Shown one piece after another: positions 1-64,000 of a stretch of 64,000 bases of DNA. Every line of letters begins with the position of its first letter. The first letter of the stretch is position 1. The notes beneath the pieces were generated by a model. That model saw only the letters and a program-made list of their open reading frames with translations, was not told where the DNA came from and did no database searches. Made by a program: the position numbers and the translations under genes. The stretch spans positions 1 through 64,000 of the forward strand of contig WYAX01000010.1 in the NCBI GenBank assembly GCA_011525625.1. Reading direction: 5' to 3'. Source of the DNA: Nitrospira defluvii. GTDB taxonomy: Bacteria; Nitrospirota; Nitrospiria; Nitrospirales; Nitrospiraceae.

Positions 1-943
1 AATTGCGGTGTCGGTCTTTCCACCGAGCAATGCCCCTGACAATTTCGTTCAGTAGCCATTCTTCCCCTCCAGGGGTGGCACAAATGACCGCCAACATCGG
101 CGTCAGGGTGTCACTCACCCATCGTTTCACGTTCTGCAGGGTCTGCACCTGCTTTTCCTGGGCCAATCGCCCCTTCTGAAATCCCTCCGTCAGGAGGGCG
201 TACCACTCCAAGACTGGAGCCCGGTAGCGTTCTTCCTCTTCGGTGTCTTTGGTAATATCTCGGAAATCCACATACGAGCGAAGCAAACCGACTACCAACT
301 CCTTCCAGTCGGCTTCATCTAACGTCGCTAATGCTCGGGCACACTGTTCCGCACGGTCTTTCTTGAGTTCCAATTCCCACCGGACTCCGTAGTCCTGCCA
401 GTTCTCCTGACTCTTGCTCTGCAGTTCCAGCCGCTTGTCATAAATTCGCAGCAACGTCTGACTCTGTGGACTCCCGAAGTACATCGTCTCACCCGTCGTC
501 GCTCCGGTCCCATGCGTCAGATTCGAGACGATATGGCGTACCTGAGCCGCCCTTGTGACGCATTGGCCTGCCGAGACCGCTTCTCGGATGGTTGAGACCG
601 GCACCGTGCCGGTTCGGTCATCCAGGGCGCAATCAATGCGCGTCACATGCCCTTGCTGCTTATGCACCCACTGCAGGAGCCCTCGGATCTGATCCCGTGT
701 CAGGGCGGACGCGAGGCCGCCCGACAGATCCACATGGATTTCATTCGGACGACGAGGGGCGTTGGTGCCCAATTTCCCGACCCCGCGCAGGCCGTCTGAC
801 CTCATCCAGGACAAGGGATACCCTCGGAAGCCACCCTTGGCCTTACTCCAATCGCCACCCAATACCCGCATGGTCTCTTGAGGGTTACTGGCTAAGACCG
901 TAAAGGCGAGCCAATCAATCGTGAGGGTGAAGCTAGAATCCAT
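1..943 (-). CDS. Replication initiation factor (Rep_trans family), 3' end beyond window
   Basis: An open frame runs without a stop from the ATG at 943 to the left edge (at least 314 residues), so the C-terminus is missing. Near residue 70 is a 'HVDLSGGLA' segment, then 'VTRIDCALDD', then 'TMYFGSPQSQTLLRIYDK', followed by acidic and basic helices. This order (R-x-D, Y-x-G-S-x-x-S, I-Y-D-K) is the signature of the Rep_trans replication initiators of rolling-circle plasmids and some integrated phage-like elements; the Tyr of the last motif is the likely nicking residue. No alternative start exists between 943 and the upstream in-frame stop. It lies downstream of a small ribbon-helix-helix gene and a strong hairpin, as expected for a plasmid replication module. 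The family call is from motifs only. Confidence 0.8.
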   Translation of the reverse strand, partial: MDSSFTLTIDWLAFTVLASNPQETMRVLGGDWSKAKGGFRGYPLSWMRSDGLRGVGKLGTNAPRRPNEIHVDLSGGLASALTRDQIRGLLQWVHKQQGHVTRIDCALDDRTGTVPVSTIREAVSAGQCVTRAAQVRHIVSNLTHGTGATTGETMYFGSPQSQTLLRIYDKRLELQSKSQENWQDYGVRWELELKKDRAEQCARALATLDEADWKELVVGLLRSYVDFRDITKDTEEEERYRAPVLEWYALLTEGFQKGRLAQEKQVQTLQNVKRWVSDTLTPMLAVICATPGGEEWLLNEIVRGIARWKDRHRN

Positions 944-982
944 AGACTCTATCGAACTCCTGTACGAAGCGCTGTGGGTAGC

Positions 983-1007
983 GCCCCCGTGTTACCAAGA
1001 CGGGGGC
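983..1007. repeat. Perfect 8-bp hairpin upstream of rep
   Basis: GCCCCCGT (983-990) and ACGGGGGC (1000-1007) form a perfect stem around a 9-nt loop, GTTACCAAG. It sits 40 bp upstream of the rep start codon, with no T-run after it on either strand. In rolling-circle replicons a nick-site hairpin next to the initiator gene is common, so this is a candidate double-strand origin; an attenuator between the upstream regulator gene and rep is the alternative. Confidence 0.5.
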
Positions 1008-1088
1008 CATTCCGCTCCGCCCCGCAGCCTGCCGGCATGCGGCGCGGACCGGCTTTGCCTGTTGATAGTGAGACGGATAGCACTCGTT

Positions 1089-1337
1089 TCAGCGTCCTTC
1101 CTGCGTCGGTCGCGCGAGTTTCTGTCGAACTGCAGCAAAGGCTTTCTCTCCGACCTCTCTCGCCACAATCTTGATGGCCTCGGCTTTCCCATCCATCACC
1201 ATGCTCATCAAGACGGCCCCGCGCACATACTTGGAGACGGTCGTCCCTTCTTCCGCCGCGCAGCGTTCGATAAGTTTGCGTTCTTGGTCTGTGACTTTGA
1301 ACTGCAGGGTTTCGGTTTTGGTTTCGTCTGATTTCAT
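1089..1337 (-). CDS. Ribbon-helix-helix (Arc/MetJ-type) DNA-binding protein
   Basis: 82 residues, ATG at 1337 with AGGAG 8 nt upstream. The N-terminal 'ETLQFKVTDQERKLIERCAAEEGTTVSKYVRGAVL' pattern is a beta strand followed by two helices with the G-T-T-V-S turn seen in ribbon-helix-helix regulators of plasmid copy control, relaxosome accessory proteins and antitoxins. It is directly upstream of rep on the same strand, so it probably controls rep or marks DNA for transfer. No toxin-like partner is seen beside it. The precise subfamily cannot be set. Confidence 0.7.
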   Translation of the reverse strand: MKSDETKTETLQFKVTDQERKLIERCAAEEGTTVSKYVRGAVLMSMVMDGKAEAIKIVAREVGEKAFAAVRQKLARPTQEGR

Positions 1338-1362
1338 GGCTCTCCTATAATGTGTAATCCAT

Positions 1363-1390
1363 AATATAATATATAAATTATGTCCGTCAA
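1363..1390 (-). promoter_or_regulatory. Sigma-70-like promoter for the RHH/rep genes
   Basis: On the minus strand, TTGACG (1390-1385) and TATATT (1368-1363) are separated by 16 bp and lie about 25 bp upstream of the RHH start codon. The -10 area is a long A/T tract with repeated ATA/TAT units that could also be an operator for the encoded RHH protein (inference). Confidence 0.45.
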
Positions 1391-1638
1391 CCGGCCACCC
1401 TTCATGGAGGCACGACTAAAAGGTAATAGACTGTTTAGTTAGACGTGTTGGCTGAGACGGGTAAATTGATCGACTTGAATTCTGGCAACGGCTTCAAAAG
1501 CGCACTGAGTGTTCAATTAACGTTGCAGAGGGCCAGACAAGACGATGCGGCGTGAGTCAGTCGGTACATGCCGAGCGCACATGTTAAGTCAATAGAAGCT
1601 ATGACGTGGATGAAGGATTGCTTGCCGCGAAACTATTA
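1391..1638. other. Non-coding stretch between RHH gene and SIR2 gene
   Basis: Mixed-composition DNA between the promoter of the RHH gene and the stop codon of the SIR2 gene. I see no coding frame with a plausible start and no strong hairpin with a T-run. Confidence 0.5.
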
Positions 1639-4341
1639 TCATTTTTCCGCTTTTCTCTTTCCCTTGTCCTTGCGTAGCGTAGCGACTTCTTTTTCGAGTT
1701 CACCTATGCGACGATCAGAATCTCTTAACCTTTTCGAATAATTTCGTTTTGTATACTGCAATTGTTCCGCCAGGTCTTCCTGTACTTCCTTATTCAACTT
1801 CTCCAACTCCTCCTGAAAATCGTCGATCCCCATCTCCTCTCTAGGTGTCTTCTTTCTCATTTTCTTCTTGAGACGTTCGAGTAACCCAAAAAATTTTCCA
1901 TCAGATAGCGCCACTTGTACAGATGCCGCTTCCTCTTTCGAGACAACTCTCGCCCCAAATACAGATTTTTTAACCAAGCTAACAGAATCGGGAAGACTAT
2001 ATGATGTGGAATTACCACGGATAATCGCATTAAGAATATCTTTTCGATTCCTTGGTTGAGAAAGGAGACGGGAATCGAGAAAGCTGGCCCACGCAGAAAC
2101 GGGGAATGTTGGAGGTTTGCCCCAAGTAGTGGGATCTCGAAGAAACACTCTTTCCAATATGGTCTCGAAAGATAGAAACCAAACGTTGTCGGAGCTGCCT
2201 TGAGATATTCGGTCTTTTCGCCGGTGATATAAATATAAGAACTGCTTAGCCTCATTTTGATTAAGTATGTCCGGACGCATTCCGTGAGCTTCTCCGGAAG
2301 TGTCTCCTCCTCCCCTTCTTCCCCACTCCTCGGCGATGGCGGTCACCATTCCGCTATATGCGTTCCTGTCAAAATGTACCTCTGTACTTGGTATGACCTC
2401 GATCCCAAATTCAGTCAAAACGGCCAAGATCTTTTTTGTGTTATACGCCGTGAGATATTCCTTGAGAGTAGAACTACTACGTTGTGGTGCACGTAAAAAT
2501 CCCTGAACGAAGCAATTCCCTCGATCTCCATTTAGTGCTAGATAAACCGCTAAATCCTTTCGGCTTTGACCGAAGGACTGAGCTATCGTATCCGTGACAG
2601 CCCTATGGGCAAAAACTTCATTAAGAATATCCTCGATGACGGCTAGTGAGCATCCAGCATTCTTCGAATCTCTTAAAAGGCTCGCCATCCAAACATGGTT
2701 TTTGTGCTCTTTTATTATAAGAGGTAGAAGAACATTTGAATCGAGATAAAGATCATAGCTAGAAACATATTCTTTGAGAAAACTGGTCGCCGTCGGATCC
2801 AGCTTTACGGAATTCAGTAAGAATGCGGAACTCAGTAGACGGTAAATGTATCCAATTTCTGAATCATCAGGTTGTTCAAAGACGACTCCAAGCAGCTCTT
2901 CTGCAATTCTTCGTTCTTCTGCATCATCGAAATACACTGAAACCAATTCACGTATATGAGAAAGACCTAGCTCTCGACCTATCCCACCATCTATCCATTC
3001 GGCCATACGCTTCCCGAAACCGAGACAAAGATGCTGAAAAACCAAATCTAAATTGCTGAGAAACGAGTCGGATATTTGGCCAGCTTTTGCTAAACGACGA
3101 CGGATGGAAGCAGTGAAAGATGTTTTGTCATCCTCCCACTCTAGGCGCGATCGTTTCTGGATTTGCGCAACTCGTGTAGATACTACCCGATATTGCTGGA
3201 CCCCCTCCTCGAATGAAATCAGTTTAAGATCTCGCAATTGGTTCAATGCCCTGGCAGCGAAGGTTTCGGCCCAAATAGGACCAATGTTCAAAACCTTTTG
3301 CACAAATTGACAGACCCATTCTAGGTCAATGGTTGTCTTCTCGGAGAGGCTTGGCACAAGGATACTGACAATGGTCTTGGATGGAAGATCATCAGATTCA
3401 AGCCCGTGAAGATACTCACTCAATGCGGTCAACGCACTCTTGGTCTCATCAGTAACCTTACTAACCGCGATGACGGATTTTGTACTTGCAGGAGATAGCT
3501 TTCTTCTTTCAACGTTCAGCGTTTCAATCCATTGAGGGAGGTGAGCCCAGCTCTCGAAAGGCTGAATTGCTGCGACATTTGCAGGAAGAGGCGGAAGACG
3601 ATCGCCTTTAAGGCCTACGAACCATGATTGTTTCGAGAACTGGCAATGTTCAGTTAAAAACTCCAGAATTTCGAGTATGTATGGGTCGCCAAAGCTGTAC
3701 CCAAGAAACATGACCGAGCATTGTTGAAGTATGGCGTGCATTGCCAGGCGGATAGAATCTAATCTGCTACTCTTCAGTACTAAATAATCTGCCTTCGACA
3801 GGACCAAGAATGGTCCACCTTGAACAACCTTCATATCGTCGGGAGGGAGCGCATTGTCTATATCTCCGTGAAGTTTGAGCAAGAATTGAGAGTCTTGGCT
3901 ATTCACTGCTGAATGAACCAGCTTAAGCTCGGGCAAAGAATTACTTAACTTCCATGATTGATCGGATACTACTCTGTTCAATAGCCGGTCGTAATTCGTA
4001 GTAACAAATCCTTTGAGATCCAAACCCGCAAGTGCCAAGTGAACTTGGCTTTCACTTTTCGGCTTCAGAATTTCCCTTAACACCGTTGCCAACTCACTTC
4101 TCCTGGTGACCATGGCAATATTGTCTAGACCAATTTGAAACGTCTCCCGGCTAGAAACTAATTGCCCGATTGTGCCCTGTAATACCTCCGGAATGTGGCC
4201 CTTAGCTTTCAATCGCTCATACAGCTCTGTTGCCAGAGCTAACCAGTCTGGAAGGCCTGCGTCTCTGGAGATCCCGGCACCTGCAAAGACCACACAAGAT
4301 TTGTCTTTGATGGCTTGAACTATTTCCAGAATTTCAGACAT
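1639..4341 (-). CDS. SIR2-domain protein with PIN-like segment and C-terminal coiled coil (putative anti-phage effector)
   Basis: 900 residues. Residues 1-270 are SIR2-like: 'VVFAGAGISRDAGLPDW' (NAD-binding, 18-33), 'FVTTNYDR' (112-119), 'LLKLHGDID' with the likely catalytic His158, and 'FLGYSFGDP' (212-220). Around 340-395 a helical stretch followed by 'LISFEEGVQQYRVVS' resembles a winged helix. Near 530-545 'YDLYLDSNVLLPLI' has the D-x-N-x-L-L start of a PIN nuclease, with further acidic residues at about 570 and 691; this part is less certain. Residues 840-900 are a charged coiled coil. SIR2 proteins of this kind deplete NAD during phage infection (established for Thoeris, DSR and SIR2-HerA systems); a nuclease-like half in the same chain is not a layout I can match to a named system. 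The gene is A+T-richer than the backbone and sits near the edge of an integrated element. Confidence 0.75.
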   Translation of the reverse strand: MSEILEIVQAIKDKSCVVFAGAGISRDAGLPDWLALATELYERLKAKGHIPEVLQGTIGQLVSSRETFQIGLDNIAMVTRRSELATVLREILKPKSESQVHLALAGLDLKGFVTTNYDRLLNRVVSDQSWKLSNSLPELKLVHSAVNSQDSQFLLKLHGDIDNALPPDDMKVVQGGPFLVLSKADYLVLKSSRLDSIRLAMHAILQQCSVMFLGYSFGDPYILEILEFLTEHCQFSKQSWFVGLKGDRLPPLPANVAAIQPFESWAHLPQWIETLNVERRKLSPASTKSVIAVSKVTDETKSALTALSEYLHGLESDDLPSKTIVSILVPSLSEKTTIDLEWVCQFVQKVLNIGPIWAETFAARALNQLRDLKLISFEEGVQQYRVVSTRVAQIQKRSRLEWEDDKTSFTASIRRRLAKAGQISDSFLSNLDLVFQHLCLGFGKRMAEWIDGGIGRELGLSHIRELVSVYFDDAEERRIAEELLGVVFEQPDDSEIGYIYRLLSSAFLLNSVKLDPTATSFLKEYVSSYDLYLDSNVLLPLIIKEHKNHVWMASLLRDSKNAGCSLAVIEDILNEVFAHRAVTDTIAQSFGQSRKDLAVYLALNGDRGNCFVQGFLRAPQRSSSTLKEYLTAYNTKKILAVLTEFGIEVIPSTEVHFDRNAYSGMVTAIAEEWGRRGGGDTSGEAHGMRPDILNQNEAKQFLYLYHRRKDRISQGSSDNVWFLSFETILERVFLRDPTTWGKPPTFPVSAWASFLDSRLLSQPRNRKDILNAIIRGNSTSYSLPDSVSLVKKSVFGARVVSKEEAASVQVALSDGKFFGLLERLKKKMRKKTPREEMGIDDFQEELEKLNKEVQEDLAEQLQYTKRNYSKRLRDSDRRIGELEKEVATLRKDKGKRKAEK

Positions 4342-4685
4342 TTATTGCCTCTTAACAGAAAACTCATTCATAGGATGGGTCTAGCAGGGATTCCTCTGCC
4401 TGAAGATGTTCGAGCCGAGTTTAGTAAATTGTGGACAATCCTGCAAATTTTGTTGCAAACAGAAGAGCCGAAAAAGCCATTTGTAGAGATGGCATGACTG
4501 TTATTAGAGGAATACCTTGGTGACACTGGAGCAGGCTGTCCATTTCGGGGAAGAACGCGGCACCTTCTTAATGCATCACGACCTTCAAAACTTCTAAAAT
4601 AGACGCGACTAACTAGCACAGCATCGGACTAGGTCGGAGCTGTGGATGACTCTCAAAAAAAGTATTTCTTGAGAATTGAGTTCAA
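4342..4685. other. Non-coding stretch upstream of SIR2 gene
   Basis: Divergent intergenic DNA between the SIR2 gene (minus) and a secreted-protein gene (plus). Short overlapping frames on both strands lack convincing starts or composition, so I do not call a gene. Promoters for both neighbours are expected here but none is clear. Confidence 0.4.
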
Positions 4686-5306
4686 ATGAACCTGACTCAT
4701 GCCCTAATCCTATTGCTGGTAACCTGGATTTGCTTTGCCCCAACGAGTGCATCTTGCTTAAATTCTTATCAAGTGGGTGAAGCCATAGAAGGTGAGACTT
4801 ATAGCGAGGCAACCAAGGCATGGAACAAGAGGGAATTGTCTTTGTGGGTTGGCATAGATTCCTCGGGCGAGGAATTTGTGCTTTTCAGCGCGGAAGGCGG
4901 TATTGGAGAGGTCAATGTTTGGATGCCTTATGCATCGGGGGAAGTGGCTAAAATTGAGAAGCTATTAATAAAAGCTACTGAATGGATAAATATTGCGCGC
5001 AGCAATCGCGTAGACACATCCAAGGTCCTTGGATGCTTCCCCGATGCACAATATTTGATCTGTGAACGTGATGGAACGCCCCATGGGCGCAGGCAACTTG
5101 GAATACGTTTCTTTGCCATTAACGATGGCCAGACGAGTGGGGTTATCTTTGATATGGCAGATGGAGACAACCAATTTAGGCGGGCAACCATACAATTCGG
5201 CCCCACTGAGATAGAGAAGCTTCTGCAATCCCTTCATAAAGTCGAACATACTTTTAAGAAGGCTAGAGACATGGCTAAAAAGCAGGACCTATTTACTGCG
5301 CCATAA
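4686..5306 (+). CDS. Secreted protein of unknown function
   Basis: 206 residues starting MNLTHALILLLVTWICFAPT, a typical signal peptide with likely cleavage after 'TSASC' (about residue 24). The mature part shows 'SLWVGIDSSGEEFVLFSAEGG' and a repeated strand-rich pattern, ending in a Lys-rich helix; two Cys near 117 and 126 could form a disulfide. I do not recognise the family. It is the last gene of the left element, next to the integration junction, and divergent from the SIR2 gene. Whether it works with the SIR2 protein is unknown. Confidence 0.6.
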   Translation: MNLTHALILLLVTWICFAPTSASCLNSYQVGEAIEGETYSEATKAWNKRELSLWVGIDSSGEEFVLFSAEGGIGEVNVWMPYASGEVAKIEKLLIKATEWINIARSNRVDTSKVLGCFPDAQYLICERDGTPHGRRQLGIRFFAINDGQTSGVIFDMADGDNQFRRATIQFGPTEIEKLLQSLHKVEHTFKKARDMAKKQDLFTAP

Positions 5307-5444
5307 GGACTCTTTGTTGCGCTTCTCAAGAAGACGATACCCATGAGTCCAAGTACTCTACCTTTTCCTGATCGGTCATTTAGAGCGGAGAAACACCTCA
5401 TTGTGATTCGTGGTGAGTGAGTGACTGCCTGACAGCGGTTTTCG

Positions 5445-5464
5445 TGTGCTAGATTTGTGCTAGA
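5445..5464 (+). repeat. Tandem TGTGCTAGA repeats, candidate integrase arm sites
   Basis: TGTGCTAGA occurs at 5445-5453 and again at 5456-5464, an 11-bp period (one helical turn). The pair ends 130 bp before the tRNA-Gly remnant, inside the element. An almost identical pair occurs at 63421-63440 beside the tRNA-fMet remnant, in the same orientation relative to the tRNA. This fits arm-type binding sites of a tyrosine integrase (inference). Confidence 0.6.
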
Positions 5465-5594
5465 ACTTGTCAAAAGCTATCAAACTCGCCAGAACCTATC
5501 GACTTAGTAGGCACCGTCTAAACTGAGCCGCTACAAAAGAAAATCGGGGAAACCACGGCTCAATCAAGCCCTTACGAAATTGCTCTTTTCAGAA

Positions 5595-5639
5595 TTGCCA
5601 AGGCGAGGGTCGCGGGTTCAAATCCCGTTTCCCGCTCCA
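5595..5639 (+). other. att half-site: 45-nt 3' remnant of tRNA-Gly(GCC)
   Basis: The segment begins at the anticodon loop TTGCCAA (anticodon GCC at 5597-5599) and continues through the 3' anticodon stem, variable region, T-arm (GCGGG, loop TTCAAAT, CCCGT), the 3' acceptor strand TTCCCGC and TCCA. A T-run follows at 5641-5646. The 5' half is absent: the bases before 5595 do not pair with GGCGA. This is the displaced 3' end left when an element integrates into a tRNA gene; the intact tRNA-Gly should lie beyond the left edge of the window. It marks the right end of the left element. Confidence 0.85.
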
Positions 5640-6320
5640 ATTTTTTCTACTCTTACCCGTTCTTGCCCGCTCATCAGGCTGTGTTCAGGCAATGTGCATG
5701 ACAGACCTTGAGCGGTCAGCCTCTCGTCAACGCTCTCTTTTTCAGAGTCGCATTCGTACGCCATATCTGAGACACCGATTTTCCATAACGAAGAAATATC
5801 TGTACTGAAAGGATACGGCTGTCACTAAGGAGAGAGCCGGTTTCTCCACTTTCTCACATTCGCCATGCCATGAATTTAGCCAAATGGCAGGGTACGAATA
5901 GGCTGCCCCCTGCTCAATGGAGACCATCGCTAAGACATGGTCTCCTCGCAACGCTCATCGTCTCGTGATCGATCGCGAATGAGGTAGCGATATTTCCAGG
6001 AAACCATCGGGCGACAACGATGGCCAACCCGTTCCGATTTCCCATCTCTCGACCTGACTTTCTCACCCGCTGAACCAACAGATCTGGAGTGTCTTCAGCC
6101 GCGAGGCGCTGACGTGAGAGCAGTCTCGTGATGTCTTGGGGTAAGTCGGGCTCCTCTTCGATATGAGCCAACTCATCGCTCGACGAGCCTAGCGCTAGGG
6201 GCAGCAGTTCCCAGGCTTCGGATCGACCTTCGAAAAGGTCGAAGGACTCTGTGCAAACACGAGGTCAGTGGGGAGTTGAGGGTGCAGGAGGAGGCGGGAG
6301 TGTGGGAAACAGAGATACGT
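5640..6320. other. Non-coding backbone next to tRNA-Gly remnant
   Basis: No gene is convincing here. A minus-strand frame at 5914-6171 has protein-like composition but no recognisable family and no ribosome binding site. A perfect hairpin, TCGACCTT/AAGGTCGA with a CGAA loop, lies near 6223-6242 without a T-run. The stretch may hold decayed gene remnants. Confidence 0.4.
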
Positions 6321-6740
6321 CTACATCATCTTCTTAAATATCGTCAGAAGCCGTTGGCAGTAACTAGGATCGGAGGAGAACTCGGCACCGGTAAGCGGCA
6401 TGTTCAAGAACTCGTTATATCCGGGCAGCGATCGTACTTCGGGAGAGTTCAGGTCGCGAAAACCCATGGACCAATCCGGAAATTGTCGCGCCGGTATGGT
6501 TGTCTGCAAGAGCGTGAGTATTCCGCTATGGCGCTCATCCCGGAAGATTTTTGCATAGAGACTCAATACCGCCTGCTCTTCGCCCTCGAGCGCCTGCATA
6601 AAATTTCCGTTTTTGTAGAGCAACATTCCCGTGATGCCCACTCGACCGTTGTTTGCATGACAAGAGGCGAGTAGGTCGGTCAGCTGAGAGGGAGAAAACG
6701 GTCTCGTAGCAGAACTGGCGTAAACGAGACAAAAGATCAT
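6321..6740 (-). CDS. BLUF-domain blue-light sensor
   Basis: 139 residues, a single BLUF domain over residues 1-100 with a short C-terminal helical cap. The flavin-binding signature is complete: Tyr7 in 'LVYASSA', Asn30/31, 'GITGMLLYKNGNFMQALEG' with Gln49, and Trp90 in 'PDWSMGF'. BLUF proteins bind FAD and switch on blue light through the Tyr-Gln pair. There is no output domain, so it must act through a partner, as short BLUF proteins do. It has no operon partner: the next gene on the strand ends 330 bp away. Confidence 0.9.
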   Translation of the reverse strand: MIFCLVYASSATRPFSPSQLTDLLASCHANNGRVGITGMLLYKNGNFMQALEGEEQAVLSLYAKIFRDERHSGILTLLQTTIPARQFPDWSMGFRDLNSPEVRSLPGYNEFLNMPLTGAEFSSDPSYCQRLLTIFKKMM

Positions 6741-7069
6741 ATCTTCCCTATGACGGTAAGGTTGTTATGGTCAATCGTGACAAAAGCCCGCGACATGTTT
6801 CGAGGAAAGTCAGCTGGGCTTACAATGACTCTACGCCGTTCTTTCGCTGAATCAAGCCAATTTGAATTTTGCCTTCCCTTCCGATCATCTTCGGTCGTGT
6901 CGCTGTCTTCATGCCCGTCTTGTCCTCTGGAAAAGCCGAGGTTGTGCGACTCTGCTCCGATTCATGTTCGCGAAAACAGTCCACATCCTGCCACTCATCT
7001 GTTCGAGGGGTGAGAGGGTGCTAGCTGGTGCTACGTACCGTGGGGGACTGTTCAATCTTATCAACGGTG
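6741..7069. other. Non-coding stretch between pstS and the BLUF gene
   Basis: Downstream of the arsenic operon and upstream of the BLUF gene. No coding frame with a credible start and no strong terminator hairpin is visible; it should contain the BLUF promoter. Confidence 0.4.
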
Positions 7070-8194
7070 CTATTGAACCAGTTGTGCGCTGATTCTCTCC
7101 TCCTCACTCGCGTTGAAGAAAGTGACGTTCACTCCAAGGACCGTGCGGCCACCGAACACCGACCCTTTGACCTCTTTCTGAAGTCGAGCGGTTTGGACAG
7201 CGCGTGCAGCAGAAGGCAGTGGCACGTATCCGGCCTTCGAGACGTATTGCTCGCTTTCGTGGGAGAGGTAGAAGTGCGCGAAGGCCTCGATATCCGGGCG
7301 GGCGGCGGCAGCAGCGTTGACATAGATGAACAACGGTCGTGAAAGCGGTTCGTACGTAGCATCGATGACCGTTTGTGTGCTGGGGGCAACGCAGCCATGC
7401 CCGTTGTCTACAGAAACAAGCTTTAGCGTCTCTCTCTTGCTCCGGTAGTAGGCGTAGCCGAGGTAGCCGATGGCGTGTGGGTTCGCCGCCACGCCTCGCT
7501 GGATCACCATGTCGTCTTCGCTCATGGTGACGTCGCCTCTGCTTTTGCCTTCGCTGCCGACTATGGCCAGTGTGAAATAATCGAAAGTCCCGGAGTCTTT
7601 GCCTGGGCTGAACAGCACCAACGGGTCGGCCGGGAAACTCTGTCGGATCTGCCGCCATGTGGTGATCGTGCGTTCAGCAGCCGGTTCCCACATGCGTCGA
7701 AGCTCGTTCATGCTGAGGCAATCGGCGAAGGTGTTCTTGGCATTGACCACCAGGGAGAGGGTGTCGAACGCGACCGGTAACTCGATGTACTCGATGTGCT
7801 GAGCTTGGCACTCCTGGCTTTCTAAGGTGTTGATGGGGCGTGAGGCGCCGGCGATATCGATTTGACCCGCACACAATTTCTTGAAGCCTCCACCGGTACC
7901 GGAGAATTCAATCTGGAATTTCACGCTGGGATTCGTTTTGCTGAAGGCCTCCGCAATTGCCTTGGAGAGAGGGTAGACCGTGCTTGACCCGTCGATCGAG
8001 ATGGCTCCCGAGGGTTGCTCGGGATTGCACGCGGATAGGCAACCGGCCATGATCACAGTTAAAGAAAGGACTGTGCGCCATTGTGTCGATTGCCTCAGGA
8101 TGTCGGCCCGTGGTTGGGAGATGCGTGGAGAACATAGCGATCCATTGTTACCGGCCTTCAGCATCTGCACGTTCTGTAGAGTGGCCGCACTCAT
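7070..8194 (-). CDS. pstS: PstS-like phosphate/arsenate-binding lipoprotein
   Basis: 374 residues from the ATG at 8194, which overlaps the arsC stop (ATGA) and has GGAGG 6 nt upstream; a longer start at 8224 is less likely. A hydrophobic segment ends in a lipobox (MAGC or LSAC, residues 49-56). The binding domain opens with 'SIDGSSTVYPL' and 'FSGTGGGFKKLCAGQIDIAGASRPI', both phosphate-contact segments of PstS, and later has 'SPGKDSGTFDYF'. PstS delivers phosphate to the PstCAB importer. Here there are no pstCAB genes, and translation is coupled to arsC, so a role in oxyanion sensing, scavenging or phosphate/arsenate discrimination is plausible (inference). Confidence 0.85.
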   Translation of the reverse strand: MSAATLQNVQMLKAGNNGSLCSPRISQPRADILRQSTQWRTVLSLTVIMAGCLSACNPEQPSGAISIDGSSTVYPLSKAIAEAFSKTNPSVKFQIEFSGTGGGFKKLCAGQIDIAGASRPINTLESQECQAQHIEYIELPVAFDTLSLVVNAKNTFADCLSMNELRRMWEPAAERTITTWRQIRQSFPADPLVLFSPGKDSGTFDYFTLAIVGSEGKSRGDVTMSEDDMVIQRGVAANPHAIGYLGYAYYRSKRETLKLVSVDNGHGCVAPSTQTVIDATYEPLSRPLFIYVNAAAAARPDIEAFAHFYLSHESEQYVSKAGYVPLPSAARAVQTARLQKEVKGSVFGGRTVLGVNVTFFNASEEERISAQLVQ

Positions 8195-8646
8195 TGCGTT
8201 CCTCCGTAATGCTGGTTGGAACACGCACGTAGGAGATCCTCGACACGTTGCCTCAGTAAACGAAATGCACTGTCAAACGCCGTCTGGATGTCAGCATCGG
8301 TCCCGGTCGCCTTTGCCGGGTCGGGTGTGCTCCAATGAAGCTTTTTCGGTGTTCCGTGAAAGAGAGGACAGCTTTCTCCGGCGGCCTGATCGCACACGGT
8401 AATGACGAGATCGAAGGAGTGTTCGGTAAACTCACTCCACGATTTGCTGCGGGGCCGACCCGGTTCAATGCCGTGCCGCTTGAGGGTGGCGATGGATTGT
8501 GGATGTACAGATCCCGTTGGATGGCTGCCGGCACTCCATGCCTGATAGCGACCGCCTCCTAGGTCGTTGATCAGCGCTTCCGCCATCACTGAGCGGCAGG
8601 AATTCCCCGTGCAGAGGACTAAGACTCTGGTGATGTCGGTTCCCAT
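8191..8646 (-). CDS. arsC: Arsenate reductase, thioredoxin-coupled (LMW phosphatase fold)
   Basis: From the ATG at 8646 (151 residues); a GTG at 8658 would add four residues. The C-x5-R active loop is 'LCTGNSCRS' (Cys12, Arg18), with resolving cysteines Cys85 and Cys93 and the general-acid Asp in 'STPDPA' (about 109). These are the features of the pI258-type ArsC, which reduces arsenate to arsenite using a Cys relay and thioredoxin. The start codon overlaps the stop of the full arsI frame (TAATG), and the stop overlaps pstS, so the three are translationally coupled. Confidence 0.92.
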   Translation of the reverse strand: MGTDITRVLVLCTGNSCRSVMAEALINDLGGGRYQAWSAGSHPTGSVHPQSIATLKRHGIEPGRPRSKSWSEFTEHSFDLVITVCDQAAGESCPLFHGTPKKLHWSTPDPAKATGTDADIQTAFDSAFRLLRQRVEDLLRACSNQHYGGTQ

Positions 8647-9116
8647 TAATCGCAACACCCCGCAGTGGTGTCGGATGGTTCACAGCAGTTCGGCGTGGCC
8701 ATGGTCAGAGGCGTACAACAGGCGCCCTCCGACGATTCACTGGAGTCTGAGAAGAGGTGCGCATCCTCCATCGTTCGGTATGTTTCCTATGGAAGACCGG
8801 ACGGATCCTGTATCCACGATTTGTCCGACAGCGCATAGCAGCACACTTTGGTTCCTTCATTGACGACCGGCAAGTGGCCCGCTTGAATCCGTCCGCGTAG
8901 CTGGGCGAGTTCGTCTTCGCCCTCGGCCTGAATGCCCAGATGATCGACGCCTTTCGTGGCGCGCGTGGATATGGCGAAATTGATGCACGGGTCGTCCAGC
9001 ATCCATTTGGCATAATCCGGTTTTGTTTTGACGGGCGGAGCCCCAAACAGCGCCGTATAGAAACGAATGGACTCGTCCAGATCCTCTACCCCCATGTGGA
9101 GATGAAAGCGTTTCAT
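8646..9116 (-). pseudogene. arsI: arsI-type glyoxalase-fold C-As lyase / cadmium-inducible protein with in-frame amber stop
   Basis: The frame begins at 9116 and reads 109 residues to a TAG at 8789-8787, then continues in the same frame for 46 more codons to TAA at 8648-8646. Family members have Trp at this place (G-x-x-W-E-T/F); TAG differs from TGG by one base. Before the stop are His5/His7, His59 and the vicinal pair Cys92-Cys93 that binds trivalent arsenic; after it are Glu111, the expected third iron ligand, and three Cys pairs. The short product should therefore lack lyase activity. The full length of 156 residues matches ArsI/CadI proteins. Either the gene is newly broken, the TAG is read through, or there is a sequencing error. 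It lies between a small membrane-protein gene and arsC. Confidence 0.85.
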
Positions 9117-9159
9117 GATGCTGCCTCCCTCTTAGTCATTCAGTTTGTCATCACGTCTG

Positions 9160-9387
9160 CTAACAACTGATTGAGCATGCGAACTTCAGCAATTGCTCTA
9201 GCAAGGTGCCCAGGCCTGCGAACAGGAGCATATACAGCAACCACTCGCCGAGCAGCTGTCTGAGAGTGAACGGCCTGTGGAATCCAGGCCATGTCCTGCC
9301 GCCCCATCTTTCAAAGGCATACGCCACCAACAGTACGCTCAAGGCCACGATTCCGATGGTTCCATACAACTCCAGGAAATGCCCCAC
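9160..9387 (-). CDS. Small two-helix membrane protein of the ars operon
   Basis: 75 residues. Two hydrophobic segments (about 8-25 and 49-68) flank a basic, aromatic loop. It starts 3 bp after the acr3 stop, so it is almost certainly cotranscribed with the arsenite exporter. I do not recognise the family. A role as an accessory subunit of the exporter is possible but unproven. Confidence 0.6.
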   Translation of the reverse strand: MGHFLELYGTIGIVALSVLLVAYAFERWGGRTWPGFHRPFTLRQLLGEWLLYMLLFAGLGTLLEQLLKFACSISC

Positions 9388-9390
9388 CGT

Positions 9391-10491
9391 TCATGCCCTC
9401 GCCTCACTGACAGGGAACCAGTGCCGGGTTCGATTGCACACATGACAGACGGACAGCATGACCGGTACCTCCACCAAGACGCCGACGACGGTTGCCAGTG
9501 CTGCCCCTGATTCCGGGCCGAATAAGGCAATGGCTGTGGCCACGGCCAGTTCAAAGAAGTTGCTCGCGCCGATCAACGCTCCCGGTGCTGCGACCGCATG
9601 GGGTACGTGCAACCACTTCATCAGCCCATAGGCGAGAGACGCATTGAAATAGACTTGGAAAAGAATCGGGATCGCAATGAGCAGCACGTGAAGGGGCTTC
9701 CCAAGAATGTTCTCTGCTTGAAAGGCAAAGATGAGAATCAAGGTGATGAGTAACGCCGCGATTGTGATGGGGGCAAACCGAGGGAGGAGGGTCTCTTCAA
9801 ACCACTTCTTCCCATGCTGTGCAATCAGCCTATGGCGGATGAGAACACCCAGGAGCAACGGAACCACAATAAATCCCACGACCGAATAGAGGAGCACGGT
9901 GAAAGGAACGGTGAGAGCAGACGCGCCGCTGACCAGCAAGCCGACGATCGGCGCAAACAGTATCAGCATAATCAAATCATTCACCGATACTTGGACAAGG
10001 GTATAAGCCGGATCGCCATCCGTGAGATAGCTCCAGACGAAGACCATTGCGGTACAGGGGGCGGCTGCCAAAATAATGGTTCCAGCGATGTATTGGTCGG
10101 CTTCGGCAGAAGTCATCCACAGTGAGAACATGACTCGAAAGAAGACCCAGGCTAAGAGGGCCATTGAGAACGGCTTCACGACCCAATTCACGAACAAGGT
10201 GACAAGCAACCCTTGAGGGCGTTGGCCAACCTTTGTCACGGAGCGAAAGTCGACTTTCATCATCATGGGGGTGATCATGAGCCAGATCAGGATGGCCATC
10301 GGGAAATTCACATGACTGTTCTGGCCAAACTCCATTTCCCGCAGGGCTTGAATCACGACCGGCGCTGATTTTCCCAGGAAGATGCCCGCGAGCATACAAA
10401 GTCCCACCCAGACCGTAAGGTAGCGCTCGAACATATTGAGTTTCTTTTCCGCCGGAATACTCTGCTGATGGATGGCAGCAATCGCGTCCAT
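9391..10491 (-). CDS. acr3: ACR3-family arsenite efflux permease
   Basis: 366 residues from the ATG at 10491; an in-frame TTG at 10509 lies inside the palindrome upstream and is less likely. The protein has about ten membrane segments. ACR3 hallmarks are present: 'WLMITPMMMKVDF', 'AAAPCTAMVFVWS' with the essential Cys, 'QVSVNDLIMLILFAP', 'GASNFFELAVATAIALFG' and 'GVLVEVPVML'. ACR3 exports arsenite across the inner membrane using the proton gradient. It is the second gene of the operon and has its own ArsR-type palindrome just before the start. Confidence 0.93.
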   Translation of the reverse strand: MDAIAAIHQQSIPAEKKLNMFERYLTVWVGLCMLAGIFLGKSAPVVIQALREMEFGQNSHVNFPMAILIWLMITPMMMKVDFRSVTKVGQRPQGLLVTLFVNWVVKPFSMALLAWVFFRVMFSLWMTSAEADQYIAGTIILAAAPCTAMVFVWSYLTDGDPAYTLVQVSVNDLIMLILFAPIVGLLVSGASALTVPFTVLLYSVVGFIVVPLLLGVLIRHRLIAQHGKKWFEETLLPRFAPITIAALLITLILIFAFQAENILGKPLHVLLIAIPILFQVYFNASLAYGLMKWLHVPHAVAAPGALIGASNFFELAVATAIALFGPESGAALATVVGVLVEVPVMLSVCHVCNRTRHWFPVSEARA

Positions 10492-10504
10492 GGTGTCCCG
10501 TAAT

Positions 10505-10520
10505 ATCAATAAAGGTTGAT
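10505..10520. promoter_or_regulatory. Second ArsR-type operator, upstream of acr3
   Basis: ATCAA (10505-10509), six bases, TTGAT (10516-10520): the same half-sites and spacing as the palindrome upstream of arsR. It lies 14 bp before the acr3 ATG at 10491, matching the position of the first operator relative to arsR. This suggests internal control of acr3 (inference). Confidence 0.55.
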
Positions 10521-10539
10521 GGATAATGGCAAAAAAAAG

Positions 10540-10863
10540 CTACAGACAACACCCTTTCTTGGTGCCCTTGTGCGGTGGAGACTTGAAATCATTGACTGCT
10601 TCTAGGAGCTCTTCCAGTGCGTCTGGGTTGAGGGAGTAGTAGACCCAGCGTCCTTCAGGCCGATCAAGGACCAAACCAGCGTCTTTCAAAACTCGCAGGT
10701 GGAAGGAGAGCCGTGACTGCCCCGTTTTGAACGCGCTTGTGAGGTCGCACACACATTGCTCGCCTTCTTTCAGTTGTTCCAGTATCAGTAATCTCGTTTC
10801 ATCCGACAGGGCCTGGAACACTTTGGCAATGGCTGCTATTGGTGTAGCTGTCTTCGCGCGCAT
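10540..10863 (-). CDS. arsR: ArsR-family arsenite-responsive repressor
   Basis: 107 residues, a winged helix-turn-helix: 'VFQALSDETRLLILEQL', then 'GEQCVCDL' (Cys37 and Cys39, the metalloid site in the DNA-binding helix), the recognition helix 'QSRLSFHLRVLKDAGLV' and the wing 'RPEGRWVYYSLN'. A C-terminal Cys pair (105-106) may add the third thiolate. ArsR represses the ars operon until As(III) or Sb(III) binds. It is the first gene of the operon, and a perfect palindrome lies 12 bp before its start. Confidence 0.95.
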   Translation of the reverse strand: MRAKTATPIAAIAKVFQALSDETRLLILEQLKEGEQCVCDLTSAFKTGQSRLSFHLRVLKDAGLVLDRPEGRWVYYSLNPDALEELLEAVNDFKSPPHKGTKKGCCL

Positions 10864-10875
10864 GCGTCACGATAT

Positions 10876-10891
10876 ATCAATGAACATTGAT
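10876..10891. promoter_or_regulatory. ArsR operator upstream of arsR
   Basis: A perfect inverted repeat, ATCAATG-AA-CATTGAT (10876-10891), centred about 20 bp upstream of the arsR start. Its position and symmetry fit an autoregulatory ArsR site; the core ATCAA-N6-TTGAT recurs before acr3. Confidence 0.7.
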
Positions 10892-10958
10892 TAGTCAAGG
10901 GCGGCCGTCGTGCGCCCTTGCCGTAGGGTGACGGGGGCTGGTTCGACCGCGAGAGGCG

Positions 10959-13172
10959 CTAGTGTGACGACCGTGGAGCGGCTCTGACAGATCGGCTGAG
11001 TACGCGGAGTCGACGGACGTCGTGTTCCGCGGTCGTGACCTCTTCTGCAGTAAGCGGGGCCTCTCCGAATCGAACTCGCGCATACAGTTGCGTGACGGAC
11101 TCGACGATGGGCCATGCCTCGCTCCATCGCTCACGAATCTCGTGAAGAAATTCCTGCGGTGTGTTGCTGGCCGGTTTCACGATTCCCTGCCTTGCGCAAG
11201 AGTGGACCATGTCGGTGTAGAGCGCAATGACGGTCTGTTGTTGGGCCGAGCATGTGTTCTGCCGCGAGGGTGTGCTCTTGTGCCGTCGGAGGAGCGTGAT
11301 GCCTGCATAGGCCGCGATGATCAGTAGGAGGAGCATCACGGCGTGGTGTGGAATGCCGGCGGGAGTCAGGTTGGTCACCAGGCGATCGATGATGGCCAGA
11401 GCCTGGGCCGACAGGGCGCTCATGGTTTCGTACAGTCCTGCCCGTACGGCCTCCCCGCCCTCTCGAATGCCTTGCACGACCGTGAATTGGTCGTGCGCGC
11501 TGTAGTGGACGAACAGCCGATCCCATTTGAGTCGCATGGAGTCCATCGCGCTGGTCGCTGCATGCCACCAAGTAGGGCCGACTGCGCCCGGTGCGGGCGG
11601 GGTCGGATCAATCGTGAGCCACCCTGATTGTGGAAAGTAGACTTCCACCCAGGCGTGGGCATCTCGCTGCCGGACCGTATAATAGCCGCCGAATTCGTTC
11701 CACTCGGTGGCGAGGAATCCTGTCACGAGTCGTGCCGGAATGCCAACTGTTCGGAGCAGGACCACCATGGCCGTGGCGTAGTGCTCGCAATAGCCGGTTT
11801 TTCGAGTCAGCAGGAAGTCGTCGAGGGGATGGGAGGATTGCAGAGAGGGAACATCCAAACTGTACCGATAACTGGTCAGTAAGTGAGTGTGGACCAGGGA
11901 AACCGCCTGCATCACGCTGGTCGCCGGCTGTGTGATCTGTCTCGCGAGGTCCACGATCTGGGGATTGACGTCAGGTGTGTGAAGGTAATGCCGGAGGATA
12001 AAGTCCGGATAGAGTAGCGCGCTCGCGGTCTTCTCCGTCGTGTTCAGGCCCGGGGATGAGGAATAGGCGGTGTATTGGATGCGGGTATGCAAGGGGTACG
12101 GCAGGTGGAACGATCCGGTGAGGTCCGATTGGACGGAGAGGAAATTACCTTTGACGCTGGTCAGCAACGGGGCTCCGAAGAGCACCGCTGTGTCGAGTGG
12201 CTCAAGGAGAATGTCCTGCCGAAGTGGCCGAGCGGTGGCTTGCGGTTTGGTCCCAGGGGTGCGGAGCGAGAAGGTGCCTTCGGGAACTTCCGTCAGCATC
12301 CGCCGCTGCGGCAGACTGTTGCTCCATGATTTCCCGTCGTATCGGTTGTAGGCCACGCCTCGCAGGTAGAGCGGTTCCTGTCTGAGTTCGTGGCCGACGC
12401 GGTCAGGTAATTCAACGCGCATGACGATACTCGGGTCTTGTTTTACCGGACCGATGACTCCCAGATCGACTTGTTCGGAGAATCCGGTGGTCCGCAAGCT
12501 CTCCCCCTGGTCGTGTTGAAAGAATCCTACTCCGACTCGCGGGATTGAGAAGAAAAACAGCAGCGTGAAGCCGAACGCGACGGCCGCCATGACATTGGTC
12601 GTCCAGAAAAAACGAATCGTCAATCGAGGGAAGCATGTGCCAGGCGTCGTTGCCGGAGGAACATGATCAGAAAGACCGACCTGCTCTTCCTGTTCTTGCA
12701 CGAGGTGATGGAGGAGCAGTGTCCAGACGCCGATGATCAGATAGATGAAAAAAAATGGCGCGTACCAGATCTGTGTCGTCAAGGCGGCTGATGCCAGGAG
12801 CGCGATCAGGCTGATGGCGTAGAGATGCAGGAAGTCTCGCCGCAAGTCGAGGTTGGAGAGTTTGTTGACCAGCAGGAGCACGAGGAAGTGAATGCCGGCT
12901 GGTAGGACTTCCTGAGAAACGAGCAACAGGTCGATCCAGAATCCGGCGAAGGCAAGCAGGAGAAAGATATTCCACGTGAGGGCGGAGAGCCGGAAGTGGT
13001 GCATGGTGTCGGAGATCGCGGCGGGGTGCCGAACTCGCAGGAGGGCCATGGTAAATGCCCCGCCGGCTACGACAAGCAGCCAGGGTGGCAGGGCGATGGC
13101 GAGAGTCAGGCTCGCAAAGCCGGCTGCCGCAAGGAGGATTGAACTAAGCCGGAAGGCCTGATCCAGCGGCAT
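10959..13172 (-). CDS. Membrane transglutaminase-like protease (TgpA / DUF3488 family)
   Basis: 737 residues. Residues 1-215 hold about seven membrane helices (DUF3488 region). The periplasmic transglutaminase-like core has the catalytic triad: Cys462 in 'RKTGYCEHYATAM', His506 in 'DAHAWVEVYF' and Asp523 in 'LTIDPTPP'. A last membrane helix near 610-630 precedes a cytoplasmic DUF4129-like tail. The start overlaps the DUF58 gene by 29 bp. MoxR, DUF58 and TgpA genes commonly form one operon; the substrate of the enzyme is not known. Confidence 0.9.
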   Translation of the reverse strand: MPLDQAFRLSSILLAAAGFASLTLAIALPPWLLVVAGGAFTMALLRVRHPAAISDTMHHFRLSALTWNIFLLLAFAGFWIDLLLVSQEVLPAGIHFLVLLLVNKLSNLDLRRDFLHLYAISLIALLASAALTTQIWYAPFFFIYLIIGVWTLLLHHLVQEQEEQVGLSDHVPPATTPGTCFPRLTIRFFWTTNVMAAVAFGFTLLFFFSIPRVGVGFFQHDQGESLRTTGFSEQVDLGVIGPVKQDPSIVMRVELPDRVGHELRQEPLYLRGVAYNRYDGKSWSNSLPQRRMLTEVPEGTFSLRTPGTKPQATARPLRQDILLEPLDTAVLFGAPLLTSVKGNFLSVQSDLTGSFHLPYPLHTRIQYTAYSSSPGLNTTEKTASALLYPDFILRHYLHTPDVNPQIVDLARQITQPATSVMQAVSLVHTHLLTSYRYSLDVPSLQSSHPLDDFLLTRKTGYCEHYATAMVVLLRTVGIPARLVTGFLATEWNEFGGYYTVRQRDAHAWVEVYFPQSGWLTIDPTPPAPGAVGPTWWHAATSAMDSMRLKWDRLFVHYSAHDQFTVVQGIREGGEAVRAGLYETMSALSAQALAIIDRLVTNLTPAGIPHHAVMLLLLIIAAYAGITLLRRHKSTPSRQNTCSAQQQTVIALYTDMVHSCARQGIVKPASNTPQEFLHEIRERWSEAWPIVESVTQLYARVRFGEAPLTAEEVTTAEHDVRRLRVLSRSVRAAPRSSH

Positions 13173-14304
13173 CGAAGAGATCCTTGTGGGTGTGAGGCGA
13201 GAGCATCAGGTCGACGGCCGGAACGGCATCGAACCAGGCTACGTCCATCCAGGCACACAGCCAGATGGTCGGCCCCTCCGATGCATCGCCCAACGCGTGG
13301 GCCATCGCCTGATGGACGAAGGCACTGGCGGTCACCGGACGTCGTTCGCAGAGCGCCAGGGCGTGAAAGAGATCCCGGGATTGTTCTTCCCCATCCGCCA
13401 ACAGATGCGGCTGGTCGCCCATGAGCAGGCGCAGACGTACCCCGCGCTTCACATAATAATCAATCAGCGAGGCGGCGATGGACAGGGTGCGCTCGAAGGT
13501 GCGGTCCTCTTCGTCCGGGCAGACTGTGAGCAGGGCCAGCGTGATCATGTGCTGGTCTTCGGCTTCGGTTTCCTTGATCATCAATTTGGCTGTCCTGGCC
13601 GTGGTGAGCCAGTGAATGGCGCGGGAATCGTCGCCGGGCCGAAATTCTCTGAGGTTGTAGAGGGACGTACCTGGGCCGCGTCGCGCCAGCGCCTGTTCGT
13701 GCCCGATCGATTGCAACTCCTGGAGGCGTAGCGGCGGGAGCGGGATGATGGCGGGACACACCAGCAGGGTCGCTTCGCAGGGATAGAAGGCTTTTTTCTG
13801 GAACAGCCCGAACGGAAACGGTGTGATAACGCGAATGCCGTCGATGCCGTACCGCCCGCGCCGATGGGCGATTAGCTGGTAGGAGCGCAGCGTTGAGGCT
13901 TCAGGCGTAAGGTGGGTGAGGTGGATGCCGCGATCCTGGTCCTGTCCGGCCACGACATCGAGGATCCGTAACGAGACACTCGGAATATGCCTCTTGCGAT
14001 TGGCGATCCAGAGTGTCGCCACGGCCGGTTGGTTCACGAACAGTGACTCCGGTAGGTGGCGATGGAAGTCCAAGCGGCGAACACACTGTTCCGACAAGAG
14101 CCCGGAGAGCACAATCAGGCTCAGCATCATCGCGAGTAGGAGATAGAACAGATTGTTGCCGGTATTGACGGCGGCGATCCCGACGGCGAGGGTCAACAGG
14201 AGGAAACGAGTCCCCTCCGTCGTCACGCGAATCGCGCGATGGTGAGAGAGGCGATGGAGGAACGCGCGAAAATCTCGTGGGGCCATGTTGGTGGCCGGTC
14301 GCAT
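13144..14304 (-). CDS. DUF58 family protein
   Basis: 386 residues with two N-terminal membrane helices (about 32-70). The DUF58 motif 'YNLREFRPGDDSRAIHWLTTAR' type sequence lies at 216-237, followed by 'LMIKETEAEDQHMITLAL', the start of a degenerate von Willebrand A-like fold. The partner genes are a MoxR ATPase upstream and a transglutaminase downstream, the usual trio. It is probably an adaptor handled by the MoxR chaperone (known of the family; the role here is inferred). Confidence 0.9.
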   Translation of the reverse strand: MRPATNMAPRDFRAFLHRLSHHRAIRVTTEGTRFLLLTLAVGIAAVNTGNNLFYLLLAMMLSLIVLSGLLSEQCVRRLDFHRHLPESLFVNQPAVATLWIANRKRHIPSVSLRILDVVAGQDQDRGIHLTHLTPEASTLRSYQLIAHRRGRYGIDGIRVITPFPFGLFQKKAFYPCEATLLVCPAIIPLPPLRLQELQSIGHEQALARRGPGTSLYNLREFRPGDDSRAIHWLTTARTAKLMIKETEAEDQHMITLALLTVCPDEEDRTFERTLSIAASLIDYYVKRGVRLRLLMGDQPHLLADGEEQSRDLFHALALCERRPVTASAFVHQAMAHALGDASEGPTIWLCAWMDVAWFDAVPAVDLMLSPHTHKDLFDAAGSGLPA

Positions 14305-14363
14305 CGTGGGGTGCCTGTCCTGGACGTGGTTCGTCGGGCCCTGGTTTCAGTGTCCTGGCTGAG

Positions 14364-15368
14364 TCACACAGGGACCGGGACGCTCTCGAGCAGATCGTGA
14401 ATGATGCCTTCTGCCTGTTCGACGCTTCTTGCCCGCGCGCCCTGGGCTCGGTTCGGCATCACCCGATGCGAGAGGACGGCAGGAGCGAGCTCTTTGATGT
14501 CCTCCGGCAGGCAGTAGGTCCTATCCCGCACCAGCGCGAGCGCTTTGGCCGCCTTGGTCAGCGCGAGTGCGCCCCGCGTGCTGACTCCGAGCGACAGCAC
14601 ATCGGCCTGCCTGGTGGCCTGTACGATTGCGAGCAGGTAGTCCATCAAACTGTCGTCGATCCTGACCTTTTCGACAAGGGCTTGGAGATCCAGGATGTGT
14701 TGTGCGGTGAGGACGGGCTGCAGGTCGCTGGCCGGATGCAGCGACTGTGGCCGCTCCAACACCTTTCGTTCCTCGTCCGGCGTGGGATAGCCGATGCGAA
14801 GTCGCATCAGGAATCGATCTAATTGCGATTCGGGGAGCGGGAACGTGCCGTGATACTCCGCGGGATTTTGCGTGGCAATGACCATGAACGGCTGATGCAG
14901 CGGGTAGGTTTGGTTATCCACGGAAATTTGCGCTTCGCTCATCGCTTCCAGCAGGCTGCTTTGCGTTTTCGGGGTGGTGCGATTGATTTCATCGGCCAGC
15001 ACGATGTGGGCAAATAGGGGGCCGGGGATAAACTCAAAGGATTGTTTCTGACGATTGAAGACAGAAATGCCGACGATGTCGGAGGGCAACAGGTCGCTCG
15101 TGAACTGAATCCGTTTGAAGGAGCAGTCGAGCGAGCGTGCCAAACTGTGCGCCAAGGTGGTCTTGCCCACGCCGGGCACATCCTCGATCAGGAGATGTCC
15201 GCGCGCCAACAGGCAGACGACGGCGAGTTCAATGACTCGCGACTTGCCTTTAATGACCTGCGCGATATTGTCCTGTAACAATTTGATTGATTGAGAGGAA
15301 TTCACGATTGGGGTGTTGGTGACGAGGATTATGATCGGCGCATGGCGTGTATGTCCGAAGTCTAACAA
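14364..15368 (-). CDS. MoxR-family AAA+ ATPase
   Basis: 334 residues from the longest start. The Walker A is 'EDVPGVGKTT' (62-71), Walker B 'IVLADEINR' (122-130), then 'TPKTQSSLLEAMSE' and sensor 'IATQNP'. Homologues usually begin near residue 16-30, so a later start, for example the GTG at 15323, is possible. MoxR ATPases act as chaperones for partner proteins; the DUF58 and transglutaminase genes follow on the same strand. Confidence 0.92.
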   Translation of the reverse strand: MLDFGHTRHAPIIILVTNTPIVNSSQSIKLLQDNIAQVIKGKSRVIELAVVCLLARGHLLIEDVPGVGKTTLAHSLARSLDCSFKRIQFTSDLLPSDIVGISVFNRQKQSFEFIPGPLFAHIVLADEINRTTPKTQSSLLEAMSEAQISVDNQTYPLHQPFMVIATQNPAEYHGTFPLPESQLDRFLMRLRIGYPTPDEERKVLERPQSLHPASDLQPVLTAQHILDLQALVEKVRIDDSLMDYLLAIVQATRQADVLSLGVSTRGALALTKAAKALALVRDRTYCLPEDIKELAPAVLSHRVMPNRAQGARARSVEQAEGIIHDLLESVPVPV

Positions 15369-15452
15369 AGGGTCTGGAGACCGTCAATTTATAGGGCGGT
15401 TCGCGCTGGTGAAGGGGGGCTGGGGCATGCCCGGTCGGCTGTATTTAGCCGG

Positions 15453-16781
15453 TCATGTGGTTTCTTGCCGTTCCGGCACCAGGCTGAGAAACCAGGGAGG
15501 AGTTTCTTCCGCCATGCCCTGGAACTTCCTGGCGGTGCTGCTTGCGGGCACACCCTCGAACAAGGCACCCCGCTGGATCGTCACCTCTCGGAACCGATAG
15601 GATGCGACCTGGCCTCCTGCTGCGCGGAGGACAGAGGGAAATCGACTCCGCAGCGGGGCGAGGTCGACCAAACGACAGGGCTGGCCGAGCGGGAGGCCTG
15701 AGAGGTGGTGGTAGATTTTCCCGAAGACGGCCGGCAGAGTCTGAGGGGAGAAGACGGTATCAGGCGGTCTCATGGCCGGGTCGTCAACCAACTGGGACAG
15801 TATCTCCCAAAACACCTGAGAATCGACGGCGCCGAGCAGGCACAAGGCTCCTCGGGTGGCCATCAACTCCAGCAAGGCGAGCGGGCCGCGGATATCGAAT
15901 TTCCAGGGAGGGAAGAGCAGGCTTCGTCCGTCATGCAGCACCTCGAGTGCGGGCTCTTTCCCATGCCGGATCTGGCGGGAATCGCCCTTTGTGCGTCGCA
16001 ATTCTTCGGCGAGGTAGGCCGGGGAGAAGCGTGTCGGTTCATAGGCGAAGGTCGGCGTGGCCGGAGCCCAGCAGGTGACGATGAGATAGCGCGAGGCAAG
16101 ACGCTGGTCTCGTTCCAGCACGTCTAGTCCAAACATGTCCTGATCGCCGTAGAAACGAAAGTCCAGGTTCGGCATGGCCCGCAAACGGCTGAGGCGAAGC
16201 GGATGGGCGTGTAGCGGTCCACCGAGTTGCGAGCGCGGGTCCAGCCGGTCGAGGCAGTGCAGGATCAGGGGCCTCTGTTGGGCTGCCAGGGATGAGCCAT
16301 ACCGGGTGGCCAGTTCTTCCGCAAAGGAGAGGTCGCCTGCTCCCAAATCCAACAGGGATGCGGGAACCTCATCTAACAACAGATCGAAGGGGTTGCGGTG
16401 GCGCTGAAGGAACGTGTCTACCGTCGCAGGTGAAACCGAGGGGCTGAGCCATTTCGCAACGGATGCTGCCCGCACTCCAAAGAAGACGCACAGGGCGCGC
16501 AGGCCTTTGGTCGTCGGCAACCCGGTGAGTTGCTTGAGTACGTCGGGGTACGATGTGCGGCCTGTCGAGGACTGGTCATCGGCGAAGGCGGCCGCAAGGT
16601 GCTGTTTGATGTCCTCCGAAACGGCTGAGGCCGCGATGGCCTTAAGGAGACGGTCCCGCGTGACGGGCCATTCAGTCGGATGGAGCAGGTGGCGAGTGCC
16701 TTCCCACGCTGTGGGATCGGCGGACCTGGCGGCCGCGACCTGTTTGCGGAATGCGGCCAATCTGTCTGGCTCAAGTCCCAT
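15453..16781 (-). CDS. Unknown protein with a methyltransferase-like motif
   Basis: 442 residues, no signal peptide or membrane helix. An alpha-helical N-terminal third is followed by 'ASLLDLGAGDLSFAEELATRYG' type sequence (about 140-162), which matches motif I of Rossmann SAM-dependent methyltransferases, and by 'LHCLDRLDP' and 'FRFYGDQDMFGLDV', which could be motifs II and III. The remainder is unfamiliar. It ends 84 bp before the moxR gene on the same strand and may be the first gene of that operon. The catalytic call is weak. Confidence 0.6.
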   Translation of the reverse strand: MGLEPDRLAAFRKQVAAARSADPTAWEGTRHLLHPTEWPVTRDRLLKAIAASAVSEDIKQHLAAAFADDQSSTGRTSYPDVLKQLTGLPTTKGLRALCVFFGVRAASVAKWLSPSVSPATVDTFLQRHRNPFDLLLDEVPASLLDLGAGDLSFAEELATRYGSSLAAQQRPLILHCLDRLDPRSQLGGPLHAHPLRLSRLRAMPNLDFRFYGDQDMFGLDVLERDQRLASRYLIVTCWAPATPTFAYEPTRFSPAYLAEELRRTKGDSRQIRHGKEPALEVLHDGRSLLFPPWKFDIRGPLALLELMATRGALCLLGAVDSQVFWEILSQLVDDPAMRPPDTVFSPQTLPAVFGKIYHHLSGLPLGQPCRLVDLAPLRSRFPSVLRAAGGQVASYRFREVTIQRGALFEGVPASSTARKFQGMAEETPPWFLSLVPERQETT

Positions 16782-16922
16782 GAAAAATCAGCAGTTGATG
16801 GGCGCGTGGGCGATACGCAAATGCTATGCTGTGAAATGGCGTTGCGCAGAGTATCGAGCCTGTCGTAAAGGAGTCAAGCGACGTGCACTTGCGGCTGCGC
16901 CATGCGGAGAGAAGGAGATGCG

Positions 16923-17939
16923 ATGTGTAGAGCAGAGATGGGGTCCTGCCAGAAGTGGATTGGTAGAGTCGGTGGATTCCTCACCCTGGCGATGGTGCTG
17001 TTGGGTCTGTGGGGGTGCCAGACGAACGGGTCTGTGGCAATGCCTGCGGGGCAACCGTGGAGTGACTGGTCGCCGGGGCAGCTGCTGGATGCGAAGACCG
17101 GCCTCGTCGTGCCGACCGATACATGGTTGGAGCAAGTGACCGGGTATGATGTCATTTATCTGGGTGAGGAGCATCACAACCGCTTCCACATTGATGCGGC
17201 CTTGACCGTGCTTCGGTCGCTCGCCGACCGAGGGCGCAAGCCGGTGCTGACGATGGAGATGTTCGGGTGGGACGGTCAATCAGCGCTGGACCGCTACCTC
17301 ACGTCCACAGATGTGACTCGCACTGGTTTTTTGGAGGATGTGGGGTGGAAGCAAAACTGGGGTGGTGCGTTCGAGGATTATGAGCCGTTGGTGCAGTTTG
17401 TGAGGGATCACCGATTTCCGCTGATGGCGATGAATCCACCAAAGCTCTTGATCCGCCAGGTTGTGAAGCAAGGACTCGCTCAGGCAAAAGCGTCGCCGCA
17501 ATGGCGTCAGTGGGGGATGGAGGGAGAGGCCATCGTCGATGATGCTGCGTACCGTTCGCGAATTTTGTCACAGCTGCAGGCTTGTCACGGGGGTGGGGCC
17601 CCCGAAGACTATCTGACGATGTATGAGGCGTCCATGGTACGGGATGAGGGCATGGCGAAGACGGTAGCGGACGCTGTTCGCAGGGTTCGAGCCGAAGTGG
17701 ATCTCGCTCAAGGCCCTGTGGTGAGTTACACCGGTGGAGGCCATGTCCAGTACCGATTGCCCGTTCCGAATCGTGCGGCCAGGCGGGTGCCTGCCGGACT
17801 CAAGCAGGTGACGGTGTATCTGGCGACCTTTGAGCGGGATCGGGCTGTGGAGCTCTACCAGTCGATGCAAGAGGGAATCGCGGATTTTGTCTGGTTGACG
17901 CCGCCCGGATCTCAAGGCGCTCCTCGGCGATGCCGATAA
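16923..17939 (+). CDS. ChaN-like haem-binding lipoprotein
   Basis: 338 residues from the ATG at 16923, chosen because AGAAGGAG precedes it. A signal segment with lipobox 'LLGLWGC' is followed by the ChaN domain: 'DVIYLGEEHHNRFHIDAAL', 'PVLTMEMFGWDGQSALDRYL', 'NWGGAFEDYEPLVQF' and the late 'VSYTGGGHVQYRLPVP'. ChaN proteins are outer-membrane lipoproteins that bind haem cofactors and are linked to iron uptake. It is divergent from the preceding gene and stands alone. Confidence 0.85.
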   Translation: MCRAEMGSCQKWIGRVGGFLTLAMVLLGLWGCQTNGSVAMPAGQPWSDWSPGQLLDAKTGLVVPTDTWLEQVTGYDVIYLGEEHHNRFHIDAALTVLRSLADRGRKPVLTMEMFGWDGQSALDRYLTSTDVTRTGFLEDVGWKQNWGGAFEDYEPLVQFVRDHRFPLMAMNPPKLLIRQVVKQGLAQAKASPQWRQWGMEGEAIVDDAAYRSRILSQLQACHGGGAPEDYLTMYEASMVRDEGMAKTVADAVRRVRAEVDLAQGPVVSYTGGGHVQYRLPVPNRAARRVPAGLKQVTVYLATFERDRAVELYQSMQEGIADFVWLTPPGSQGAPRRCR

Positions 17940-18208
17940 GAAGAGTCAGCGGGTGGCTGGGGCTGGGAGTGTTCCGCACTGTGCCGTTGCTCGTCCCCTC
18001 ACTTGCGGGGATGTGTGGGGAGAGGCCGTCTGTCGTGCACTCGGCTCTCCTCTCGAACTGGCGTCAGCCGGGGTGGTGAATGCATCGGCCGCGGGCGATC
18101 GTTCGCAGCGTGTGAGGGCGATTCAGCAGGAGCAATCATGTTGCAGGTGACACGATGAGGGGCAAAATCGCATGTTCGGCTGATCGCCTGGGGTTATTGG
18201 AGGCGGCC

Positions 18209-19021
18209 ATGATCAGTTCGGTCGTGGAGCCTAAAGCGTTTCAGATCGGGAAGCAGTACCAGTCGGAACGGCGTGTGCAACTGACAGATGCGTCGGATAC
18301 GGAATTGACCTCCTCGGTCATGGGTAATTCCGGGTTGTACGAGCAAACCATTCGCCTCGCCAACGGTCAGCTGGAAGCCAAGTGTTCTTGCACGTTGCCT
18401 GAGCAGCCCATGTGTCGGCATGGTGTGGCCGCGCTCCTGGAGTATCAGCGATGGTCGAACGCACGGATCGTTCCCAAGGCCAGACCGACCGTCCCTCGCC
18501 ATGAAGCGGTGCGCGTTGCCCAGAAGACGGTGCCGTCCAATGATGTGAAATTGGGCGAACTGACTCAATTTACGGAATGGATGCAGGGAGTGGTGCAGGC
18601 GATTCAGAGTGGCCAGCCGGTTCCGGAGCAGCCCAATATCGAACCAGGACTTGTCTCAACCTGGACTCACATCATTCAGCAGCTGGATGAACGTCGCCGC
18701 GAAAGCGAGGTGACGCAAATTCAACTCGATACGGACATCCGCAACCGGGAAGCAGCGGTTGGCCGTCTCACCCAGGACCTAGAGGCGTCGGTGAAGGAGG
18801 CAAAATCTCTGCAGGTCCTCTGCCGAGATCTGCAGCGAGAGGTGGAGCAACAGAAGGCGGTGCTTACCAAAACCGCTGATCTCTCGCGCCATGTCGAGCA
18901 GGTCGAGGGAGAGGTCAAAGCCATTGCCGCGCTTGTGACCGAAAAGGGACGCCGGCTAGAGGGGCTCTCTGACACCTGTCGTGAAGTATCGACCATGCTC
19001 AAGGCTCTCGGCAAGGCGTAA
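18209..19021 (+). CDS. SWIM zinc-finger protein with C-terminal coiled coil
   Basis: 270 residues from the ATG at 18209, which has GGAGG 5 nt upstream; an ATG at 18155 would add 18 residues. The C-x-C-x7-C-x-H SWIM finger is formed by Cys59, Cys61, Cys69 and His71, after a strand-rich 'GLYEQTIRLANGQLEAKCSC' type lead. From about 165 onward the chain is a long heptad-rich coiled coil. SWIM fingers bind DNA or protein, and are often found in SWI2/SNF2-linked proteins, but no helicase gene is near. The function is unknown. Confidence 0.75.
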   Translation: MISSVVEPKAFQIGKQYQSERRVQLTDASDTELTSSVMGNSGLYEQTIRLANGQLEAKCSCTLPEQPMCRHGVAALLEYQRWSNARIVPKARPTVPRHEAVRVAQKTVPSNDVKLGELTQFTEWMQGVVQAIQSGQPVPEQPNIEPGLVSTWTHIIQQLDERRRESEVTQIQLDTDIRNREAAVGRLTQDLEASVKEAKSLQVLCRDLQREVEQQKAVLTKTADLSRHVEQVEGEVKAIAALVTEKGRRLEGLSDTCREVSTMLKALGKA

Positions 19022-19168
19022 CGGCCATCGAGCGGCACTCGACCTCGTGCCAGCCACGGGGTGAACGCCCCCCCCAGTCCTTCTCTCTCATACCCCCTTG
19101 CGTCCTCCCTCGTCGCTTCAGTACAATGCGGGCCTCTTTGGGTAGTCCTTGATTACAAGGGGGAGATC

Positions 19169-19345
19169 ATGAACAAGCTGATACTGGGAGTCTTGGGCGG
19201 AGTGGGGGTCCTTCAGGCAGCCAATGCGTTTGCCAATGTCAGCGAGGGGCCGCCGGATTACAGTGGCATCACGGGTCTCTACTACACCCTGATCGCCCTC
19301 ATCTTGGGCTTCGGCGTGTACGACACCTTTTTCAAGAAGAGCTAA
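19169..19345 (+). CDS. Small membrane protein
   Basis: 58 residues from the ATG at 19169 with GGGGGAG upstream. The N-terminus (MNKLILGVLGGVGVLQAANA) looks like a signal peptide ending at 'ANAFA', and a second hydrophobic helix covers about 33-52 ('YYTLIALILGFGVYDTFF'), ending in KKS. I do not recognise the family. A strong terminator follows, so it is probably monocistronic. Confidence 0.65.
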   Translation: MNKLILGVLGGVGVLQAANAFANVSEGPPDYSGITGLYYTLIALILGFGVYDTFFKKS

Positions 19346-20204
19346 CCAACCCGTTCTGATTTCTCGGCGTGAAATGTTGCTCTGTTCGCGACGGCAGAGA
19401 CGATGTTTCACGCCGACTTTTTATTCCGGTCTTAGCGGGCGCACGCTCGTTCAGCACTGGCAGCAGGCTCTTCAGCACGTTCTCGACAACCATCCGATAC
19501 CCTTCCGCCGTGGGGTGGATGCCGTCTGCCTGATTAAGCGATTTCTCTCCCCCTACCCCTTCCAACAAGAATGGAATTAAGGGAAGAGAATGGACTTGGG
19601 CAAGCTCCCTGTACATTGCCTCAAACTTGCTCGTGTAGTCTTCTCCGTAGTTCGGTGGGAGCTTCATCCCGGCAAGGATCACCTGCACCTCCGCCTCTTT
19701 TAATCGCCTGATGATCGTGTCCAGGTGAGAACGGGTTTCCATGAGACCCAAACCTCGCAGTCCGTCGTTCCCTCCCAATTCCAGGATCACCACACGCGGG
19801 TTGCCCGCAAGCACCCAGGAAACGCGCCGGAGACCGCCCGCAGACGTGTCACCGCTGACTCCGGCGTTGAGCACGAGATAGGGCTGACCTAACGCATCGA
19901 GCCGTTTCTGTAACTGTGCGGGATAGGTCTGGTCGGGGGCCACTCCAAGACCGGCCGTCAAGCTATCGCCGAACGCCACAATTTTGGGGCGATCGTCAGC
20001 GTGCGGGGGGGGCGTGGAGGCCGAGGACGTCTGAGGAGGGGCCTCCCCAGGGGCGGGTTGTGGCGTCGAACCGGTGGTCGGTGAGGATGGCGATGTCGGA
20101 GTCGTCGAGGGATCACAACCACACAGGCCGATAATGAGGAGCGCCGCGAAGCAGCTCGTCTGAAGACGCAGCGCAATTGGAGAATGGTCCGAGCCGGCTT
20201 TCAT
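19332..20204 (-). CDS. tesA: SGNH/GDSL esterase, TesA-like lipoprotein
   Basis: 290 residues. A signal peptide with lipobox 'LIIGLCGC' leads to a Pro/Ser/Thr-rich linker (about 31-72). The SGNH blocks follow: 'IVAFGDSLTAGLG' (Ser), 'NAGVSGDTSAGG' (Gly), 'ILELGGNDGLRG' (Asn) and 'DGIHPTAEGY' (Asp-His). TesA is a periplasmic thioesterase/lysophospholipase; the linker suggests membrane anchoring here. The last 30 residues are encoded across a neighbour's terminator and are unlike the family, so they may be a recent extension. It is divergent from ybbAP, as in Escherichia coli. Confidence 0.9.
   Translation of the reverse strand: MKAGSDHSPIALRLQTSCFAALLIIGLCGCDPSTTPTSPSSPTTGSTPQPAPGEAPPQTSSASTPPPHADDRPKIVAFGDSLTAGLGVAPDQTYPAQLQKRLDALGQPYLVLNAGVSGDTSAGGLRRVSWVLAGNPRVVILELGGNDGLRGLGLMETRSHLDTIIRRLKEAEVQVILAGMKLPPNYGEDYTSKFEAMYRELAQVHSLPLIPFLLEGVGGEKSLNQADGIHPTAEGYRMVVENVLKSLLPVLNERAPAKTGIKSRRETSSLPSRTEQHFTPRNQNGLVSSS
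19364..19422 (+). terminator. Rho-independent terminator after the small membrane gene
   Basis: TCGGCGTGAAA (19364-19374) pairs perfectly with TTTCACGCCGA (19406-19416), with an inner CTCTG/CAGAG stem, followed by CTTTTT. It ends the plus-strand gene but lies inside the C-terminal coding part of the convergent tesA gene. Confidence 0.85.
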
Positions 20205-20262
20205 GACTACAGTATAATATGAATTTGCGGATGCGTGCCGTCGTCAACGGAGCAGACACACC

Positions 20263-20967
20263 ATGATCGCGACTCAACATGTGACGATGCAACTCGAGGC
20301 CGGCGGGGAAATGGTGAGGATTCTCGATGATGTCACGCTGGAGATTCCAGACAAGCAGACGGTCGCGATTGTCGGACCATCCGGGAGCGGCAAGTCCACG
20401 CTACTGGGTTTGATCGCGGGGCTTGACCGACCAACCTCCGGAACGATCTGGCTCAACGGCGTTGACATCACGGCACTCGGAGAGAAGGCGATGGCTCGTC
20501 TGCGCCTCGCGAGTATCGGGTATATTTTTCAGTCCTTCCACCTGATTCCGACGCTCACGGCGTTGGAGAATGTGTCGATTCCACTTGAACTCGCCGGCGA
20601 TACGCGCAGCCGTGAGCGGGCTCGTGACTTATTGGAGGAGGTCGGATTGGGCCATCGGATGTCGCACTATCCTGTGCAGTTGTCGGGAGGGGAACAGCAG
20701 CGTGTGGCCGTGGCGCGCGCCTTTGCCTGTCGGCCGCCGATTCTGCTGGCAGACGAGCCGACCGGAAACTTAGATTCCGCCACAGGTCGGCAAGTGATCG
20801 AGCTGATCATGTCGTTGCACCGCGATGCGGGAACCACACTGGTCTTGGTGACTCACGATCCGCAGCTGGCTGCCACGATGGAGCGGGTCATCACTATTCG
20901 GGACGGCCGGATTGCGTCAGACCACCTGACGGATGGTCACCACAACCAGTCTGATCCTCTCTCATGA
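20263..20967 (+). CDS. ybbA: ABC transporter ATPase, YbbA/LolD type
   Basis: 234 residues. Walker A 'GPSGSGKST' (38-46), Q-loop 'GYIFQSFHLIPTLTALENV', signature 'LSGGEQQRVAVARAFA', Walker B 'PPILLADEPTGNLD' and H-loop 'LVTHD' are all present. It is of the MacB/LolD class that powers mechanotransmission rather than transport through the membrane. The stop overlaps the start of the permease gene by 4 bp. Divergent from tesA, the arrangement is that of E. coli ybbA-ybbP. Confidence 0.93.
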   Translation: MIATQHVTMQLEAGGEMVRILDDVTLEIPDKQTVAIVGPSGSGKSTLLGLIAGLDRPTSGTIWLNGVDITALGEKAMARLRLASIGYIFQSFHLIPTLTALENVSIPLELAGDTRSRERARDLLEEVGLGHRMSHYPVQLSGGEQQRVAVARAFACRPPILLADEPTGNLDSATGRQVIELIMSLHRDAGTTLVLVTHDPQLAATMERVITIRDGRIASDHLTDGHHNQSDPLS

Positions 20968-23636
20968 TGCCCTTCTGGTTCATCATGGGCTGGCGGGAAT
21001 TGCGGTCCGCCTGGCGCCATTTCGTCTATTTCCTGGCATGTATCGCGCTGGGTGTCGGCGCCGTCGTCGGAGTGTCCCTCTTTTCGGCGAACGTTGAGCG
21101 CGCCGTGCTCAAAGAAGCGCGAGGCCTGCTCGGTGGTGATCTGGAAATTCGAGTATCCAGACCCATGGGAGATGCCGGCTTGGCTGTGATCAAGCCGCTC
21201 GCGGAACGTGGGATTCTTATCACACGTGTGAGCGAGTTAGTGGCGATGGTGGCTCGAATCGATCGTGCCGCAGGCGGGGCCGACGTCACCCAGCTGGTTG
21301 AATTGAAAGCGGTCGAGCCTGGGTATCCGCTCTATGGTGCGGTAAGGACGGAGCCGGATCGTCCGCTCACAGCGTTACTGCATCCCTCAAGCAGTGGTTG
21401 TCGAGAGGCCTGCCACGGCGCAGTCGTACAGGACGGGCTCTTGATTCGTCTGGGGCTGGCTGTTGGTGACGCGATCAAGATCGGCCAGGTCTCCTTTGTC
21501 ATCACGGGGGTGATTCACACCGAGCCCGATCGGATGGCCAACATGTTCAGCTTGGGGCCGCGGGTGCTGATTTCCCAAGAAGGGCTCGCGGCGGCGAATC
21601 TGATTAAGCCAGGCAGTCGCTTGCGCGAGCGGCACCTCTTGAAGCTGCCGGGAACCATGGCTCCCTCGCCGCTGCTGCACGAGTTGCGGGGGCGTCTGGT
21701 CGCCGAGTCTGCGCGTGTGTCCTCCTATCGGGATGCGCAGCCTCAGCTCAAGCAGTTTCTGGAGCAATTGGCGCGCTATTTGGGACTTGTCGGCCTGACG
21801 GCGCTGTTTGTCGGTGGAATCGGTGTAGCACTCTCGATTCAGGCATTCTTGCGCGAGAAGCTGCAATCCATCGCCATTCTGAAGACCGTGGGGGCGGATA
21901 GCCGGACCATCATCGTCTCCTATCTGTGGCAGGCCGTCGGATTGGGTTTCCTTGGCAGTGCGGCTGGTATCGCGATCGGCGTCGCGCTGCAGTCGGTCCT
22001 CCCGCAGGCCGTCTCCACTGTACTGGCCACCGATGTGCTGCAGCAGATCGAGTATTCGGCTGTGCTCTCACGCTCGGCGTTGGCGCCACTGGCGAAAGGC
22101 GTGGCCTTGGGCGTCCTGACGACGTTGTTGTTTAGTCTGTGGCCCTTGCTGACGATTCGTGAAATCAAGCCGGCTTCCATTTTCCGGCATGAGGTGGAGG
22201 GGGGGCCTGTGCCGGCGGTGCGACGGGGCACATCGTGGCGGGTGCGAGCGGTTCGTATGATCATGGCGGATCCCGTTCGGGCGGCAACGGCGGCCGGCAT
22301 CGGACTCGGCTTGGCAGGACTTTCGGTGTGGCAGGCAGGCTCGTTCGCCATCGGCGGTCTGTTTATCGCCGGTTTAGTGGTGGCCTTGCTGGTGTTGAGC
22401 CTGGCGGCCAATCTGTTGTTGTGGGCATTGCGCACGATTCCCGTGCCGCGGGTGCTCTCTGTGCGACAGGCGCTCGGCAATCTTCAGCGTCCCGGTGCGC
22501 AGACGCTTGGCGTGATGGTCGCGATCGGCGTCGGGGTGATGGTGATTCTCGCGATTGGGCTGCTGGAGCAGGCCTTGGTGCGGCAGGTGGGCGAGAATCG
22601 GCCATCCGATTCGCCGACGTTCTTCTTTATCGACATTCAGCCGGATCAAGTGGCTCCGTTCGCCGAGCTGGTCCATCGACGGACCGGCGATTTTTCCCCC
22701 GATCTGACGCCGTTGGTTCGCTCTCGATTGCATGCCATCGACGGTCGGGTCGTCACCGTGGACCGTGAATCCGAACAGGACGAACCGCCCAATCAGTCAC
22801 GTGAGGAGAAGCGCAAGAACTGGTATGTGAACCGTGAGTATGTGCTGACCTTTCTGGATGACGTGCCCAAGGACAACCGGATCCTGCGGGGCGAGTGGTG
22901 GAAGCCCGGGCAGAAGTTCGTACGACCGCAGGTGTCCGTGGAAGAGGAAGCGGCGAAAAGTCTCGGGATCGATCTCGGCATGGTCGTGGATCTCAACATC
23001 CAGGGCACGATCCTCCAAGCCGAGGTGAGCAGCATTCGAAAGGTCGAGTGGGGGAATTTTTCGACGAATTTCTATCTGATCATGTCGCCGGGGTCACTGG
23101 ATGGTGCGCCGATGACCTATGTGGCTACGGTTCGCGTCGCGCCGCAGGACGAGGCAGCCTTTCAGTCGGCCGTGGTGGCGGCGTTTCCCAATGTGACCGC
23201 CATCAACATCGGCGAAGTGTTGAGCAGTTTTGCCCGGGTACTCGATCGCTTATCGCTGGCCATTCGCGCCGTCGCGGTGTTCTGCCTGCTGGCCGGCGCG
23301 TTGGTGATGGCGGCCGCATTGGCCGCTACGCGGTATCGACGACTCTATGAGGCGGTGATTTTGAAAGCACTTGGCGCGAGCCGCGGGTTGCTCGCCCGGT
23401 CCTTTGCTGCCGAGTATGCGATGCTGGGTTGCGTGGCGGGCACGATCGGCGTCGTCCTCGCGAGTGCGTTTTCGTGGGCGATCCTACGGTATATCTTAGA
23501 ATTGCCCTGGGCGCTGGAGCCTGAACTGTTGGGCATCGGCCTGGGCTGCACTATCCTGCTCACCCTTCTGGTAGGATTTCTCAGTACCTACCGCCTTCTC
23601 GGGCAACCTCCCTTAAGCGTGCTGCGGCACGAATAA
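20964..23636 (+). CDS. ybbP: FtsX-like ABC permease, YbbP type
   Basis: 890 residues with two FtsX repeats. There is an N-terminal membrane helix, a large periplasmic domain, three helices (about 275-400), a central pair of helices (about 450-540), a second periplasmic domain (about 545-760) and three more helices, ending 'PPLSVLRHE'. This ten-helix layout with duplicated FtsX domains is that of YbbP. It partners the ATPase encoded just upstream. The substrate is not established. It converges with the aminopeptidase gene, only 23 bp away. Confidence 0.92.
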   Translation: MMPFWFIMGWRELRSAWRHFVYFLACIALGVGAVVGVSLFSANVERAVLKEARGLLGGDLEIRVSRPMGDAGLAVIKPLAERGILITRVSELVAMVARIDRAAGGADVTQLVELKAVEPGYPLYGAVRTEPDRPLTALLHPSSSGCREACHGAVVQDGLLIRLGLAVGDAIKIGQVSFVITGVIHTEPDRMANMFSLGPRVLISQEGLAAANLIKPGSRLRERHLLKLPGTMAPSPLLHELRGRLVAESARVSSYRDAQPQLKQFLEQLARYLGLVGLTALFVGGIGVALSIQAFLREKLQSIAILKTVGADSRTIIVSYLWQAVGLGFLGSAAGIAIGVALQSVLPQAVSTVLATDVLQQIEYSAVLSRSALAPLAKGVALGVLTTLLFSLWPLLTIREIKPASIFRHEVEGGPVPAVRRGTSWRVRAVRMIMADPVRAATAAGIGLGLAGLSVWQAGSFAIGGLFIAGLVVALLVLSLAANLLLWALRTIPVPRVLSVRQALGNLQRPGAQTLGVMVAIGVGVMVILAIGLLEQALVRQVGENRPSDSPTFFFIDIQPDQVAPFAELVHRRTGDFSPDLTPLVRSRLHAIDGRVVTVDRESEQDEPPNQSREEKRKNWYVNREYVLTFLDDVPKDNRILRGEWWKPGQKFVRPQVSVEEEAAKSLGIDLGMVVDLNIQGTILQAEVSSIRKVEWGNFSTNFYLIMSPGSLDGAPMTYVATVRVAPQDEAAFQSAVVAAFPNVTAINIGEVLSSFARVLDRLSLAIRAVAVFCLLAGALVMAAALAATRYRRLYEAVILKALGASRGLLARSFAAEYAMLGCVAGTIGVVLASAFSWAILRYILELPWALEPELLGIGLGCTILLTLLVGFLSTYRLLGQPPLSVLRHE

Positions 23637-23659
23637 CGGGCTTCCAAGGTCGCTTCCGG

Positions 23660-26239
23660 TCAGGTGGCCTTGCGGGCCAGTACGGCGCGAATCGCCTCGC
23701 GATCTCGTTCGCCAAAGCGCACCGCGATATGCAGTTGTTCGAGGTATTGCTCCAGGCTTTTCCCACCGAGGTCGATCTTGCGGGTGGCAAAGAACTGCCG
23801 CACGTCTCGTTCCAGTTCAGGCGTGGAGAGCCCGACAATGCCTCCACACATCCGGCGCAGGCCGCTCTTGGGAAACACACGGTCCATCTGTTCCCAATGT
23901 GTTTTCACAAACTCCCAGGCCTTTTCGCGAATGTAGATATTGTGGAGGAGGCTGCTGACGAGGAAGGGCGCATCCTGGGTCCGGACTTCATCGGTGAGGG
24001 TTTTTGCCAGCGTGCGCTCCAGCAATGCAGGGTTTCGAAAGGCCGCAAGCGAAAAGAGATAGCGGCGTTCCTCTTGCGGGGTGGTCGCCTCACGGAAGTG
24101 TCGGGCGAATTCTTCGTAGCGAGTCTCGTCCCCTGTGAATGCCAAAATGGAGACCAGCGCGGGAATGACGTTTGGGTCTATGGGTCTGGTTTGGGTTTGT
24201 AGCGCACGGTAGGCCTCGACCGCCTGTGCCTGAACGGTCTCGTCGCGCCCCAGGGTGCCCAGCGCGCGTATGATATCGCCGCGCAATTCCCTGACCAGTT
24301 CACGTTCATCGGCACGCGGTGCCCATCCCAGATCGGCGAACGTCGTAGCGAGGCGCTTCCGCACAAGCGCGGCCAGCAGCGGGCGATCGTCCTCGGCGAG
24401 CAGCTGATGCAGGGTGGAAAACGACCCCAACATCACGGCCCAGACATGCGGATCGCGCTCTCCGTGAAAATGCTCGGTCAGAGCGAGGTAGTCTGCGGGG
24501 GGCACCATGCCCGCGACGGTAGATGCCCAGGTGTCGTTCAAGAGATTGAATCGCTCGACCGGATCCAGTGTATCCAGGCCTCGCGCCTGCAACCCGACCA
24601 GCAATTCTGCGCTGTAGCGGACGCGATAAAATCCATGTCCGCCTTCATTTGCTAGGATCGATGTCCAATTGTTCGGCAAGGGGATACGACTCTCCCGCTC
24701 GCGAAGCAGCACGCGTCTGGTTTCAGCTCCTTGCTCGGTGACAATGCGCAATTGGACCGGAATCTGCCAGTGTGGCGCGGCCGCCGGCGACGCGGCTGCC
24801 GAAGCATCCTCGGCATACGTAAACCTATGTTGCCTGAGGGTGAGCGTCGAGTGCGTGTCCACGCTCAGCGAGAGCAACGGATAGCCGGGTGAGAAAATCC
24901 ACTCGTTCATGAGAGCCGGAACATCCTGCTGTGATGCGTGCCCGAGCGACACCCAGAGGTCGGTGGTTTCGGCATTTCCATAGGCATGCGATGTGAGATA
25001 GTGACGGACTCCGTCGCGGAACACCGTCGACCCGAGATGTTGTTCCAGCATGCGCAACACCGAGGCCCCCTTCTCATAGGTCAAGACATCGAACATCGCC
25101 TCGGCTTCTTTGGGGGCACGTACGGGAAACTCAATCGGCCTGGTGCTGAGGAGCCCATCCACCGACAAGGCAGCAGCGCGCGCGATGCCGAACGCCGTCC
25201 AGCGTTCCCATTGTGGCTTCCATGCATCGACCACGAGCATTTCCATAAAGGTCGCAAACGCCTCGTTGAGCCAGAGCCCGTTCCACCAGGCCATCGTGAC
25301 CAGGTCTCCGAACCACATATGGGCATTCTCGTGTGCCACGACATCGGCCACGCGCCCCTGCTCAGCGTGCGTGGCGGTTCGCTGGTCGAGGAGCAAGGCT
25401 GTCTCTCGAAAGGTGATCGCGCCCAGATTCTCCATAGCACCGGAGGCGAAGTCCGGAATGGCAATCAGATCCAACTTGTCCCCTGGATAGGGGATGCCGT
25501 AGTAGTCGGCTAGAAAGTTGAGCGAATAGACCGCGATCTCATGGCCAAAGGAGGTGAGGTGTTGTTTGCCCGGCACGGACCACAACCTGACTGGAGTCTG
25601 TTGGGCCATGATCGGGGGAGTCGCCACCAGTTCTCCGACGATGAATGCGACCAGATAGGTCGACATCTTGATGGATTCCGCAAAGCGGACCACGCGTTTG
25701 CCCTGTTCCTGCCGATCCTCGATGATTCGCGTGTTTGAAATGGCCGTCAGAGAGGGATCGATCACCAACGTCACGGCGAACATGGCCTTGAAGTGGGGTT
25801 CATCCCAACAAGGGAAGGCCCGCCGCGCGTCCGTGGCCTCAAATTGCGTAGCGGCCAGATTGTGGACGCCGCCGTGACTATCTTTATAGCTGCTGCGATA
25901 GAACCCGCGGAGTTTGTCGTTCAAGGTTCCACGAAAGGCGAGGTGCAAGATCCAGATGCCGACCGGAATCTCTTGTTGAAAGCTGATACGGCATCGCTGA
26001 TGTTCCTCGTCCATCTGGACGGTTCCGGTTCTGGGCTGTCGTCCCTCCGCGGACACCATCGCCGAGGAGATATCCAGCTCTGTGGCATTCAGCAGGATTT
26101 CCGAGGTCGGTTCGGTCACCGTCACGGTGACGAGCTCATGGCCGATGAAGGAATGGGTCGTGAGATCAGGCTCGATGCGCAAGTCGTAATGAGTCGGCCG
26201 GACGTGGTGCGGGAGTCGGTAGGGATCTTGAAGGTTCAT
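23660..26239 (-). CDS. pepN: M1-family zinc aminopeptidase
   Basis: 859 residues from the ATG at 26239, where the family N-terminus ('YRLPHHVRPTHYDLRIEPDL') begins. The exopeptidase motif GAMEN is at 267-271. The zinc site is HENAH (303-307) with Glu326 in 'LWLNEAFATF'; Glu304 is the catalytic base. A C-terminal ERAP1-like helical domain fills 520-859. It removes N-terminal amino acids from peptides. An in-frame ATG at 26437 overlaps the rpiA stop as ATGA and would add 66 residues with a hydrophobic stretch; that start is possible. Confidence 0.92.
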   Translation of the reverse strand: MNLQDPYRLPHHVRPTHYDLRIEPDLTTHSFIGHELVTVTVTEPTSEILLNATELDISSAMVSAEGRQPRTGTVQMDEEHQRCRISFQQEIPVGIWILHLAFRGTLNDKLRGFYRSSYKDSHGGVHNLAATQFEATDARRAFPCWDEPHFKAMFAVTLVIDPSLTAISNTRIIEDRQEQGKRVVRFAESIKMSTYLVAFIVGELVATPPIMAQQTPVRLWSVPGKQHLTSFGHEIAVYSLNFLADYYGIPYPGDKLDLIAIPDFASGAMENLGAITFRETALLLDQRTATHAEQGRVADVVAHENAHMWFGDLVTMAWWNGLWLNEAFATFMEMLVVDAWKPQWERWTAFGIARAAALSVDGLLSTRPIEFPVRAPKEAEAMFDVLTYEKGASVLRMLEQHLGSTVFRDGVRHYLTSHAYGNAETTDLWVSLGHASQQDVPALMNEWIFSPGYPLLSLSVDTHSTLTLRQHRFTYAEDASAAASPAAAPHWQIPVQLRIVTEQGAETRRVLLRERESRIPLPNNWTSILANEGGHGFYRVRYSAELLVGLQARGLDTLDPVERFNLLNDTWASTVAGMVPPADYLALTEHFHGERDPHVWAVMLGSFSTLHQLLAEDDRPLLAALVRKRLATTFADLGWAPRADERELVRELRGDIIRALGTLGRDETVQAQAVEAYRALQTQTRPIDPNVIPALVSILAFTGDETRYEEFARHFREATTPQEERRYLFSLAAFRNPALLERTLAKTLTDEVRTQDAPFLVSSLLHNIYIREKAWEFVKTHWEQMDRVFPKSGLRRMCGGIVGLSTPELERDVRQFFATRKIDLGGKSLEQYLEQLHIAVRFGERDREAIRAVLARKAT

Positions 26240-26433
26240 GGATGACGCCCCGGGGTTATGAGTGAACTGTCGTCGGTTGTGAGAGGGAGTCGGACCACTC
26301 CACGCGGTGCGTGCGAAGAGCAGCCATGAGGCGCCCTGCCAGGTCCCGATCCACAGGATTGCGTTGGCGGTGGCGCGAACGGCCAGCAGAGCCGTCTGCC
26401 GGCGTGTGACCGGCGGATCGGCAGATCCGTCGG

Positions 26434-27135
26434 TCATGGTTTCGAGGCATGGGTCACGTCGACACCCTGTGCGTGGCCGACGATGAGAATACTGGTCCGC
26501 CCGATGAATAGTCCGGTTTCGACGATACCGGGGATTTGATTCAACTCGATTTCCAGCGTCGCTGGGTCGGGGATCTTGGGCATGTGGAGATCGAGGATCA
26601 CATGGCCGGCCTCGGTCTGAAACACGGTTCCATTGCGTTCGCGTAACACGGCCTTTCCGCCGGAAGCCTGCTCGATGTTTCGTGCGGTGCTGCCCCATCC
26701 GAACGGCACGACTTCGATCGGCAGCGGGAAGCTTCCTCCGAGTCCCGGCACGAGCTTCGTATGATCGACCATGACGATGAATTGCTTCGCGGCGGCGGCC
26801 ACGATTTTTTCCTTCAGCAGCGCGCCGCCGCCGCCTTTCACGAGATTCAACGCGGGATCGACCTGGTCCGCTCCGTCGATGGCGACATCGATCATCCAGG
26901 CATTGTCGGACTCGATCAGGGGAATGCCGGATTGTCGTGCCAGGGCGGCGGTGTCGTGGGAGGTCGGGACAGCCTGAATCGTGAGCCCGGCACGGACACG
27001 CTCCCCCAAAGCTAGGATCAAATGTTTGGACGTCGTACCGGTGCCCAGTCCGACGACCATACCGTCGCGCACAAATTCGGTGGCTTTCAGGGCGGCGTGC
27101 CGCTTTTCAGCATCGAGATCGTATGATGGTGTCAT
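26434..27135 (-). CDS. rpiA: Ribose-5-phosphate isomerase A
   Basis: 233 residues, the usual length. Motifs: 'MVVGLGTGTTSKHLI', 'DGADQVDPALNLVKGGGGALLKEK' type sequence with the catalytic Asp and Lys, 'FIVMVDHTKLVPGLG' and 'LPIEVVPFG'. It interconverts ribose-5-phosphate and ribulose-5-phosphate in the pentose phosphate pathway. Its start overlaps the glk stop by 4 bp. Confidence 0.96.
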   Translation of the reverse strand: MTPSYDLDAEKRHAALKATEFVRDGMVVGLGTGTTSKHLILALGERVRAGLTIQAVPTSHDTAALARQSGIPLIESDNAWMIDVAIDGADQVDPALNLVKGGGGALLKEKIVAAAAKQFIVMVDHTKLVPGLGGSFPLPIEVVPFGWGSTARNIEQASGGKAVLRERNGTVFQTEAGHVILDLHMPKIPDPATLEIELNQIPGIVETGLFIGRTSILIVGHAQGVDVTHASKP

Positions 27136-28217
27136 GATGAGTGTGTGGAGGTGAGTTGAGCAGCCATGGAGGCCGCACCGAGCAGGGCGGTCTTATCGTT
27201 CATGACGACTTTCACGGGGATCTGGGTCATCAGGCGCTTGTATCGGCCTTTGTTCGTAAAGCCGCGCATAAACGAGCCATCCTGCAGTTTAGTGAGTAAT
27301 TTGGGGGCGATGCCTCCGGCGACATAGACTCCGTCCAGCGTGAGGGCCTTCAAGGCCAAATTGCCCGCTTCTGCGCCATAGATGGTGGCGAATAAATCCA
27401 GGGCCTGCTTGGCGATCTCGGCCTGGCCCTTCAGTCCTGCTTCGGCAATCTCGGCGGCTGGATTACCCACCTTGATCTTTTCCGCCAGCCAGGTCGGCTC
27501 ATTTTTTTTGGTGTCGCGGAGATATTCATAGACGGCGTGCAGGCCGGGGCCGGACACGATCCGCTCGTAGCTGACATGGAGGTAACTGCCTCGGAGATGG
27601 CGGAGCAATTCGATCTCGGTGTCGCTGTTGGGCGCGAAGTCCGTGTGCCCGCCTTCTGAGGGCATGGGGCGATAGCGGGTCCCGTCCCAAAACAGAATAC
27701 ATTCGCCAAGGCCGGTGCCGGCCGCGATGAGGGCCAGGGCTTGTTTCTTCTTGGGCGGCGCTCCGGCATTCAGCACGACGATTTCATCCGGCGTGAGGAG
27801 GAGGAGGCCATGAGCCGTGGCTTCGAGATCATTTAAGAGTCGCACTTGGGGAATAGCAAAGCGCTCCGCGAGGGTGGCCCCCTCGATGACCCACGGCAGA
27901 TTGGTCGTGCGACAGCGATTGTCGATCACGGGACCCGCCACACCGAAGCATGCCGCGGTGACGCGGATCGGTTCGGGAGTCGCCTCATCGGCCCCCGGAT
28001 CTGACTTCGGAGCCGTATTACCGGACTCTTGCTCTTCCTCGCCCTCTATCCCCGGTTTGGCCAGGGGAGTGCTCAGAAATTCTTCGACGATGTCTTCTAA
28101 GGCTTTGTAGTCCGCGCTGTGGAAACTGTCTTCGCGGACCGGCTCGACACGTCCGTTGGTCCATTCGTAGAGGGCTAAATTCGTTTTCGTGCCGCCGATA
28201 TCACCTGCCAGAATCAT
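27132..28217 (-). CDS. glk: Glucokinase (Glk family) with acidic insert
   Basis: 361 residues. Phosphate motif 'GDIGGTKTNLALY' (5-17), 'FGVAGPV', 'LLNDLEATAHGL' with the catalytic Asp, 'IAAGTGLGE' and 'PSEGGHTDFAP' identify the Glk class. A low-complexity acidic stretch of about 30 residues (roughly 54-85, rich in Glu, Asp, Pro and Ser) interrupts the small domain and is not in ordinary Glk proteins. It phosphorylates glucose. It overlaps pgl and rpiA by 4 bp each. Confidence 0.93.
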   Translation of the reverse strand: MILAGDIGGTKTNLALYEWTNGRVEPVREDSFHSADYKALEDIVEEFLSTPLAKPGIEGEEEQESGNTAPKSDPGADEATPEPIRVTAACFGVAGPVIDNRCRTTNLPWVIEGATLAERFAIPQVRLLNDLEATAHGLLLLTPDEIVVLNAGAPPKKKQALALIAAGTGLGECILFWDGTRYRPMPSEGGHTDFAPNSDTEIELLRHLRGSYLHVSYERIVSGPGLHAVYEYLRDTKKNEPTWLAEKIKVGNPAAEIAEAGLKGQAEIAKQALDLFATIYGAEAGNLALKALTLDGVYVAGGIAPKLLTKLQDGSFMRGFTNKGRYKRLMTQIPVKVVMNDKTALLGAASMAAQLTSTHSS

Positions 28218-28996
28218 GGATCCTCATGCGATGTCGAATGTGGTGGTGTCGTTGTCAATTTGGATGCTGCGGCGCAGTCAAGATACCACAACAGCCGTCC
28301 GTGCTCAGGCCGAACCAATGCCGCCGGGTAGGGGCTTGGATCATCGGCGCTCTTTTCCAAGATGCGTTGGACGACCGTTGCCTTCTTGTGCCCGGTGACG
28401 AGAAACAGTATCACACTCGCATGATTGATCACACCTAGGGTGATGGTGATGCGAGACCGGGCTCCCTGCGGAGCGGAACTCGGGACTACCCAACGAGTCG
28501 ATTCGCTCACCGCCGGAGTGCCGGGGAACAGTGAGGCGGTGTGGCCATCATCGCCCATCCCTAACAGCACCAGGTCGAAAACCGGCCATGGCTCTTCCGG
28601 CTTTGCGGTTAGACGGCGAAGAAGCGTCTCGTAGCTGATCGCCGCTGCCTCCGGGAGATCCTCGCCCTGTATGCGGTGGATCGAGGACGGCGGAATGTGT
28701 AAGGGCGCGAACAACATCGCCTGGGCGAGCCCAAAATTGCTCTCGGGGTGCTCAGGGGGAACGCAGCGCTCGTCTCCGAAGAAAAAGTGAACTTTGGTCC
28801 AGTCTAACCGGCGCGCGAGGGTTGGACTCGTGAGGGTGGCGTAGAGCGTTTTCGGCGTCGATCCGCCGGAGAGAGCCACCAGAAAACGGTTGCGTTCGGC
28901 AATCGCGCGCTGTCCCAGTTGTACGAGAAGGTCTGCCGCGGCCTGTACAAGTTCCTGTGTGTCTGCAAAGGTATGCAGCTCCGGTGCGGGTGGCAT
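28214..28996 (-). CDS. pgl: 6-Phosphogluconolactonase
   Basis: 260 residues from the ATG at 28996, one base after the pgi stop. 'FLVALSGGSTPKTLY', 'FFGDERCVPPEHPESNFGLA', 'GMGDDGHTASLFPGT' and 'ITITLGVINHASVILFLVTG' are the conserved blocks of the SugarP_isomerase/lactonase family. It hydrolyses 6-phosphogluconolactone in the oxidative pentose phosphate pathway. No strong ribosome binding site is seen, which fits coupling to pgi. Confidence 0.94.
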   Translation of the reverse strand: MPPAPELHTFADTQELVQAAADLLVQLGQRAIAERNRFLVALSGGSTPKTLYATLTSPTLARRLDWTKVHFFFGDERCVPPEHPESNFGLAQAMLFAPLHIPPSSIHRIQGEDLPEAAAISYETLLRRLTAKPEEPWPVFDLVLLGMGDDGHTASLFPGTPAVSESTRWVVPSSAPQGARSRITITLGVINHASVILFLVTGHKKATVVQRILEKSADDPSPYPAALVRPEHGRLLWYLDCAAASKLTTTPPHSTSHEDP

Positions 28997-28997
28997 C

Positions 28998-30704
28998 TCA
29001 GCGACGGGCTCGACGTGCTGAGGGAGTCGGTCTGGTTGTCGCAGGCTTCTTCCGACCGGCGCGCGCGGAGGGGGTAAGCAGTGCAACGAGCCGGCGTATG
29101 GTACGAACAGGATCTGCGCCTAGGCTGATGCGAACGGCAGGACGTTGGTGGCTGTGCAGCGACTGGAGGTCGCCCAGCGCCTGGGCTTGCGCCAGCGTGC
29201 CGAATGTATACGACTGTTCTGGAATCGGCAGATCCGGCTTCATGGCATCGACCAGCTCCAGAAACAGCCCGCTGTTGGGGCCACCCTTGTGCAGTTGCCC
29301 TGTGGAGTGCAGATAGCGCGGGCCGTACCCGGCCGTGGTGGCTATGTGATGTCGGACCATGATGGCCTTGCGCAGGGCGCGCAGTGCGGCATCAATTTTA
29401 GGGCTTGGAGTCGTGTAGGCGAGAATCGCCACATATCGATGAGGCGCCGATTGCTCAAGCAGCTGCGCAAGGGCCTGCCGGGGGGGCGGCATCGGTAGTG
29501 CCGGAAGTCGTCCCTGACTGTCGACCTCCTTCAAGACGCGGGCAGTGTTGTCTTTGCTTTCCTGAACATTCGGTTGATCGAATGGATGAATCCCGAGGAT
29601 GTGGCCCGCGACCGCGGTGGCGAATTCCCAGCGGAAAAATTCTGCGCCCAGGTCATACAGATCGTTTAGGTTGAGTCGGAAGATCGGATGTCCCGCCTTG
29701 TGGAGGGCGGCGAGGCCCCGGTCTAACGACGCATTGCGGTCCCCCTTCAATCGAAGGCAGACGAAAAATCGATCGGTTCCATAGGCCGATGGTGCCGCGA
29801 GGGCCTCTCCTGCTATGGGGACGAGCCCTGTGCCTTCCTTGCCGGTACTTTCCGCCAGGAGTTGCTCTACCCAGAGGCCGAACGAATTCAGGGTCGGCGA
29901 GGTAAGCAGCGTAACTTTGTCGCGTCCGGCGCGGGCCAGGGCGGCCATCATCGCCCCCAGGACTGCGCCGGGATTGTCTTGCGGCGAAGATGAATGCCGA
30001 CACGCTTCGCGCATGGAGAGGGCTCGGGAGAGGAGCTTGTTCACATTGAGTCCCAGTAGGGCCGCGGGAACGAGGCCGAAGTAGGAGAGTACGGAATAGC
30101 GCCCGCCGATATCGGGTTGGTTGATGAATGTGCGCCAGAACCCGCGCTGACGCGCCAGTCGTTCGAGGCCTGTCCCGGGATCGGTGATGGCAACAAACTG
30201 GGCTCCACCCCGATGCCCTTTAGTTCGGTGTACGAGGTTCCAGAAGTGCGCGAAGAGCGACATGACTTCGATCGTTCCGCCGGACTTGCTGGCCACAAGG
30301 AAGAGGGTTCGGGCCGGCTGGATAGCGTTGGTAACCCGCCGGACCCAACCGGGCACTGTGGAGTCCAGCACCCAGAGCTGCGGGGCGCCTTTGGCGGGGC
30401 CGAATGTACAACGCAAGACTTCGGGGCCGAGACTGCTTCCGCCCATGCCGAGCAGGACCACGTCGGTGATGCGAGCTTCCCGCGCCGCTTGCGCGAAGGT
30501 TCGCAAATCGGACAGTCCATCTTGCATCTGATCAAGGACTGTCAGCCAACCGAGGCGGTTTTCGATTTCCGCCGGGGTCGGTTTCCATACGGTGTGGTCT
30601 CGAGTCCAGATCCGCTCGATGGTGTGGCTTCCGGCGAGGTCCTCGAGTGTTCGGGTGATGGCCTGGTCGGTCGGTCGTGACGATGGGTTGGGGCGGATCG
30701 GCAT
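28998..30704 (-). CDS. pgi: Glucose-6-phosphate isomerase
   Basis: 568 residues. Sugar-isomerase blocks: 'VVLLGMGGSSLGPEVL' (82-97), 'LFLVASKSGGTIEVMSLF', 'GGRYSVLSYFGLVPAALLG', 'IHPFDQPNVQESK' and 'RYLHSTGQLHKGGPNSGLFLEL'. This is the version of the enzyme that in other bacteria is fused behind a transaldolase; here it stands alone. It converts glucose-6-phosphate and fructose-6-phosphate. It opens the operon with pgl, glk, rpiA and pepN. The Arg-rich tail is not conserved. Confidence 0.92.
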   Translation of the reverse strand: MPIRPNPSSRPTDQAITRTLEDLAGSHTIERIWTRDHTVWKPTPAEIENRLGWLTVLDQMQDGLSDLRTFAQAAREARITDVVLLGMGGSSLGPEVLRCTFGPAKGAPQLWVLDSTVPGWVRRVTNAIQPARTLFLVASKSGGTIEVMSLFAHFWNLVHRTKGHRGGAQFVAITDPGTGLERLARQRGFWRTFINQPDIGGRYSVLSYFGLVPAALLGLNVNKLLSRALSMREACRHSSSPQDNPGAVLGAMMAALARAGRDKVTLLTSPTLNSFGLWVEQLLAESTGKEGTGLVPIAGEALAAPSAYGTDRFFVCLRLKGDRNASLDRGLAALHKAGHPIFRLNLNDLYDLGAEFFRWEFATAVAGHILGIHPFDQPNVQESKDNTARVLKEVDSQGRLPALPMPPPRQALAQLLEQSAPHRYVAILAYTTPSPKIDAALRALRKAIMVRHHIATTAGYGPRYLHSTGQLHKGGPNSGLFLELVDAMKPDLPIPEQSYTFGTLAQAQALGDLQSLHSHQRPAVRISLGADPVRTIRRLVALLTPSARAGRKKPATTRPTPSARRARR

Positions 30705-31040
30705 AACACGCTCTCTTCCATAAGGTGGAGGAACGACAATGCGCGTCGGCTCTGTCGTATCTTAGGTTCGGGAGATTGAAAAGGCAAACGCCGGGAAGAG
30801 GTGCAGGCTGTGATCGCGAAGAAATCGTGCCCACCGGGGAGGTTGGACATACGTATCTGTCCACCTATATGGCATGGTAATGCGAGTACCACTGTTGCTT
30901 ACAATTCGGCGAGGAAATGGGGACGAGTGTTGTAGGGGGTTCTGCGAAATTTACCGTATGCTATTTTGACAGGTTGCATTTCCTCATAGGCCGAAGGTAC
31001 TTAACAGACTGTAGGGCTTCATCGTATTGGTCTCATAGAA
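30705..31040. other. Non-coding stretch upstream of pgi
   Basis: Should hold the promoter of the sugar operon on the minus strand. It contains an imperfect 20-bp inverted repeat, TGGACA-N8-TGTCCA (30844-30863), and no coding frame with a plausible start. Confidence 0.4.
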
Positions 31041-31469
31041 TCAGTGCCAACCCTTGAGTTCATAGCCGCTCTTTTTGAGGCAAGCGCCGAAATAAGCTGC
31101 GTAATCACTGTTTGGGTCTAGCGGCGACATTGCTCCCGCAACACCACCAACAAGTCCAAGAACGCTTCCTGCTATAAGGGCCGCTATGGCAGACATACCG
31201 CTCGTTATTCCTCCAACAGCTCCTATGACAGCACCGCCCAAGGCGTACAGGGCAGCCCCTTGAGCAATCTTCTGGCCGCGAGTTTCTCCAGGATCAATCT
31301 GTTCCTTCTCGGCCTTCTGAGTGCATTCTGAAATAGCTTCTTGTGCCAGCGGTTCTCCCGTGGTCATTAAATGAGCATTCGATTGCAATATTGGCTTAGG
31401 GCCCGCGCACGCGCTCAGACTGAGAGAAGCCGCCAGCAGCAGTGCTAGCGTTTGGTTCCGAAAGAGCAT
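31041..31469 (-). CDS. Glycine-zipper lipoprotein of unknown function
   Basis: 142 residues from the ATG at 31469; a longer start at 31541 would put 24 residues before the signal peptide. The signal ends in the lipobox 'LSLSAC' and the C-terminal half is a Gly/Ala-rich hairpin ('ALGGAVIGAVGGITSGMSAIAALIAG' type), as in glycine-zipper membrane proteins. Two further Cys are near 70 and 131. It follows the YkuD-fold gene on the same strand with 80 bp between them. Confidence 0.65.
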   Translation of the reverse strand: MLFRNQTLALLLAASLSLSACAGPKPILQSNAHLMTTGEPLAQEAISECTQKAEKEQIDPGETRGQKIAQGAALYALGGAVIGAVGGITSGMSAIAALIAGSVLGLVGGVAGAMSPLDPNSDYAAYFGACLKKSGYELKGWH

Positions 31470-31549
31470 CAATTGTCTGGCGTTCTCGGATGGTGGGATC
31501 TGTGGAATCGAAGCCCCGTTGGGAGGCAGCATGGTGGGCACAGTAAGTG

Positions 31550-32698
31550 CTAGGTTTCTTCTTCTTGATCGCCCAGGTCGGCCAGTACGAGTGAGATGGA
31601 GTTGTGTGATTCCAACGCACCAACGATGTTGACCGGCGTGCCCACGGCTACCTGATCGAACAGTACGGCAATCTGTGGATTGTCCAGCACGATGCTGCCG
31701 TATGGCTGATCTGTAATACCCTGGGCCATACCGTGAAGCTGAATGAGTCCAGGCATCTGCCGGTGCTTGGGGATCAGCCCCGCTTGTTGCGCGGCTTCAA
31801 ACCGGCGTCGGTCCTCCGCGTTAGGGTAGTCAAGAATTAAGGCGCGAAAGAAAGGCGTTTGTCCGGGCCCGCGTTTGCGCTGGATGCGATACTCGCCCTC
31901 TGGGGTCGCGCCATCTCCGTAGTGTTGTTTCGCACGGATACCTCTCGAACCTAGGCGGATCGGATAGGTCAGAATTTTCCGGCCGCTTTTATAGACTGTG
32001 AGGACGCGGTCGGCCTTACTGATCACAATGGCATGCGCGCGGTTTTTTCGGGACCAATCGATGGTGCGTTGTGCAGATTCCCGCCAGGCGGCAATCAGGT
32101 CGTCGTCGGCATACCGTCCCAATTCATTCGTGAGCAGGGCGGTTTGGGTCAGGAGGATTTTGCCTGCGCGTTCTGAGGTCTGATTCGCATACTCAAACTG
32201 TCCCTGGTCAAGATAATGGCGAGCTTGTTTCACGAGCAGTTCGGTTTCGAGTGGATGTTCGCCGAGGACCACGCGACTGTCGATGTCTCCCACGCGCGCG
32301 TTCAGGAGCCGCAGGCGTTGCTCAACTTTGGCCAGTTTGGCCTCCGCTGCGGTTCGTTGTGCGAGGATTTGGCTGTTGACCTCGGTTATGAGCTGGGTTC
32401 CTTCGGCCTGAAGCGCTTCCAACTCCGTTTCCAGCTCATTATCTTCCCAGGGCCAGCGAACGATATTCTCCTCCGATCGGACGCGGCTTCTGAGGGCCAT
32501 CCATTGGCGAGAGAACTTGGAATAGGCCTCGGGCGTGATTGTTGAGGCTCGCAAGGTGCCGAGGTCACGATCAATGCTTTCGATCGCTTCCACCAATTCT
32601 TCAGGCACGGTCTCGACGCACCCGCCCAGGCTCATCGAGAAGAGGCCGACGAGGACCATGCGTGAAACGGTGCGAAAGATGTTGCGCCTGTGATCCAT
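31550..32698 (-). CDS. YkuD-fold lipoprotein with catalytic Cys replaced by Ser
   Basis: 382 residues. The signal has lipobox 'MSLGGC' (Cys27). Residues 30-190 are mostly helical with coiled-coil stretches. The C-terminal 220-362 is an L,D-transpeptidase (YkuD) domain: 'AIVISKADRVLTVYKSGRKILTYPIRLG', 'GDGATPEGEYRI', 'IQLHGMAQGITDQPYGSIVLDN' and 'VAVGTPVNIVG'. In the active-site block His322 and Gly323 are kept, but the expected G-C-I-A-L reads G-S-I-V-L, so Ser335 (AGC, 31696-31694) stands where the catalytic Cys should be. The enzyme is therefore probably inactive as a transpeptidase, or uses Ser. It may be a peptidoglycan-binding or regulatory protein. Confidence 0.82.
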   Translation of the reverse strand: MDHRRNIFRTVSRMVLVGLFSMSLGGCVETVPEELVEAIESIDRDLGTLRASTITPEAYSKFSRQWMALRSRVRSEENIVRWPWEDNELETELEALQAEGTQLITEVNSQILAQRTAAEAKLAKVEQRLRLLNARVGDIDSRVVLGEHPLETELLVKQARHYLDQGQFEYANQTSERAGKILLTQTALLTNELGRYADDDLIAAWRESAQRTIDWSRKNRAHAIVISKADRVLTVYKSGRKILTYPIRLGSRGIRAKQHYGDGATPEGEYRIQRKRGPGQTPFFRALILDYPNAEDRRRFEAAQQAGLIPKHRQMPGLIQLHGMAQGITDQPYGSIVLDNPQIAVLFDQVAVGTPVNIVGALESHNSISLVLADLGDQEEET

Positions 32699-33163
32699 GC
32701 TGGGTGTATTCTATCGCGTGCGGTGAGTCCCTGCGAGTTCTTCCTGCCATTTCGCAAGCTCGTTTCGCAAGGATCCTCAAGAAACCCTTGCGCGTGCTGA
32801 TCGGCGAGATCTTCGAAGGCTGCTCGCAGTGGATTCTTCTCCTGAGCGTTGAAACGCAATGTGAGTGCCAGAGATGTATCATCCCGCTTGGTCGAGCAAT
32901 TGTATTGTGGAACAAATAGTTAGGCGTATATGGCCGAGACAGCGCCTAGGGTGACGCTGTGGCATCTTTGCCGATCGAGGGCAAGAGTGCCTCAAGCATT
33001 TCGCGTTCGCCCTGGACGATTCGGCTTCCTCGTGCCGTGATGCTGACGGTTGGTGCTCCCGCTGGCGACCGCCGTGCGGGTGCGCATCGATTGACACCCT
33101 CCTGTCCCGCCCCTATAATGCGACCTCTTGATTGAAAATTGACTTCTCGAGAAGGAGTGCGCA
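32699..33163. other. Intergenic region with rpmH promoter
   Basis: Divergent region between the YkuD gene and rpmH. Apart from the consensus promoter at 33091-33119, I see no gene. No perfect DnaA box is present. Confidence 0.5.
33091..33119 (+). promoter_or_regulatory. Consensus sigma-70 promoter for rpmH
   Basis: TTGACA (33091-33096), exactly 17 bp, TATAAT (33114-33119): both hexamers match the consensus perfectly. Transcription should start near 33126, about 38 bp before the rpmH start, with GAAGGAG as its ribosome binding site. Confidence 0.9.
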
Positions 33164-33301
33164 ATGTCGTTCACTTTTAAGCAGCCCTCGAATCTCAAGC
33201 GCAAGCGGGAGCATGGATTTCGGAAGCGCATGAGCACCAAAAACGGCCGAAGAGTTATTGCTCGTCGTCGAGCCAAAGGCCGCGCTCGCCTCACCGTCTG
33301 A
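33164..33301 (+). CDS. rpmH: 50S ribosomal protein L34
   Basis: 45 residues, [20 protein letters not shown] and onward to 'RLTV', the standard L34 sequence ('[12 protein letters not shown]', '[14 protein letters not shown]'). GAAGGAG lies 8 nt upstream of the ATG. L34 is a small basic protein of the large ribosomal subunit. It leads the conserved rpmH-rnpA-yidD-yidC block. Confidence 0.97.
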
Positions 33302-33465
33302 TTCTTTCCTGCCGCTAGGCTATCTGCATGTAGGCAAACATCCAGGTGGTGGGTCCTTAACCTGGCGTGGGTACTGCCGCCTTACCTGGTTGTCGTATAT
33401 CAATGTGACGATGCGCGATTGCTGGTCTTCCAGGGCTCGCGGTCAGGTAACCAGCGTGCGGGTTT

Positions 33466-33837
33466 GTGATGACGGCAGGACAAAAGTCTGTGCCGTTTTT
33501 CTTGAAGCGTAGCCGGGAGATCCAGCACATCAAGAAGAGCGGACGGCGTGTCTCAACGGGATTGTTCAATCTCCAAATTTGTTCGGGCTTGTCCCAGGAA
33601 GCAATGATGGGGATTGTGATCGGGCGGCGGTTTGGAACGGCCGTGCGCCGGAATCGCGCGAAACGCCTGTTTCGAGAGCTGGGCCGTGCGGCTCGGTCTG
33701 TATTAGTGCCAGGGCAGGCTTTTCTGGTGTTTCCGAAACGCGAGTGCCTGAATCTGCCGTTTGTGGAATTGCAGAACATATGGCGAGCCACATTGGAAAG
33801 ACAGCGGTTGGCCCGTTTTGGGGAGCCCTCGCGCTGA
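33466..33837 (+). CDS. rnpA: Ribonuclease P protein component
   Basis: 123 residues. The N-terminal '[19 protein letters not shown]' and the RNA-binding '[22 protein letters not shown]' (RNR motif) identify the protein subunit of RNase P, which matures tRNA 5' ends together with the rnpB RNA. It is 164 bp after rpmH and overlaps yidD by 58 bp, a common arrangement. Confidence 0.95.
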
Positions 33838-34043
33838 GGCGACTCTGTCTCATACTCTTGACGGTCTATCGCGCCTGCGTTTCGCCATTGCTCGGGCCAG
33901 CTTGTCGTTTCTATCCGACCTGTTCGGTCTATGCGCAGGATGCCATCGAGCGGTATGGCGTGATCAAGGGGGGGCTTATGGCAGTTCGACGGCTGCTGAA
34001 ATGCCATCCCTTCCATCCCGGCGGTGTGGATCCCGTACGGTAA
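33780..34043 (+). CDS. yidD: Membrane protein insertion efficiency factor YidD
   Basis: 87 residues from the ATG at 33780. '[32 protein letters not shown]' type sequence followed by '[17 protein letters not shown]' is the complete YidD signature with its conserved cysteines. YidD is a small membrane-associated protein that assists YidC. It lies partly within rnpA and 47 bp before yidC. Confidence 0.95.
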
Positions 34044-34090
34044 CCGTCGTGGCAACAACTCCTCAGACCTCACTCATCAGCTGAACATCC

Positions 34091-35839
34091 ATGGAAAAAC
34101 GAGTCGTTGTGTTCCTCATTGTGTCCTTGGCCGTCATTATCGGCTACGACTACCTGCTGAAAGGTATGGGTTTGTTGCCGCCCTCGGAGCCGGTGCAGGT
34201 CGCCACCACGGGTACTTCCTCCGGTGCCACCAACCAGCCGTCGGGCCTGGAGAATGGTGCCGCGCAGAGCGCCAGCGCCGAGGCGACGACATCCTCGCCC
34301 GCCTCCGCAAAGCCTGCGCCAATCGACAACGCTGCAGGCGCGGTCAAGGAGGAGCAAACGGTCGAGGTGGATACCGAACTGTTTCGGGCCAAGTTCAGTA
34401 CTCGCGGCGCAGTACTCAAATCGTGGGAACTGAAGCGCTATACGACGTCGGGTGAAAATGGCGCCACGCCGGTGCAGCTGGTCTACAGCGGGGGGCGATT
34501 TAAGGGACCGCTCAGTCTCGTCACCAGCGATCAGGCGCTTACGGGCGATCTTGGAACCGCTGTCTACCAGGTGAGTCAGGATATTACTCGTCTGGACAGC
34601 GCACATCCTGTCGGCCATCTCACGTTCCGGTATCACGATGCTCAGCGAAATCTACAAGTCGAAAAAGAGCTGACCTTCCATCACGGATCCTACGTCGTGG
34701 ACATTGCGATCAGAACTCAGGGGATGACGACTCCGCTCGATGTGACACTGGGGACCAATTTCGGCATCGTGGAGTGGGGAGAAGGCTTCATTGGGCTCAT
34801 GGGGTCGGCCTCGTCGGTCGATGACAAGGTGTTGAAGGAAACGCCGGATGGCGAGTCCGAGCGCAAAGGTGACGTAAAGTGGTCTGCTATTCAGGATAAG
34901 TACTTCTTGAGCGTGCTCATGCCGCAGAAGGCCGCGGCGGCCCTTGCCAAGAAGGAGGGGGACAAGCTGGTGTCGGCTGGTGTCCGATTCCCCGCCCCCG
35001 CAAATGGATCCGTGCTGACGATGCAATTGTATGCCGGCCCTAAGGAGTATGACATTCTCAAGGCGTTGAATGTCGGCCTGGAGGATACGATTGACTTCGG
35101 TTGGTTTGTGTTCGGCAGCTGGGCGTTGGTCAAAGCGGTGGCCAAGCCGATTTTCTACGTGCTGCGCTTCCTGTACGAATTTACGCATAACTATGGCATC
35201 ACGATCATTTTGCTGACCATGCTCATCAAGCTCATGTTCGTGCCCTTGCAGTACAAGAGCTACAAATCGATGAAGCAGATGCAGGTGATTCAGCCGAAAG
35301 TGCTGGCGATCCAGAATAAGTTTAAAGATGACCGCGATCGGCTGAACAAGGAATTGATCAAGCTGTATAAGGATCACCGGGTCAATCCGGTCGGCGGCTG
35401 CTTGCCGATGGTGCTGCAGATGCCGGTGTTCGTCGCGCTCTTCAACATCCTCTACATGACCATCGATCTTCGGCAGGCCCCGTTCATGCTCTGGATCAAG
35501 GACCTCTCCGTGCAGGATCCCTATTACGTGCTGCCGATCATCATGGGTGCGACGATGGTCATTCAGCAGAAGATCACGCCTACCACCATGGACCCGACGC
35601 AGGCGAAGATCATGCTGTTCTTGCCGGTCTTCATGACTTTTCTCTTCGTGAATTTCCCTGCGGGCTTGGTGCTCTATTGGTTGACGAACAATACGCTCAC
35701 GATCACCCAGCAGGTGGTGACAGAGCGGCTGTTCGGCAAGAAGTGGCAAGTTCCGGCTGCGGACGGTGAGGTTCCCGGCGGAGACGAGTCGAAAGAGCAG
35801 AAGTCCAACGGCAAACGGCAAAAGGGTCAGTCCGAATAA
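34091..35839 (+). CDS. yidC: Membrane protein insertase YidC
   Basis: 582 residues. An N-terminal membrane helix is followed by an Ala/Ser/Thr-rich linker, the Gram-negative periplasmic P1 domain (about 90-330) and the conserved five-helix core with 'YGITIILLTMLIKLMFVPLQYKSYKSMKQMQ' type sequence and 'NPVGGCLPMVLQMPVFVALF'. It inserts and folds inner-membrane proteins with or without SecYEG. The long P1 domain supports a Gram-negative cell. Confidence 0.97.
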   Translation: MEKRVVVFLIVSLAVIIGYDYLLKGMGLLPPSEPVQVATTGTSSGATNQPSGLENGAAQSASAEATTSSPASAKPAPIDNAAGAVKEEQTVEVDTELFRAKFSTRGAVLKSWELKRYTTSGENGATPVQLVYSGGRFKGPLSLVTSDQALTGDLGTAVYQVSQDITRLDSAHPVGHLTFRYHDAQRNLQVEKELTFHHGSYVVDIAIRTQGMTTPLDVTLGTNFGIVEWGEGFIGLMGSASSVDDKVLKETPDGESERKGDVKWSAIQDKYFLSVLMPQKAAAALAKKEGDKLVSAGVRFPAPANGSVLTMQLYAGPKEYDILKALNVGLEDTIDFGWFVFGSWALVKAVAKPIFYVLRFLYEFTHNYGITIILLTMLIKLMFVPLQYKSYKSMKQMQVIQPKVLAIQNKFKDDRDRLNKELIKLYKDHRVNPVGGCLPMVLQMPVFVALFNILYMTIDLRQAPFMLWIKDLSVQDPYYVLPIIMGATMVIQQKITPTTMDPTQAKIMLFLPVFMTFLFVNFPAGLVLYWLTNNTLTITQQVVTERLFGKKWQVPAADGEVPGGDESKEQKSNGKRQKGQSE

Positions 35840-35860
35840 CTCCACCCTACTGGGTGCGTC

Positions 35861-37291
35861 ATGCACGGCGCGCTGGACGATACCATCTGTGCCATCGCCA
35901 CTCCCCCCGGGGAAGGGGGTATCGGCGTCATTCGCGTGAGCGGGCTTCATGCCCTTGATGTAGCCGCTCAGGTGATCCTTCCCCGCTCAGGCAAGCTCCT
36001 TCACGAACTGGTGTCCCACAAAATGACGGTTGCGGATGTCTGTGCTCCAGCTATCACTGCAGGAACGGTCCGAGGAGAACAGCTTCCGGCGAGGTTCGTC
36101 ATCGATGAGGCGTTGGTCGTCGTGATGAAGGGCCCGCATTCTTACACGGGGGAAGATGTCGTGGAGGTGCAATGCCATGGAGGTCCCGTGGTGCTCGATC
36201 AGCTCTGTCGTGGGTTGCTCGCTGCCGGCGCGCGGCTCGCTGAGCCAGGTGAATTTACCCGACGCGCGTTTCTCAACGGGAGGCTCGATCTTGCACAAGC
36301 CGAGGCCGTGCTTGAGACCATTCGTGCCAAGACCGCCCGTAGCCTGACCATCGCCCAGTCGCAGCGGCGCGGCGAATTGTCGCGTAAGGTGGAGTTGATT
36401 CGCTCCGATGTAGTGACCGCCCTGGCACACATCGAAGCTGCGCTCGACTTTGGCGACGAGGATATTACGTTTGTGGAAAAGTCTGAACTTGTCGGGCTCC
36501 TGGAGGCGATCGGCCTCAAGCTCCAGCGTTTGGTTGAATCCGGCAACGAAGGGCGTATCTTGAGGGAAGGCGCTGTGGTCGCGATCCTCGGCCGGCCTAA
36601 TGTGGGGAAGTCCAGCTTGCTGAACGCGTTGCTACAGAGCGACCGAGCCATCGTGACTCCCATTCCCGGCACGACACGAGACGTACTCGAGGAATTCGTG
36701 AGTATCGAGGGGATTCCGGTGCGATTGGTTGATACCGCAGGCATCCGCCACACCGATGATCCCGTGGAGGCAGAAGGGATTCGTCGTAGCAGGCTCGCTT
36801 GGCAAGATGCGGACGTGGCATTGATCCTTCTGGACGGGTCCGAGGCGCTTTCTGACGACGACCGTTCCCTCCTATCCAGTTGCGAGGCCGCGCATGTGAT
36901 CCTGGTTCTGAACAAGTGTGATCTGCCACGTCAGTTATCTCGGGCACAACTCGAGGCCCTGAGTCCCGGTCATGGGGGCGTGGTCGATATTTCTGCCACG
37001 ATGCGTCTCGGCTTGGATGAATTACGTGGAACAATCCGTACACGCTTGATGACCAGCGGCTTGGAATCGCGTGAGGGGGTGTTGGTGACCAACCTTCGGC
37101 ACATCGATGCCTGTTCACGTGCACTGCTGGGGGTTAGGCAGGCTCAGCAATCGGTCGCGGATGACCGTGCGGGTGAATTGATTGCGGTCGATCTCCGCAT
37201 TGCGGCAGATGCGTTAGGGGAGATCACCGGGGTCATCACGACGGACGACATCCTCGAACGAATTTTTTCCGAGTTTTGTATCGGGAAATGA
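35861..37291 (+). CDS. mnmE: tRNA modification GTPase MnmE
   Basis: 476 residues: an N-terminal formyl-THF-binding domain (1-120), a helical domain and an inserted G domain with '[14 protein letters not shown]' (G1), 'DTAGI' (G3) and 'NKCD' (G4). It ends 'CIGK', the family's C-terminal C-[IL]-G-K with its catalytic Cys. With MnmG it adds the carboxymethylaminomethyl or aminomethyl group at wobble U34. The mnmG gene follows 13 bp later. Confidence 0.97.
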
Positions 37292-37304
37292 AGGGATCAT
37301 TGTG

Positions 37305-39185
37305 ATGGGGGAACGGTGTGATGTGATCGTGGTCGGGGGAGGTCACGCAGGGTGTGAAGCCGCTCTGGCCGCAGCGCGCATGGGGGCGCGGACATTGTTG
37401 CTGACCATGGACCCCGACCGGATTGCCCAGATGTCCTGCAATCCTGCCATCGGCGGTATCGCGAAGGGGCACCTGGTGAAAGAGATCGATGCCTTGGGTG
37501 GTGAGATGGGCCGGAATACGGACCAGGCGGGCATTCAGTTTCGCATGATCAACACGAGTAAAGGGCCGGCAGTTCGTGCCTTGAGGGCGCAGTGCGACAA
37601 AAAGGTCTATCGACAGGTCATGCAGAAAACGCTCACAGAGCAGCCCGGACTCACGATCATGGGCGGGACGGTCGCTCGCGTACTCACGCACGCTGGGGCA
37701 GTCACGGGCATCATCACCGATTCCGGAATGCGCATTCAGGCGAGCGCCGTCGTGCTTACGTCCGGGACGTTTTTGAAGGGGCTCATCCATATCGGTCTGA
37801 ACCATTTCCCTGCTGGGAGAGCTGGGGAGTCGTCGGCGGAGGAGCTGTCGGACTGCATGCGTGATTTTGGCTTCGAAGTCGGGCGTCTGAAAACAGGAAC
37901 TCCGCCTCGATTGGACCGGGATTCCATCGATTTTTCTGTCATGGAACTGCAGCCGGGAGATGACCCGCCTCCGCCATTCTCGTACCGAACTACGCGGATT
38001 CCTCTGCGTCAGGTGCCATGCCACCTGACCCACACGAACTCGCAAACGCATGATATTATTGCAAAAAATGTCGATAGATCGCCGCTCTTCAGTGGAGTGA
38101 TTGCGTCTGTTGGTCCTCGGTATTGTCCATCCATTGAAGATAAGGTCGTCAGGTTCGCCGACAAGAACCGCCACCAAATCTTCATCGAACCGGAGGGGCT
38201 TGAGACCAACGAGTTTTACCCGAACGGCATCTCAACCAGCTTACCCGTTGATGTCCAGGCCTCCATGTTGAAAACCATCCCAGGGCTGGAGCAGGCGAAA
38301 ATACTTAAGCCCGGGTACGCCGTGGAATATGACTATTTCCCCCCACGGCAACTGCATGGCACCCTGGAGACCAAGTTGGTCGAGGGTCTGTACCATGCGG
38401 GGCAAATCAATGGGACATCCGGTTATGAAGAGGCGGGGGCTCAGGGCATCATGGCTGGCATTAATGCGGCCCTGAAGCTCCGTGGAGCAAAGCCGCTTGT
38501 GCTTGACCGGTCACAGGCCTATATCGGCGTCTTGATTGACGATTTGATTACGAAGGATGCCAGAGAACCCTATCGCATGTTTACGTCACGAGCTGAGTAT
38601 CGTCTATTGCTTCGTCATGACAATGCGGATGTACGCCTGATGGAAATCGGTCACCGTATCGGACTGATTGCCGAGGAGGCTTGTGAAAGGCTTCTCACGA
38701 AGCGGGAGCGGATCGAGCGAGAGGTCATGCGGCTGAGGGAAACGAGGCCAAAGCTCACGCCTGAGGTGAGACGCCTTATCGAAGATGAGGCCGTCGGCGC
38801 AGTGTCTCCCACGCAATCGCTTGCTGAGATTTTGCGCCGCCAGGACATGACCTATGAAAAGGTTGCCGCTGTATTCGGCGGGCCGGGCATTCTGGATCCT
38901 GATGTGGTGGAAGCCGTTCAGCTTGAAGTGAAATATGAGGGGTATATCAAAAGGCAGCTCCAGCAGATTCAGCGATCGCAAAAGTTTGAGCATAGAGCCA
39001 TACCCGCTGAGTTTGACTATGACAACGTGTCCGGATTTTCCGCCGAGGTCAGAGAGAAGCTCAAGCGAGTGAGGCCGGCGTCGGTGGGGCAAGCGTCCCG
39101 CATTGCCGGTGTGACGCCTGCCGCTATGTCGCTCCTGCTGGTTGCGATCGAGCGCTGGCGGCGGCAACCGGCAAGGGGTGAGTAG
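37305..39185 (+). CDS. mnmG: tRNA modification enzyme MnmG (GidA)
   Basis: 626 residues from the ATG at 37305 with AAGGG upstream; a GTG at 37302 is an equal option. '[21 protein letters not shown]' type FAD-binding Rossmann motif is at 6-26, followed by '[23 protein letters not shown]' type sequence, '[11 protein letters not shown]', 'LKTGTPPRL' and '[23 protein letters not shown]'. It partners MnmE in U34 modification. Genes of this family often lie close to the replication origin. Confidence 0.97.
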
Positions 39186-39272
39186 GTGTGGCGCGATGTG
39201 AATGATCGTCCCGTGCGGTTTTCAGTAAGAACCGTGCCCTGGACCTTGACCACTGGGATCCCTTTCGCGTAA

Positions 39273-39929
39273 TTGTTCCACGTGGAACAGGACGCAATTC
39301 AGTTCGAACACTCCCTTCGTGCATTCGCCGCGCAGCTCTCACTGCCACTTCCTGATTTATCAATACCCTATTTCTCTCGCTATTTGAACGAACTCAAAGC
39401 GTGGAACCGGGCCATCAATCTCACGGCTATCGACCAGGATATCGAGATTGTGGTGAAGCATTTTATTGATTCAATGGCTGGCGTGAAAGTCATTGATGAC
39501 AATAGTGAAAAGTCAATTTTGGACATTGGGGCCGGAGCCGGTTTCCCGTCGCTACCCATCAAATTTATACGGCCGGACTCGGCCATGGTACTGCTCGAGC
39601 CGAGCGAGAAGCGGAGCTCGTTTTTGCGGTACATGATTGGAACGCTTGGTTTGAGAAAGATGGCTGTGGTGACCGCCAAAGTGGAAGATTACATTGAGAG
39701 GCAGGAATCGGCGCAGATATTTGATTACCTTGTTGTTCGGGCCTTGAAGGTTGACGGACGCGGCCTGGAGCTTGAAAAGTTGCTCAAGCCGGGCGGGAAG
39801 GCGGTGTTGTACCGAGCTGAACGGGTTGAGAAGGGGTTTGAGCTGGCCAACCTTGCTTTGCTCGAAGAAGTCGAGTATGAGCTTCCGTCTGGATATGGTC
39901 ATCGAGTGTTGTCGGTCTTTTCGAGGTGA
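39273..39929 (+). CDS. rsmG: 16S rRNA (guanine-527-N7) methyltransferase RsmG
   Basis: 218 residues from a TTG at 39273, whose first codons are the parS palindrome (giving M-F-H-V-E-Q). SAM-binding motif 'ILDIGAGAGFPSLPIKFIRP' lies at about 73-92, preceded by 'LNELKAWNRAINLTAI' and followed by 'FLRYMIGTLGL'. It methylates G527 of 16S rRNA (known of the family). No other start is available upstream in frame. It sits between two parS sites. Confidence 0.93.
   Translation: MFHVEQDAIQFEHSLRAFAAQLSLPLPDLSIPYFSRYLNELKAWNRAINLTAIDQDIEIVVKHFIDSMAGVKVIDDNSEKSILDIGAGAGFPSLPIKFIRPDSAMVLLEPSEKRSSFLRYMIGTLGLRKMAVVTAKVEDYIERQESAQIFDYLVVRALKVDGRGLELEKLLKPGGKAVLYRAERVEKGFELANLALLEEVEYELPSGYGHRVLSVFSR
39274..39289. 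promoter_or_regulatory. parS: parS centromere site 1
   Basis: TGTTCCACGTGGAACA, a perfect 16-bp palindrome. It differs from the widespread parS TGTTTCACGTGAAACA by one symmetric base change per arm. It overlaps the start of rsmG, close to parAB. Confidence 0.9.
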
Positions 39930-39934
39930 GTCGA

Positions 39935-39950
39935 TGTTCCACGTGGAACA
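39935..39950. promoter_or_regulatory. parS: parS centromere site 2
   Basis: The same 16-bp palindrome as the first site, with one further symmetric base on each side (39934-39951). It lies between rsmG and parA, 44 bp before the parA start. Confidence 0.9.
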
Positions 39951-39993
39951 TCGGCAATGAAGCGGTTAAGTGCTAGCGAAAATTGGGGGCGAT

Positions 39994-40770
39994 ATGGCTC
40001 GAATCATTGCTGTTGCAAACCAAAAAGGTGGAGTGGGCAAAACGACCACCTCGGTGAATCTTGCCGCAGCCCTGGCGATTGAAGGGGGGTCTGTCCTGTT
40101 GGTGGATATTGATCCTCAGGGTAATGCCACCAGCGGGCTGGGTGTGGATGCCATGGCGCTCGGGAAAACGATTTACAATGCATTGATTGTGAAGGAAAGC
40201 CTTGTCTCGCTTACTATGAGCACCGCGGTCAACGGCTTGTCGCTGGTCCCCGCCAATTCCCACCTGGCCGGCGCTGAGGTTGAGTTGGTGAATATTGAGG
40301 GGCGAGAGCAGCGGTTGAAAGAGGCATTGGCTGAAGTCGACGACCGCTATGACACGATCTTGCTGGATTGCCCTCCTGCTCTGGGCCTCTTGACGATCAA
40401 TGCGATGGTGGCTGCCCATTCCGTCCTGATTCCTGTGCAGTGTGAATACTATGCGATGGAAGGATTGGGGCGGCTTATGGAGAGCATTCAGCGTCTCCGT
40501 CAATCGCTCAATCCGAACCTTGAGATTGAGGGCATTGTCCTCACGATGTATGACGCGCGTAACTCGCTGGCACGTCAGGTCGTCGAGCAGATTCGCGGGC
40601 ATTTTGGCGAGAGTGTGTATCAAACCATGATTCCCCGCAATGTGACCTTGGCCGAGGCGCCAAGCTACGGCCGTCCTGCGCTGCTCTACAACGTGGCATC
40701 CTCTGGTGCCCAAGCCTATCTTTCCTTAGCCAAGGAGTTTGTGGTCCATGGAGAAAAAAGCCCTCGGTAG
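39994..40770 (+). CDS. parA: Chromosome-partitioning ATPase ParA (Soj)
   Basis: 258 residues from the ATG at 39994 with GGGGGCG upstream. Deviant Walker A 'NQKGGVGKTTTSVNLAAAL' (9-27), 'VDIDPQGNATSG' and 'ILLDCPPALGLLT' are intact. ParA forms ATP-dependent gradients on DNA that move ParB-parS complexes during origin segregation. The stop overlaps the parB start by 23 bp. Confidence 0.97.
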   Translation: MARIIAVANQKGGVGKTTTSVNLAAALAIEGGSVLLVDIDPQGNATSGLGVDAMALGKTIYNALIVKESLVSLTMSTAVNGLSLVPANSHLAGAEVELVNIEGREQRLKEALAEVDDRYDTILLDCPPALGLLTINAMVAAHSVLIPVQCEYYAMEGLGRLMESIQRLRQSLNPNLEIEGIVLTMYDARNSLARQVVEQIRGHFGESVYQTMIPRNVTLAEAPSYGRPALLYNVASSGAQAYLSLAKEFVVHGEKSPR

Positions 40771-41596
40771 AGGTCTCGATGCGCTCTTGCCGAGCGGTCG
40801 AACAACGGCGGATCCTGAGCGTGGTGATGTTCAGGAGTTGCGCTTGGAAGCCATTGTCCCGAACCGGTTTCAACCGCGACAGCAATTCTCGGAACTTGAA
40901 TTGGCCGAACTGACGGCATCCCTGAAAGAAAATGGCCTACTTCAGCCGATTCTCGTGCGGCGCAAGGGTGATGGCATCTACGAATTGATTGCCGGTGAAC
41001 GCCGGTTGAGAGCTGCTAAGTTGGCGGGAATGCAGAAGATTCCTGCTCTTGTTCGGAACGTGTCTGATCAAGAGTCCATGGTCCTTGCGTTGGTGGAAAA
41101 CCTACAACGGGACGACCTGAATCCCATGGAGACTGCACGGGCCTATCAGCGGATGTTGAATGAGTTCGGGCTCACCCAGGAGGCCATCGCGCAGAAGGTG
41201 GCCTGCGATCGGTCGTCTGTGGCCAACATGTTGCGGTTGACCTCGTTGCCTGCAGAGGTGCAGCACATGATCGAGACCGATCAATTGTCGACAGGGCACG
41301 CGAAGGTCATTCTGGGGCTTGTGACCCCGGCTGCGCAAATCAGCTTGGCGGCTCAAATCGTTAGTGAGCAATTGTCGGTGCGTGATGCGGAACGGATGGT
41401 GCAGGGGCACGCGGAGGCGAAAAAGGCCGGCAAGCGACCGGCCAGAGCCCCCCTGCGATCGGACCTTGAGGAGCGGCTGCAGAAACGCTTGGGAACGAGG
41501 GTGGACGTTCAGCGAGGGCGTCGCAGCGGCAAGATCGTCATCCATTATTTTTCCCCTGAAGAATTAGACGGGTTGGTGGAGCGATTGCTCGATTGA
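40748..41596 (+). CDS. parB: Chromosome-partitioning protein ParB (Spo0J)
   Basis: 282 residues. N-terminal 'KKALGRGLDALLPSG' (ParA-stimulating Arg motif), the CTPase/ParB box 'GIYELIAGERRLRAAKLAG', then the helix-turn-helix 'LTQEAIAQKVACDRSSVANMLRL' and a C-terminal dimerisation tail. ParB binds the parS sites nearby and spreads as a CTP-dependent clamp. Confidence 0.97.
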   Translation: MEKKALGRGLDALLPSGRTTADPERGDVQELRLEAIVPNRFQPRQQFSELELAELTASLKENGLLQPILVRRKGDGIYELIAGERRLRAAKLAGMQKIPALVRNVSDQESMVLALVENLQRDDLNPMETARAYQRMLNEFGLTQEAIAQKVACDRSSVANMLRLTSLPAEVQHMIETDQLSTGHAKVILGLVTPAAQISLAAQIVSEQLSVRDAERMVQGHAEAKKAGKRPARAPLRSDLEERLQKRLGTRVDVQRGRRSGKIVIHYFSPEELDGLVERLLD

Positions 41597-41746
41597 TGGT
41601 CGACGCATTTTCAAGGCAGATTTTCTCGCCTTGACCGGAGTAGAATGCCGTCAGAATTTGAGAGTCGAGAGTGGCATCAGCCTGCGGTACTGTGCATGTC
41701 CTCCACTCAGCGGGTGAGTGGTTGTCATTTGTTGGAGGTGTGAGAA

Positions 41747-42229
41747 ATGGCGTGGATTAGTAAGGACAAGCCAGAAGGCAAGCGTCAAGCGGGACAAAGT
41801 GAGGGGACTGAAATGGATAATTTGGAAGCTGCGGTACCACGTGAGGGGAGCGAAGAAATCAATGCATTTGTCGGGAAGGGCGTGAGCTTTAAGGGGGTCA
41901 TTTCCTATAACGGCACGGTCCGCATTGATGGCAATCTGGACGGGGAAATTCATACCGAAGGGGTGTTGCTGGTCGGTGAGGATGCGGTCCTGACGGCGAA
42001 GATCACGGCCGGGACGGTCGTGTGTAAGGGGAAAATCACCGGCGATATCAGCGCGCGCGAGAAGGTGAAATTGCGGGCTCCTGCCGTTGTGAATGCCGGG
42101 GTGAAGGCACCACTGCTGGCTATGGAAGAGGGCGTGGTCTTCAATGGCACGTTGGAGATGAGCCAGACCGGTACGCGCGAGCCTCAGGGGACTACGCGGG
42201 GACAGGGCGTGAAGCTGGTGAACGGATAG
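41747..42229 (+). CDS. Bactofilin
   Basis: 160 residues; GGAGGTGTGAGAA precedes the ATG. The central domain is a right-handed beta-helix of short repeats: 'FKGVISYNGTVRIDGNLDGEI', 'GVLLVGEDAVLTAKITAGTVVCKGKITGDI' type strands and so on. Bactofilins polymerise into cytoskeletal filaments involved in shape and polar placement, and in several species interact with ParAB. It is followed by a second bactofilin. Confidence 0.93.
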   Translation: MAWISKDKPEGKRQAGQSEGTEMDNLEAAVPREGSEEINAFVGKGVSFKGVISYNGTVRIDGNLDGEIHTEGVLLVGEDAVLTAKITAGTVVCKGKITGDISAREKVKLRAPAVVNAGVKAPLLAMEEGVVFNGTLEMSQTGTREPQGTTRGQGVKLVNG

Positions 42230-42351
42230 TTCCTTTCGACGCCGAATTCGTGTAGGCAGATGTGGCCTTGCGCGCATGAAGTGGGCAGGGTGGTTGATTC
42301 AGTCCGCGCCACGGCTGGTTATCGCCGTGGGGGATGTCAAGGAGGACGCTG

Positions 42352-42807
42352 ATGTGGGGTGAGACCAAAAAGCAGTCCGTCGCGGAAGACGACAAGTTCA
42401 CCTTTCTCGGGAAGGGCACGAGTTTTAAGGGCATCGTCACGTTTGATGGGACGGTCCGGATCGATGGGCGTGTCGAGGGGGAAGTGCATACCGGCGGAGC
42501 CGTGATTGTCGGGGAGAGTGCGGTGATCAAGGGCGTGATTGCCGCCGGTTCAGTTGAGATCAGTGGGCGAGTGAAGGGGTCCATCACGGCAGTTCAGAAA
42601 GTCGAGATCCAGAAGCCGGGAATTCTGATCGGCGACATCCAGAGTCCGGTGGTCGTGATCGAAGAAGGAGCTCATTTCCACGGAATGAGTAATATGGGAG
42701 CGGAGAAGTGGGTAGAGGACGAGGCGGCGGACTTCGCCGCACCGCAAGATCCTGGAGTCCGTGACCTGGTCGCCCACCGCGGCAAGGTTAAAACGCAAGA
42801 GCCGTAA
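42352..42807 (+). CDS. Bactofilin, second copy
   Basis: 151 residues from the ATG at 42352 with AAGGAGG. The repeats 'FKGIVTFDGTVRIDGRVEGEV' and 'AVIVGESAVIKGVIAAG' match the first copy closely, so it looks like a tandem duplication, but the tails differ. The two proteins may co-polymerise. It is the last gene of the par/bactofilin cluster. Confidence 0.93.
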   Translation: MWGETKKQSVAEDDKFTFLGKGTSFKGIVTFDGTVRIDGRVEGEVHTGGAVIVGESAVIKGVIAAGSVEISGRVKGSITAVQKVEIQKPGILIGDIQSPVVVIEEGAHFHGMSNMGAEKWVEDEAADFAAPQDPGVRDLVAHRGKVKTQEP

Positions 42808-42836
42808 CCCATCGTCCTAATGCCCTCCCGGTCGTC

Positions 42837-43922
42837 ATGATGAAACGCCCAACCGTGCTGCTAGGTATGAGCGGCGGAGTGGATAGCTCCGTCGCTGCAT
42901 CGTTGCTCGTGCGACAAGGTTACGATGTCCACGGGGTTACGCTGCAGGTGTGGGAGCATGAAGACGAGCAGGTTGCCGTCTCGAAACGCTGGGAAGAGCG
43001 GGGATGCTGCAAGATCGGCATCGCGAAGTTCGTCGCGCAGCGTCTACGTATTCCTTATGAGGTGGTCGATCGCCGAGCCGTCTTTCAGCAGGGGGTTATC
43101 GACGACTTCGTGACGGGGTATGCGTCTGGCACGACCCCGAATCCCTGCGTCCGGTGCAATGAACGCGTGAAGCTACATTCGCTCTACGCGCTGGCTCAGG
43201 AGCGTGGGGTGGACTATGTCGCGACCGGGCATTATGCGCGTGTCGAGCAGGCCGAGGACGGCTGGTCGTTGCACCGGGCGGTAGACGCGCATAAGGACCA
43301 GAGCTACTTTCTCTATCGCATGGATGCCGCCTGGTTGCCCAAGATGCTCTTTCCGGTTGGAGGCATGCGCAAGCAGGAAGTGTGGCAGGAGGCTGAAGCC
43401 CTGGGATTGCCGGTCGAGGAGCTGAAAGAAAGTCAGGAAATTTGTTTCGTGAGCCATGGTGACTATCGCACGTTCCTGGAGAAGGAGCGGCCGGAACTGA
43501 GGCAGCCGGGGACCTTCGTCGGCCTCGATGGAGAAGTGCTGGGACGGCATGAGGGCATTGCCTTTTATACGCCTGGCCAGCGTCGTGGACTCGGCGTCGC
43601 GGTGGGGCAGCGGTTATATGTGCAGAAGGTGGTGCCGGAGTCGGGTCAGGTCGTGTTGTGTGCCGGGGAGCAGCTGGCGCAGTCGCATTGTCTGGTCGGC
43701 GATCTCAGGCTTTTCGCCGAGCCGATTGGCGCGCACCCGGTGGAAGCCGAGGTGAAGATTCGCCATGCGACGCCGCCGACCGCTGCGACCCTCCTTCCCT
43801 CAGGTGACGGGAGTCTGTTGGTTCGGTTTCACCAGCCGCAGCGGGCTCTGAGTCCCGGACAGTCTGCGGTCTTTTATCGTGGAGACCGGGTTCTCGGGGG
43901 CGGGATTATTCAGCGTTCCTAG
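42837..43922 (+). CDS. mnmA: tRNA-uridine 2-sulfurtransferase MnmA
   Basis: 361 residues. The PP-loop 'LLGMSGGVDSSVAASLLV' (8-25), 'NPCVRCNERVKL' with the catalytic Cys, 'VATGHYARV' and 'KESQEICFVSHGDY' with the second active Cys are present. MnmA makes 2-thiouridine at U34 of Lys, Glu and Gln tRNAs, complementing the MnmEG modification encoded nearby. Confidence 0.97.
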   Translation: MMKRPTVLLGMSGGVDSSVAASLLVRQGYDVHGVTLQVWEHEDEQVAVSKRWEERGCCKIGIAKFVAQRLRIPYEVVDRRAVFQQGVIDDFVTGYASGTTPNPCVRCNERVKLHSLYALAQERGVDYVATGHYARVEQAEDGWSLHRAVDAHKDQSYFLYRMDAAWLPKMLFPVGGMRKQEVWQEAEALGLPVEELKESQEICFVSHGDYRTFLEKERPELRQPGTFVGLDGEVLGRHEGIAFYTPGQRRGLGVAVGQRLYVQKVVPESGQVVLCAGEQLAQSHCLVGDLRLFAEPIGAHPVEAEVKIRHATPPTAATLLPSGDGSLLVRFHQPQRALSPGQSAVFYRGDRVLGGGIIQRS

Positions 43923-43961
43923 GTCGCAGGTCGTTCGTGCCCACCGGGTCACGTTCTCTCC

Positions 43962-43991
43962 TTGACAGTGCCCGCGTTTGAATGCTAACTT
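43962..43991 (+). promoter_or_regulatory. Candidate promoter of the atp operon
   Basis: TTGACA at 43962-43967 is a perfect -35. The -10 is weaker: TAACTT at 43986-43991 with an 18-bp spacer. It lies about 80 bp upstream of atpH. Confidence 0.45.
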
Positions 43992-44069
43992 GGCGCGCTT
44001 TTTGTCGTGCCCACCGCACGCAAGCTTCCCGTTTGATCAAAACACGGTTAACCGTAGCGGATAGTCATT

Positions 44070-44609
44070 GTGATTAAGACAGCCGTCGCACGTCGATACG
44101 CAAAAGCTCTGTTTGAACTCCTTGACACTCCCAGCATCGAGTCGGCTCGCTTGGCGTTGAATGCCTTAGGGGAGGCCTTCGCGCACTCAGCCGCCCTACG
44201 GCATGCCGTCGCCTCACCGGTATTCCCGGAAGCCACCAAGCTCGGTGTGCTGATAGAGGTGGCGACCAAGCTCGGGTGTCCGGCGGTCGTCCAGCGTTTC
44301 CTCGATCAGTTAGTAAAAAAGAATCGCGTCAGTTTCCTGCCCGACATCGCCGAGGCCTTTGCCAAGCTGGTGGACGAATCCAAGGGGACGCAGCAAGTGC
44401 TGGTGTCCTCCGCAACCGCCTTGCCTGCGAGCGAGCAGGATCGGATCACGACCCGATTGCGCGATGTCTTGCAGCGCGATGTCGATGTCACTTTCCATAC
44501 AGAACCTGAACATGTCGCCGGCCTCCATATCCGACTGGGCAGCACCGTCGTAGATAGCACGGTCCGGGGCCGACTGAGCGCCATGCAGCGTGTGTTGACC
44601 AAGGAGTAG
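44070..44609 (+). CDS. atpH: ATP synthase F1 subunit delta
   Basis: 179 residues from a GTG at 44070. '[13 protein letters not shown]' is the family N-terminus and '[32 protein letters not shown]' type sequence the C-terminal block. Delta is part of the peripheral stalk that links F1 to b subunits. No atpF or other F0 gene precedes it, so F0 must be encoded elsewhere. It ends 2 bp before atpA. Confidence 0.95.
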
Positions 44610-44611
44610 CC

Positions 44612-46129
44612 ATGCAGATCAAGGCAGAAGAGATCAGCTCCATTATCAAAGAGAAGATCAAGGGCTTCGACCAACAAGTCGATGTCAGCCAGACCGGCTC
44701 CGTCATTCAGGTCGGAGACGGCATTGCAAAAGTCTACGGACTCGATGGTGCCATGGCCGGAGAAATGCTTGAATTCCCCGGTGGCCTGTATGGCATCGCC
44801 TTGAACCTCGAAGAAGACAATGTCGGCGCCGTGTTGATGGGTGACGATGTCGGGATCAAAGAAGGCGACCCCGTCAAGCGCACCGGCCGAATTGCGGAAA
44901 TCCCTGTCGGCGAAGCCCTGGTCGGCCGCGTGGTCAACGCGATCGGACAGCCGATCGATGGCAAGGGCCCGATCAACTCGCAACATTCCTCTCGTATCGA
45001 AGTGGTGGCGCCTGGTGTGAATACCAGACAGTCCGTGCGCGAGCCGCTGCAGACGGGCATCAAGGCCATCGATGCCATGATTCCCATCGGTCGTGGTCAG
45101 CGTGAGTTGATCATCGGAGACCGCCAGACCGGCAAAACCGCGATCGCCGTCGACACCATCATCAATCAGAAGGGGCTCGGCGTATTTTGTATTTATGTCG
45201 CCGTAGGCCAGAAGCGGTCGACCGTTGCGCGCGTCGTGAAGACGCTCGAAGAAAACCACGCCATGGAATACAGCATGGTGGTGGCGGCAACGGCCAGCGA
45301 CCCGGCGCCGATGCAGTTCTTGGCCCCGTTTGCCGGCGCTGCGATCGGTGAGTATTTCCGCGACAACGGCAAGCACGCATTGATCGTGTATGACGATCTG
45401 TCAAAACACGCCGTTGCCTATCGTCAGCTGTCCCTCTTGCTCCGTCGTCCGCCCGGTCGTGAAGCCTATCCAGGCGATGTGTTCTATCTGCACTCCCGTC
45501 TCTTGGAGCGCGCCGCGAAATTGAGCGATAAGTTGGGCGGCGGCAGTTTGACGGCCCTGCCGATCATCGAGACGCAGGCCGGCGACGTGTCGGCCTATAT
45601 TCCGACGAACGTCATCTCGATCACCGACGGCCAGATCTATCTGGGCAGCGACTTGTTCTACTCCGGTATTCGTCCGGCGATTAACGTCGGTCTGTCCGTG
45701 TCCCGCGTCGGCGGATCGGCGCAGATCAAGACCATGAAGCAGGTCGCGGGTACGCTCCGCCTTGATCTTGCGCAGTACCGCGAAATGGCGGCCTTCTCAC
45801 AGTTCGGCAGCGAACTCGACAAGGCGACCCAGATGCAGCTCGCTCGTGGCGTCCGCATGGTGGAACTGCTGAAGCAAGGGCAATACAAGCCGATGCCCGT
45901 AGCCGACCAAGTGCTGTCGATTTATGCGGGTGTCAACGGATTCCTTGACGATGTCCCCGTGGACAAGGTCCTGCAATTCGAGGCCGATCTGCTCCACTAT
46001 GTCGCGCAGAACCATCAGGACATGCGCAAAGACATCGCCACGGTCGGAAAGATCGATGACAAAGTGGGCGGGAAGCTCAAAGAAATCATTTCGACGTTCA
46101 AGCAGAAAATGGGCTATGGAGGAAAGTAA
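44612..46129 (+). CDS. atpA: ATP synthase F1 subunit alpha
   Basis: 505 residues. Nucleotide-binding P-loop 'GDRQTGKTA' (169-177) and the signature '[17 protein letters not shown]' are intact, with a full beta-barrel N-terminus. Alpha alternates with beta in the F1 hexamer and carries the non-catalytic sites. Confidence 0.98.
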
Positions 46130-46211
46130 GACTTCGTGATTGCGTGATTGAGGAGTGACCATTCCTCTTTTCACTGAATCATCCAATCGGACCGGTCTGC
46201 TTCCGTAAAAT

Positions 46212-47096
46212 ATGCCGAGCTTACAATCTCTCAGGCGGAAAATTGCCGCCTTCAAAAATACGCAGAAGATCACCAAGGCCATGAAAATGGTCGCGGCGGC
46301 CAAGCTCAAGCGCTCGCAAGATCGTATTCTTGCCGCCCGTCCGTACGCGCACAAAATGCGCGGCGTGCTCAGCAATCTGAGTCAGCGCGTGAACCGTACC
46401 TCCCATCCCTTGCTTCAGAAGCGTGAGGGGAGGAAAATCGAAATCCTCGTCGTCACGAGCGATCGCGGTCTCTGCGGCGGTTTCAACGGCAACATCGTCA
46501 GAAAGAGCGCCGAATTTGTCCGGCAATGCGAGTCGCAAGGGTTGTCGGTCAATCTCAGTCTGATCGGTCGGAAAGGCCGGGATTATTTCCGCCGCCGATC
46601 CTGGCCGATCCGGCAGGAATGGACCGGGATTTTCGATAAGTTGAGTTTCGAGCACGCGATCGACATCGGTGGTGATCTGACCGAAAATTTCATCAAGGGT
46701 ACGTTCGACGAACTCTATGTGGTCTACAACGAGTTTAAGTCCGCCATCCAGCAGCGCGTGATTGTCGAAAAACTGTTCCCTATCGATGCAACGGCGGAGT
46801 TCGGAGCGCCACAAGCCACCGAGGGTTCCTCCCTTGGGGGTAGTTATCTGTATGAGCCTGATGAGGGCGAGCTGCTGAACGCGCTGGTTCCGAAGCACTT
46901 TCAAATTCAGACCTACCGAATTTTGCTGGAGTCGGCGGCCGCGGAACACGGCGCACGAATGGCGGCCATGGACGGCGCGACCCGCAATGCCGGTCAGCTG
47001 ATCAAAAAGGTCACCTTGTATTACAACAAGACCCGTCAGGCGGCCATTACCAAAGAGCTCATGGACATCGTGGGTGGCGCAGAGGCCCTGAAATAA
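46212..47096 (+). CDS. atpG: ATP synthase F1 subunit gamma
   Basis: 294 residues. N-terminal 'LRRKIAAFKNTQKITKAMKMVAAAKLKR' type helix and C-terminal 'ATRNAGQLIKKVTLYYNKTRQAAITKELMDIVGGAEAL' type helix form the rotating coiled coil. It is the central rotor shaft between F1 and the c-ring. Confidence 0.97.
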   Translation: MPSLQSLRRKIAAFKNTQKITKAMKMVAAAKLKRSQDRILAARPYAHKMRGVLSNLSQRVNRTSHPLLQKREGRKIEILVVTSDRGLCGGFNGNIVRKSAEFVRQCESQGLSVNLSLIGRKGRDYFRRRSWPIRQEWTGIFDKLSFEHAIDIGGDLTENFIKGTFDELYVVYNEFKSAIQQRVIVEKLFPIDATAEFGAPQATEGSSLGGSYLYEPDEGELLNALVPKHFQIQTYRILLESAAAEHGARMAAMDGATRNAGQLIKKVTLYYNKTRQAAITKELMDIVGGAEALK

Positions 47097-47128
47097 AATC
47101 TCGACTGAGGAATGCTGCACGACGGTAA

Positions 47129-48607
<1,479 letters not shown>

Positions 48608-48723
48608 CAGCCAGGTGCCCTTGTGCTCGCAGACCGCGCACGCTCGGAAGGTGCTCGGCCGATGCGCGCATGACAGGGCATCCTCACCGCTAGCCCTTTC
48701 GTGAGAGAGCAGGAAAAAGAACA

Positions 48724-49146
48724 ATGGCAGGAAAGATTCTTTTAGAAGTTGTGACGCCGGAAAAATTGCTCTTGAGTCAGGAGGTCGATGAGGTCATCGC
48801 TCCAGGCAGCGAGGGCGAGTTCGGTGTCCTGCCGGGTCATTGCCACCTGTTGTCTAGTCTACGTATCGGCGAGCTTCGTTATAAAACGCACGATATCTGG
48901 CACTATATGTCGATCCTGTGGGGCTACGCCGAGGTGACACCAGCCAAAGTCACCGTCATGGCCGAAATTGCTGAGAAGGCAGAGGATATCGATGTCGGTC
49001 GCGCGCAACAGGCCGTCGAAAAAGCCGAACAGCGGCTGCAGGCAGGGGGGCTCCCCTCCGAAGTCAAAGAAGCGCAGATCAGTCTCGAAAAGGCTCGTCT
49101 TCGCAAGAAGATTGCCGATCGTGCGCGGAAGGCCGGCCACGCGTAA
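48724..49146 (+). CDS. atpC: ATP synthase F1 subunit epsilon
   Basis: 140 residues: an N-terminal beta-sandwich ('EVVTPEKLLLSQEVDEVIAPGSEGEFGVLPGH' type) and two C-terminal helices rich in Ala, Glu and Lys. Epsilon sits on the rotor and can inhibit ATP hydrolysis. It closes the F1 cluster. Confidence 0.95.
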   Translation: MAGKILLEVVTPEKLLLSQEVDEVIAPGSEGEFGVLPGHCHLLSSLRIGELRYKTHDIWHYMSILWGYAEVTPAKVTVMAEIAEKAEDIDVGRAQQAVEKAEQRLQAGGLPSEVKEAQISLEKARLRKKIADRARKAGHA

Positions 49147-49210
49147 GCGATCCATCTCTCGGTTTTCCGGTGACGGCGCATCTCCTGGCCTCCGCTCCTC
49201 TCGTACCAAA

Positions 49211-50098
49211 GTGTTCTGCACCAATTTCCTCCGTTCCTTCTTTGCACTGCTTTTTCTCGCCCTCACTTCGGCTTGTGCCGTCCCCTCAATCCATAGTCGA
49301 CCGGTGCAAGAGGAGCCGACCTGGTTCGTTCGATTGGATTCGGTCGATCCTGTTGATCGGCGCACTGTGGGATACCAGCATCCGGCGACCTGGAGTGAAC
49401 AGGATCTTTTTGCCATCCTCAGCCGGCTGTTCCTCGAACAGCGCGTAGGCCTGATGGATGATCCGAGGCCCGTGCGCCAAGTCTTTTCTCGTGAGGAGCT
49501 ACAGCACATCGTGCCTAGCGTCAGAGAGGCCTTTCACACTGCCATGCCACAGGAATGGGTGGCCTTCACGATTGTCCAGCCAAGCGGGACTGAAAACCAT
49601 GCCTTGACGTCAGGTGGTCTGTTTCTGGAGGCCGATCGGCTGCACATTGTGGTCGCCAATCACCGGACCATCCTGCCGACGAATTCCCCTGAAGGTCTGA
49701 AGGTCCGACACAATCCCCTGTATTCGGTCAACGGAAGTGGGGGCATCCTCGGGCTCGAACCACGCCGCTACGTGCTCTCAACGAAGGCCAACTGGTCCGG
49801 AGGCTACCGCGCGTCGGCGAACGAAATGGTTCTGGACCATGTGGGCTTGTTGGCGAGTATCAACCTGTCGGATCGCATGGAGTCGACCAGGCTCATCTCG
49901 CCATCTGGGCCACCTGGTCTGCCCCAAACCCTTCACAGCAATGTGGAGTCGACAGCCGAGGCGACCACCAGCGATCCAGCGGCAGCCATTCATCGCCTCG
50001 AAGGTGAAATCGAGCATCTCAAGCGGCAGCTTGCAGACAAGCAGCGGGAGGTGGAGCGTCTGAAGGCCAATTCCCTAGGCCAACCGACCAGCCGCTGA
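49211..50098 (+). CDS. Lipoprotein of unknown function with C-terminal coiled coil
   Basis: 295 residues from a GTG at 49211, the only start in frame before the signal peptide. The signal ends in lipobox 'LALTSAC'. The central part contains 'WSEQDLFAILSRLFLEQ' and 'LQHIVPSVREAFHTAMPQEWVAFTIVQP', followed by strand-rich segments; the last 45 residues are a coiled coil rich in Glu, Lys and Gln. I do not recognise the family. It follows atpC on the same strand. Confidence 0.65.
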   Translation: MFCTNFLRSFFALLFLALTSACAVPSIHSRPVQEEPTWFVRLDSVDPVDRRTVGYQHPATWSEQDLFAILSRLFLEQRVGLMDDPRPVRQVFSREELQHIVPSVREAFHTAMPQEWVAFTIVQPSGTENHALTSGGLFLEADRLHIVVANHRTILPTNSPEGLKVRHNPLYSVNGSGGILGLEPRRYVLSTKANWSGGYRASANEMVLDHVGLLASINLSDRMESTRLISPSGPPGLPQTLHSNVESTAEATTSDPAAAIHRLEGEIEHLKRQLADKQREVERLKANSLGQPTSR

Positions 50099-50218
50099 GT
50101 CGCGCAGGACCATGGTCGAGTTCCCCAAGGCCGTGAGGGGAAGGGCGGCTCCCGAAAGCACAACCACTCTCGCTGAGCGTGAGCATTGCCATGTCACAAC
50201 GGTGTAGCTCGGGAACAC

Positions 50219-51148
50219 GTGCAGACACACTTTATTATTTCCGCGGGTGAACGACCGAAACGATTAGACATGTTTCTGGTTTATCGTGAGCCGAAACTGT
50301 CGCGAGCGGCATTGCAGCGGATGATCCAAGCCGGGTGGGTGAGGATCAACGACCGTGACGCCAAACCGAGTCGGAAGGTGAAGCCGGGAGATGTCGTACG
50401 ACTCGACAGCCCACAACCGGCGCCACTATTGTGCAATGGTCAGAATCGGGGTCTCGACATTCTCTTTGAGGACGGTGCCTGCCTCGTCGTGAACAAACCG
50501 CCTGGGATTGTCTGTCACCCGGGGCCGGGCCATTGGAGCGACACTCTGCTGAACGCGCTCCTTGACCACGTGGGTCCGAACGGAGGAGTAGGAAAAATCG
50601 GCTTTGTCCATCGACTCGACAAGGATACATCCGGGGTGCTGCTGGTGGCCAAAACTCAGGAGGCTCACCGGAGTCTATCGGCACAATTCGCGCGCCACTC
50701 GACTACGAGGGAATACGAAGCCTTGGTCCATGGCGTCCCACGACGCTCCTCAGGCCTCATCGACAGAGCGTTAGGTCCGGAGACGGGCAATCCCACACGC
50801 ACGTCGATCCATACGCTCCGTCCAAAGTCCTCAGCGACAGCCTACCGGGTCGAGGAAACGTTTGATGGGATGGCTGCGCGCCTGTTGCTGATGCCGCAGA
50901 CCGGCAGGACGCATCAAATTCGCGCGCATCTTGAAACGATCGGCCATCCGATCATCGGCGACCGGCTCTATGGCGGTAGCGCCATTTGTGTAGCCGAGGG
51001 GCTTCCGGCCCCCAGGGTGATGTTGCATGCGAGAAAGCTCGGCTTTCACCACCCGGAGCATCACGATTATTGTGAATTCGAGGTGGAGGCTCCAGGGGAT
51101 TTTCAGTCGATTCGTCGAATGCTTCAGCTCGGCCTGCCCGGTCATTAG
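50219..51148 (+). CDS. RluA-family 23S rRNA/tRNA pseudouridine synthase, copy 1
   Basis: About 309 residues from the GTG at 50219 (GGGAAC upstream); a TTG at 50186 would lengthen it by 11. An S4 RNA-binding domain ('RLDMFLVYREPKLSRAALQRMIQAGWVRIN') is followed by the synthase domain with 'GFVHRLDKDTSGVLLVAKT' including the catalytic Asp, and 'MPQTGRTHQIRAHLETIGHPIIGD'. The family isomerises uridines in large-subunit rRNA or tRNA; the exact target is not set. Confidence 0.9.
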   Translation: MQTHFIISAGERPKRLDMFLVYREPKLSRAALQRMIQAGWVRINDRDAKPSRKVKPGDVVRLDSPQPAPLLCNGQNRGLDILFEDGACLVVNKPPGIVCHPGPGHWSDTLLNALLDHVGPNGGVGKIGFVHRLDKDTSGVLLVAKTQEAHRSLSAQFARHSTTREYEALVHGVPRRSSGLIDRALGPETGNPTRTSIHTLRPKSSATAYRVEETFDGMAARLLLMPQTGRTHQIRAHLETIGHPIIGDRLYGGSAICVAEGLPAPRVMLHARKLGFHHPEHHDYCEFEVEAPGDFQSIRRMLQLGLPGH

Positions 51149-51401
51149 AGAGTCTAGAAAGCTGCCGCCGGATGTCGGAGACAGTGGTGCCAACTCTATT
51201 GCTGGCCGCGCCATATCGCGCCTCCCGTGAGTCTCCGTTCACTGTGCGAATTGCGGCAGACGTCAATACCGCGGCGATCACCCTCTCTCCCTACCATGCG
51301 AACAGGCGCGCTGCTGACCCCGCGGACCCTGTCGGCAGTCTCAGGCAAGCGAGGGCCTCAGTCCTTTAGGCAATCCTGTCGAGAATGATGGCATACACAC
51401 G

Positions 51402-51887
51402 TTAAAGTGAAAGGCTGGAAATATCGCGGTCGAGATGCCGGCGCTGGAGAAGAAAGAAGGGAAAGCGTCCAAAGGCGAGATGGCACCCGACAAGATAGCA
51501 GGGCTGTTGCGGGCCGACAGGAAGTTCGGTCGTCCATCTCACTTCAAACAGACTCGACTCCCGCTGCGTCTGGAGAGCGGGATTGTGGAGCATGAGCATT
51601 TCCACGCCGCGAGGCTGTTGATCCAGCAGCAAGAGAATCCCGCCTGAACTAATGTTCAGCGAATGCGCCTTCCCGGAGATGAGCGGCGCTTCCTGCCGCT
51701 GTCCCTGTACGAACCCATAGAGACAAGGGGTCTTCACCGCAAATCGCGCATCGATGCGTCGCTCATGCCGGGCAACCGGTTCAACAAACGCCGGTTGGTT
51801 GTCCACAGTGGTTGACGGCGCACCTACGTTAGGGCTCAGAGCCTGCTGTAGCGACCTGAGCATTCTGTGGATAAAATCTGGGGTCAT
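51402..51887 (-). CDS. PilZ-domain protein
   Basis: 161 residues from the ATG at 51887; a TTG at 51944 would add 19. The PilZ signature is 'ARHERRIDARFAV' (R-x-x-x-R region) followed by 'SLNISSGGILLLL' ([DN]-x-S-x-x-G). Such domains bind cyclic di-GMP. It is on the opposite strand between two RluA-type genes and contains two DnaA-box-like sequences. A GGDEF protein is encoded later in the window, but no direct link is shown. Confidence 0.82.
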   Translation of the reverse strand: MTPDFIHRMLRSLQQALSPNVGAPSTTVDNQPAFVEPVARHERRIDARFAVKTPCLYGFVQGQRQEAPLISGKAHSLNISSGGILLLLDQQPRGVEMLMLHNPALQTQRESSLFEVRWTTELPVGPQQPCYLVGCHLAFGRFPFFLLQRRHLDRDISSLSL

Positions 51888-52160
51888 CGCGGCGCCCTGT
51901 TCCGACAACTGTGTGACGCGAACTCTCACTGATGAAGAAAGCAATTCGAGTGCCTAATGGCGCACTGTGCAGGTGGGGCGCCAACAATATGATTTTGGTT
52001 CAAGGAAGACGGTGAGGGTGGCGCAACCCGTCGTCTGTGCCGCATGGTCGTGGTGTCAAAATCTCCGCAGGAGCGTCAGAACTGTAAACCTCTGTAAGGG
52101 GGCAGGCCGCGGATGTGCGAGTAGTGCGACGTTTCTTCGTTGTGGATGGGGTGTGGATGA
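51799..52160. promoter_or_regulatory. Cluster of DnaA-box-like sequences
   Basis: TTGTCCACA (51799-51807, one change from TTATCCACA), TGTGGATAA (51866-51874, a perfect box on the minus strand), TGTGGATGG (52141-52149, two changes) and TGTGGATGA (52152-52160, one change). The cluster spans the end of the PilZ gene and the intergenic stretch before the second RluA gene. It could be part of an origin or a DnaA-titrating site. Origin function is not shown. Confidence 0.35.
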
Positions 52161-52276
52161 CATGTGTGTGATATGTGTAGAACCGGTGTATGGTTCGGCA
52201 TCTTGTTTTTGCTGAGCCCCCTATGTCAGCCTACGCACGCATTCATGCTGGTCATCCATCAAGCAACCAGAACGAG

Positions 52277-53257
52277 ATGAGAGTGAGTACGACCCCGGTC
52301 GAAATTGTGGTGACGGGAGGGGAATCGACAAAACGGATCGACGTCTTTCTTGCCAATCGTGATCCAACGTTTTCCCGCTCGGCGTTGCAGCGTTTGATCG
52401 GGGAGGGACGCATCCAGATCAATGGCCGGACTGTGCGGCCGAGTCAGAAGATCAAACCGGGGGACCGGATTAGGTTGGAAGTCCCTCGTCCTGAGCCGCT
52501 CGATCTCCACCCAGAGGCGATTCCCTTTGAGATTTTGTATGAAGACAGCGATGTGTTAGTGCTGAACAAGCCGGCGGGTTTGGTGGTGCATCCAGCGCCG
52601 GGGAATTGGTCGGGTACGCTCGTGAATGCGTTGCTGCATCATTTTGCGACATCCGGCGTGACACCGTCGCAAGTGGGGGGAAAGGAACGGCCGGGTCTGG
52701 TCCACCGACTCGACAAGGAGACCTCCGGTGTGATGGTCATTGCCAAGACCGATCAAGCTCATCGCGCGTTGGCCGCCCAGTTCAAGCTTCATACGATCAC
52801 CAGGGTCTATGAGGCGTTGATTTGGGGGGTCCCTAAGAAGGGCCATGGTCTCATTGAACTCGCCATCGGCCGTGACACGAAGGAACGGAAAAAATTTTCA
52901 GTCCGGACGACGAAACCGAAAGCCTCAGCGACCGAGTATCGAGTGGAGGCACGGTATGGAAAGATGGCCGCGCATGTGCGTCTTGTTCCGAGGACAGGGC
53001 GTACGCATCAATTGCGGGTGCATCTCAGCTCGATCGACCACCCCATCCTCGGCGATAAGACCTATGGTGGTGCTAAAGTAATGACTGTGTCGGGAATTCA
53101 GGTTCCACGTGTGATGCTCCATGCCCGCACGCTCGGCTTCACACACCCCACCGGTGGTCAGTATCATCAGTTCGACGTGCCGGTTCCCGTCGATATCGCG
53201 CAGGTACGAGACGGGCTTGAGGGGGCGACCGCGCGTGAGCTCAGAGGCGGGTCGTAA
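52277..53257 (+). CDS. RluA-family pseudouridine synthase, copy 2
   Basis: 326 residues from the ATG at 52277; ATGs at 52190 and 52223 are possible. S4 domain 'RIDVFLANRDPTFSRSALQRLIGEGRIQIN', then 'GLVHRLDKETSGVMVIAKT' and 'VPRTGRTHQLRVHLSSIDHPILGD'. It has the same layout as copy 1 but is clearly diverged. RluD/RluC-like activity is likely; the target cannot be assigned. Confidence 0.9.
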   Translation: MRVSTTPVEIVVTGGESTKRIDVFLANRDPTFSRSALQRLIGEGRIQINGRTVRPSQKIKPGDRIRLEVPRPEPLDLHPEAIPFEILYEDSDVLVLNKPAGLVVHPAPGNWSGTLVNALLHHFATSGVTPSQVGGKERPGLVHRLDKETSGVMVIAKTDQAHRALAAQFKLHTITRVYEALIWGVPKKGHGLIELAIGRDTKERKKFSVRTTKPKASATEYRVEARYGKMAAHVRLVPRTGRTHQLRVHLSSIDHPILGDKTYGGAKVMTVSGIQVPRVMLHARTLGFTHPTGGQYHQFDVPVPVDIAQVRDGLEGATARELRGGS

Positions 53258-53316
53258 GCGACATGCCTGTGGGGGAGGTTGCAAGGTCTGCTGGTGAGTG
53301 TCAGGAAAGGAATGTT

Positions 53317-53739
53317 ATGGAAACCAGTGCCGTACTTGATCGGATCGGGGAGTTGATCGCGCAGCTCAAAGGCTACGCGTCAAAGTTGCCGACAGTCGTG
53401 CATCTCGCATCCGTGCCGACCGGGGTCAAACCTAAACCGGAAGCCGTCGAGGCGTTCGAGCAGGCACTCTTGCGATTTCGGGAGCAAAGCGGGCGTTCCC
53501 CATTCAGGGGTCTGCAGGACTATCTCATCGAATCGCTCGAAGCGTTCGAGGTCGGCAATGTGCTGGGCGCGGTGCAGCCGCTGCTGGCTGTCCTCGATCA
53601 TCTTGAACGTATGCAGCGGGACAAGGAAATTAAGGTGGTTCCCGCAGAAGAGAAGCGAATGGGGGAGTACCGCAGTGCCTTGGTGAAAATTCTCCCTGGT
53701 AGTCAGCCGGAGCTTGAGGGGGCGGGGCGGGGCATGTAG
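53317..53739 (+). CDS. Small helical protein of unknown function
   Basis: 140 residues from the ATG at 53317 with AGGAAAGGAA upstream. The sequence is predicted mostly helical ('LDRIGELIAQLKGYASKLP', 'VEAFEQALLRFREQSG', 'DYLIESLEAFEVGNVLGAVQPLLAVLDHLERMQ'). No motif is recognised. It lies 60 bp after the second RluA gene on the same strand. Confidence 0.6.
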   Translation: METSAVLDRIGELIAQLKGYASKLPTVVHLASVPTGVKPKPEAVEAFEQALLRFREQSGRSPFRGLQDYLIESLEAFEVGNVLGAVQPLLAVLDHLERMQRDKEIKVVPAEEKRMGEYRSALVKILPGSQPELEGAGRGM

Positions 53740-53813
53740 GGAGACAGTCGTGAGTGCTCCGTGTTGCGTGATGAATCGAATGCCGACTCAGCACGCAGAG
53801 CTCGTCCGGTGAA

Positions 53814-53993
53814 TCAGTGCCCCATCTTCGGGCCGGTTGCATTCGCTCCGGCGGTCACGAGTTGAAACCGGACGGTTGAGCCGCAATGCGGGCACTTGGC
53901 ACGGACGGTCTGCTCATCGATGACTTCGTAGTGATCTTGCTTGAGCCACATCAATTGAAAGCACTTCGGACAGCTTCGTACTTGCGTTCCCAT
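53814..53993 (-). CDS. Small zinc-ribbon protein
   Basis: 59 residues. Two CxxC knuckles, 'CPKC' (residues 8-11) and 'CPHC' (about 36-39), enclose a short strand-rich segment ('LKQDHYEVIDEQTVRAK'), a zinc-ribbon of the zinc-ribbon/MJ0042 type. AGGGGAAG precedes the ATG. Function unknown. Confidence 0.75.
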   Translation of the reverse strand: MGTQVRSCPKCFQLMWLKQDHYEVIDEQTVRAKCPHCGSTVRFQLVTAGANATGPKMGH

Positions 53994-54056
53994 GGTCTTC
54001 CCCTTACACTACGGTGAATCGTCTCCCCACGCGCGGAGGGATTAATTTAGTACAAG

Positions 54057-54497
54057 ATGCCTCCTGCTCTCAAGACCGGCCAACGACCCATCACATTTTC
54101 CGATCGCAACGATTTCGACGCGGCAGAACTGATTCAATTGTACCGGCAGGCTCCGTGGGCGAAGGATCGGGCCCTCGAGCAGGCGAAGGCGATGTTAGCC
54201 CAGACGGATCTCGTGATTTCGGCGTGGGACGGATCCCGGCTTGTCGGCTTCGGGCGCGTGCTGACGGATTACGTGTTCCGAGCCTCCATCTGGGATGTGA
54301 TCGTCGACCGCGACTATCAAGGTCAGAGGATCGGTACCGAGATTGTGCGCCGCATTCTCGACCATCCCACGTTGCAACAGGTTGAGCTGTTCTGGCTGTG
54401 TACGCGACGACCGGGCTTTTACGAGCGGCTTGGCTTCAGCGCCAAAGAGCAGACCGGCATGGTCTGGTCGCGAAATACGTCCGGCTCGAAGAGCTGA
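54057..54497 (+). CDS. GNAT-family N-acetyltransferase
   Basis: 146 residues. 'WDGSRLVGFGRVLTDYVFRASIWDVIVDRDYQGQRIGTEIVRRIL' carries motifs D and A of the GNAT fold (the Q-G-Q-R-I-G acetyl-CoA loop), and 'FWLCTRRPGFYERLGF' is motif B. Acetyl-CoA transferase of unknown substrate. It is divergent from the zinc-ribbon gene. Confidence 0.88.
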   Translation: MPPALKTGQRPITFSDRNDFDAAELIQLYRQAPWAKDRALEQAKAMLAQTDLVISAWDGSRLVGFGRVLTDYVFRASIWDVIVDRDYQGQRIGTEIVRRILDHPTLQQVELFWLCTRRPGFYERLGFSAKEQTGMVWSRNTSGSKS

Positions 54498-54583
54498 TTC
54501 GTCGCTGTTCCTGTCAAGATCCCCCGTTCACATGTGTGCTGTGATGAGCCTGAGCCTCAGGGGATTTCTCTGTCCAAACAGGG

Positions 54584-55405
54584 CTATTCAGGGTGCACGC
54601 GATGGAGTCGTTTGGGGGAGCAGCAGACCGCGAGGAAAAAGAGTGCGGTGGCGAGCAAGACGATGGACGGCCCCGAGGGTAGGTCGAACATGTACGACAG
54701 CAGGACGCCTGTGACGGCGCAGAATACGCCAATGAGCATGGAGTAGAGCGTCATCTGGGCGAGGCTGTGGGTGAGCTGGTAGGCCGTAGAAGCCGGAATG
54801 AGGATCATGGCAAAGACTAAAATGGCGCCGACGGTCTTGAGTGCGATCACGACGGTCAGCGCCACCAGCGTCAGGAGGAGGTAGAAAATCTGCCGGGCCG
54901 GCACACCGGAGGCTGCGGCCATTTCCTGATCGAACGCGATGAAATATAACTCCTTGGACAAGAGAAGGATCGTTCCCAACACCCCGACGCTTAACCCGCC
55001 GATCGTGATGAGTTCCTCCTTGGTGACCGACAACACACTGCCGAAGAGGTATCCGTAGACCTCCGGGTTGTATGTCTTCATCAAGCCGAGAAACAGAATC
55101 GCCAACGCCATGGTGGCGGTATAAAGGATGCCGATCGAGACATCCAGTTTCATGCGGCCCTTTTCCTCGACCCATCCGGTGATCCAGACCGTAGCCAGTC
55201 CAAAGACGATGGCGAGGCTCAAGGGCGGAAGCCCGAGCAGGTAGGCAAGCGTCACGCCGGCGAAAGCGGCATGGGCCGTTCCGGCTCCGGCAAAGGCCAG
55301 TCCACGCAGCACCACGAACACACCGATGACGGAACAGACCGAACCAACCAGGGCGGCGGCCAGCAGGGAACGTTGCATGAAATCGTATGCGAGCAGTTCA
55401 AGCAT
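54584..55405 (-). CDS. znuB: ZnuB-type metal ABC permease
   Basis: 273 residues, about eight membrane helices. The family features 'GLAFAGAGTAHAAFAGVTLAYLLGLPP', 'GVPARQIFYLLLTLVALTVVIALKTVGAILVFAMILIPASTAY' type segments are present. It forms the membrane channel of a zinc or manganese importer with the ATPase and binding protein encoded upstream. Confidence 0.92.
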   Translation of the reverse strand: MLELLAYDFMQRSLLAAALVGSVCSVIGVFVVLRGLAFAGAGTAHAAFAGVTLAYLLGLPPLSLAIVFGLATVWITGWVEEKGRMKLDVSIGILYTATMALAILFLGLMKTYNPEVYGYLFGSVLSVTKEELITIGGLSVGVLGTILLLSKELYFIAFDQEMAAASGVPARQIFYLLLTLVALTVVIALKTVGAILVFAMILIPASTAYQLTHSLAQMTLYSMLIGVFCAVTGVLLSYMFDLPSGPSIVLLATALFFLAVCCSPKRLHRVHPE

Positions 55406-55507
55406 GGTGTGAGTCGATCATGGGAACATGTCGGGCCAGCAGAGAGGATGTGGCCGATCCTTCAGCCGCCCAATGGTTAGGGCGCCTGCTTCACCCCTCA
55501 CGAGTCC

Positions 55508-56287
55508 TCAATGGTGGTGATAATCCTCTACGATCACAAAGTCTTTATCGGTGATGACCAGTTCCTTGCCATACACCTGACTGAGGATATCCGGTTGCAG
55601 CACCTCCTGCGGGGGCCCCGCCGCAAACAGTTTTGTCTTGAGCAGCACTAACCGGTCGACTCGTGAACGAATCATGTTGATGTCGTGGGTAATCATGAGA
55701 ATGGTGAGTTTCAATTGTTGATGCAGTTGTTGGATGAGTTCGACCACGCTGTGTTGCGCCGTCAGGTCCAGGCCGGTGGTGGGCTCGTCCAGCAGAAGAA
55801 TGCGGGGCTGTTGCGCCAGTGCGCGGGCGATGAAGACGCGCTGCTGTTGCCCGCCGGACAGGGCCCCCAGGGCCGAGTCCCGGTGGTGGTCCATGCCGAC
55901 TTGCGTCAGGGCTTGCCGGGCGATGTCACGATCCTTTCCCGATGGCCGCCGAAACAGGCCGAGCGCTCCGTAGCGACCCATCATGACGGCTTCCAGGACA
56001 GTGACCGGAAAGTTGCGATCGAGCATGCCCTTTTGCGGGAGATAGCCGATGAGTGCCCGGTGGTGGCAACGGAGCTCTTCACAGGCACAGTCGAGGACAC
56101 GCAGGGTGCCGCGGAGTGGGGCCATCAAGCCAAGCACGGCGCGGCAGAGCGTGGTTTTTCCCGATCCGTTCGGGCCGATCACGCCGACAAATTCCGACTC
56201 GGGAATCGAGAGTGTAATATCCTCCAGCGCGATGGTGCCGGGAAATCCGAAGGTGGCATGGTCGAAGCGAATAATGGGATGGTTCAT
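55508..56287 (-). CDS. znuC: ZnuC-type metal ABC ATPase
   Basis: 259 residues from the ATG at 56287, where the domain begins. Walker A 'GPNGSGKTT', Q-loop 'GYLPQKG', signature 'LSGGQQQRVFIARAL', Walker B 'RILLLDEPTTGLD' and 'MITHDI' are complete. It ends in 'DYHHH', a His tail found in some ZnuC proteins. The permease gene follows 102 bp later. Confidence 0.93.
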   Translation of the reverse strand: MNHPIIRFDHATFGFPGTIALEDITLSIPESEFVGVIGPNGSGKTTLCRAVLGLMAPLRGTLRVLDCACEELRCHHRALIGYLPQKGMLDRNFPVTVLEAVMMGRYGALGLFRRPSGKDRDIARQALTQVGMDHHRDSALGALSGGQQQRVFIARALAQQPRILLLDEPTTGLDLTAQHSVVELIQQLHQQLKLTILMITHDINMIRSRVDRLVLLKTKLFAAGPPQEVLQPDILSQVYGKELVITDKDFVIVEDYHHH

Positions 56288-56345
56288 GCGCGGCGTGTTC
56301 ACTGAAGCTGCTGGGTTGTCGTCGATGTTCGGGTGGAAGCGGCGG

Positions 56346-57272
56346 TTATGTCTGTTCCAGGGCCCGTGCCAATTGGAGCACATTATAGCGGAGCATGTCG
56401 AGGTAGGTCTCGGTGCCCGGCAGCCCGCCGGGGAGCGTGGTCAAGACAGCGATATGCGCTCCGGTTTCCCGTGCCAGGAGCTGCGGAACCTTCTGATTCA
56501 GCTGCACCTCGGAAATGATGACCCGAATGTGGTCGCGCTTGATGGTCTCGATCAGCGAATGGAGGTGTCGTGCAGAAGGCTCCCCTCCGGGTTGCGTGAG
56601 GATGGTGCCCGCGATGCGTAGGTCGTAGCGCTTGGCGAAATAGGGCCAGGCCGGGTGATGAACGATGACCGCGCGATTCGCCAGTTGTTTCAGGAGGCCC
56701 AGCGTTTCATCCTGGACGCGGGCGAGTGTTTGAAGGTAGGTCGTGGCATTTGTCCGGTAGTCTGTCGCATGGGCCGGGTCGGCCGAGGCCATGGCGTTGA
56801 AAATGTGCTGCACCATCGTGGCGGCGGAAGAGGGGTCGAGCCATACGTGGGGATTCCCGACCTGATGGGCATGCCCATGTGCCTCTCCGGTCGATTCGGG
56901 TTGATCGTGAATCAGCGGGATGTCTTTGGATGTCGTGATGACTTGCAGCGAGGCATTCCCCGCGTTTTTGACGAGCGACGTCACCCAGACCTCAAGTCCC
57001 GCCCCGACTTCGAACAACAGCGCCGCCTTTCGGACCGCGACCAGGTCGCTGGGTTTGGGCGAGTAGGTGTGCTCGCTCTCGTAGCCTGTCATGAGGGAGA
57101 CGACGCGCACATGCGCGCCCCCGACCTGTTGCACCCAGTCTTTCAAGACAGGGAGCGTGACGACGACGTTGAGTGGTTCAGCTGCGGCCGCCACGTGAAC
57201 CGGAGCGCAGACGCTCCACTCAAACGGTGCGGCAAGGGCGATGAGCAACACAGAGAGGATCAGACGACACAT
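56346..57272 (-). CDS. znuA: ZnuA-type metal-binding protein
   Basis: 308 residues from the ATG at 57272, which begins a signal peptide ending 'HVAAAAEP'. Metal ligands: His in 'SEHTYSPKPSD', a His-rich loop 'EAHGHAHQVGNPHVWLDP', His in 'IVHHPAWPYFAKRY' and Asp/Glu near the C-terminus. It captures zinc (or manganese) in the periplasm for the ZnuBC transporter. Its divergent neighbour is anmK. No clear Zur box was found. Confidence 0.92.
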   Translation of the reverse strand: MCRLILSVLLIALAAPFEWSVCAPVHVAAAAEPLNVVVTLPVLKDWVQQVGGAHVRVVSLMTGYESEHTYSPKPSDLVAVRKAALLFEVGAGLEVWVTSLVKNAGNASLQVITTSKDIPLIHDQPESTGEAHGHAHQVGNPHVWLDPSSAATMVQHIFNAMASADPAHATDYRTNATTYLQTLARVQDETLGLLKQLANRAVIVHHPAWPYFAKRYDLRIAGTILTQPGGEPSARHLHSLIETIKRDHIRVIISEVQLNQKVPQLLARETGAHIAVLTTLPGGLPGTETYLDMLRYNVLQLARALEQT

Positions 57273-57418
57273 CCGGCGGACGGTAACACCCGATTTCCAC
57301 AAAGTCAACGCGACGTCGCAGGTTGGGTGCGCCGCTTGACCCGTTCCCGGCTTTCGATTAGCGTAGCGCACCGAAGCCGAAGGGGAGGTGTGGGTTTGGT
57401 GAGCGGGAGGAGCGCAAT

Positions 57419-58603
57419 ATGAAGGTGGTGGGGCTCATGTCCGGAACGTCGGCTGACGGGGTGGACGCCGCGTTGGTGAATATCGTTCGACGGGGCGGCA
57501 CGTCGCAGATCACCCCGCTGGCCTTTGCGTCTGTGCCCTATTCGCGCACCCTGCAGCATCGACTGGTGGAGCTCTCGCTTCGTGGACAGGTGGCGGAGAT
57601 CTGCCACATGAATGCCTACCTAGGGGAGCTGTTCGCAAACGCGGCGCTCCGTGTTATTCGCCACGCCAAGTGTCGGCCGGCCGAGATCGATCTGATCGGC
57701 TCGCATGGGCAAACGATTCACCATTTGCCCAAGGGCATTCGGGAGCCTGGCGTGGGAGTAGTTCGATCGACGCTGCAGATCGGCGAGCCGGCTGTTATCG
57801 CGGAACGCACAGGCATCACCACGGTGGCGAATTTCAGGCCGCGTGACATGGCGGCGGGTGGAGAGGGGGCTCCACTGGTTCCCTATGCCCATGCGATGGC
57901 GTTCCGCCATGCTCGGCGAAGTCGCCTGGTCGTGAATATCGGCGGGATCAGTAACGTCACCTATCTCCCTAAGGGAGGGGGAGTGAACGCGTTGCGTGCG
58001 TTTGACACTGGCCCCGGCAATATGGTGCTGGATGCGATCGTGCGGGAGGCGACGCAGGGGAAGCGGACGTATGATGCCGGGGGGCGTATGGCGAGGCGAG
58101 GAAGGGTCGATCGGGCGCTGCTTGGAGAACTCATGGCTCATCCCTTCCTTATTCGGCGTCCGCCGAAGTCGACCGGACGGGAAGAATTCGGTGCCCCGTT
58201 CGTTCAGGCGCTCGTGGCCAGGCGGCGAACAACGCGGTTGTCTATCGAGGACGTGCTGGCGACCTGCGCGGCCTGGACCGCCGAGGCGATCGGCTCCTGT
58301 CGGCGATGGGTCTCCGGTGAGATCGATGAGGTGATCGTCGGTGGCGGCGGGGTGTACAACCGCGCCATTATGGATGCGCTGCGCGGGGTGTTTGCGCCGG
58401 CGCCGGTGTTGACCTTCGACGACTGCGGGTGGAGCAGCAAAGCGTTTGAAGCGACGGCGTTTGCCCTCCTTGCGCACGATATGCTGCAGGGGGACTGCAC
58501 GAACGTTCCAGGGGTAACAGGGGCTCATCATCCCGTGGTGCTCGGCTCAGTGGTGCCCGGCAGGGCGGGTGTGCCGATCCTACAGGCACGGCGTCCCCGC
58601 TGA
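57419..58603 (+). CDS. anmK: Anhydro-N-acetylmuramic acid kinase
   Basis: 394 residues; GGGAGGAGCG precedes the ATG. Kinase motifs 'VGLMSGTSADGVDAALV' (4-20), 'GSHGQTIHHLP', 'LVVNIGGISNVTYLP', 'FDTGPGNMVLD' and 'VGGGGVYNRAIMDAL'. It phosphorylates anhydro-MurNAc recovered from peptidoglycan, feeding cell-wall recycling. A lytic transglycosylase that can make the anhydro sugar is encoded at 62375. Confidence 0.95.
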   Translation: MKVVGLMSGTSADGVDAALVNIVRRGGTSQITPLAFASVPYSRTLQHRLVELSLRGQVAEICHMNAYLGELFANAALRVIRHAKCRPAEIDLIGSHGQTIHHLPKGIREPGVGVVRSTLQIGEPAVIAERTGITTVANFRPRDMAAGGEGAPLVPYAHAMAFRHARRSRLVVNIGGISNVTYLPKGGGVNALRAFDTGPGNMVLDAIVREATQGKRTYDAGGRMARRGRVDRALLGELMAHPFLIRRPPKSTGREEFGAPFVQALVARRRTTRLSIEDVLATCAAWTAEAIGSCRRWVSGEIDEVIVGGGGVYNRAIMDALRGVFAPAPVLTFDDCGWSSKAFEATAFALLAHDMLQGDCTNVPGVTGAHHPVVLGSVVPGRAGVPILQARRPR

Positions 58604-58618
58604 TCGACAAAGGCTCGT

Positions 58619-59137
58619 ATGGAATTACTGTATCCGATACTAGGGATCGGCGCGCTGGTGTTTCTGGGAAGTCTGGCTTGGGAGACATTCGCTCGCCGAC
58701 GCGCACCAGACGCGTCGATGGCCAGCCCTCCGTCCGGGATGACGTTTGCCGCGAAACCTTTGCTGACCGATCAGGAGGTGCAGCTCTATAACCTGCTGCG
58801 ACTGGCGGTGGAAGATCGATATTTGTTGTTCGCGCAAGTTCCGCTGTGGAGCATGCTGGATCTCCGGGCGCCTTCCGGCACACCACCGGCGACGACGCTT
58901 CGTGAACTGGCGCTCACACGCGCCACGTTTGTGCTGGTGCATCCGGGGAGCCGGTTAGTGGAGAAGGTGGTACAAGTCGAGCCGCCGATGCCGCATGATG
59001 CCCCGGCTGCCGCCGACGATGCGTTGTTCGATGGCGCGCTCCGGGCAGCCGGTGTTCAACTTGTGCGACTGAGCCCCCTGCATACCTACACCGTTCCGGG
59101 GCTCGTGACGGTGTTGGATCTTGCCGAGCCGGACTGA
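58619..59137 (+). CDS. DUF2726-domain protein
   Basis: 172 residues. An N-terminal membrane helix (about 4-22) precedes 'PLLTDQEVQLYNLLRLAVEDRYLLFAQVPLWSMLDL', the start of the DUF2726 nuclease-like fold, and 'LALTRATFVLVHPGSRLVEKVVQVE'. Function unknown. It follows anmK by 15 bp. Confidence 0.75.
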   Translation: MELLYPILGIGALVFLGSLAWETFARRRAPDASMASPPSGMTFAAKPLLTDQEVQLYNLLRLAVEDRYLLFAQVPLWSMLDLRAPSGTPPATTLRELALTRATFVLVHPGSRLVEKVVQVEPPMPHDAPAAADDALFDGALRAAGVQLVRLSPLHTYTVPGLVTVLDLAEPD

Positions 59138-59187
59138 GGCTGCGTGATGACCTGGGCGGTGAAGGGTAGGCGGTGCGGGGGCCGTTG

Positions 59188-59709
59188 TCAATTCGGCTCG
59201 GCTGCGACTGGGTCACCCTTTGCAGCCTCGGCTTCCAACGCCTTCCGTGCCACGTCGGCTTCCGGGCTGTCGGGATACTGGCCGGTGACCCGCTCATACA
59301 TCATCTGCGCTTTGTCGCGATCGCCCTGCTTGGTATAGATTTGTCCGATCTTGAGGGTTGAGGCGGCGAGTTTCTGGCTCATCGGGTAATCGGAGATGAG
59401 CTTAAAGAACGAGGCCAGCGCATCGTTGTGCCGACCCATACGGTACTGACATTCACCCATCCAGTACTGCGCATTGGCTGAGAGGGATGACTGCCCATGG
59501 AGTTCGAGGAAGAAGCGAAAGCCCGCGAGCGCGGCCGGGTAGTCCTTATGTCGAAACTCCTCCATGACGCGATCGTAGAGGCGGTGTGCGGCATCCGGAG
59601 GCTGGGGCGTTGCCGCGAACAGGTTGGGCGTGGCGGTGAGGGTGCCCAAGAGCAGCAGTGCGGCGGTGAGGCCTCGTAGTGAATCTGCGATGAATCGAGC
59701 CATGGTCAT
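59188..59709 (-). CDS. CpoB/YbgF-like TPR protein
   Basis: 173 residues from the ATG at 59709 (AGAGGGAC upstream). A signal peptide ends at 'NLFAA', and three TPR-like repeats follow ('LYDRVMEEFRHKDYPAALAGFRFFLELHG', 'ANAQYWMGECQYRMGRHNDALASFFKLISDYP', 'ASTLKIGQIYTKQGDRDKAQMMYERVTGQYPDS' type). This is the C-terminal TPR part of CpoB, which links the Tol-Pal system with peptidoglycan synthesis; the coiled-coil N-terminus of CpoB is absent and no tol-pal genes are near. Confidence 0.8.
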   Translation of the reverse strand: MTMARFIADSLRGLTAALLLLGTLTATPNLFAATPQPPDAAHRLYDRVMEEFRHKDYPAALAGFRFFLELHGQSSLSANAQYWMGECQYRMGRHNDALASFFKLISDYPMSQKLAASTLKIGQIYTKQGDRDKAQMMYERVTGQYPDSPEADVARKALEAEAAKGDPVAAEPN

Positions 59710-60020
59710 GAGAGTCCCTCTTGCTTCCGTGGTGATCGAGGTGGTTCCGGCCGCTCGTTGTGCCGTCTCACTATGAAAGAACTGCACCAGTGTGAGGGCC
59801 GACAGAAATTTGCTGTGAAATTGGATGGTTCGAGTCGTGATGGCATCGGAGGCATCCGGTTTGAGCCGAACATCCTGTGCGGAAAGCAGACAGAAGTGTA
59901 CGGAAACTGCTTGGGGTGAAGTCGACACAAGCGCAGCTTGACAGATGCCGGTTGGTCAGTTGTTATTGGTTAGCATGCGTTCGTTTCGCTGAGTCGCGAA
60001 TTCGTGCAAGCCGGACGAGC

Positions 60021-60869
60021 ATGGTGCAGGTGTGTATGGAAAGACCCTATGGCCCTGGCTCCCCTGGAGCAGGGAACGAACCGCTGCATGAACCGCCGCC
60101 CAATCCTAAAGGGGGCAAGACGCTGATCGTCGATGCCCGCGATCCCCACGCGTACCTCCTGCCGAGCGCGGCGTTGAAGGATGCCGGGGAGAATGATCAG
60201 ATATTTATCCGTCCCGGTGTGTACGAAGATAAGGTGTTCGTGGCTGATCGGCCTGTGCGGATCATTGGGGCGGGCCGAGATCATGTGCAGATTTACAGCC
60301 GCCGTGGGGGACCGTTGTATTTGCAACGAGTGCCCAGTGGCCTCATTACGGGGGTCACCTTCCGGTACGTAGGAAGCGATCAGCATTCAGCGATGAATCT
60401 GCTGGATTCGGTCTGTACCGTCACGCAATGCCGGGCCACGGAAGGCGTGTTGTCGGGAGTCGTCATCTATGGTCCGGAGGCCCGCACCACCTTTGTCGAC
60501 AACGAGATCTGTTACAACCGGGAGTCCGGCATTTTTGTATTTGCGGGCGCCCAGCCGCGCGTGGCCGACAACCAGTGTTTCGGCAACCATCATTTTGGAC
60601 TAGCCGTGCGAGATCCCGGTAGCCATCCGGAATGTGTGCGCAATGTGTGCCACGCCAACATGCTCAGCGGCATCCTGCTCTTCCACCACGCAGAGGCACT
60701 GTTGTTGGGTAATACCTGTCGCGACAATCAGCACTGGGGACTTGTGATGACCCCGGATACGCATCCGACGCCGTCGCACGAAGAGCTGGTGAGCGCGAAT
60801 GTGTTCCTGCCCAATCCCCGAGGTTCGCTGGTTGTGACGGAGCAGCCGCTTGCCGATATCGGACGGTAG
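60021..60869 (+). CDS. Right-handed beta-helix repeat protein
   Basis: 282 residues from the ATG at 60021; 60036 is possible. 'DPHAYLLPSAALKDAGENDQIFIRPGVYEDKVFVADRPVRIIGAG' opens a NosD/F-box-11-like beta-helix with at least five rungs such as 'TTFVDNEICYNRESGIFVFAGAQPRVADNQCFGNHHFGLAV'. No signal peptide is evident. Such proteins may bind or cleave sugars; the substrate is unknown. Confidence 0.8.
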   Translation: MVQVCMERPYGPGSPGAGNEPLHEPPPNPKGGKTLIVDARDPHAYLLPSAALKDAGENDQIFIRPGVYEDKVFVADRPVRIIGAGRDHVQIYSRRGGPLYLQRVPSGLITGVTFRYVGSDQHSAMNLLDSVCTVTQCRATEGVLSGVVIYGPEARTTFVDNEICYNRESGIFVFAGAQPRVADNQCFGNHHFGLAVRDPGSHPECVRNVCHANMLSGILLFHHAEALLLGNTCRDNQHWGLVMTPDTHPTPSHEELVSANVFLPNPRGSLVVTEQPLADIGR

Positions 60870-60886
60870 GAACGCGGGGTTTGCGG

Positions 60887-61819
60887 TTAGGGCCGCGACG
60901 CAGGCTCGCTCGATGCTGAGCGCCCGGCTGGTGCGTGAAAATGAAACCGCCCTCCACCTTGCTGTTTTGCGGCATACATGGCTTTGTCCGCATGCCTGAG
61001 CAGTTCGTCGATATTGTCATCATCAGACGGGTAGAGTGTGATGCCGATGCTCACGCCGATGGAGAGAGAATGCGGCCCGATCTGAAACGGAGAACCGATC
61101 GACTCCACGATCCGCTTTGCGACAACCAAGACATCGTCTTCGCCTGAAATGCCTTCCAGGATCGCCGTGAATTCATCGCCGCCCATGCGTGCGACGGTAT
61201 CGACTTCACGCACGGAGTCCAGCAAACGCGTGGAGACTTCCTTTAGCAGCTGATCGCCGACATCGTGCCCGAGGGTGTCGTTGACGGCTTTGAAGCGATC
61301 GAGGTCGAGCAGCATGACGGCCAGGGGCTGATCCTTCCGCTTGCTGCGCGCCATCGCATGGACGAGGCGGTCACGAAAGAGGGGGCGGTTGATCAGTCCG
61401 GTAAGTTGGTCGTGCTGCGCCAGATAGGTCAGCCGCTCCTGTGCTTTCTTGCGCTCGATCGCATACAGAATCGAGCGCGCAAGAAACTCGGTTCCGCCGT
61501 CTCCTTTCACCAGATAGTCCTGCGCGCCGTGTTGGAGCGCTTGCAACGCAAGCGGGTGGTCATCATGTCCGCTTAAGACCACGACCGGCACGTCGGGGCT
61601 GGTTGCCAGCACCTGGGTGACCGTGCTGAGGCCATGGGTGTCGGGGAGCGAGAGGTCGAGCAGCACGGCGTCGAACCGGCCGCGGCTCAGTTTGACGAGT
61701 CCGTCCGACAACGTGGAGGCATGGGTGATCTCGAACTGATTGAGGGACCACTCGGCGAGGAGGTCCTGCGTGAGTTGGGCGTCCACGGCGTTGTCTTCGA
61801 CGAGCAGCAGCTTGATCAT
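60887..61819 (-). CDS. Response regulator with GGDEF diguanylate cyclase domain
   Basis: 310 residues from the ATG at 61819. A REC domain (1-120) with phospho-Asp55 in 'VLLDLSLPD' and Lys105, then a GGDEF domain with 'ARMGGDEF' (210-217). An inhibitory I-site R-E-V-D (204-207) lies five residues before GGDEF, so product feedback is expected. It makes cyclic di-GMP in response to an unlinked histidine kinase. A PilZ receptor gene is at 51402. Confidence 0.95.
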   Translation of the reverse strand: MIKLLLVEDNAVDAQLTQDLLAEWSLNQFEITHASTLSDGLVKLSRGRFDAVLLDLSLPDTHGLSTVTQVLATSPDVPVVVLSGHDDHPLALQALQHGAQDYLVKGDGGTEFLARSILYAIERKKAQERLTYLAQHDQLTGLINRPLFRDRLVHAMARSKRKDQPLAVMLLDLDRFKAVNDTLGHDVGDQLLKEVSTRLLDSVREVDTVARMGGDEFTAILEGISGEDDVLVVAKRIVESIGSPFQIGPHSLSIGVSIGITLYPSDDDNIDELLRHADKAMYAAKQQGGGRFHFHAPAGRSASSEPASRP

Positions 61820-62374
61820 GAGGTTGTGTCCATGCCCTGGACAAAGGCAGTTGTGGCGGTCCAACGGTGTAAGGGGGGGGCTGCGACACAGTGGGTGAAA
61901 ATCCTGGAGAGGAGAGTCGTCATCGTGGGCGGAGTCTATCCTGCTGACAAATCAGTATGTCGGCTGCACATTCCGTAGGGGTGATCCCTGCGCTGGAGCG
62001 ATTCTAACACGACGATTTCAACCTTCAAACAAGAGCCTGTTTCTGCGTGGGGGCTTTCCTGCCGGCTGATTCCATTCAGATCGGCGCAGGAGACGCCCTG
62101 TCCGCAACGACCATGCCGAGCGTGCCGGCGATACTGTCAGGACGAGGAATGAGCGAACGGCCCAAATATGGCCAGGCCATGACCAAAACAGTTCTCCTCG
62201 CTCGACTGTTTGTCCAAGAGTTGTCCATCGGGGCGGGCGCTAAACACATGAAGAGATTGGGGGCGGGCGCTTTTGTGCGCGAGAAGCGAGTGGCACGAAA
62301 TCTGCGGGAGTCAGGCTAGTTCGCGACGTGCCGGAGTGCCTGCACCGTCTGCTGCGGGAACAATGGGAGGGTGT
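61820..62374. other. Non-coding stretch between REC-GGDEF and lytic transglycosylase genes
   Basis: About 550 bp of divergent intergenic DNA. A plus-strand frame at 62047-62319 has no family match and no ribosome binding site, so it is not called. Confidence 0.4.
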
Positions 62375-63139
62375 ATGCCCCACGCAGGATGTGTCACGAA
62401 GGAGCTGGGTCCCACAATCATGGAGCAGAGCGAGGCCGGGGAGCGGACATCTGTCGCCTGGGTGATTCCACTGGTGATTGCGAGTGCGCTGGTCGTCGGA
62501 GAGTCGGCGTCCGCCGAAAGCGAGATCTATGGATATGTGGGGGCGAACGGCCTGTTTGAACTGACGAATGTCCCGACTGAGGAGCGGTTTCGCTCCACTG
62601 ATTCCCACGCGCATCGATTGACGCATCGGGTGTCGGTGGAGGAAGTGGAAGAGGCCGTGGAGCGGTACGCCTGGCAGTTCCGTCTCCATCCGGCCCTGCT
62701 CCTGGCTGTGATCAAGGCCGAGTCGGACTTCAACCCGACGGTCATTTCGAGAGCGGGGGCGGTGGGGCTGATGCAATTGATTCCCGAAACGGCGATTCGG
62801 CACGGTGTGCGCAACTTATACGACACCGGTGACAATATTCGCGGTGGCGCGCGGCACCTGCGCTATTTGCTGGATCGCTTCAACGGCAACCTACGGTTGG
62901 CGGTGGCCGCGTATAATGCGGGAGAACGACGAGTCGAGCGATATCGTGCCATCCCGCCTTATCAGGAAACCCGTGACTACGTTCGGAAGGTGATGATCTA
63001 CTACAGGAATTTCCGCGGAGATTATCAAGTCAGTCCTGGAAAGGCGGTGCTGCTTGCCATGCATCACAGGCCGTTGCAACTGGCATCGCAGTCTACATCC
63101 GCGGAGCTTCGCAGCACCCGGCCCATATTGAGTAAATAG
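62375..63139 (+). CDS. Lytic transglycosylase (SLT domain)
   Basis: 254 residues from the ATG at 62375, chosen for GGGAGGG upstream; ATG 62420 is an alternative. A signal peptide-like segment is followed by 'EIYGYVGANGLFELTNVP' (DUF4124-like) and an SLT domain: 'LLLAVIKAESDFNPTVIS' with the catalytic Glu, 'GAVGLMQLIP', 'NIRGGARHLRYLLDRF' and 'AVAAYNAGERRVERY'. It cleaves peptidoglycan to 1,6-anhydro products, the substrate stream of AnmK. Confidence 0.92.
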   Translation: MPHAGCVTKELGPTIMEQSEAGERTSVAWVIPLVIASALVVGESASAESEIYGYVGANGLFELTNVPTEERFRSTDSHAHRLTHRVSVEEVEEAVERYAWQFRLHPALLLAVIKAESDFNPTVISRAGAVGLMQLIPETAIRHGVRNLYDTGDNIRGGARHLRYLLDRFNGNLRLAVAAYNAGERRVERYRAIPPYQETRDYVRKVMIYYRNFRGDYQVSPGKAVLLAMHHRPLQLASQSTSAELRSTRPILSK

Positions 63140-63192
63140 CGTTCTTGCGTAGGCGTCCGTATTCAGCCGGAGCCGTTACAAGACGAAGAAAT

Positions 63193-63217
63193 GAAAAAGC
63201 CGACCAGGTGGTCGGCT
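63193..63217 (-). terminator. Rho-independent terminator behind the tRNA-fMet remnant
   Basis: AGCCGACCA (63198-63206) and TGGTCGGCT (63209-63217) form a perfect 9-bp stem with a 2-base loop. On the minus strand it is followed by TTTTT, so it terminates transcripts from the tRNA side. It is the original terminator of the tRNA gene, left in place after integration. Confidence 0.85.
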
Positions 63218-63246
63218 GCTGTTTGGATGTTCGGGGTAAGAGGCGT

Positions 63247-63291
63247 TGGTTGCGGGGGCCGGATTTGAACCGACGACCTTTGGGTTATGAG
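63247..63291 (-). other. att half-site: 45-nt 3' remnant of initiator tRNA-fMet(CAT)
   Basis: Reading on the minus strand from 63291: anticodon loop CTCATAA (anticodon CAT at 63289-63287), 3' stem, T-arm (GTCGG, TTCAAAT, CCGGC), acceptor strand CCCCGCA and ACCA. The sequence is nearly identical to the 3' half of E. coli tRNA-fMet. The 5' half is absent. It is the left junction of a second element, and the intact tRNA should lie beyond the right edge of the window. Confidence 0.85.
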
Positions 63292-63825
63292 ATGCTTAAT
63301 GGGTAATTTGCTAACACTCTGATCTTTCGTTTGGTTTCTCGCTTTATATAATAAAATCAGCGCCTTGCAACATTCTATGTATTCGATTTGTTCGAGTGAT
63401 TCTGATCTGTTTCGGTGTGGTTTAGCACAAATTTAGCACAAGCAACGACACGTCTGAACATCGGGTCGCTATAAGCGACCTAGTATATTTTGCACGAGCG
63501 TTGAAAATACTATGGGGGCAGATCATCCTCTCTGAGTCGGCACTTTTTGGCATGAATGAACCAGCGCAGCCTGCCGGTCTGCTATCGATCTCGTTGGCAA
63601 GAAGTCATTCACTTTATCTGGTATATAAGTGCGGGGTTTTCGCACTCGCGCGCAAGGTTATGCACTGAACGTCGAGCGGATTCACAGATGGTCATAAACA
63701 GAATTGCTTGGGAATTTCCGCAGTCGGTGGGATAGTAGAAAGAGACTATCCCGAACGTGTTGACGTCATAACGAGCAGCTGTTAGAAATCTCCTTAGCGC
63801 TTAACCTGTATAAGGCCGTATACCC
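63292..63825. other. Non-coding edge of the right element
   Basis: A+T-rich DNA without a coding frame of note. It contains the TGTGCTAAA repeat pair (63421-63440) and an inverted repeat GGGATAGT-N8-ACTATCCC (63729-63752), followed by a promoter-like TTGACG (63760-63765) and TAGAAA (63783-63788) ahead of the next gene. Confidence 0.5.
63421..63440 (-). repeat. Tandem TGTGCTAAA repeats, candidate integrase arm sites
   Basis: On the minus strand TGTGCTAAA occurs at 63440-63432 and 63429-63421, an 11-bp period. It lies 129 bp from the tRNA-fMet remnant, inside the element. It matches the pair at 5445-5464 in sequence, spacing and orientation relative to the tRNA. Confidence 0.6.
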
Positions 63826-64000
63826 ATGGGCAATTGGAGTACCTTTACCGCTCGATTATCATTGTTTATTCCACCAGCTGCTGCTGTAGAAAAGGCCGTT
63901 GAAATTTACCAGCGCCTATGGGAAACCTTTCCTGACGGCTACCAAAGTGACCCTAACCCTCTTGCCCCTTCAATAGCTCGTGCGAAGCGTAATAATTTAT
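63826..64000 (+). CDS. Unknown protein, 3' end beyond window
   Basis: An open frame from the ATG at 63826 to the right edge gives 58 residues (starting MGNWSTFTARLSLFIPP). AAGG is 11 nt upstream, and a promoter-like pair lies 40-70 bp upstream. There is no family I can name from this fragment. It is the first gene of the right element. Confidence 0.45.
   Translation, partial: MGNWSTFTARLSLFIPPAAAVEKAVEIYQRLWETFPDGYQSDPNPLAPSIARAKRNNL

Follow-up and report, generated by a model that had tools for sequence, protein, structure and literature searches.

In the available parts of the published reports, DpaA, the protein named for PDB entry 8IKR (PMC13400389), detaches Braun's lipoprotein from peptidoglycan (PMC8263019), and its Lys83 lines the mDAP pocket (PMC10653827). 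A pocket Lys is present, and the Arg of LD-transpeptidases absent, in both DpaA and the LD-carboxypeptidases, according to the accessible portions of two of these papers (PMC10653827; PMC8263019). The inactive YkuD-fold forms described in the literature text at hand are engineered; one of them, Acinetobacter baumannii LdtJ C390S, is catalytically dead and still restores growth and shape (PMC12548408). As far as the available text of the corresponding paper goes, beta-lactam turnover by the YafK-type Legionella protein Lpg1514 requires Ser132 and not Cys174 (PMC13400389). No report of a natural Ser variant, or of a lineage-wide natural loss of the YkuD nucleophile, was found in our literature search, which mostly covered sources other than subscription journals.

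We analyzed a stretch of 64,000 nucleotides of Nitrospira defluvii, hereafter the window (assembly GCA_011525625.1, contig WYAX01000010.1, positions 1-64,000, forward strand), and focused on one of its genes, c3, the product of which an earlier note on this DNA had described as a lipoprotein with a YkuD fold (Table 1). Both parts of this description held: the lipobox reads LGGC, ending at Cys27, and the Pfam profile PF03734 matched the protein with 52.3 bits (cut-off 23.4), placing it within the YkuD domain family. In its own genome, c3 was the sole YkuD match at E≤0.001, and a VanW search of the same genome yielded no match. A 95% identical protein occurs in Nitrospira sp. CR1.2. The lipobox Cys is followed by Val or Ile and then Glu in all 29 copies from Nitrospira and the sister genus G042, so that the +2 residue is never Asp. 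Sorting of lipoproteins to the outer membrane by the +2 residue is a rule established for E. coli; by this rule, c3 is probably an outer-membrane lipoprotein.

An hhalign comparison found the N-terminal domain of c3 to be distantly similar to c6, a lipoprotein encoded beside c3 in relatives (see below), with a probability of 85% (E=6e-6, 11% identity), a similarity that the common helical make-up of the two may inflate; the helices of the domain were seen in a low-confidence predicted model. The AlphaFold predictions, based on 19 closely similar rows, reached a pLDDT of 51 for the full protein and 48 for the YkuD domain alone, and were too poor to be used as evidence. A Foldseek search with the predicted model returned no match at E≤0.001, and its best-probability rows were matches of 29-32 columns to Bacillus subtilis YkuD. 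Between c3 and the downstream isomerase-like gene, the window carries an ORF for a 166-aa glycine-zipper lipoprotein without a Pfam match (31041-31541, minus strand). In a translated search with the 142-aa form of this ORF, no searched locus other than that of the window gave a match.

Table 1. Features of the c3 locus, in window coordinates
Feature	Position	Strand	Basis
c3, 382-aa YkuD lipoprotein with Ser replacing the nucleophile Cys	31550..32698	-	ORF translation, profile match
Signal peptide and lipobox LGGC27; +2 residue Val, not Asp	32618..32698	-	sequence
Helical N-terminal domain, residues 28-218	32045..32617	-	distant similarity to c6; low-confidence model
YkuD domain, residues 223-358	31625..32032	-	PF03734 profile match
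Lys257, counterpart of DpaA Lys83 (mDAP pocket)	31928..31930	-	alignment to 8ikr
Active-site loop, residues 312-340	31679..31765	-	rewritten in Nitrospira and G042, then conserved
His322 of the active site, invariant	31733..31735	-	alignment
AGC codon for Ser335 (nucleophile site)	31694..31696	-	reverse complement of gct
Downstream conserved neighbor, presumably glucose-6-phosphate isomerase-like	28998..30704	-	locus comparison

The earlier note had further proposed that the active-site block keeps His322, Gly323, Gly334 and the G-T-P-V tail, whereas the nucleophile position carries Ser335, encoded by AGC, a single base away from TGC. The codon indeed reads AGC, and H322, G323, G334 and G353-T354-P355-V356 were invariant across the 29 copies from Nitrospira and G042. 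The single-base distance was likewise borne out, with TGC or TGT in the Cys copies and AGC or AGT in the Ser copies. The active-site motif is PYGSIV in c3 and TLGCVM in the Cys-bearing relatives. The nucleophile Cys of the L,D-transpeptidase motif (S/T)HGC, which reads PYGS in c3, is replaced by Ser in 28 and by Gly in 1 of the 29 copies, and no second Cys after the lipobox Cys27 was found at their aligned positions. The usual His of SHGC and the usual Arg two residues past the Cys (GCIR) are missing from c3 as well, residue 337 being V, L or Q; the same residue is M or Q in the Cys-bearing relatives and A in family f3. Because both the His and the Arg had already gone in the Cys relatives, the loss of the Cys is the only change among these residues that is special to the lineage.

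Two other residues are conserved almost without exception. Lys257 was kept in 29 of 29 Nitrospira and G042 copies, in 120 of 122 rows with Cys (the other 2 are gaps) and in 12 of 12 f3 rows, and Thr281 was present in 166 of 172 rows, with gaps in the remaining 6. The latter residue is a candidate for a Cys-independent activity of the kind that depends on Ser132 in Lpg1514, a precedent as far as described in the available part of that report (PMC13400389): Thr281 lies 24 residues past Lys257 and Ser132 lies 22 residues past Lys110, a likeness in spacing only. However, Thr281 is equally invariant in the Cys enzymes and need not, therefore, signify new chemistry; we consider such an activity improbable.

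The gene was found in 28 of the 29 genomes of the genus Nitrospira, the exception being G010, an assembly of 1030 contigs. Residue 335 was Ser in 27 of these 28 copies and Gly in G025, the protein of which is 94% identical to that of the window, and G042 also carries Ser at this position. Thus, with 27 of 28 Nitrospira copies and G042 in agreement and both AGC and AGT codons in use, Ser335 is not a slip of one genome, and the alignment of close homologues that the earlier note had called for shows it to be nearly fixed. In the broader family, c3 was matched in 158 of 175 genomes, and reading all 158 yielded 160 rows, of which 122 have Cys, 29 Ser and 2 Gly; the other 7, unreadable at the nucleophile position (6 gapped rows and G170), were counted as neither Cys nor Ser. 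In family f3, Cys is present in each of the 12 rows, which come from 7 genomes. The prevalence of Cys in the family (122 of 160 rows) and in every f3 row indicates that Cys is the ancestral state. The copies with Ser or Gly comprise all 28 from Nitrospira and those from G042, G048 (Gly) and G228. The copy in G228 (L231), a genome of genus g10 with a decaying cluster, represents a separate Cys-to-Ser change (TLGS). Separately, f3 genomes such as G116, G121, G109, G119 and G143 (L098-L109) carry two Cys-bearing c3 paralogues each, spaced by about 9-17 kb in G116, G121 and G109.

The near-fixation of Ser in Nitrospira and its presence in G042, together with the invariant His322, would suit a working nucleophile in which His322 activates Ser335, making c3 a Ser-dependent amidase, carboxypeptidase or transpeptidase, and in the part of the Lpg1514 report available, the YafK fold does support Ser-dependent beta-lactam turnover (PMC13400389). 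Nevertheless, Gly335 of G025 sits among unchanged adjacent loop letters in a nearly identical protein, and G048 has Gly too. Furthermore, the engineered Cys-to-Ser form of LdtJ is inactive in the text available to us (PMC12548408), and Ser132 of Lpg1514, as described in the accessible portion of its report, occupies a different position in a protein that still has its Cys174. The Ser-dependent variant that the earlier note had offered as one option thus found no support, and we hold it to be unlikely.

We compared the loci of 18 Cys-bearing relatives and found c3 beside three further genes, c6, c9 and c10, near the isomerase-like gene. The c6 product is a helical lipoprotein of about 205 aa with only a sub-threshold Pfam match, to DUF4398. 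The c9 product, of about 212 aa, is a canonical L,D-transpeptidase with THGCIRL in 18 of 18 aligned sequences. The product of c10, aligned from 18 relatives where the gene lies beside c9, is secreted, is about 212 aa long and has no Pfam match; when compared by hhalign as a possible YkuD relative, it scored 0.2% with the c3 domain and 61.5% with the front part of c9, the latter across 38 columns. Examples of c10 are L128:4893-5546 and L129:1698-2456, and remnants only were seen in two c9-less g10 loci.

The Nitrospira loci are arranged differently. A search for c9 confined to this family matched 117 of its 175 genomes and none of the 29 from Nitrospira. At 27 of the 28 loci in Nitrospira, only 36-172 bases separate c3 from the start of the isomerase match, leaving no room for c9 or c10; in the window, the gap is 834 bases and holds the small lipoprotein ORF. 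No c10 was found at the Nitrospira loci, where alone it was sought. Similarly, no c6 was found at these loci: the c6 profile had no match at the 28 local loci, and a genome-wide search of Nitrospira, run without a positive control, was also empty. Among the other non-Cys genomes, G042 (Ser) and G048 (Gly) have kept c6, with neither c9 nor c10 present at the locus, and G228 shows just a c10 remnant between c3 and the isomerase gene.

We inspected c6 at 59 loci of c9-bearing genomes, one of them partial, and found a C-terminal Lys in 47 of the 58 full-length copies and none in the other 11. In c9-less genomes, c6 lacks the terminal Lys in G042 and G048, ends in Lys in G045 and is in pieces in G222. 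A strict rule of a C-terminal Lys for c6 therefore fails, given the 11 exceptions in c9-bearing genomes, and the Lys end also occurs without c9, in G045. In an ancestral attach/detach cluster, a lipoprotein ending in Lys would be expected next to an active L,D-transpeptidase; the Lys-ended majority of c6 copies and the canonical motif of c9 may reflect such a pairing.

A c3 tree, built by a quick method from 122 of 172 rows with residues 326-340 left out (fragmentary rows, from 10 genomes, and roughly two of every three genomes in G148-G214 were dropped), required 3 changes for Cys versus non-Cys and 4 for the presence of c9. The losses of Cys were placed at Nitrospira plus G042, at G048 and, inside g10, at G228, all three in c9-less lineages. 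Such branches make up 19% of the length of the family tree, so that three of three would be expected by chance with a probability of about 0.007, a crude estimate in which stems are counted whole, regardless of the order of events. Consistently, c3 has Cys in 115 of the 116 c9-bearing genomes with the gene. In the exception, G170 (80% complete), the c3 match ends at about residue 313-317, directly before c9, and the part that would carry the Cys is absent, reflecting either a deletion or an assembly fault. Conversely, six genomes kept Cys despite the absence of c9 (G045, G215, G221, G222, G230 and, at a contig edge, G165), so loss of c9 does not force the loss of Cys. A perfect correlation between c9 and Cys is ruled out by these six genomes and G170.

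Besides c3, 13 of the 28 gene-bearing Nitrospira genomes encode another YkuD protein of a different kind, and an SHGC motif was seen in all but one of these 13; in the other 15, including that of the window, c3 is the sole YkuD match. Because the motif is present in 12 of these 13 genomes, the nucleophile loss is not tied to a total absence of L,D-transpeptidases. Proteins of this second family, of about 290-340 aa, are scattered in Nitrospira and other genera (L113-L120, L275-L285, L301).

With c9 gone from Nitrospira and c6 and c10 absent from the locus, c3 could be a dying gene in which the Cys was lost among many neutral changes. The gene does break elsewhere: in c9-less g10, five genomes have fragments of c3 only, four of them with in-frame stops, which is real decay. 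However, none of the 28 Nitrospira matches contains an internal stop, and the selection estimates point the other way. Median dN/dS, taken over pairs with dS of 0.05-2 (272 of 378 pairs for the Nitrospira YkuD domain) and with dS often near saturation (median pS 0.66), was 0.040 for the YkuD domain and 0.064 for the N-terminal domain in Nitrospira; the corresponding values were 0.054 and 0.076 for 12 g10 copies with both Cys and c9, and 0.148 and 0.299 for four c9-less g10 copies. In the unsaturated pair of the window and L002, dN was 0.013 and dS 0.57. Ongoing decay is thus very unlikely. Instead, the Nitrospira alignments combine a lost catalytic residue with retained purifying selection, as would be expected of a maintained pseudoenzyme.

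The changes themselves are concentrated around the active site. Of the positions at least 95% conserved in the Cys copies, 8 of 15 within residues 312-340 are changed in Nitrospira and G042, compared with 5 of 78 outside that range (p=5.5e-5 by Fisher's test, for a range picked after the changes had been seen; in a sliding window, the densest 29-residue stretch is 309-337). In two control clades, 0 of 15 and 0 of 13 positions of the same loop are changed, on branches of about 0.12-0.15 as against 0.29 for the Nitrospira stem. The changes turn TLGCVM into PYGSIV and also affect positions 315, 316, 320 and 321. This concentration indicates an active-site loop that was first rewritten in this lineage and has largely been kept since.

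The parent activity is probably not that of a true L,D-transpeptidase. By single-sequence search, the best solved match of c3 was DpaA (8ikr, E=2e-5), and the best structure matches of the family profile were 7o21, 8ikr and Pgp2. The best NCBIfam match was also DpaA (NF040599), with 24 bits, far below the cut-off of 365; three Cys orthologues likewise had it as their best match, with 21.5-32.8 bits. In the alignment to 8ikr, c3 has the pocket Lys of DpaA, Lys257 corresponding to Lys83 with a numbering offset inferred from Cys143, and no Arg, whereas the counterpart of the catalytic Cys143 is Ser335 in c3 and Cys in its relatives. Since the family has neither the LD-transpeptidase Arg nor the SHGC His and its nearest relatives are DpaA and LD-carboxypeptidases, descent from an LD-transpeptidase is disfavored. 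Thus, of the pseudo-transpeptidase suggested in the earlier note, the pseudoenzyme probably stands, given an ancestral Cys, a near-fixed Ser, a single Gly and purifying selection, and the transpeptidase is probably misnamed.

Taken together, these observations are best explained, with a probability of about 0.55, if c3 is a lineage-fixed, maintained YkuD-fold pseudoenzyme that probably sits in the outer membrane as a lipoprotein and holds on to peptidoglycan non-covalently as a tether or sensor. The pseudoenzyme part is well supported by the comparisons above and is highly probable; peptidoglycan binding and a tether role are putative. Comparison with relatives shows that the ancestor was a Cys-bearing lipoprotein clustered with c6, c9 and the secreted c10. 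The Lys-ended c6 (47 of 58), the canonical c9 and the kinship with DpaA suggest, and do not prove, that these genes formed a set resembling the Braun's lipoprotein system, in which c9 would join c6 to peptidoglycan and the Cys protein, acting like DpaA, would release it. In Nitrospira, which shows no c9 in its genomes and no c6 or c10 at the locus, the nucleophile became Ser (Gly once), and the active-site loop, rather than decaying, was rewritten and thereafter kept under strong purifying selection. The mDAP pocket (Lys257, His322 and the oxyanion loop) may now bind stem peptides without cleaving them, with the helical domain spanning the periplasm and the YkuD pocket holding the mDAP stem peptides. 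Nitrospira has a wide periplasm; our search found no useful paper linking this to c3. More tentatively, and with odds well short of even, the tether-cutting enzyme may have become the tether itself, a pseudo-amidase, after the covalent system joining outer membrane and peptidoglycan was dismantled. Against the tether or sensor explanation we count the persistence of Ser in 27 of 28 copies and the SHGC-bearing YkuD protein found in 12 of the 28 Nitrospira genomes.

A maintained pseudoenzyme could also act on other proteins, scaffolding or activating a different wall enzyme, in which case binding to peptidoglycan would be beside the point. Dead wall hydrolases that act as activators are known, such as those of the EnvC type, and the helical N-terminal domain of c3 is itself conserved (dN/dS 0.064). 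Yet the invariant Lys257 of the mDAP pocket and His322 exceed what a pure scaffold would need, and we regard this role as a minority possibility, though not a negligible one.

YkuD-fold proteins are annotated as L,D-transpeptidases, a name that would be wrong for c3 across nearly the whole of a nitrite-oxidizing genus. The three nucleophile losses, all in lineages that also lack the partner enzyme, would provide a natural counterpart to LdtJ C390S and make it possible to ask what role a YkuD fold has when it is unable to catalyze. They also lead to the prediction of a system like that of Braun's lipoprotein in the Nitrospira family and of one lineage that lost it.

Compared with known systems, c3 is like E. 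coli DpaA (LdtF, YafK) in keeping the pocket Lys and in having neither the LD-transpeptidase Arg nor the SHGC His, and differs from it in lacking the nucleophile Cys and in having an additional helical N-terminal domain and a lipid anchor. The LD-carboxypeptidases Csd6 (4XZZ/4Y4V) and Pgp2 (6XJ6), matched by profile at E=4.8e-5 and 8.5e-6, respectively, share with c3 the pocket Lys and the absence of the Arg, and have the catalytic Cys that c3 lacks. The accessory domains of Csd6 and Pgp2 also differ from those of c3. The canonical L,D-transpeptidases (YkuD, LdtMt2 and c9) have PF03734 and the HG and GTPV blocks in common with c3, which is without their Cys, SHGC His and Arg. In Lpg1514, a YafK-like lipoprotein, the Cys is dispensable for the activity measured, as far as the available part of its report describes, yet Cys174 is kept and Ser132 lies at another position. 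Finally, LdtJ C390S carries the identical Cys-to-Ser change, but as a laboratory mutant, whereas the change in c3 is natural and lineage-wide.
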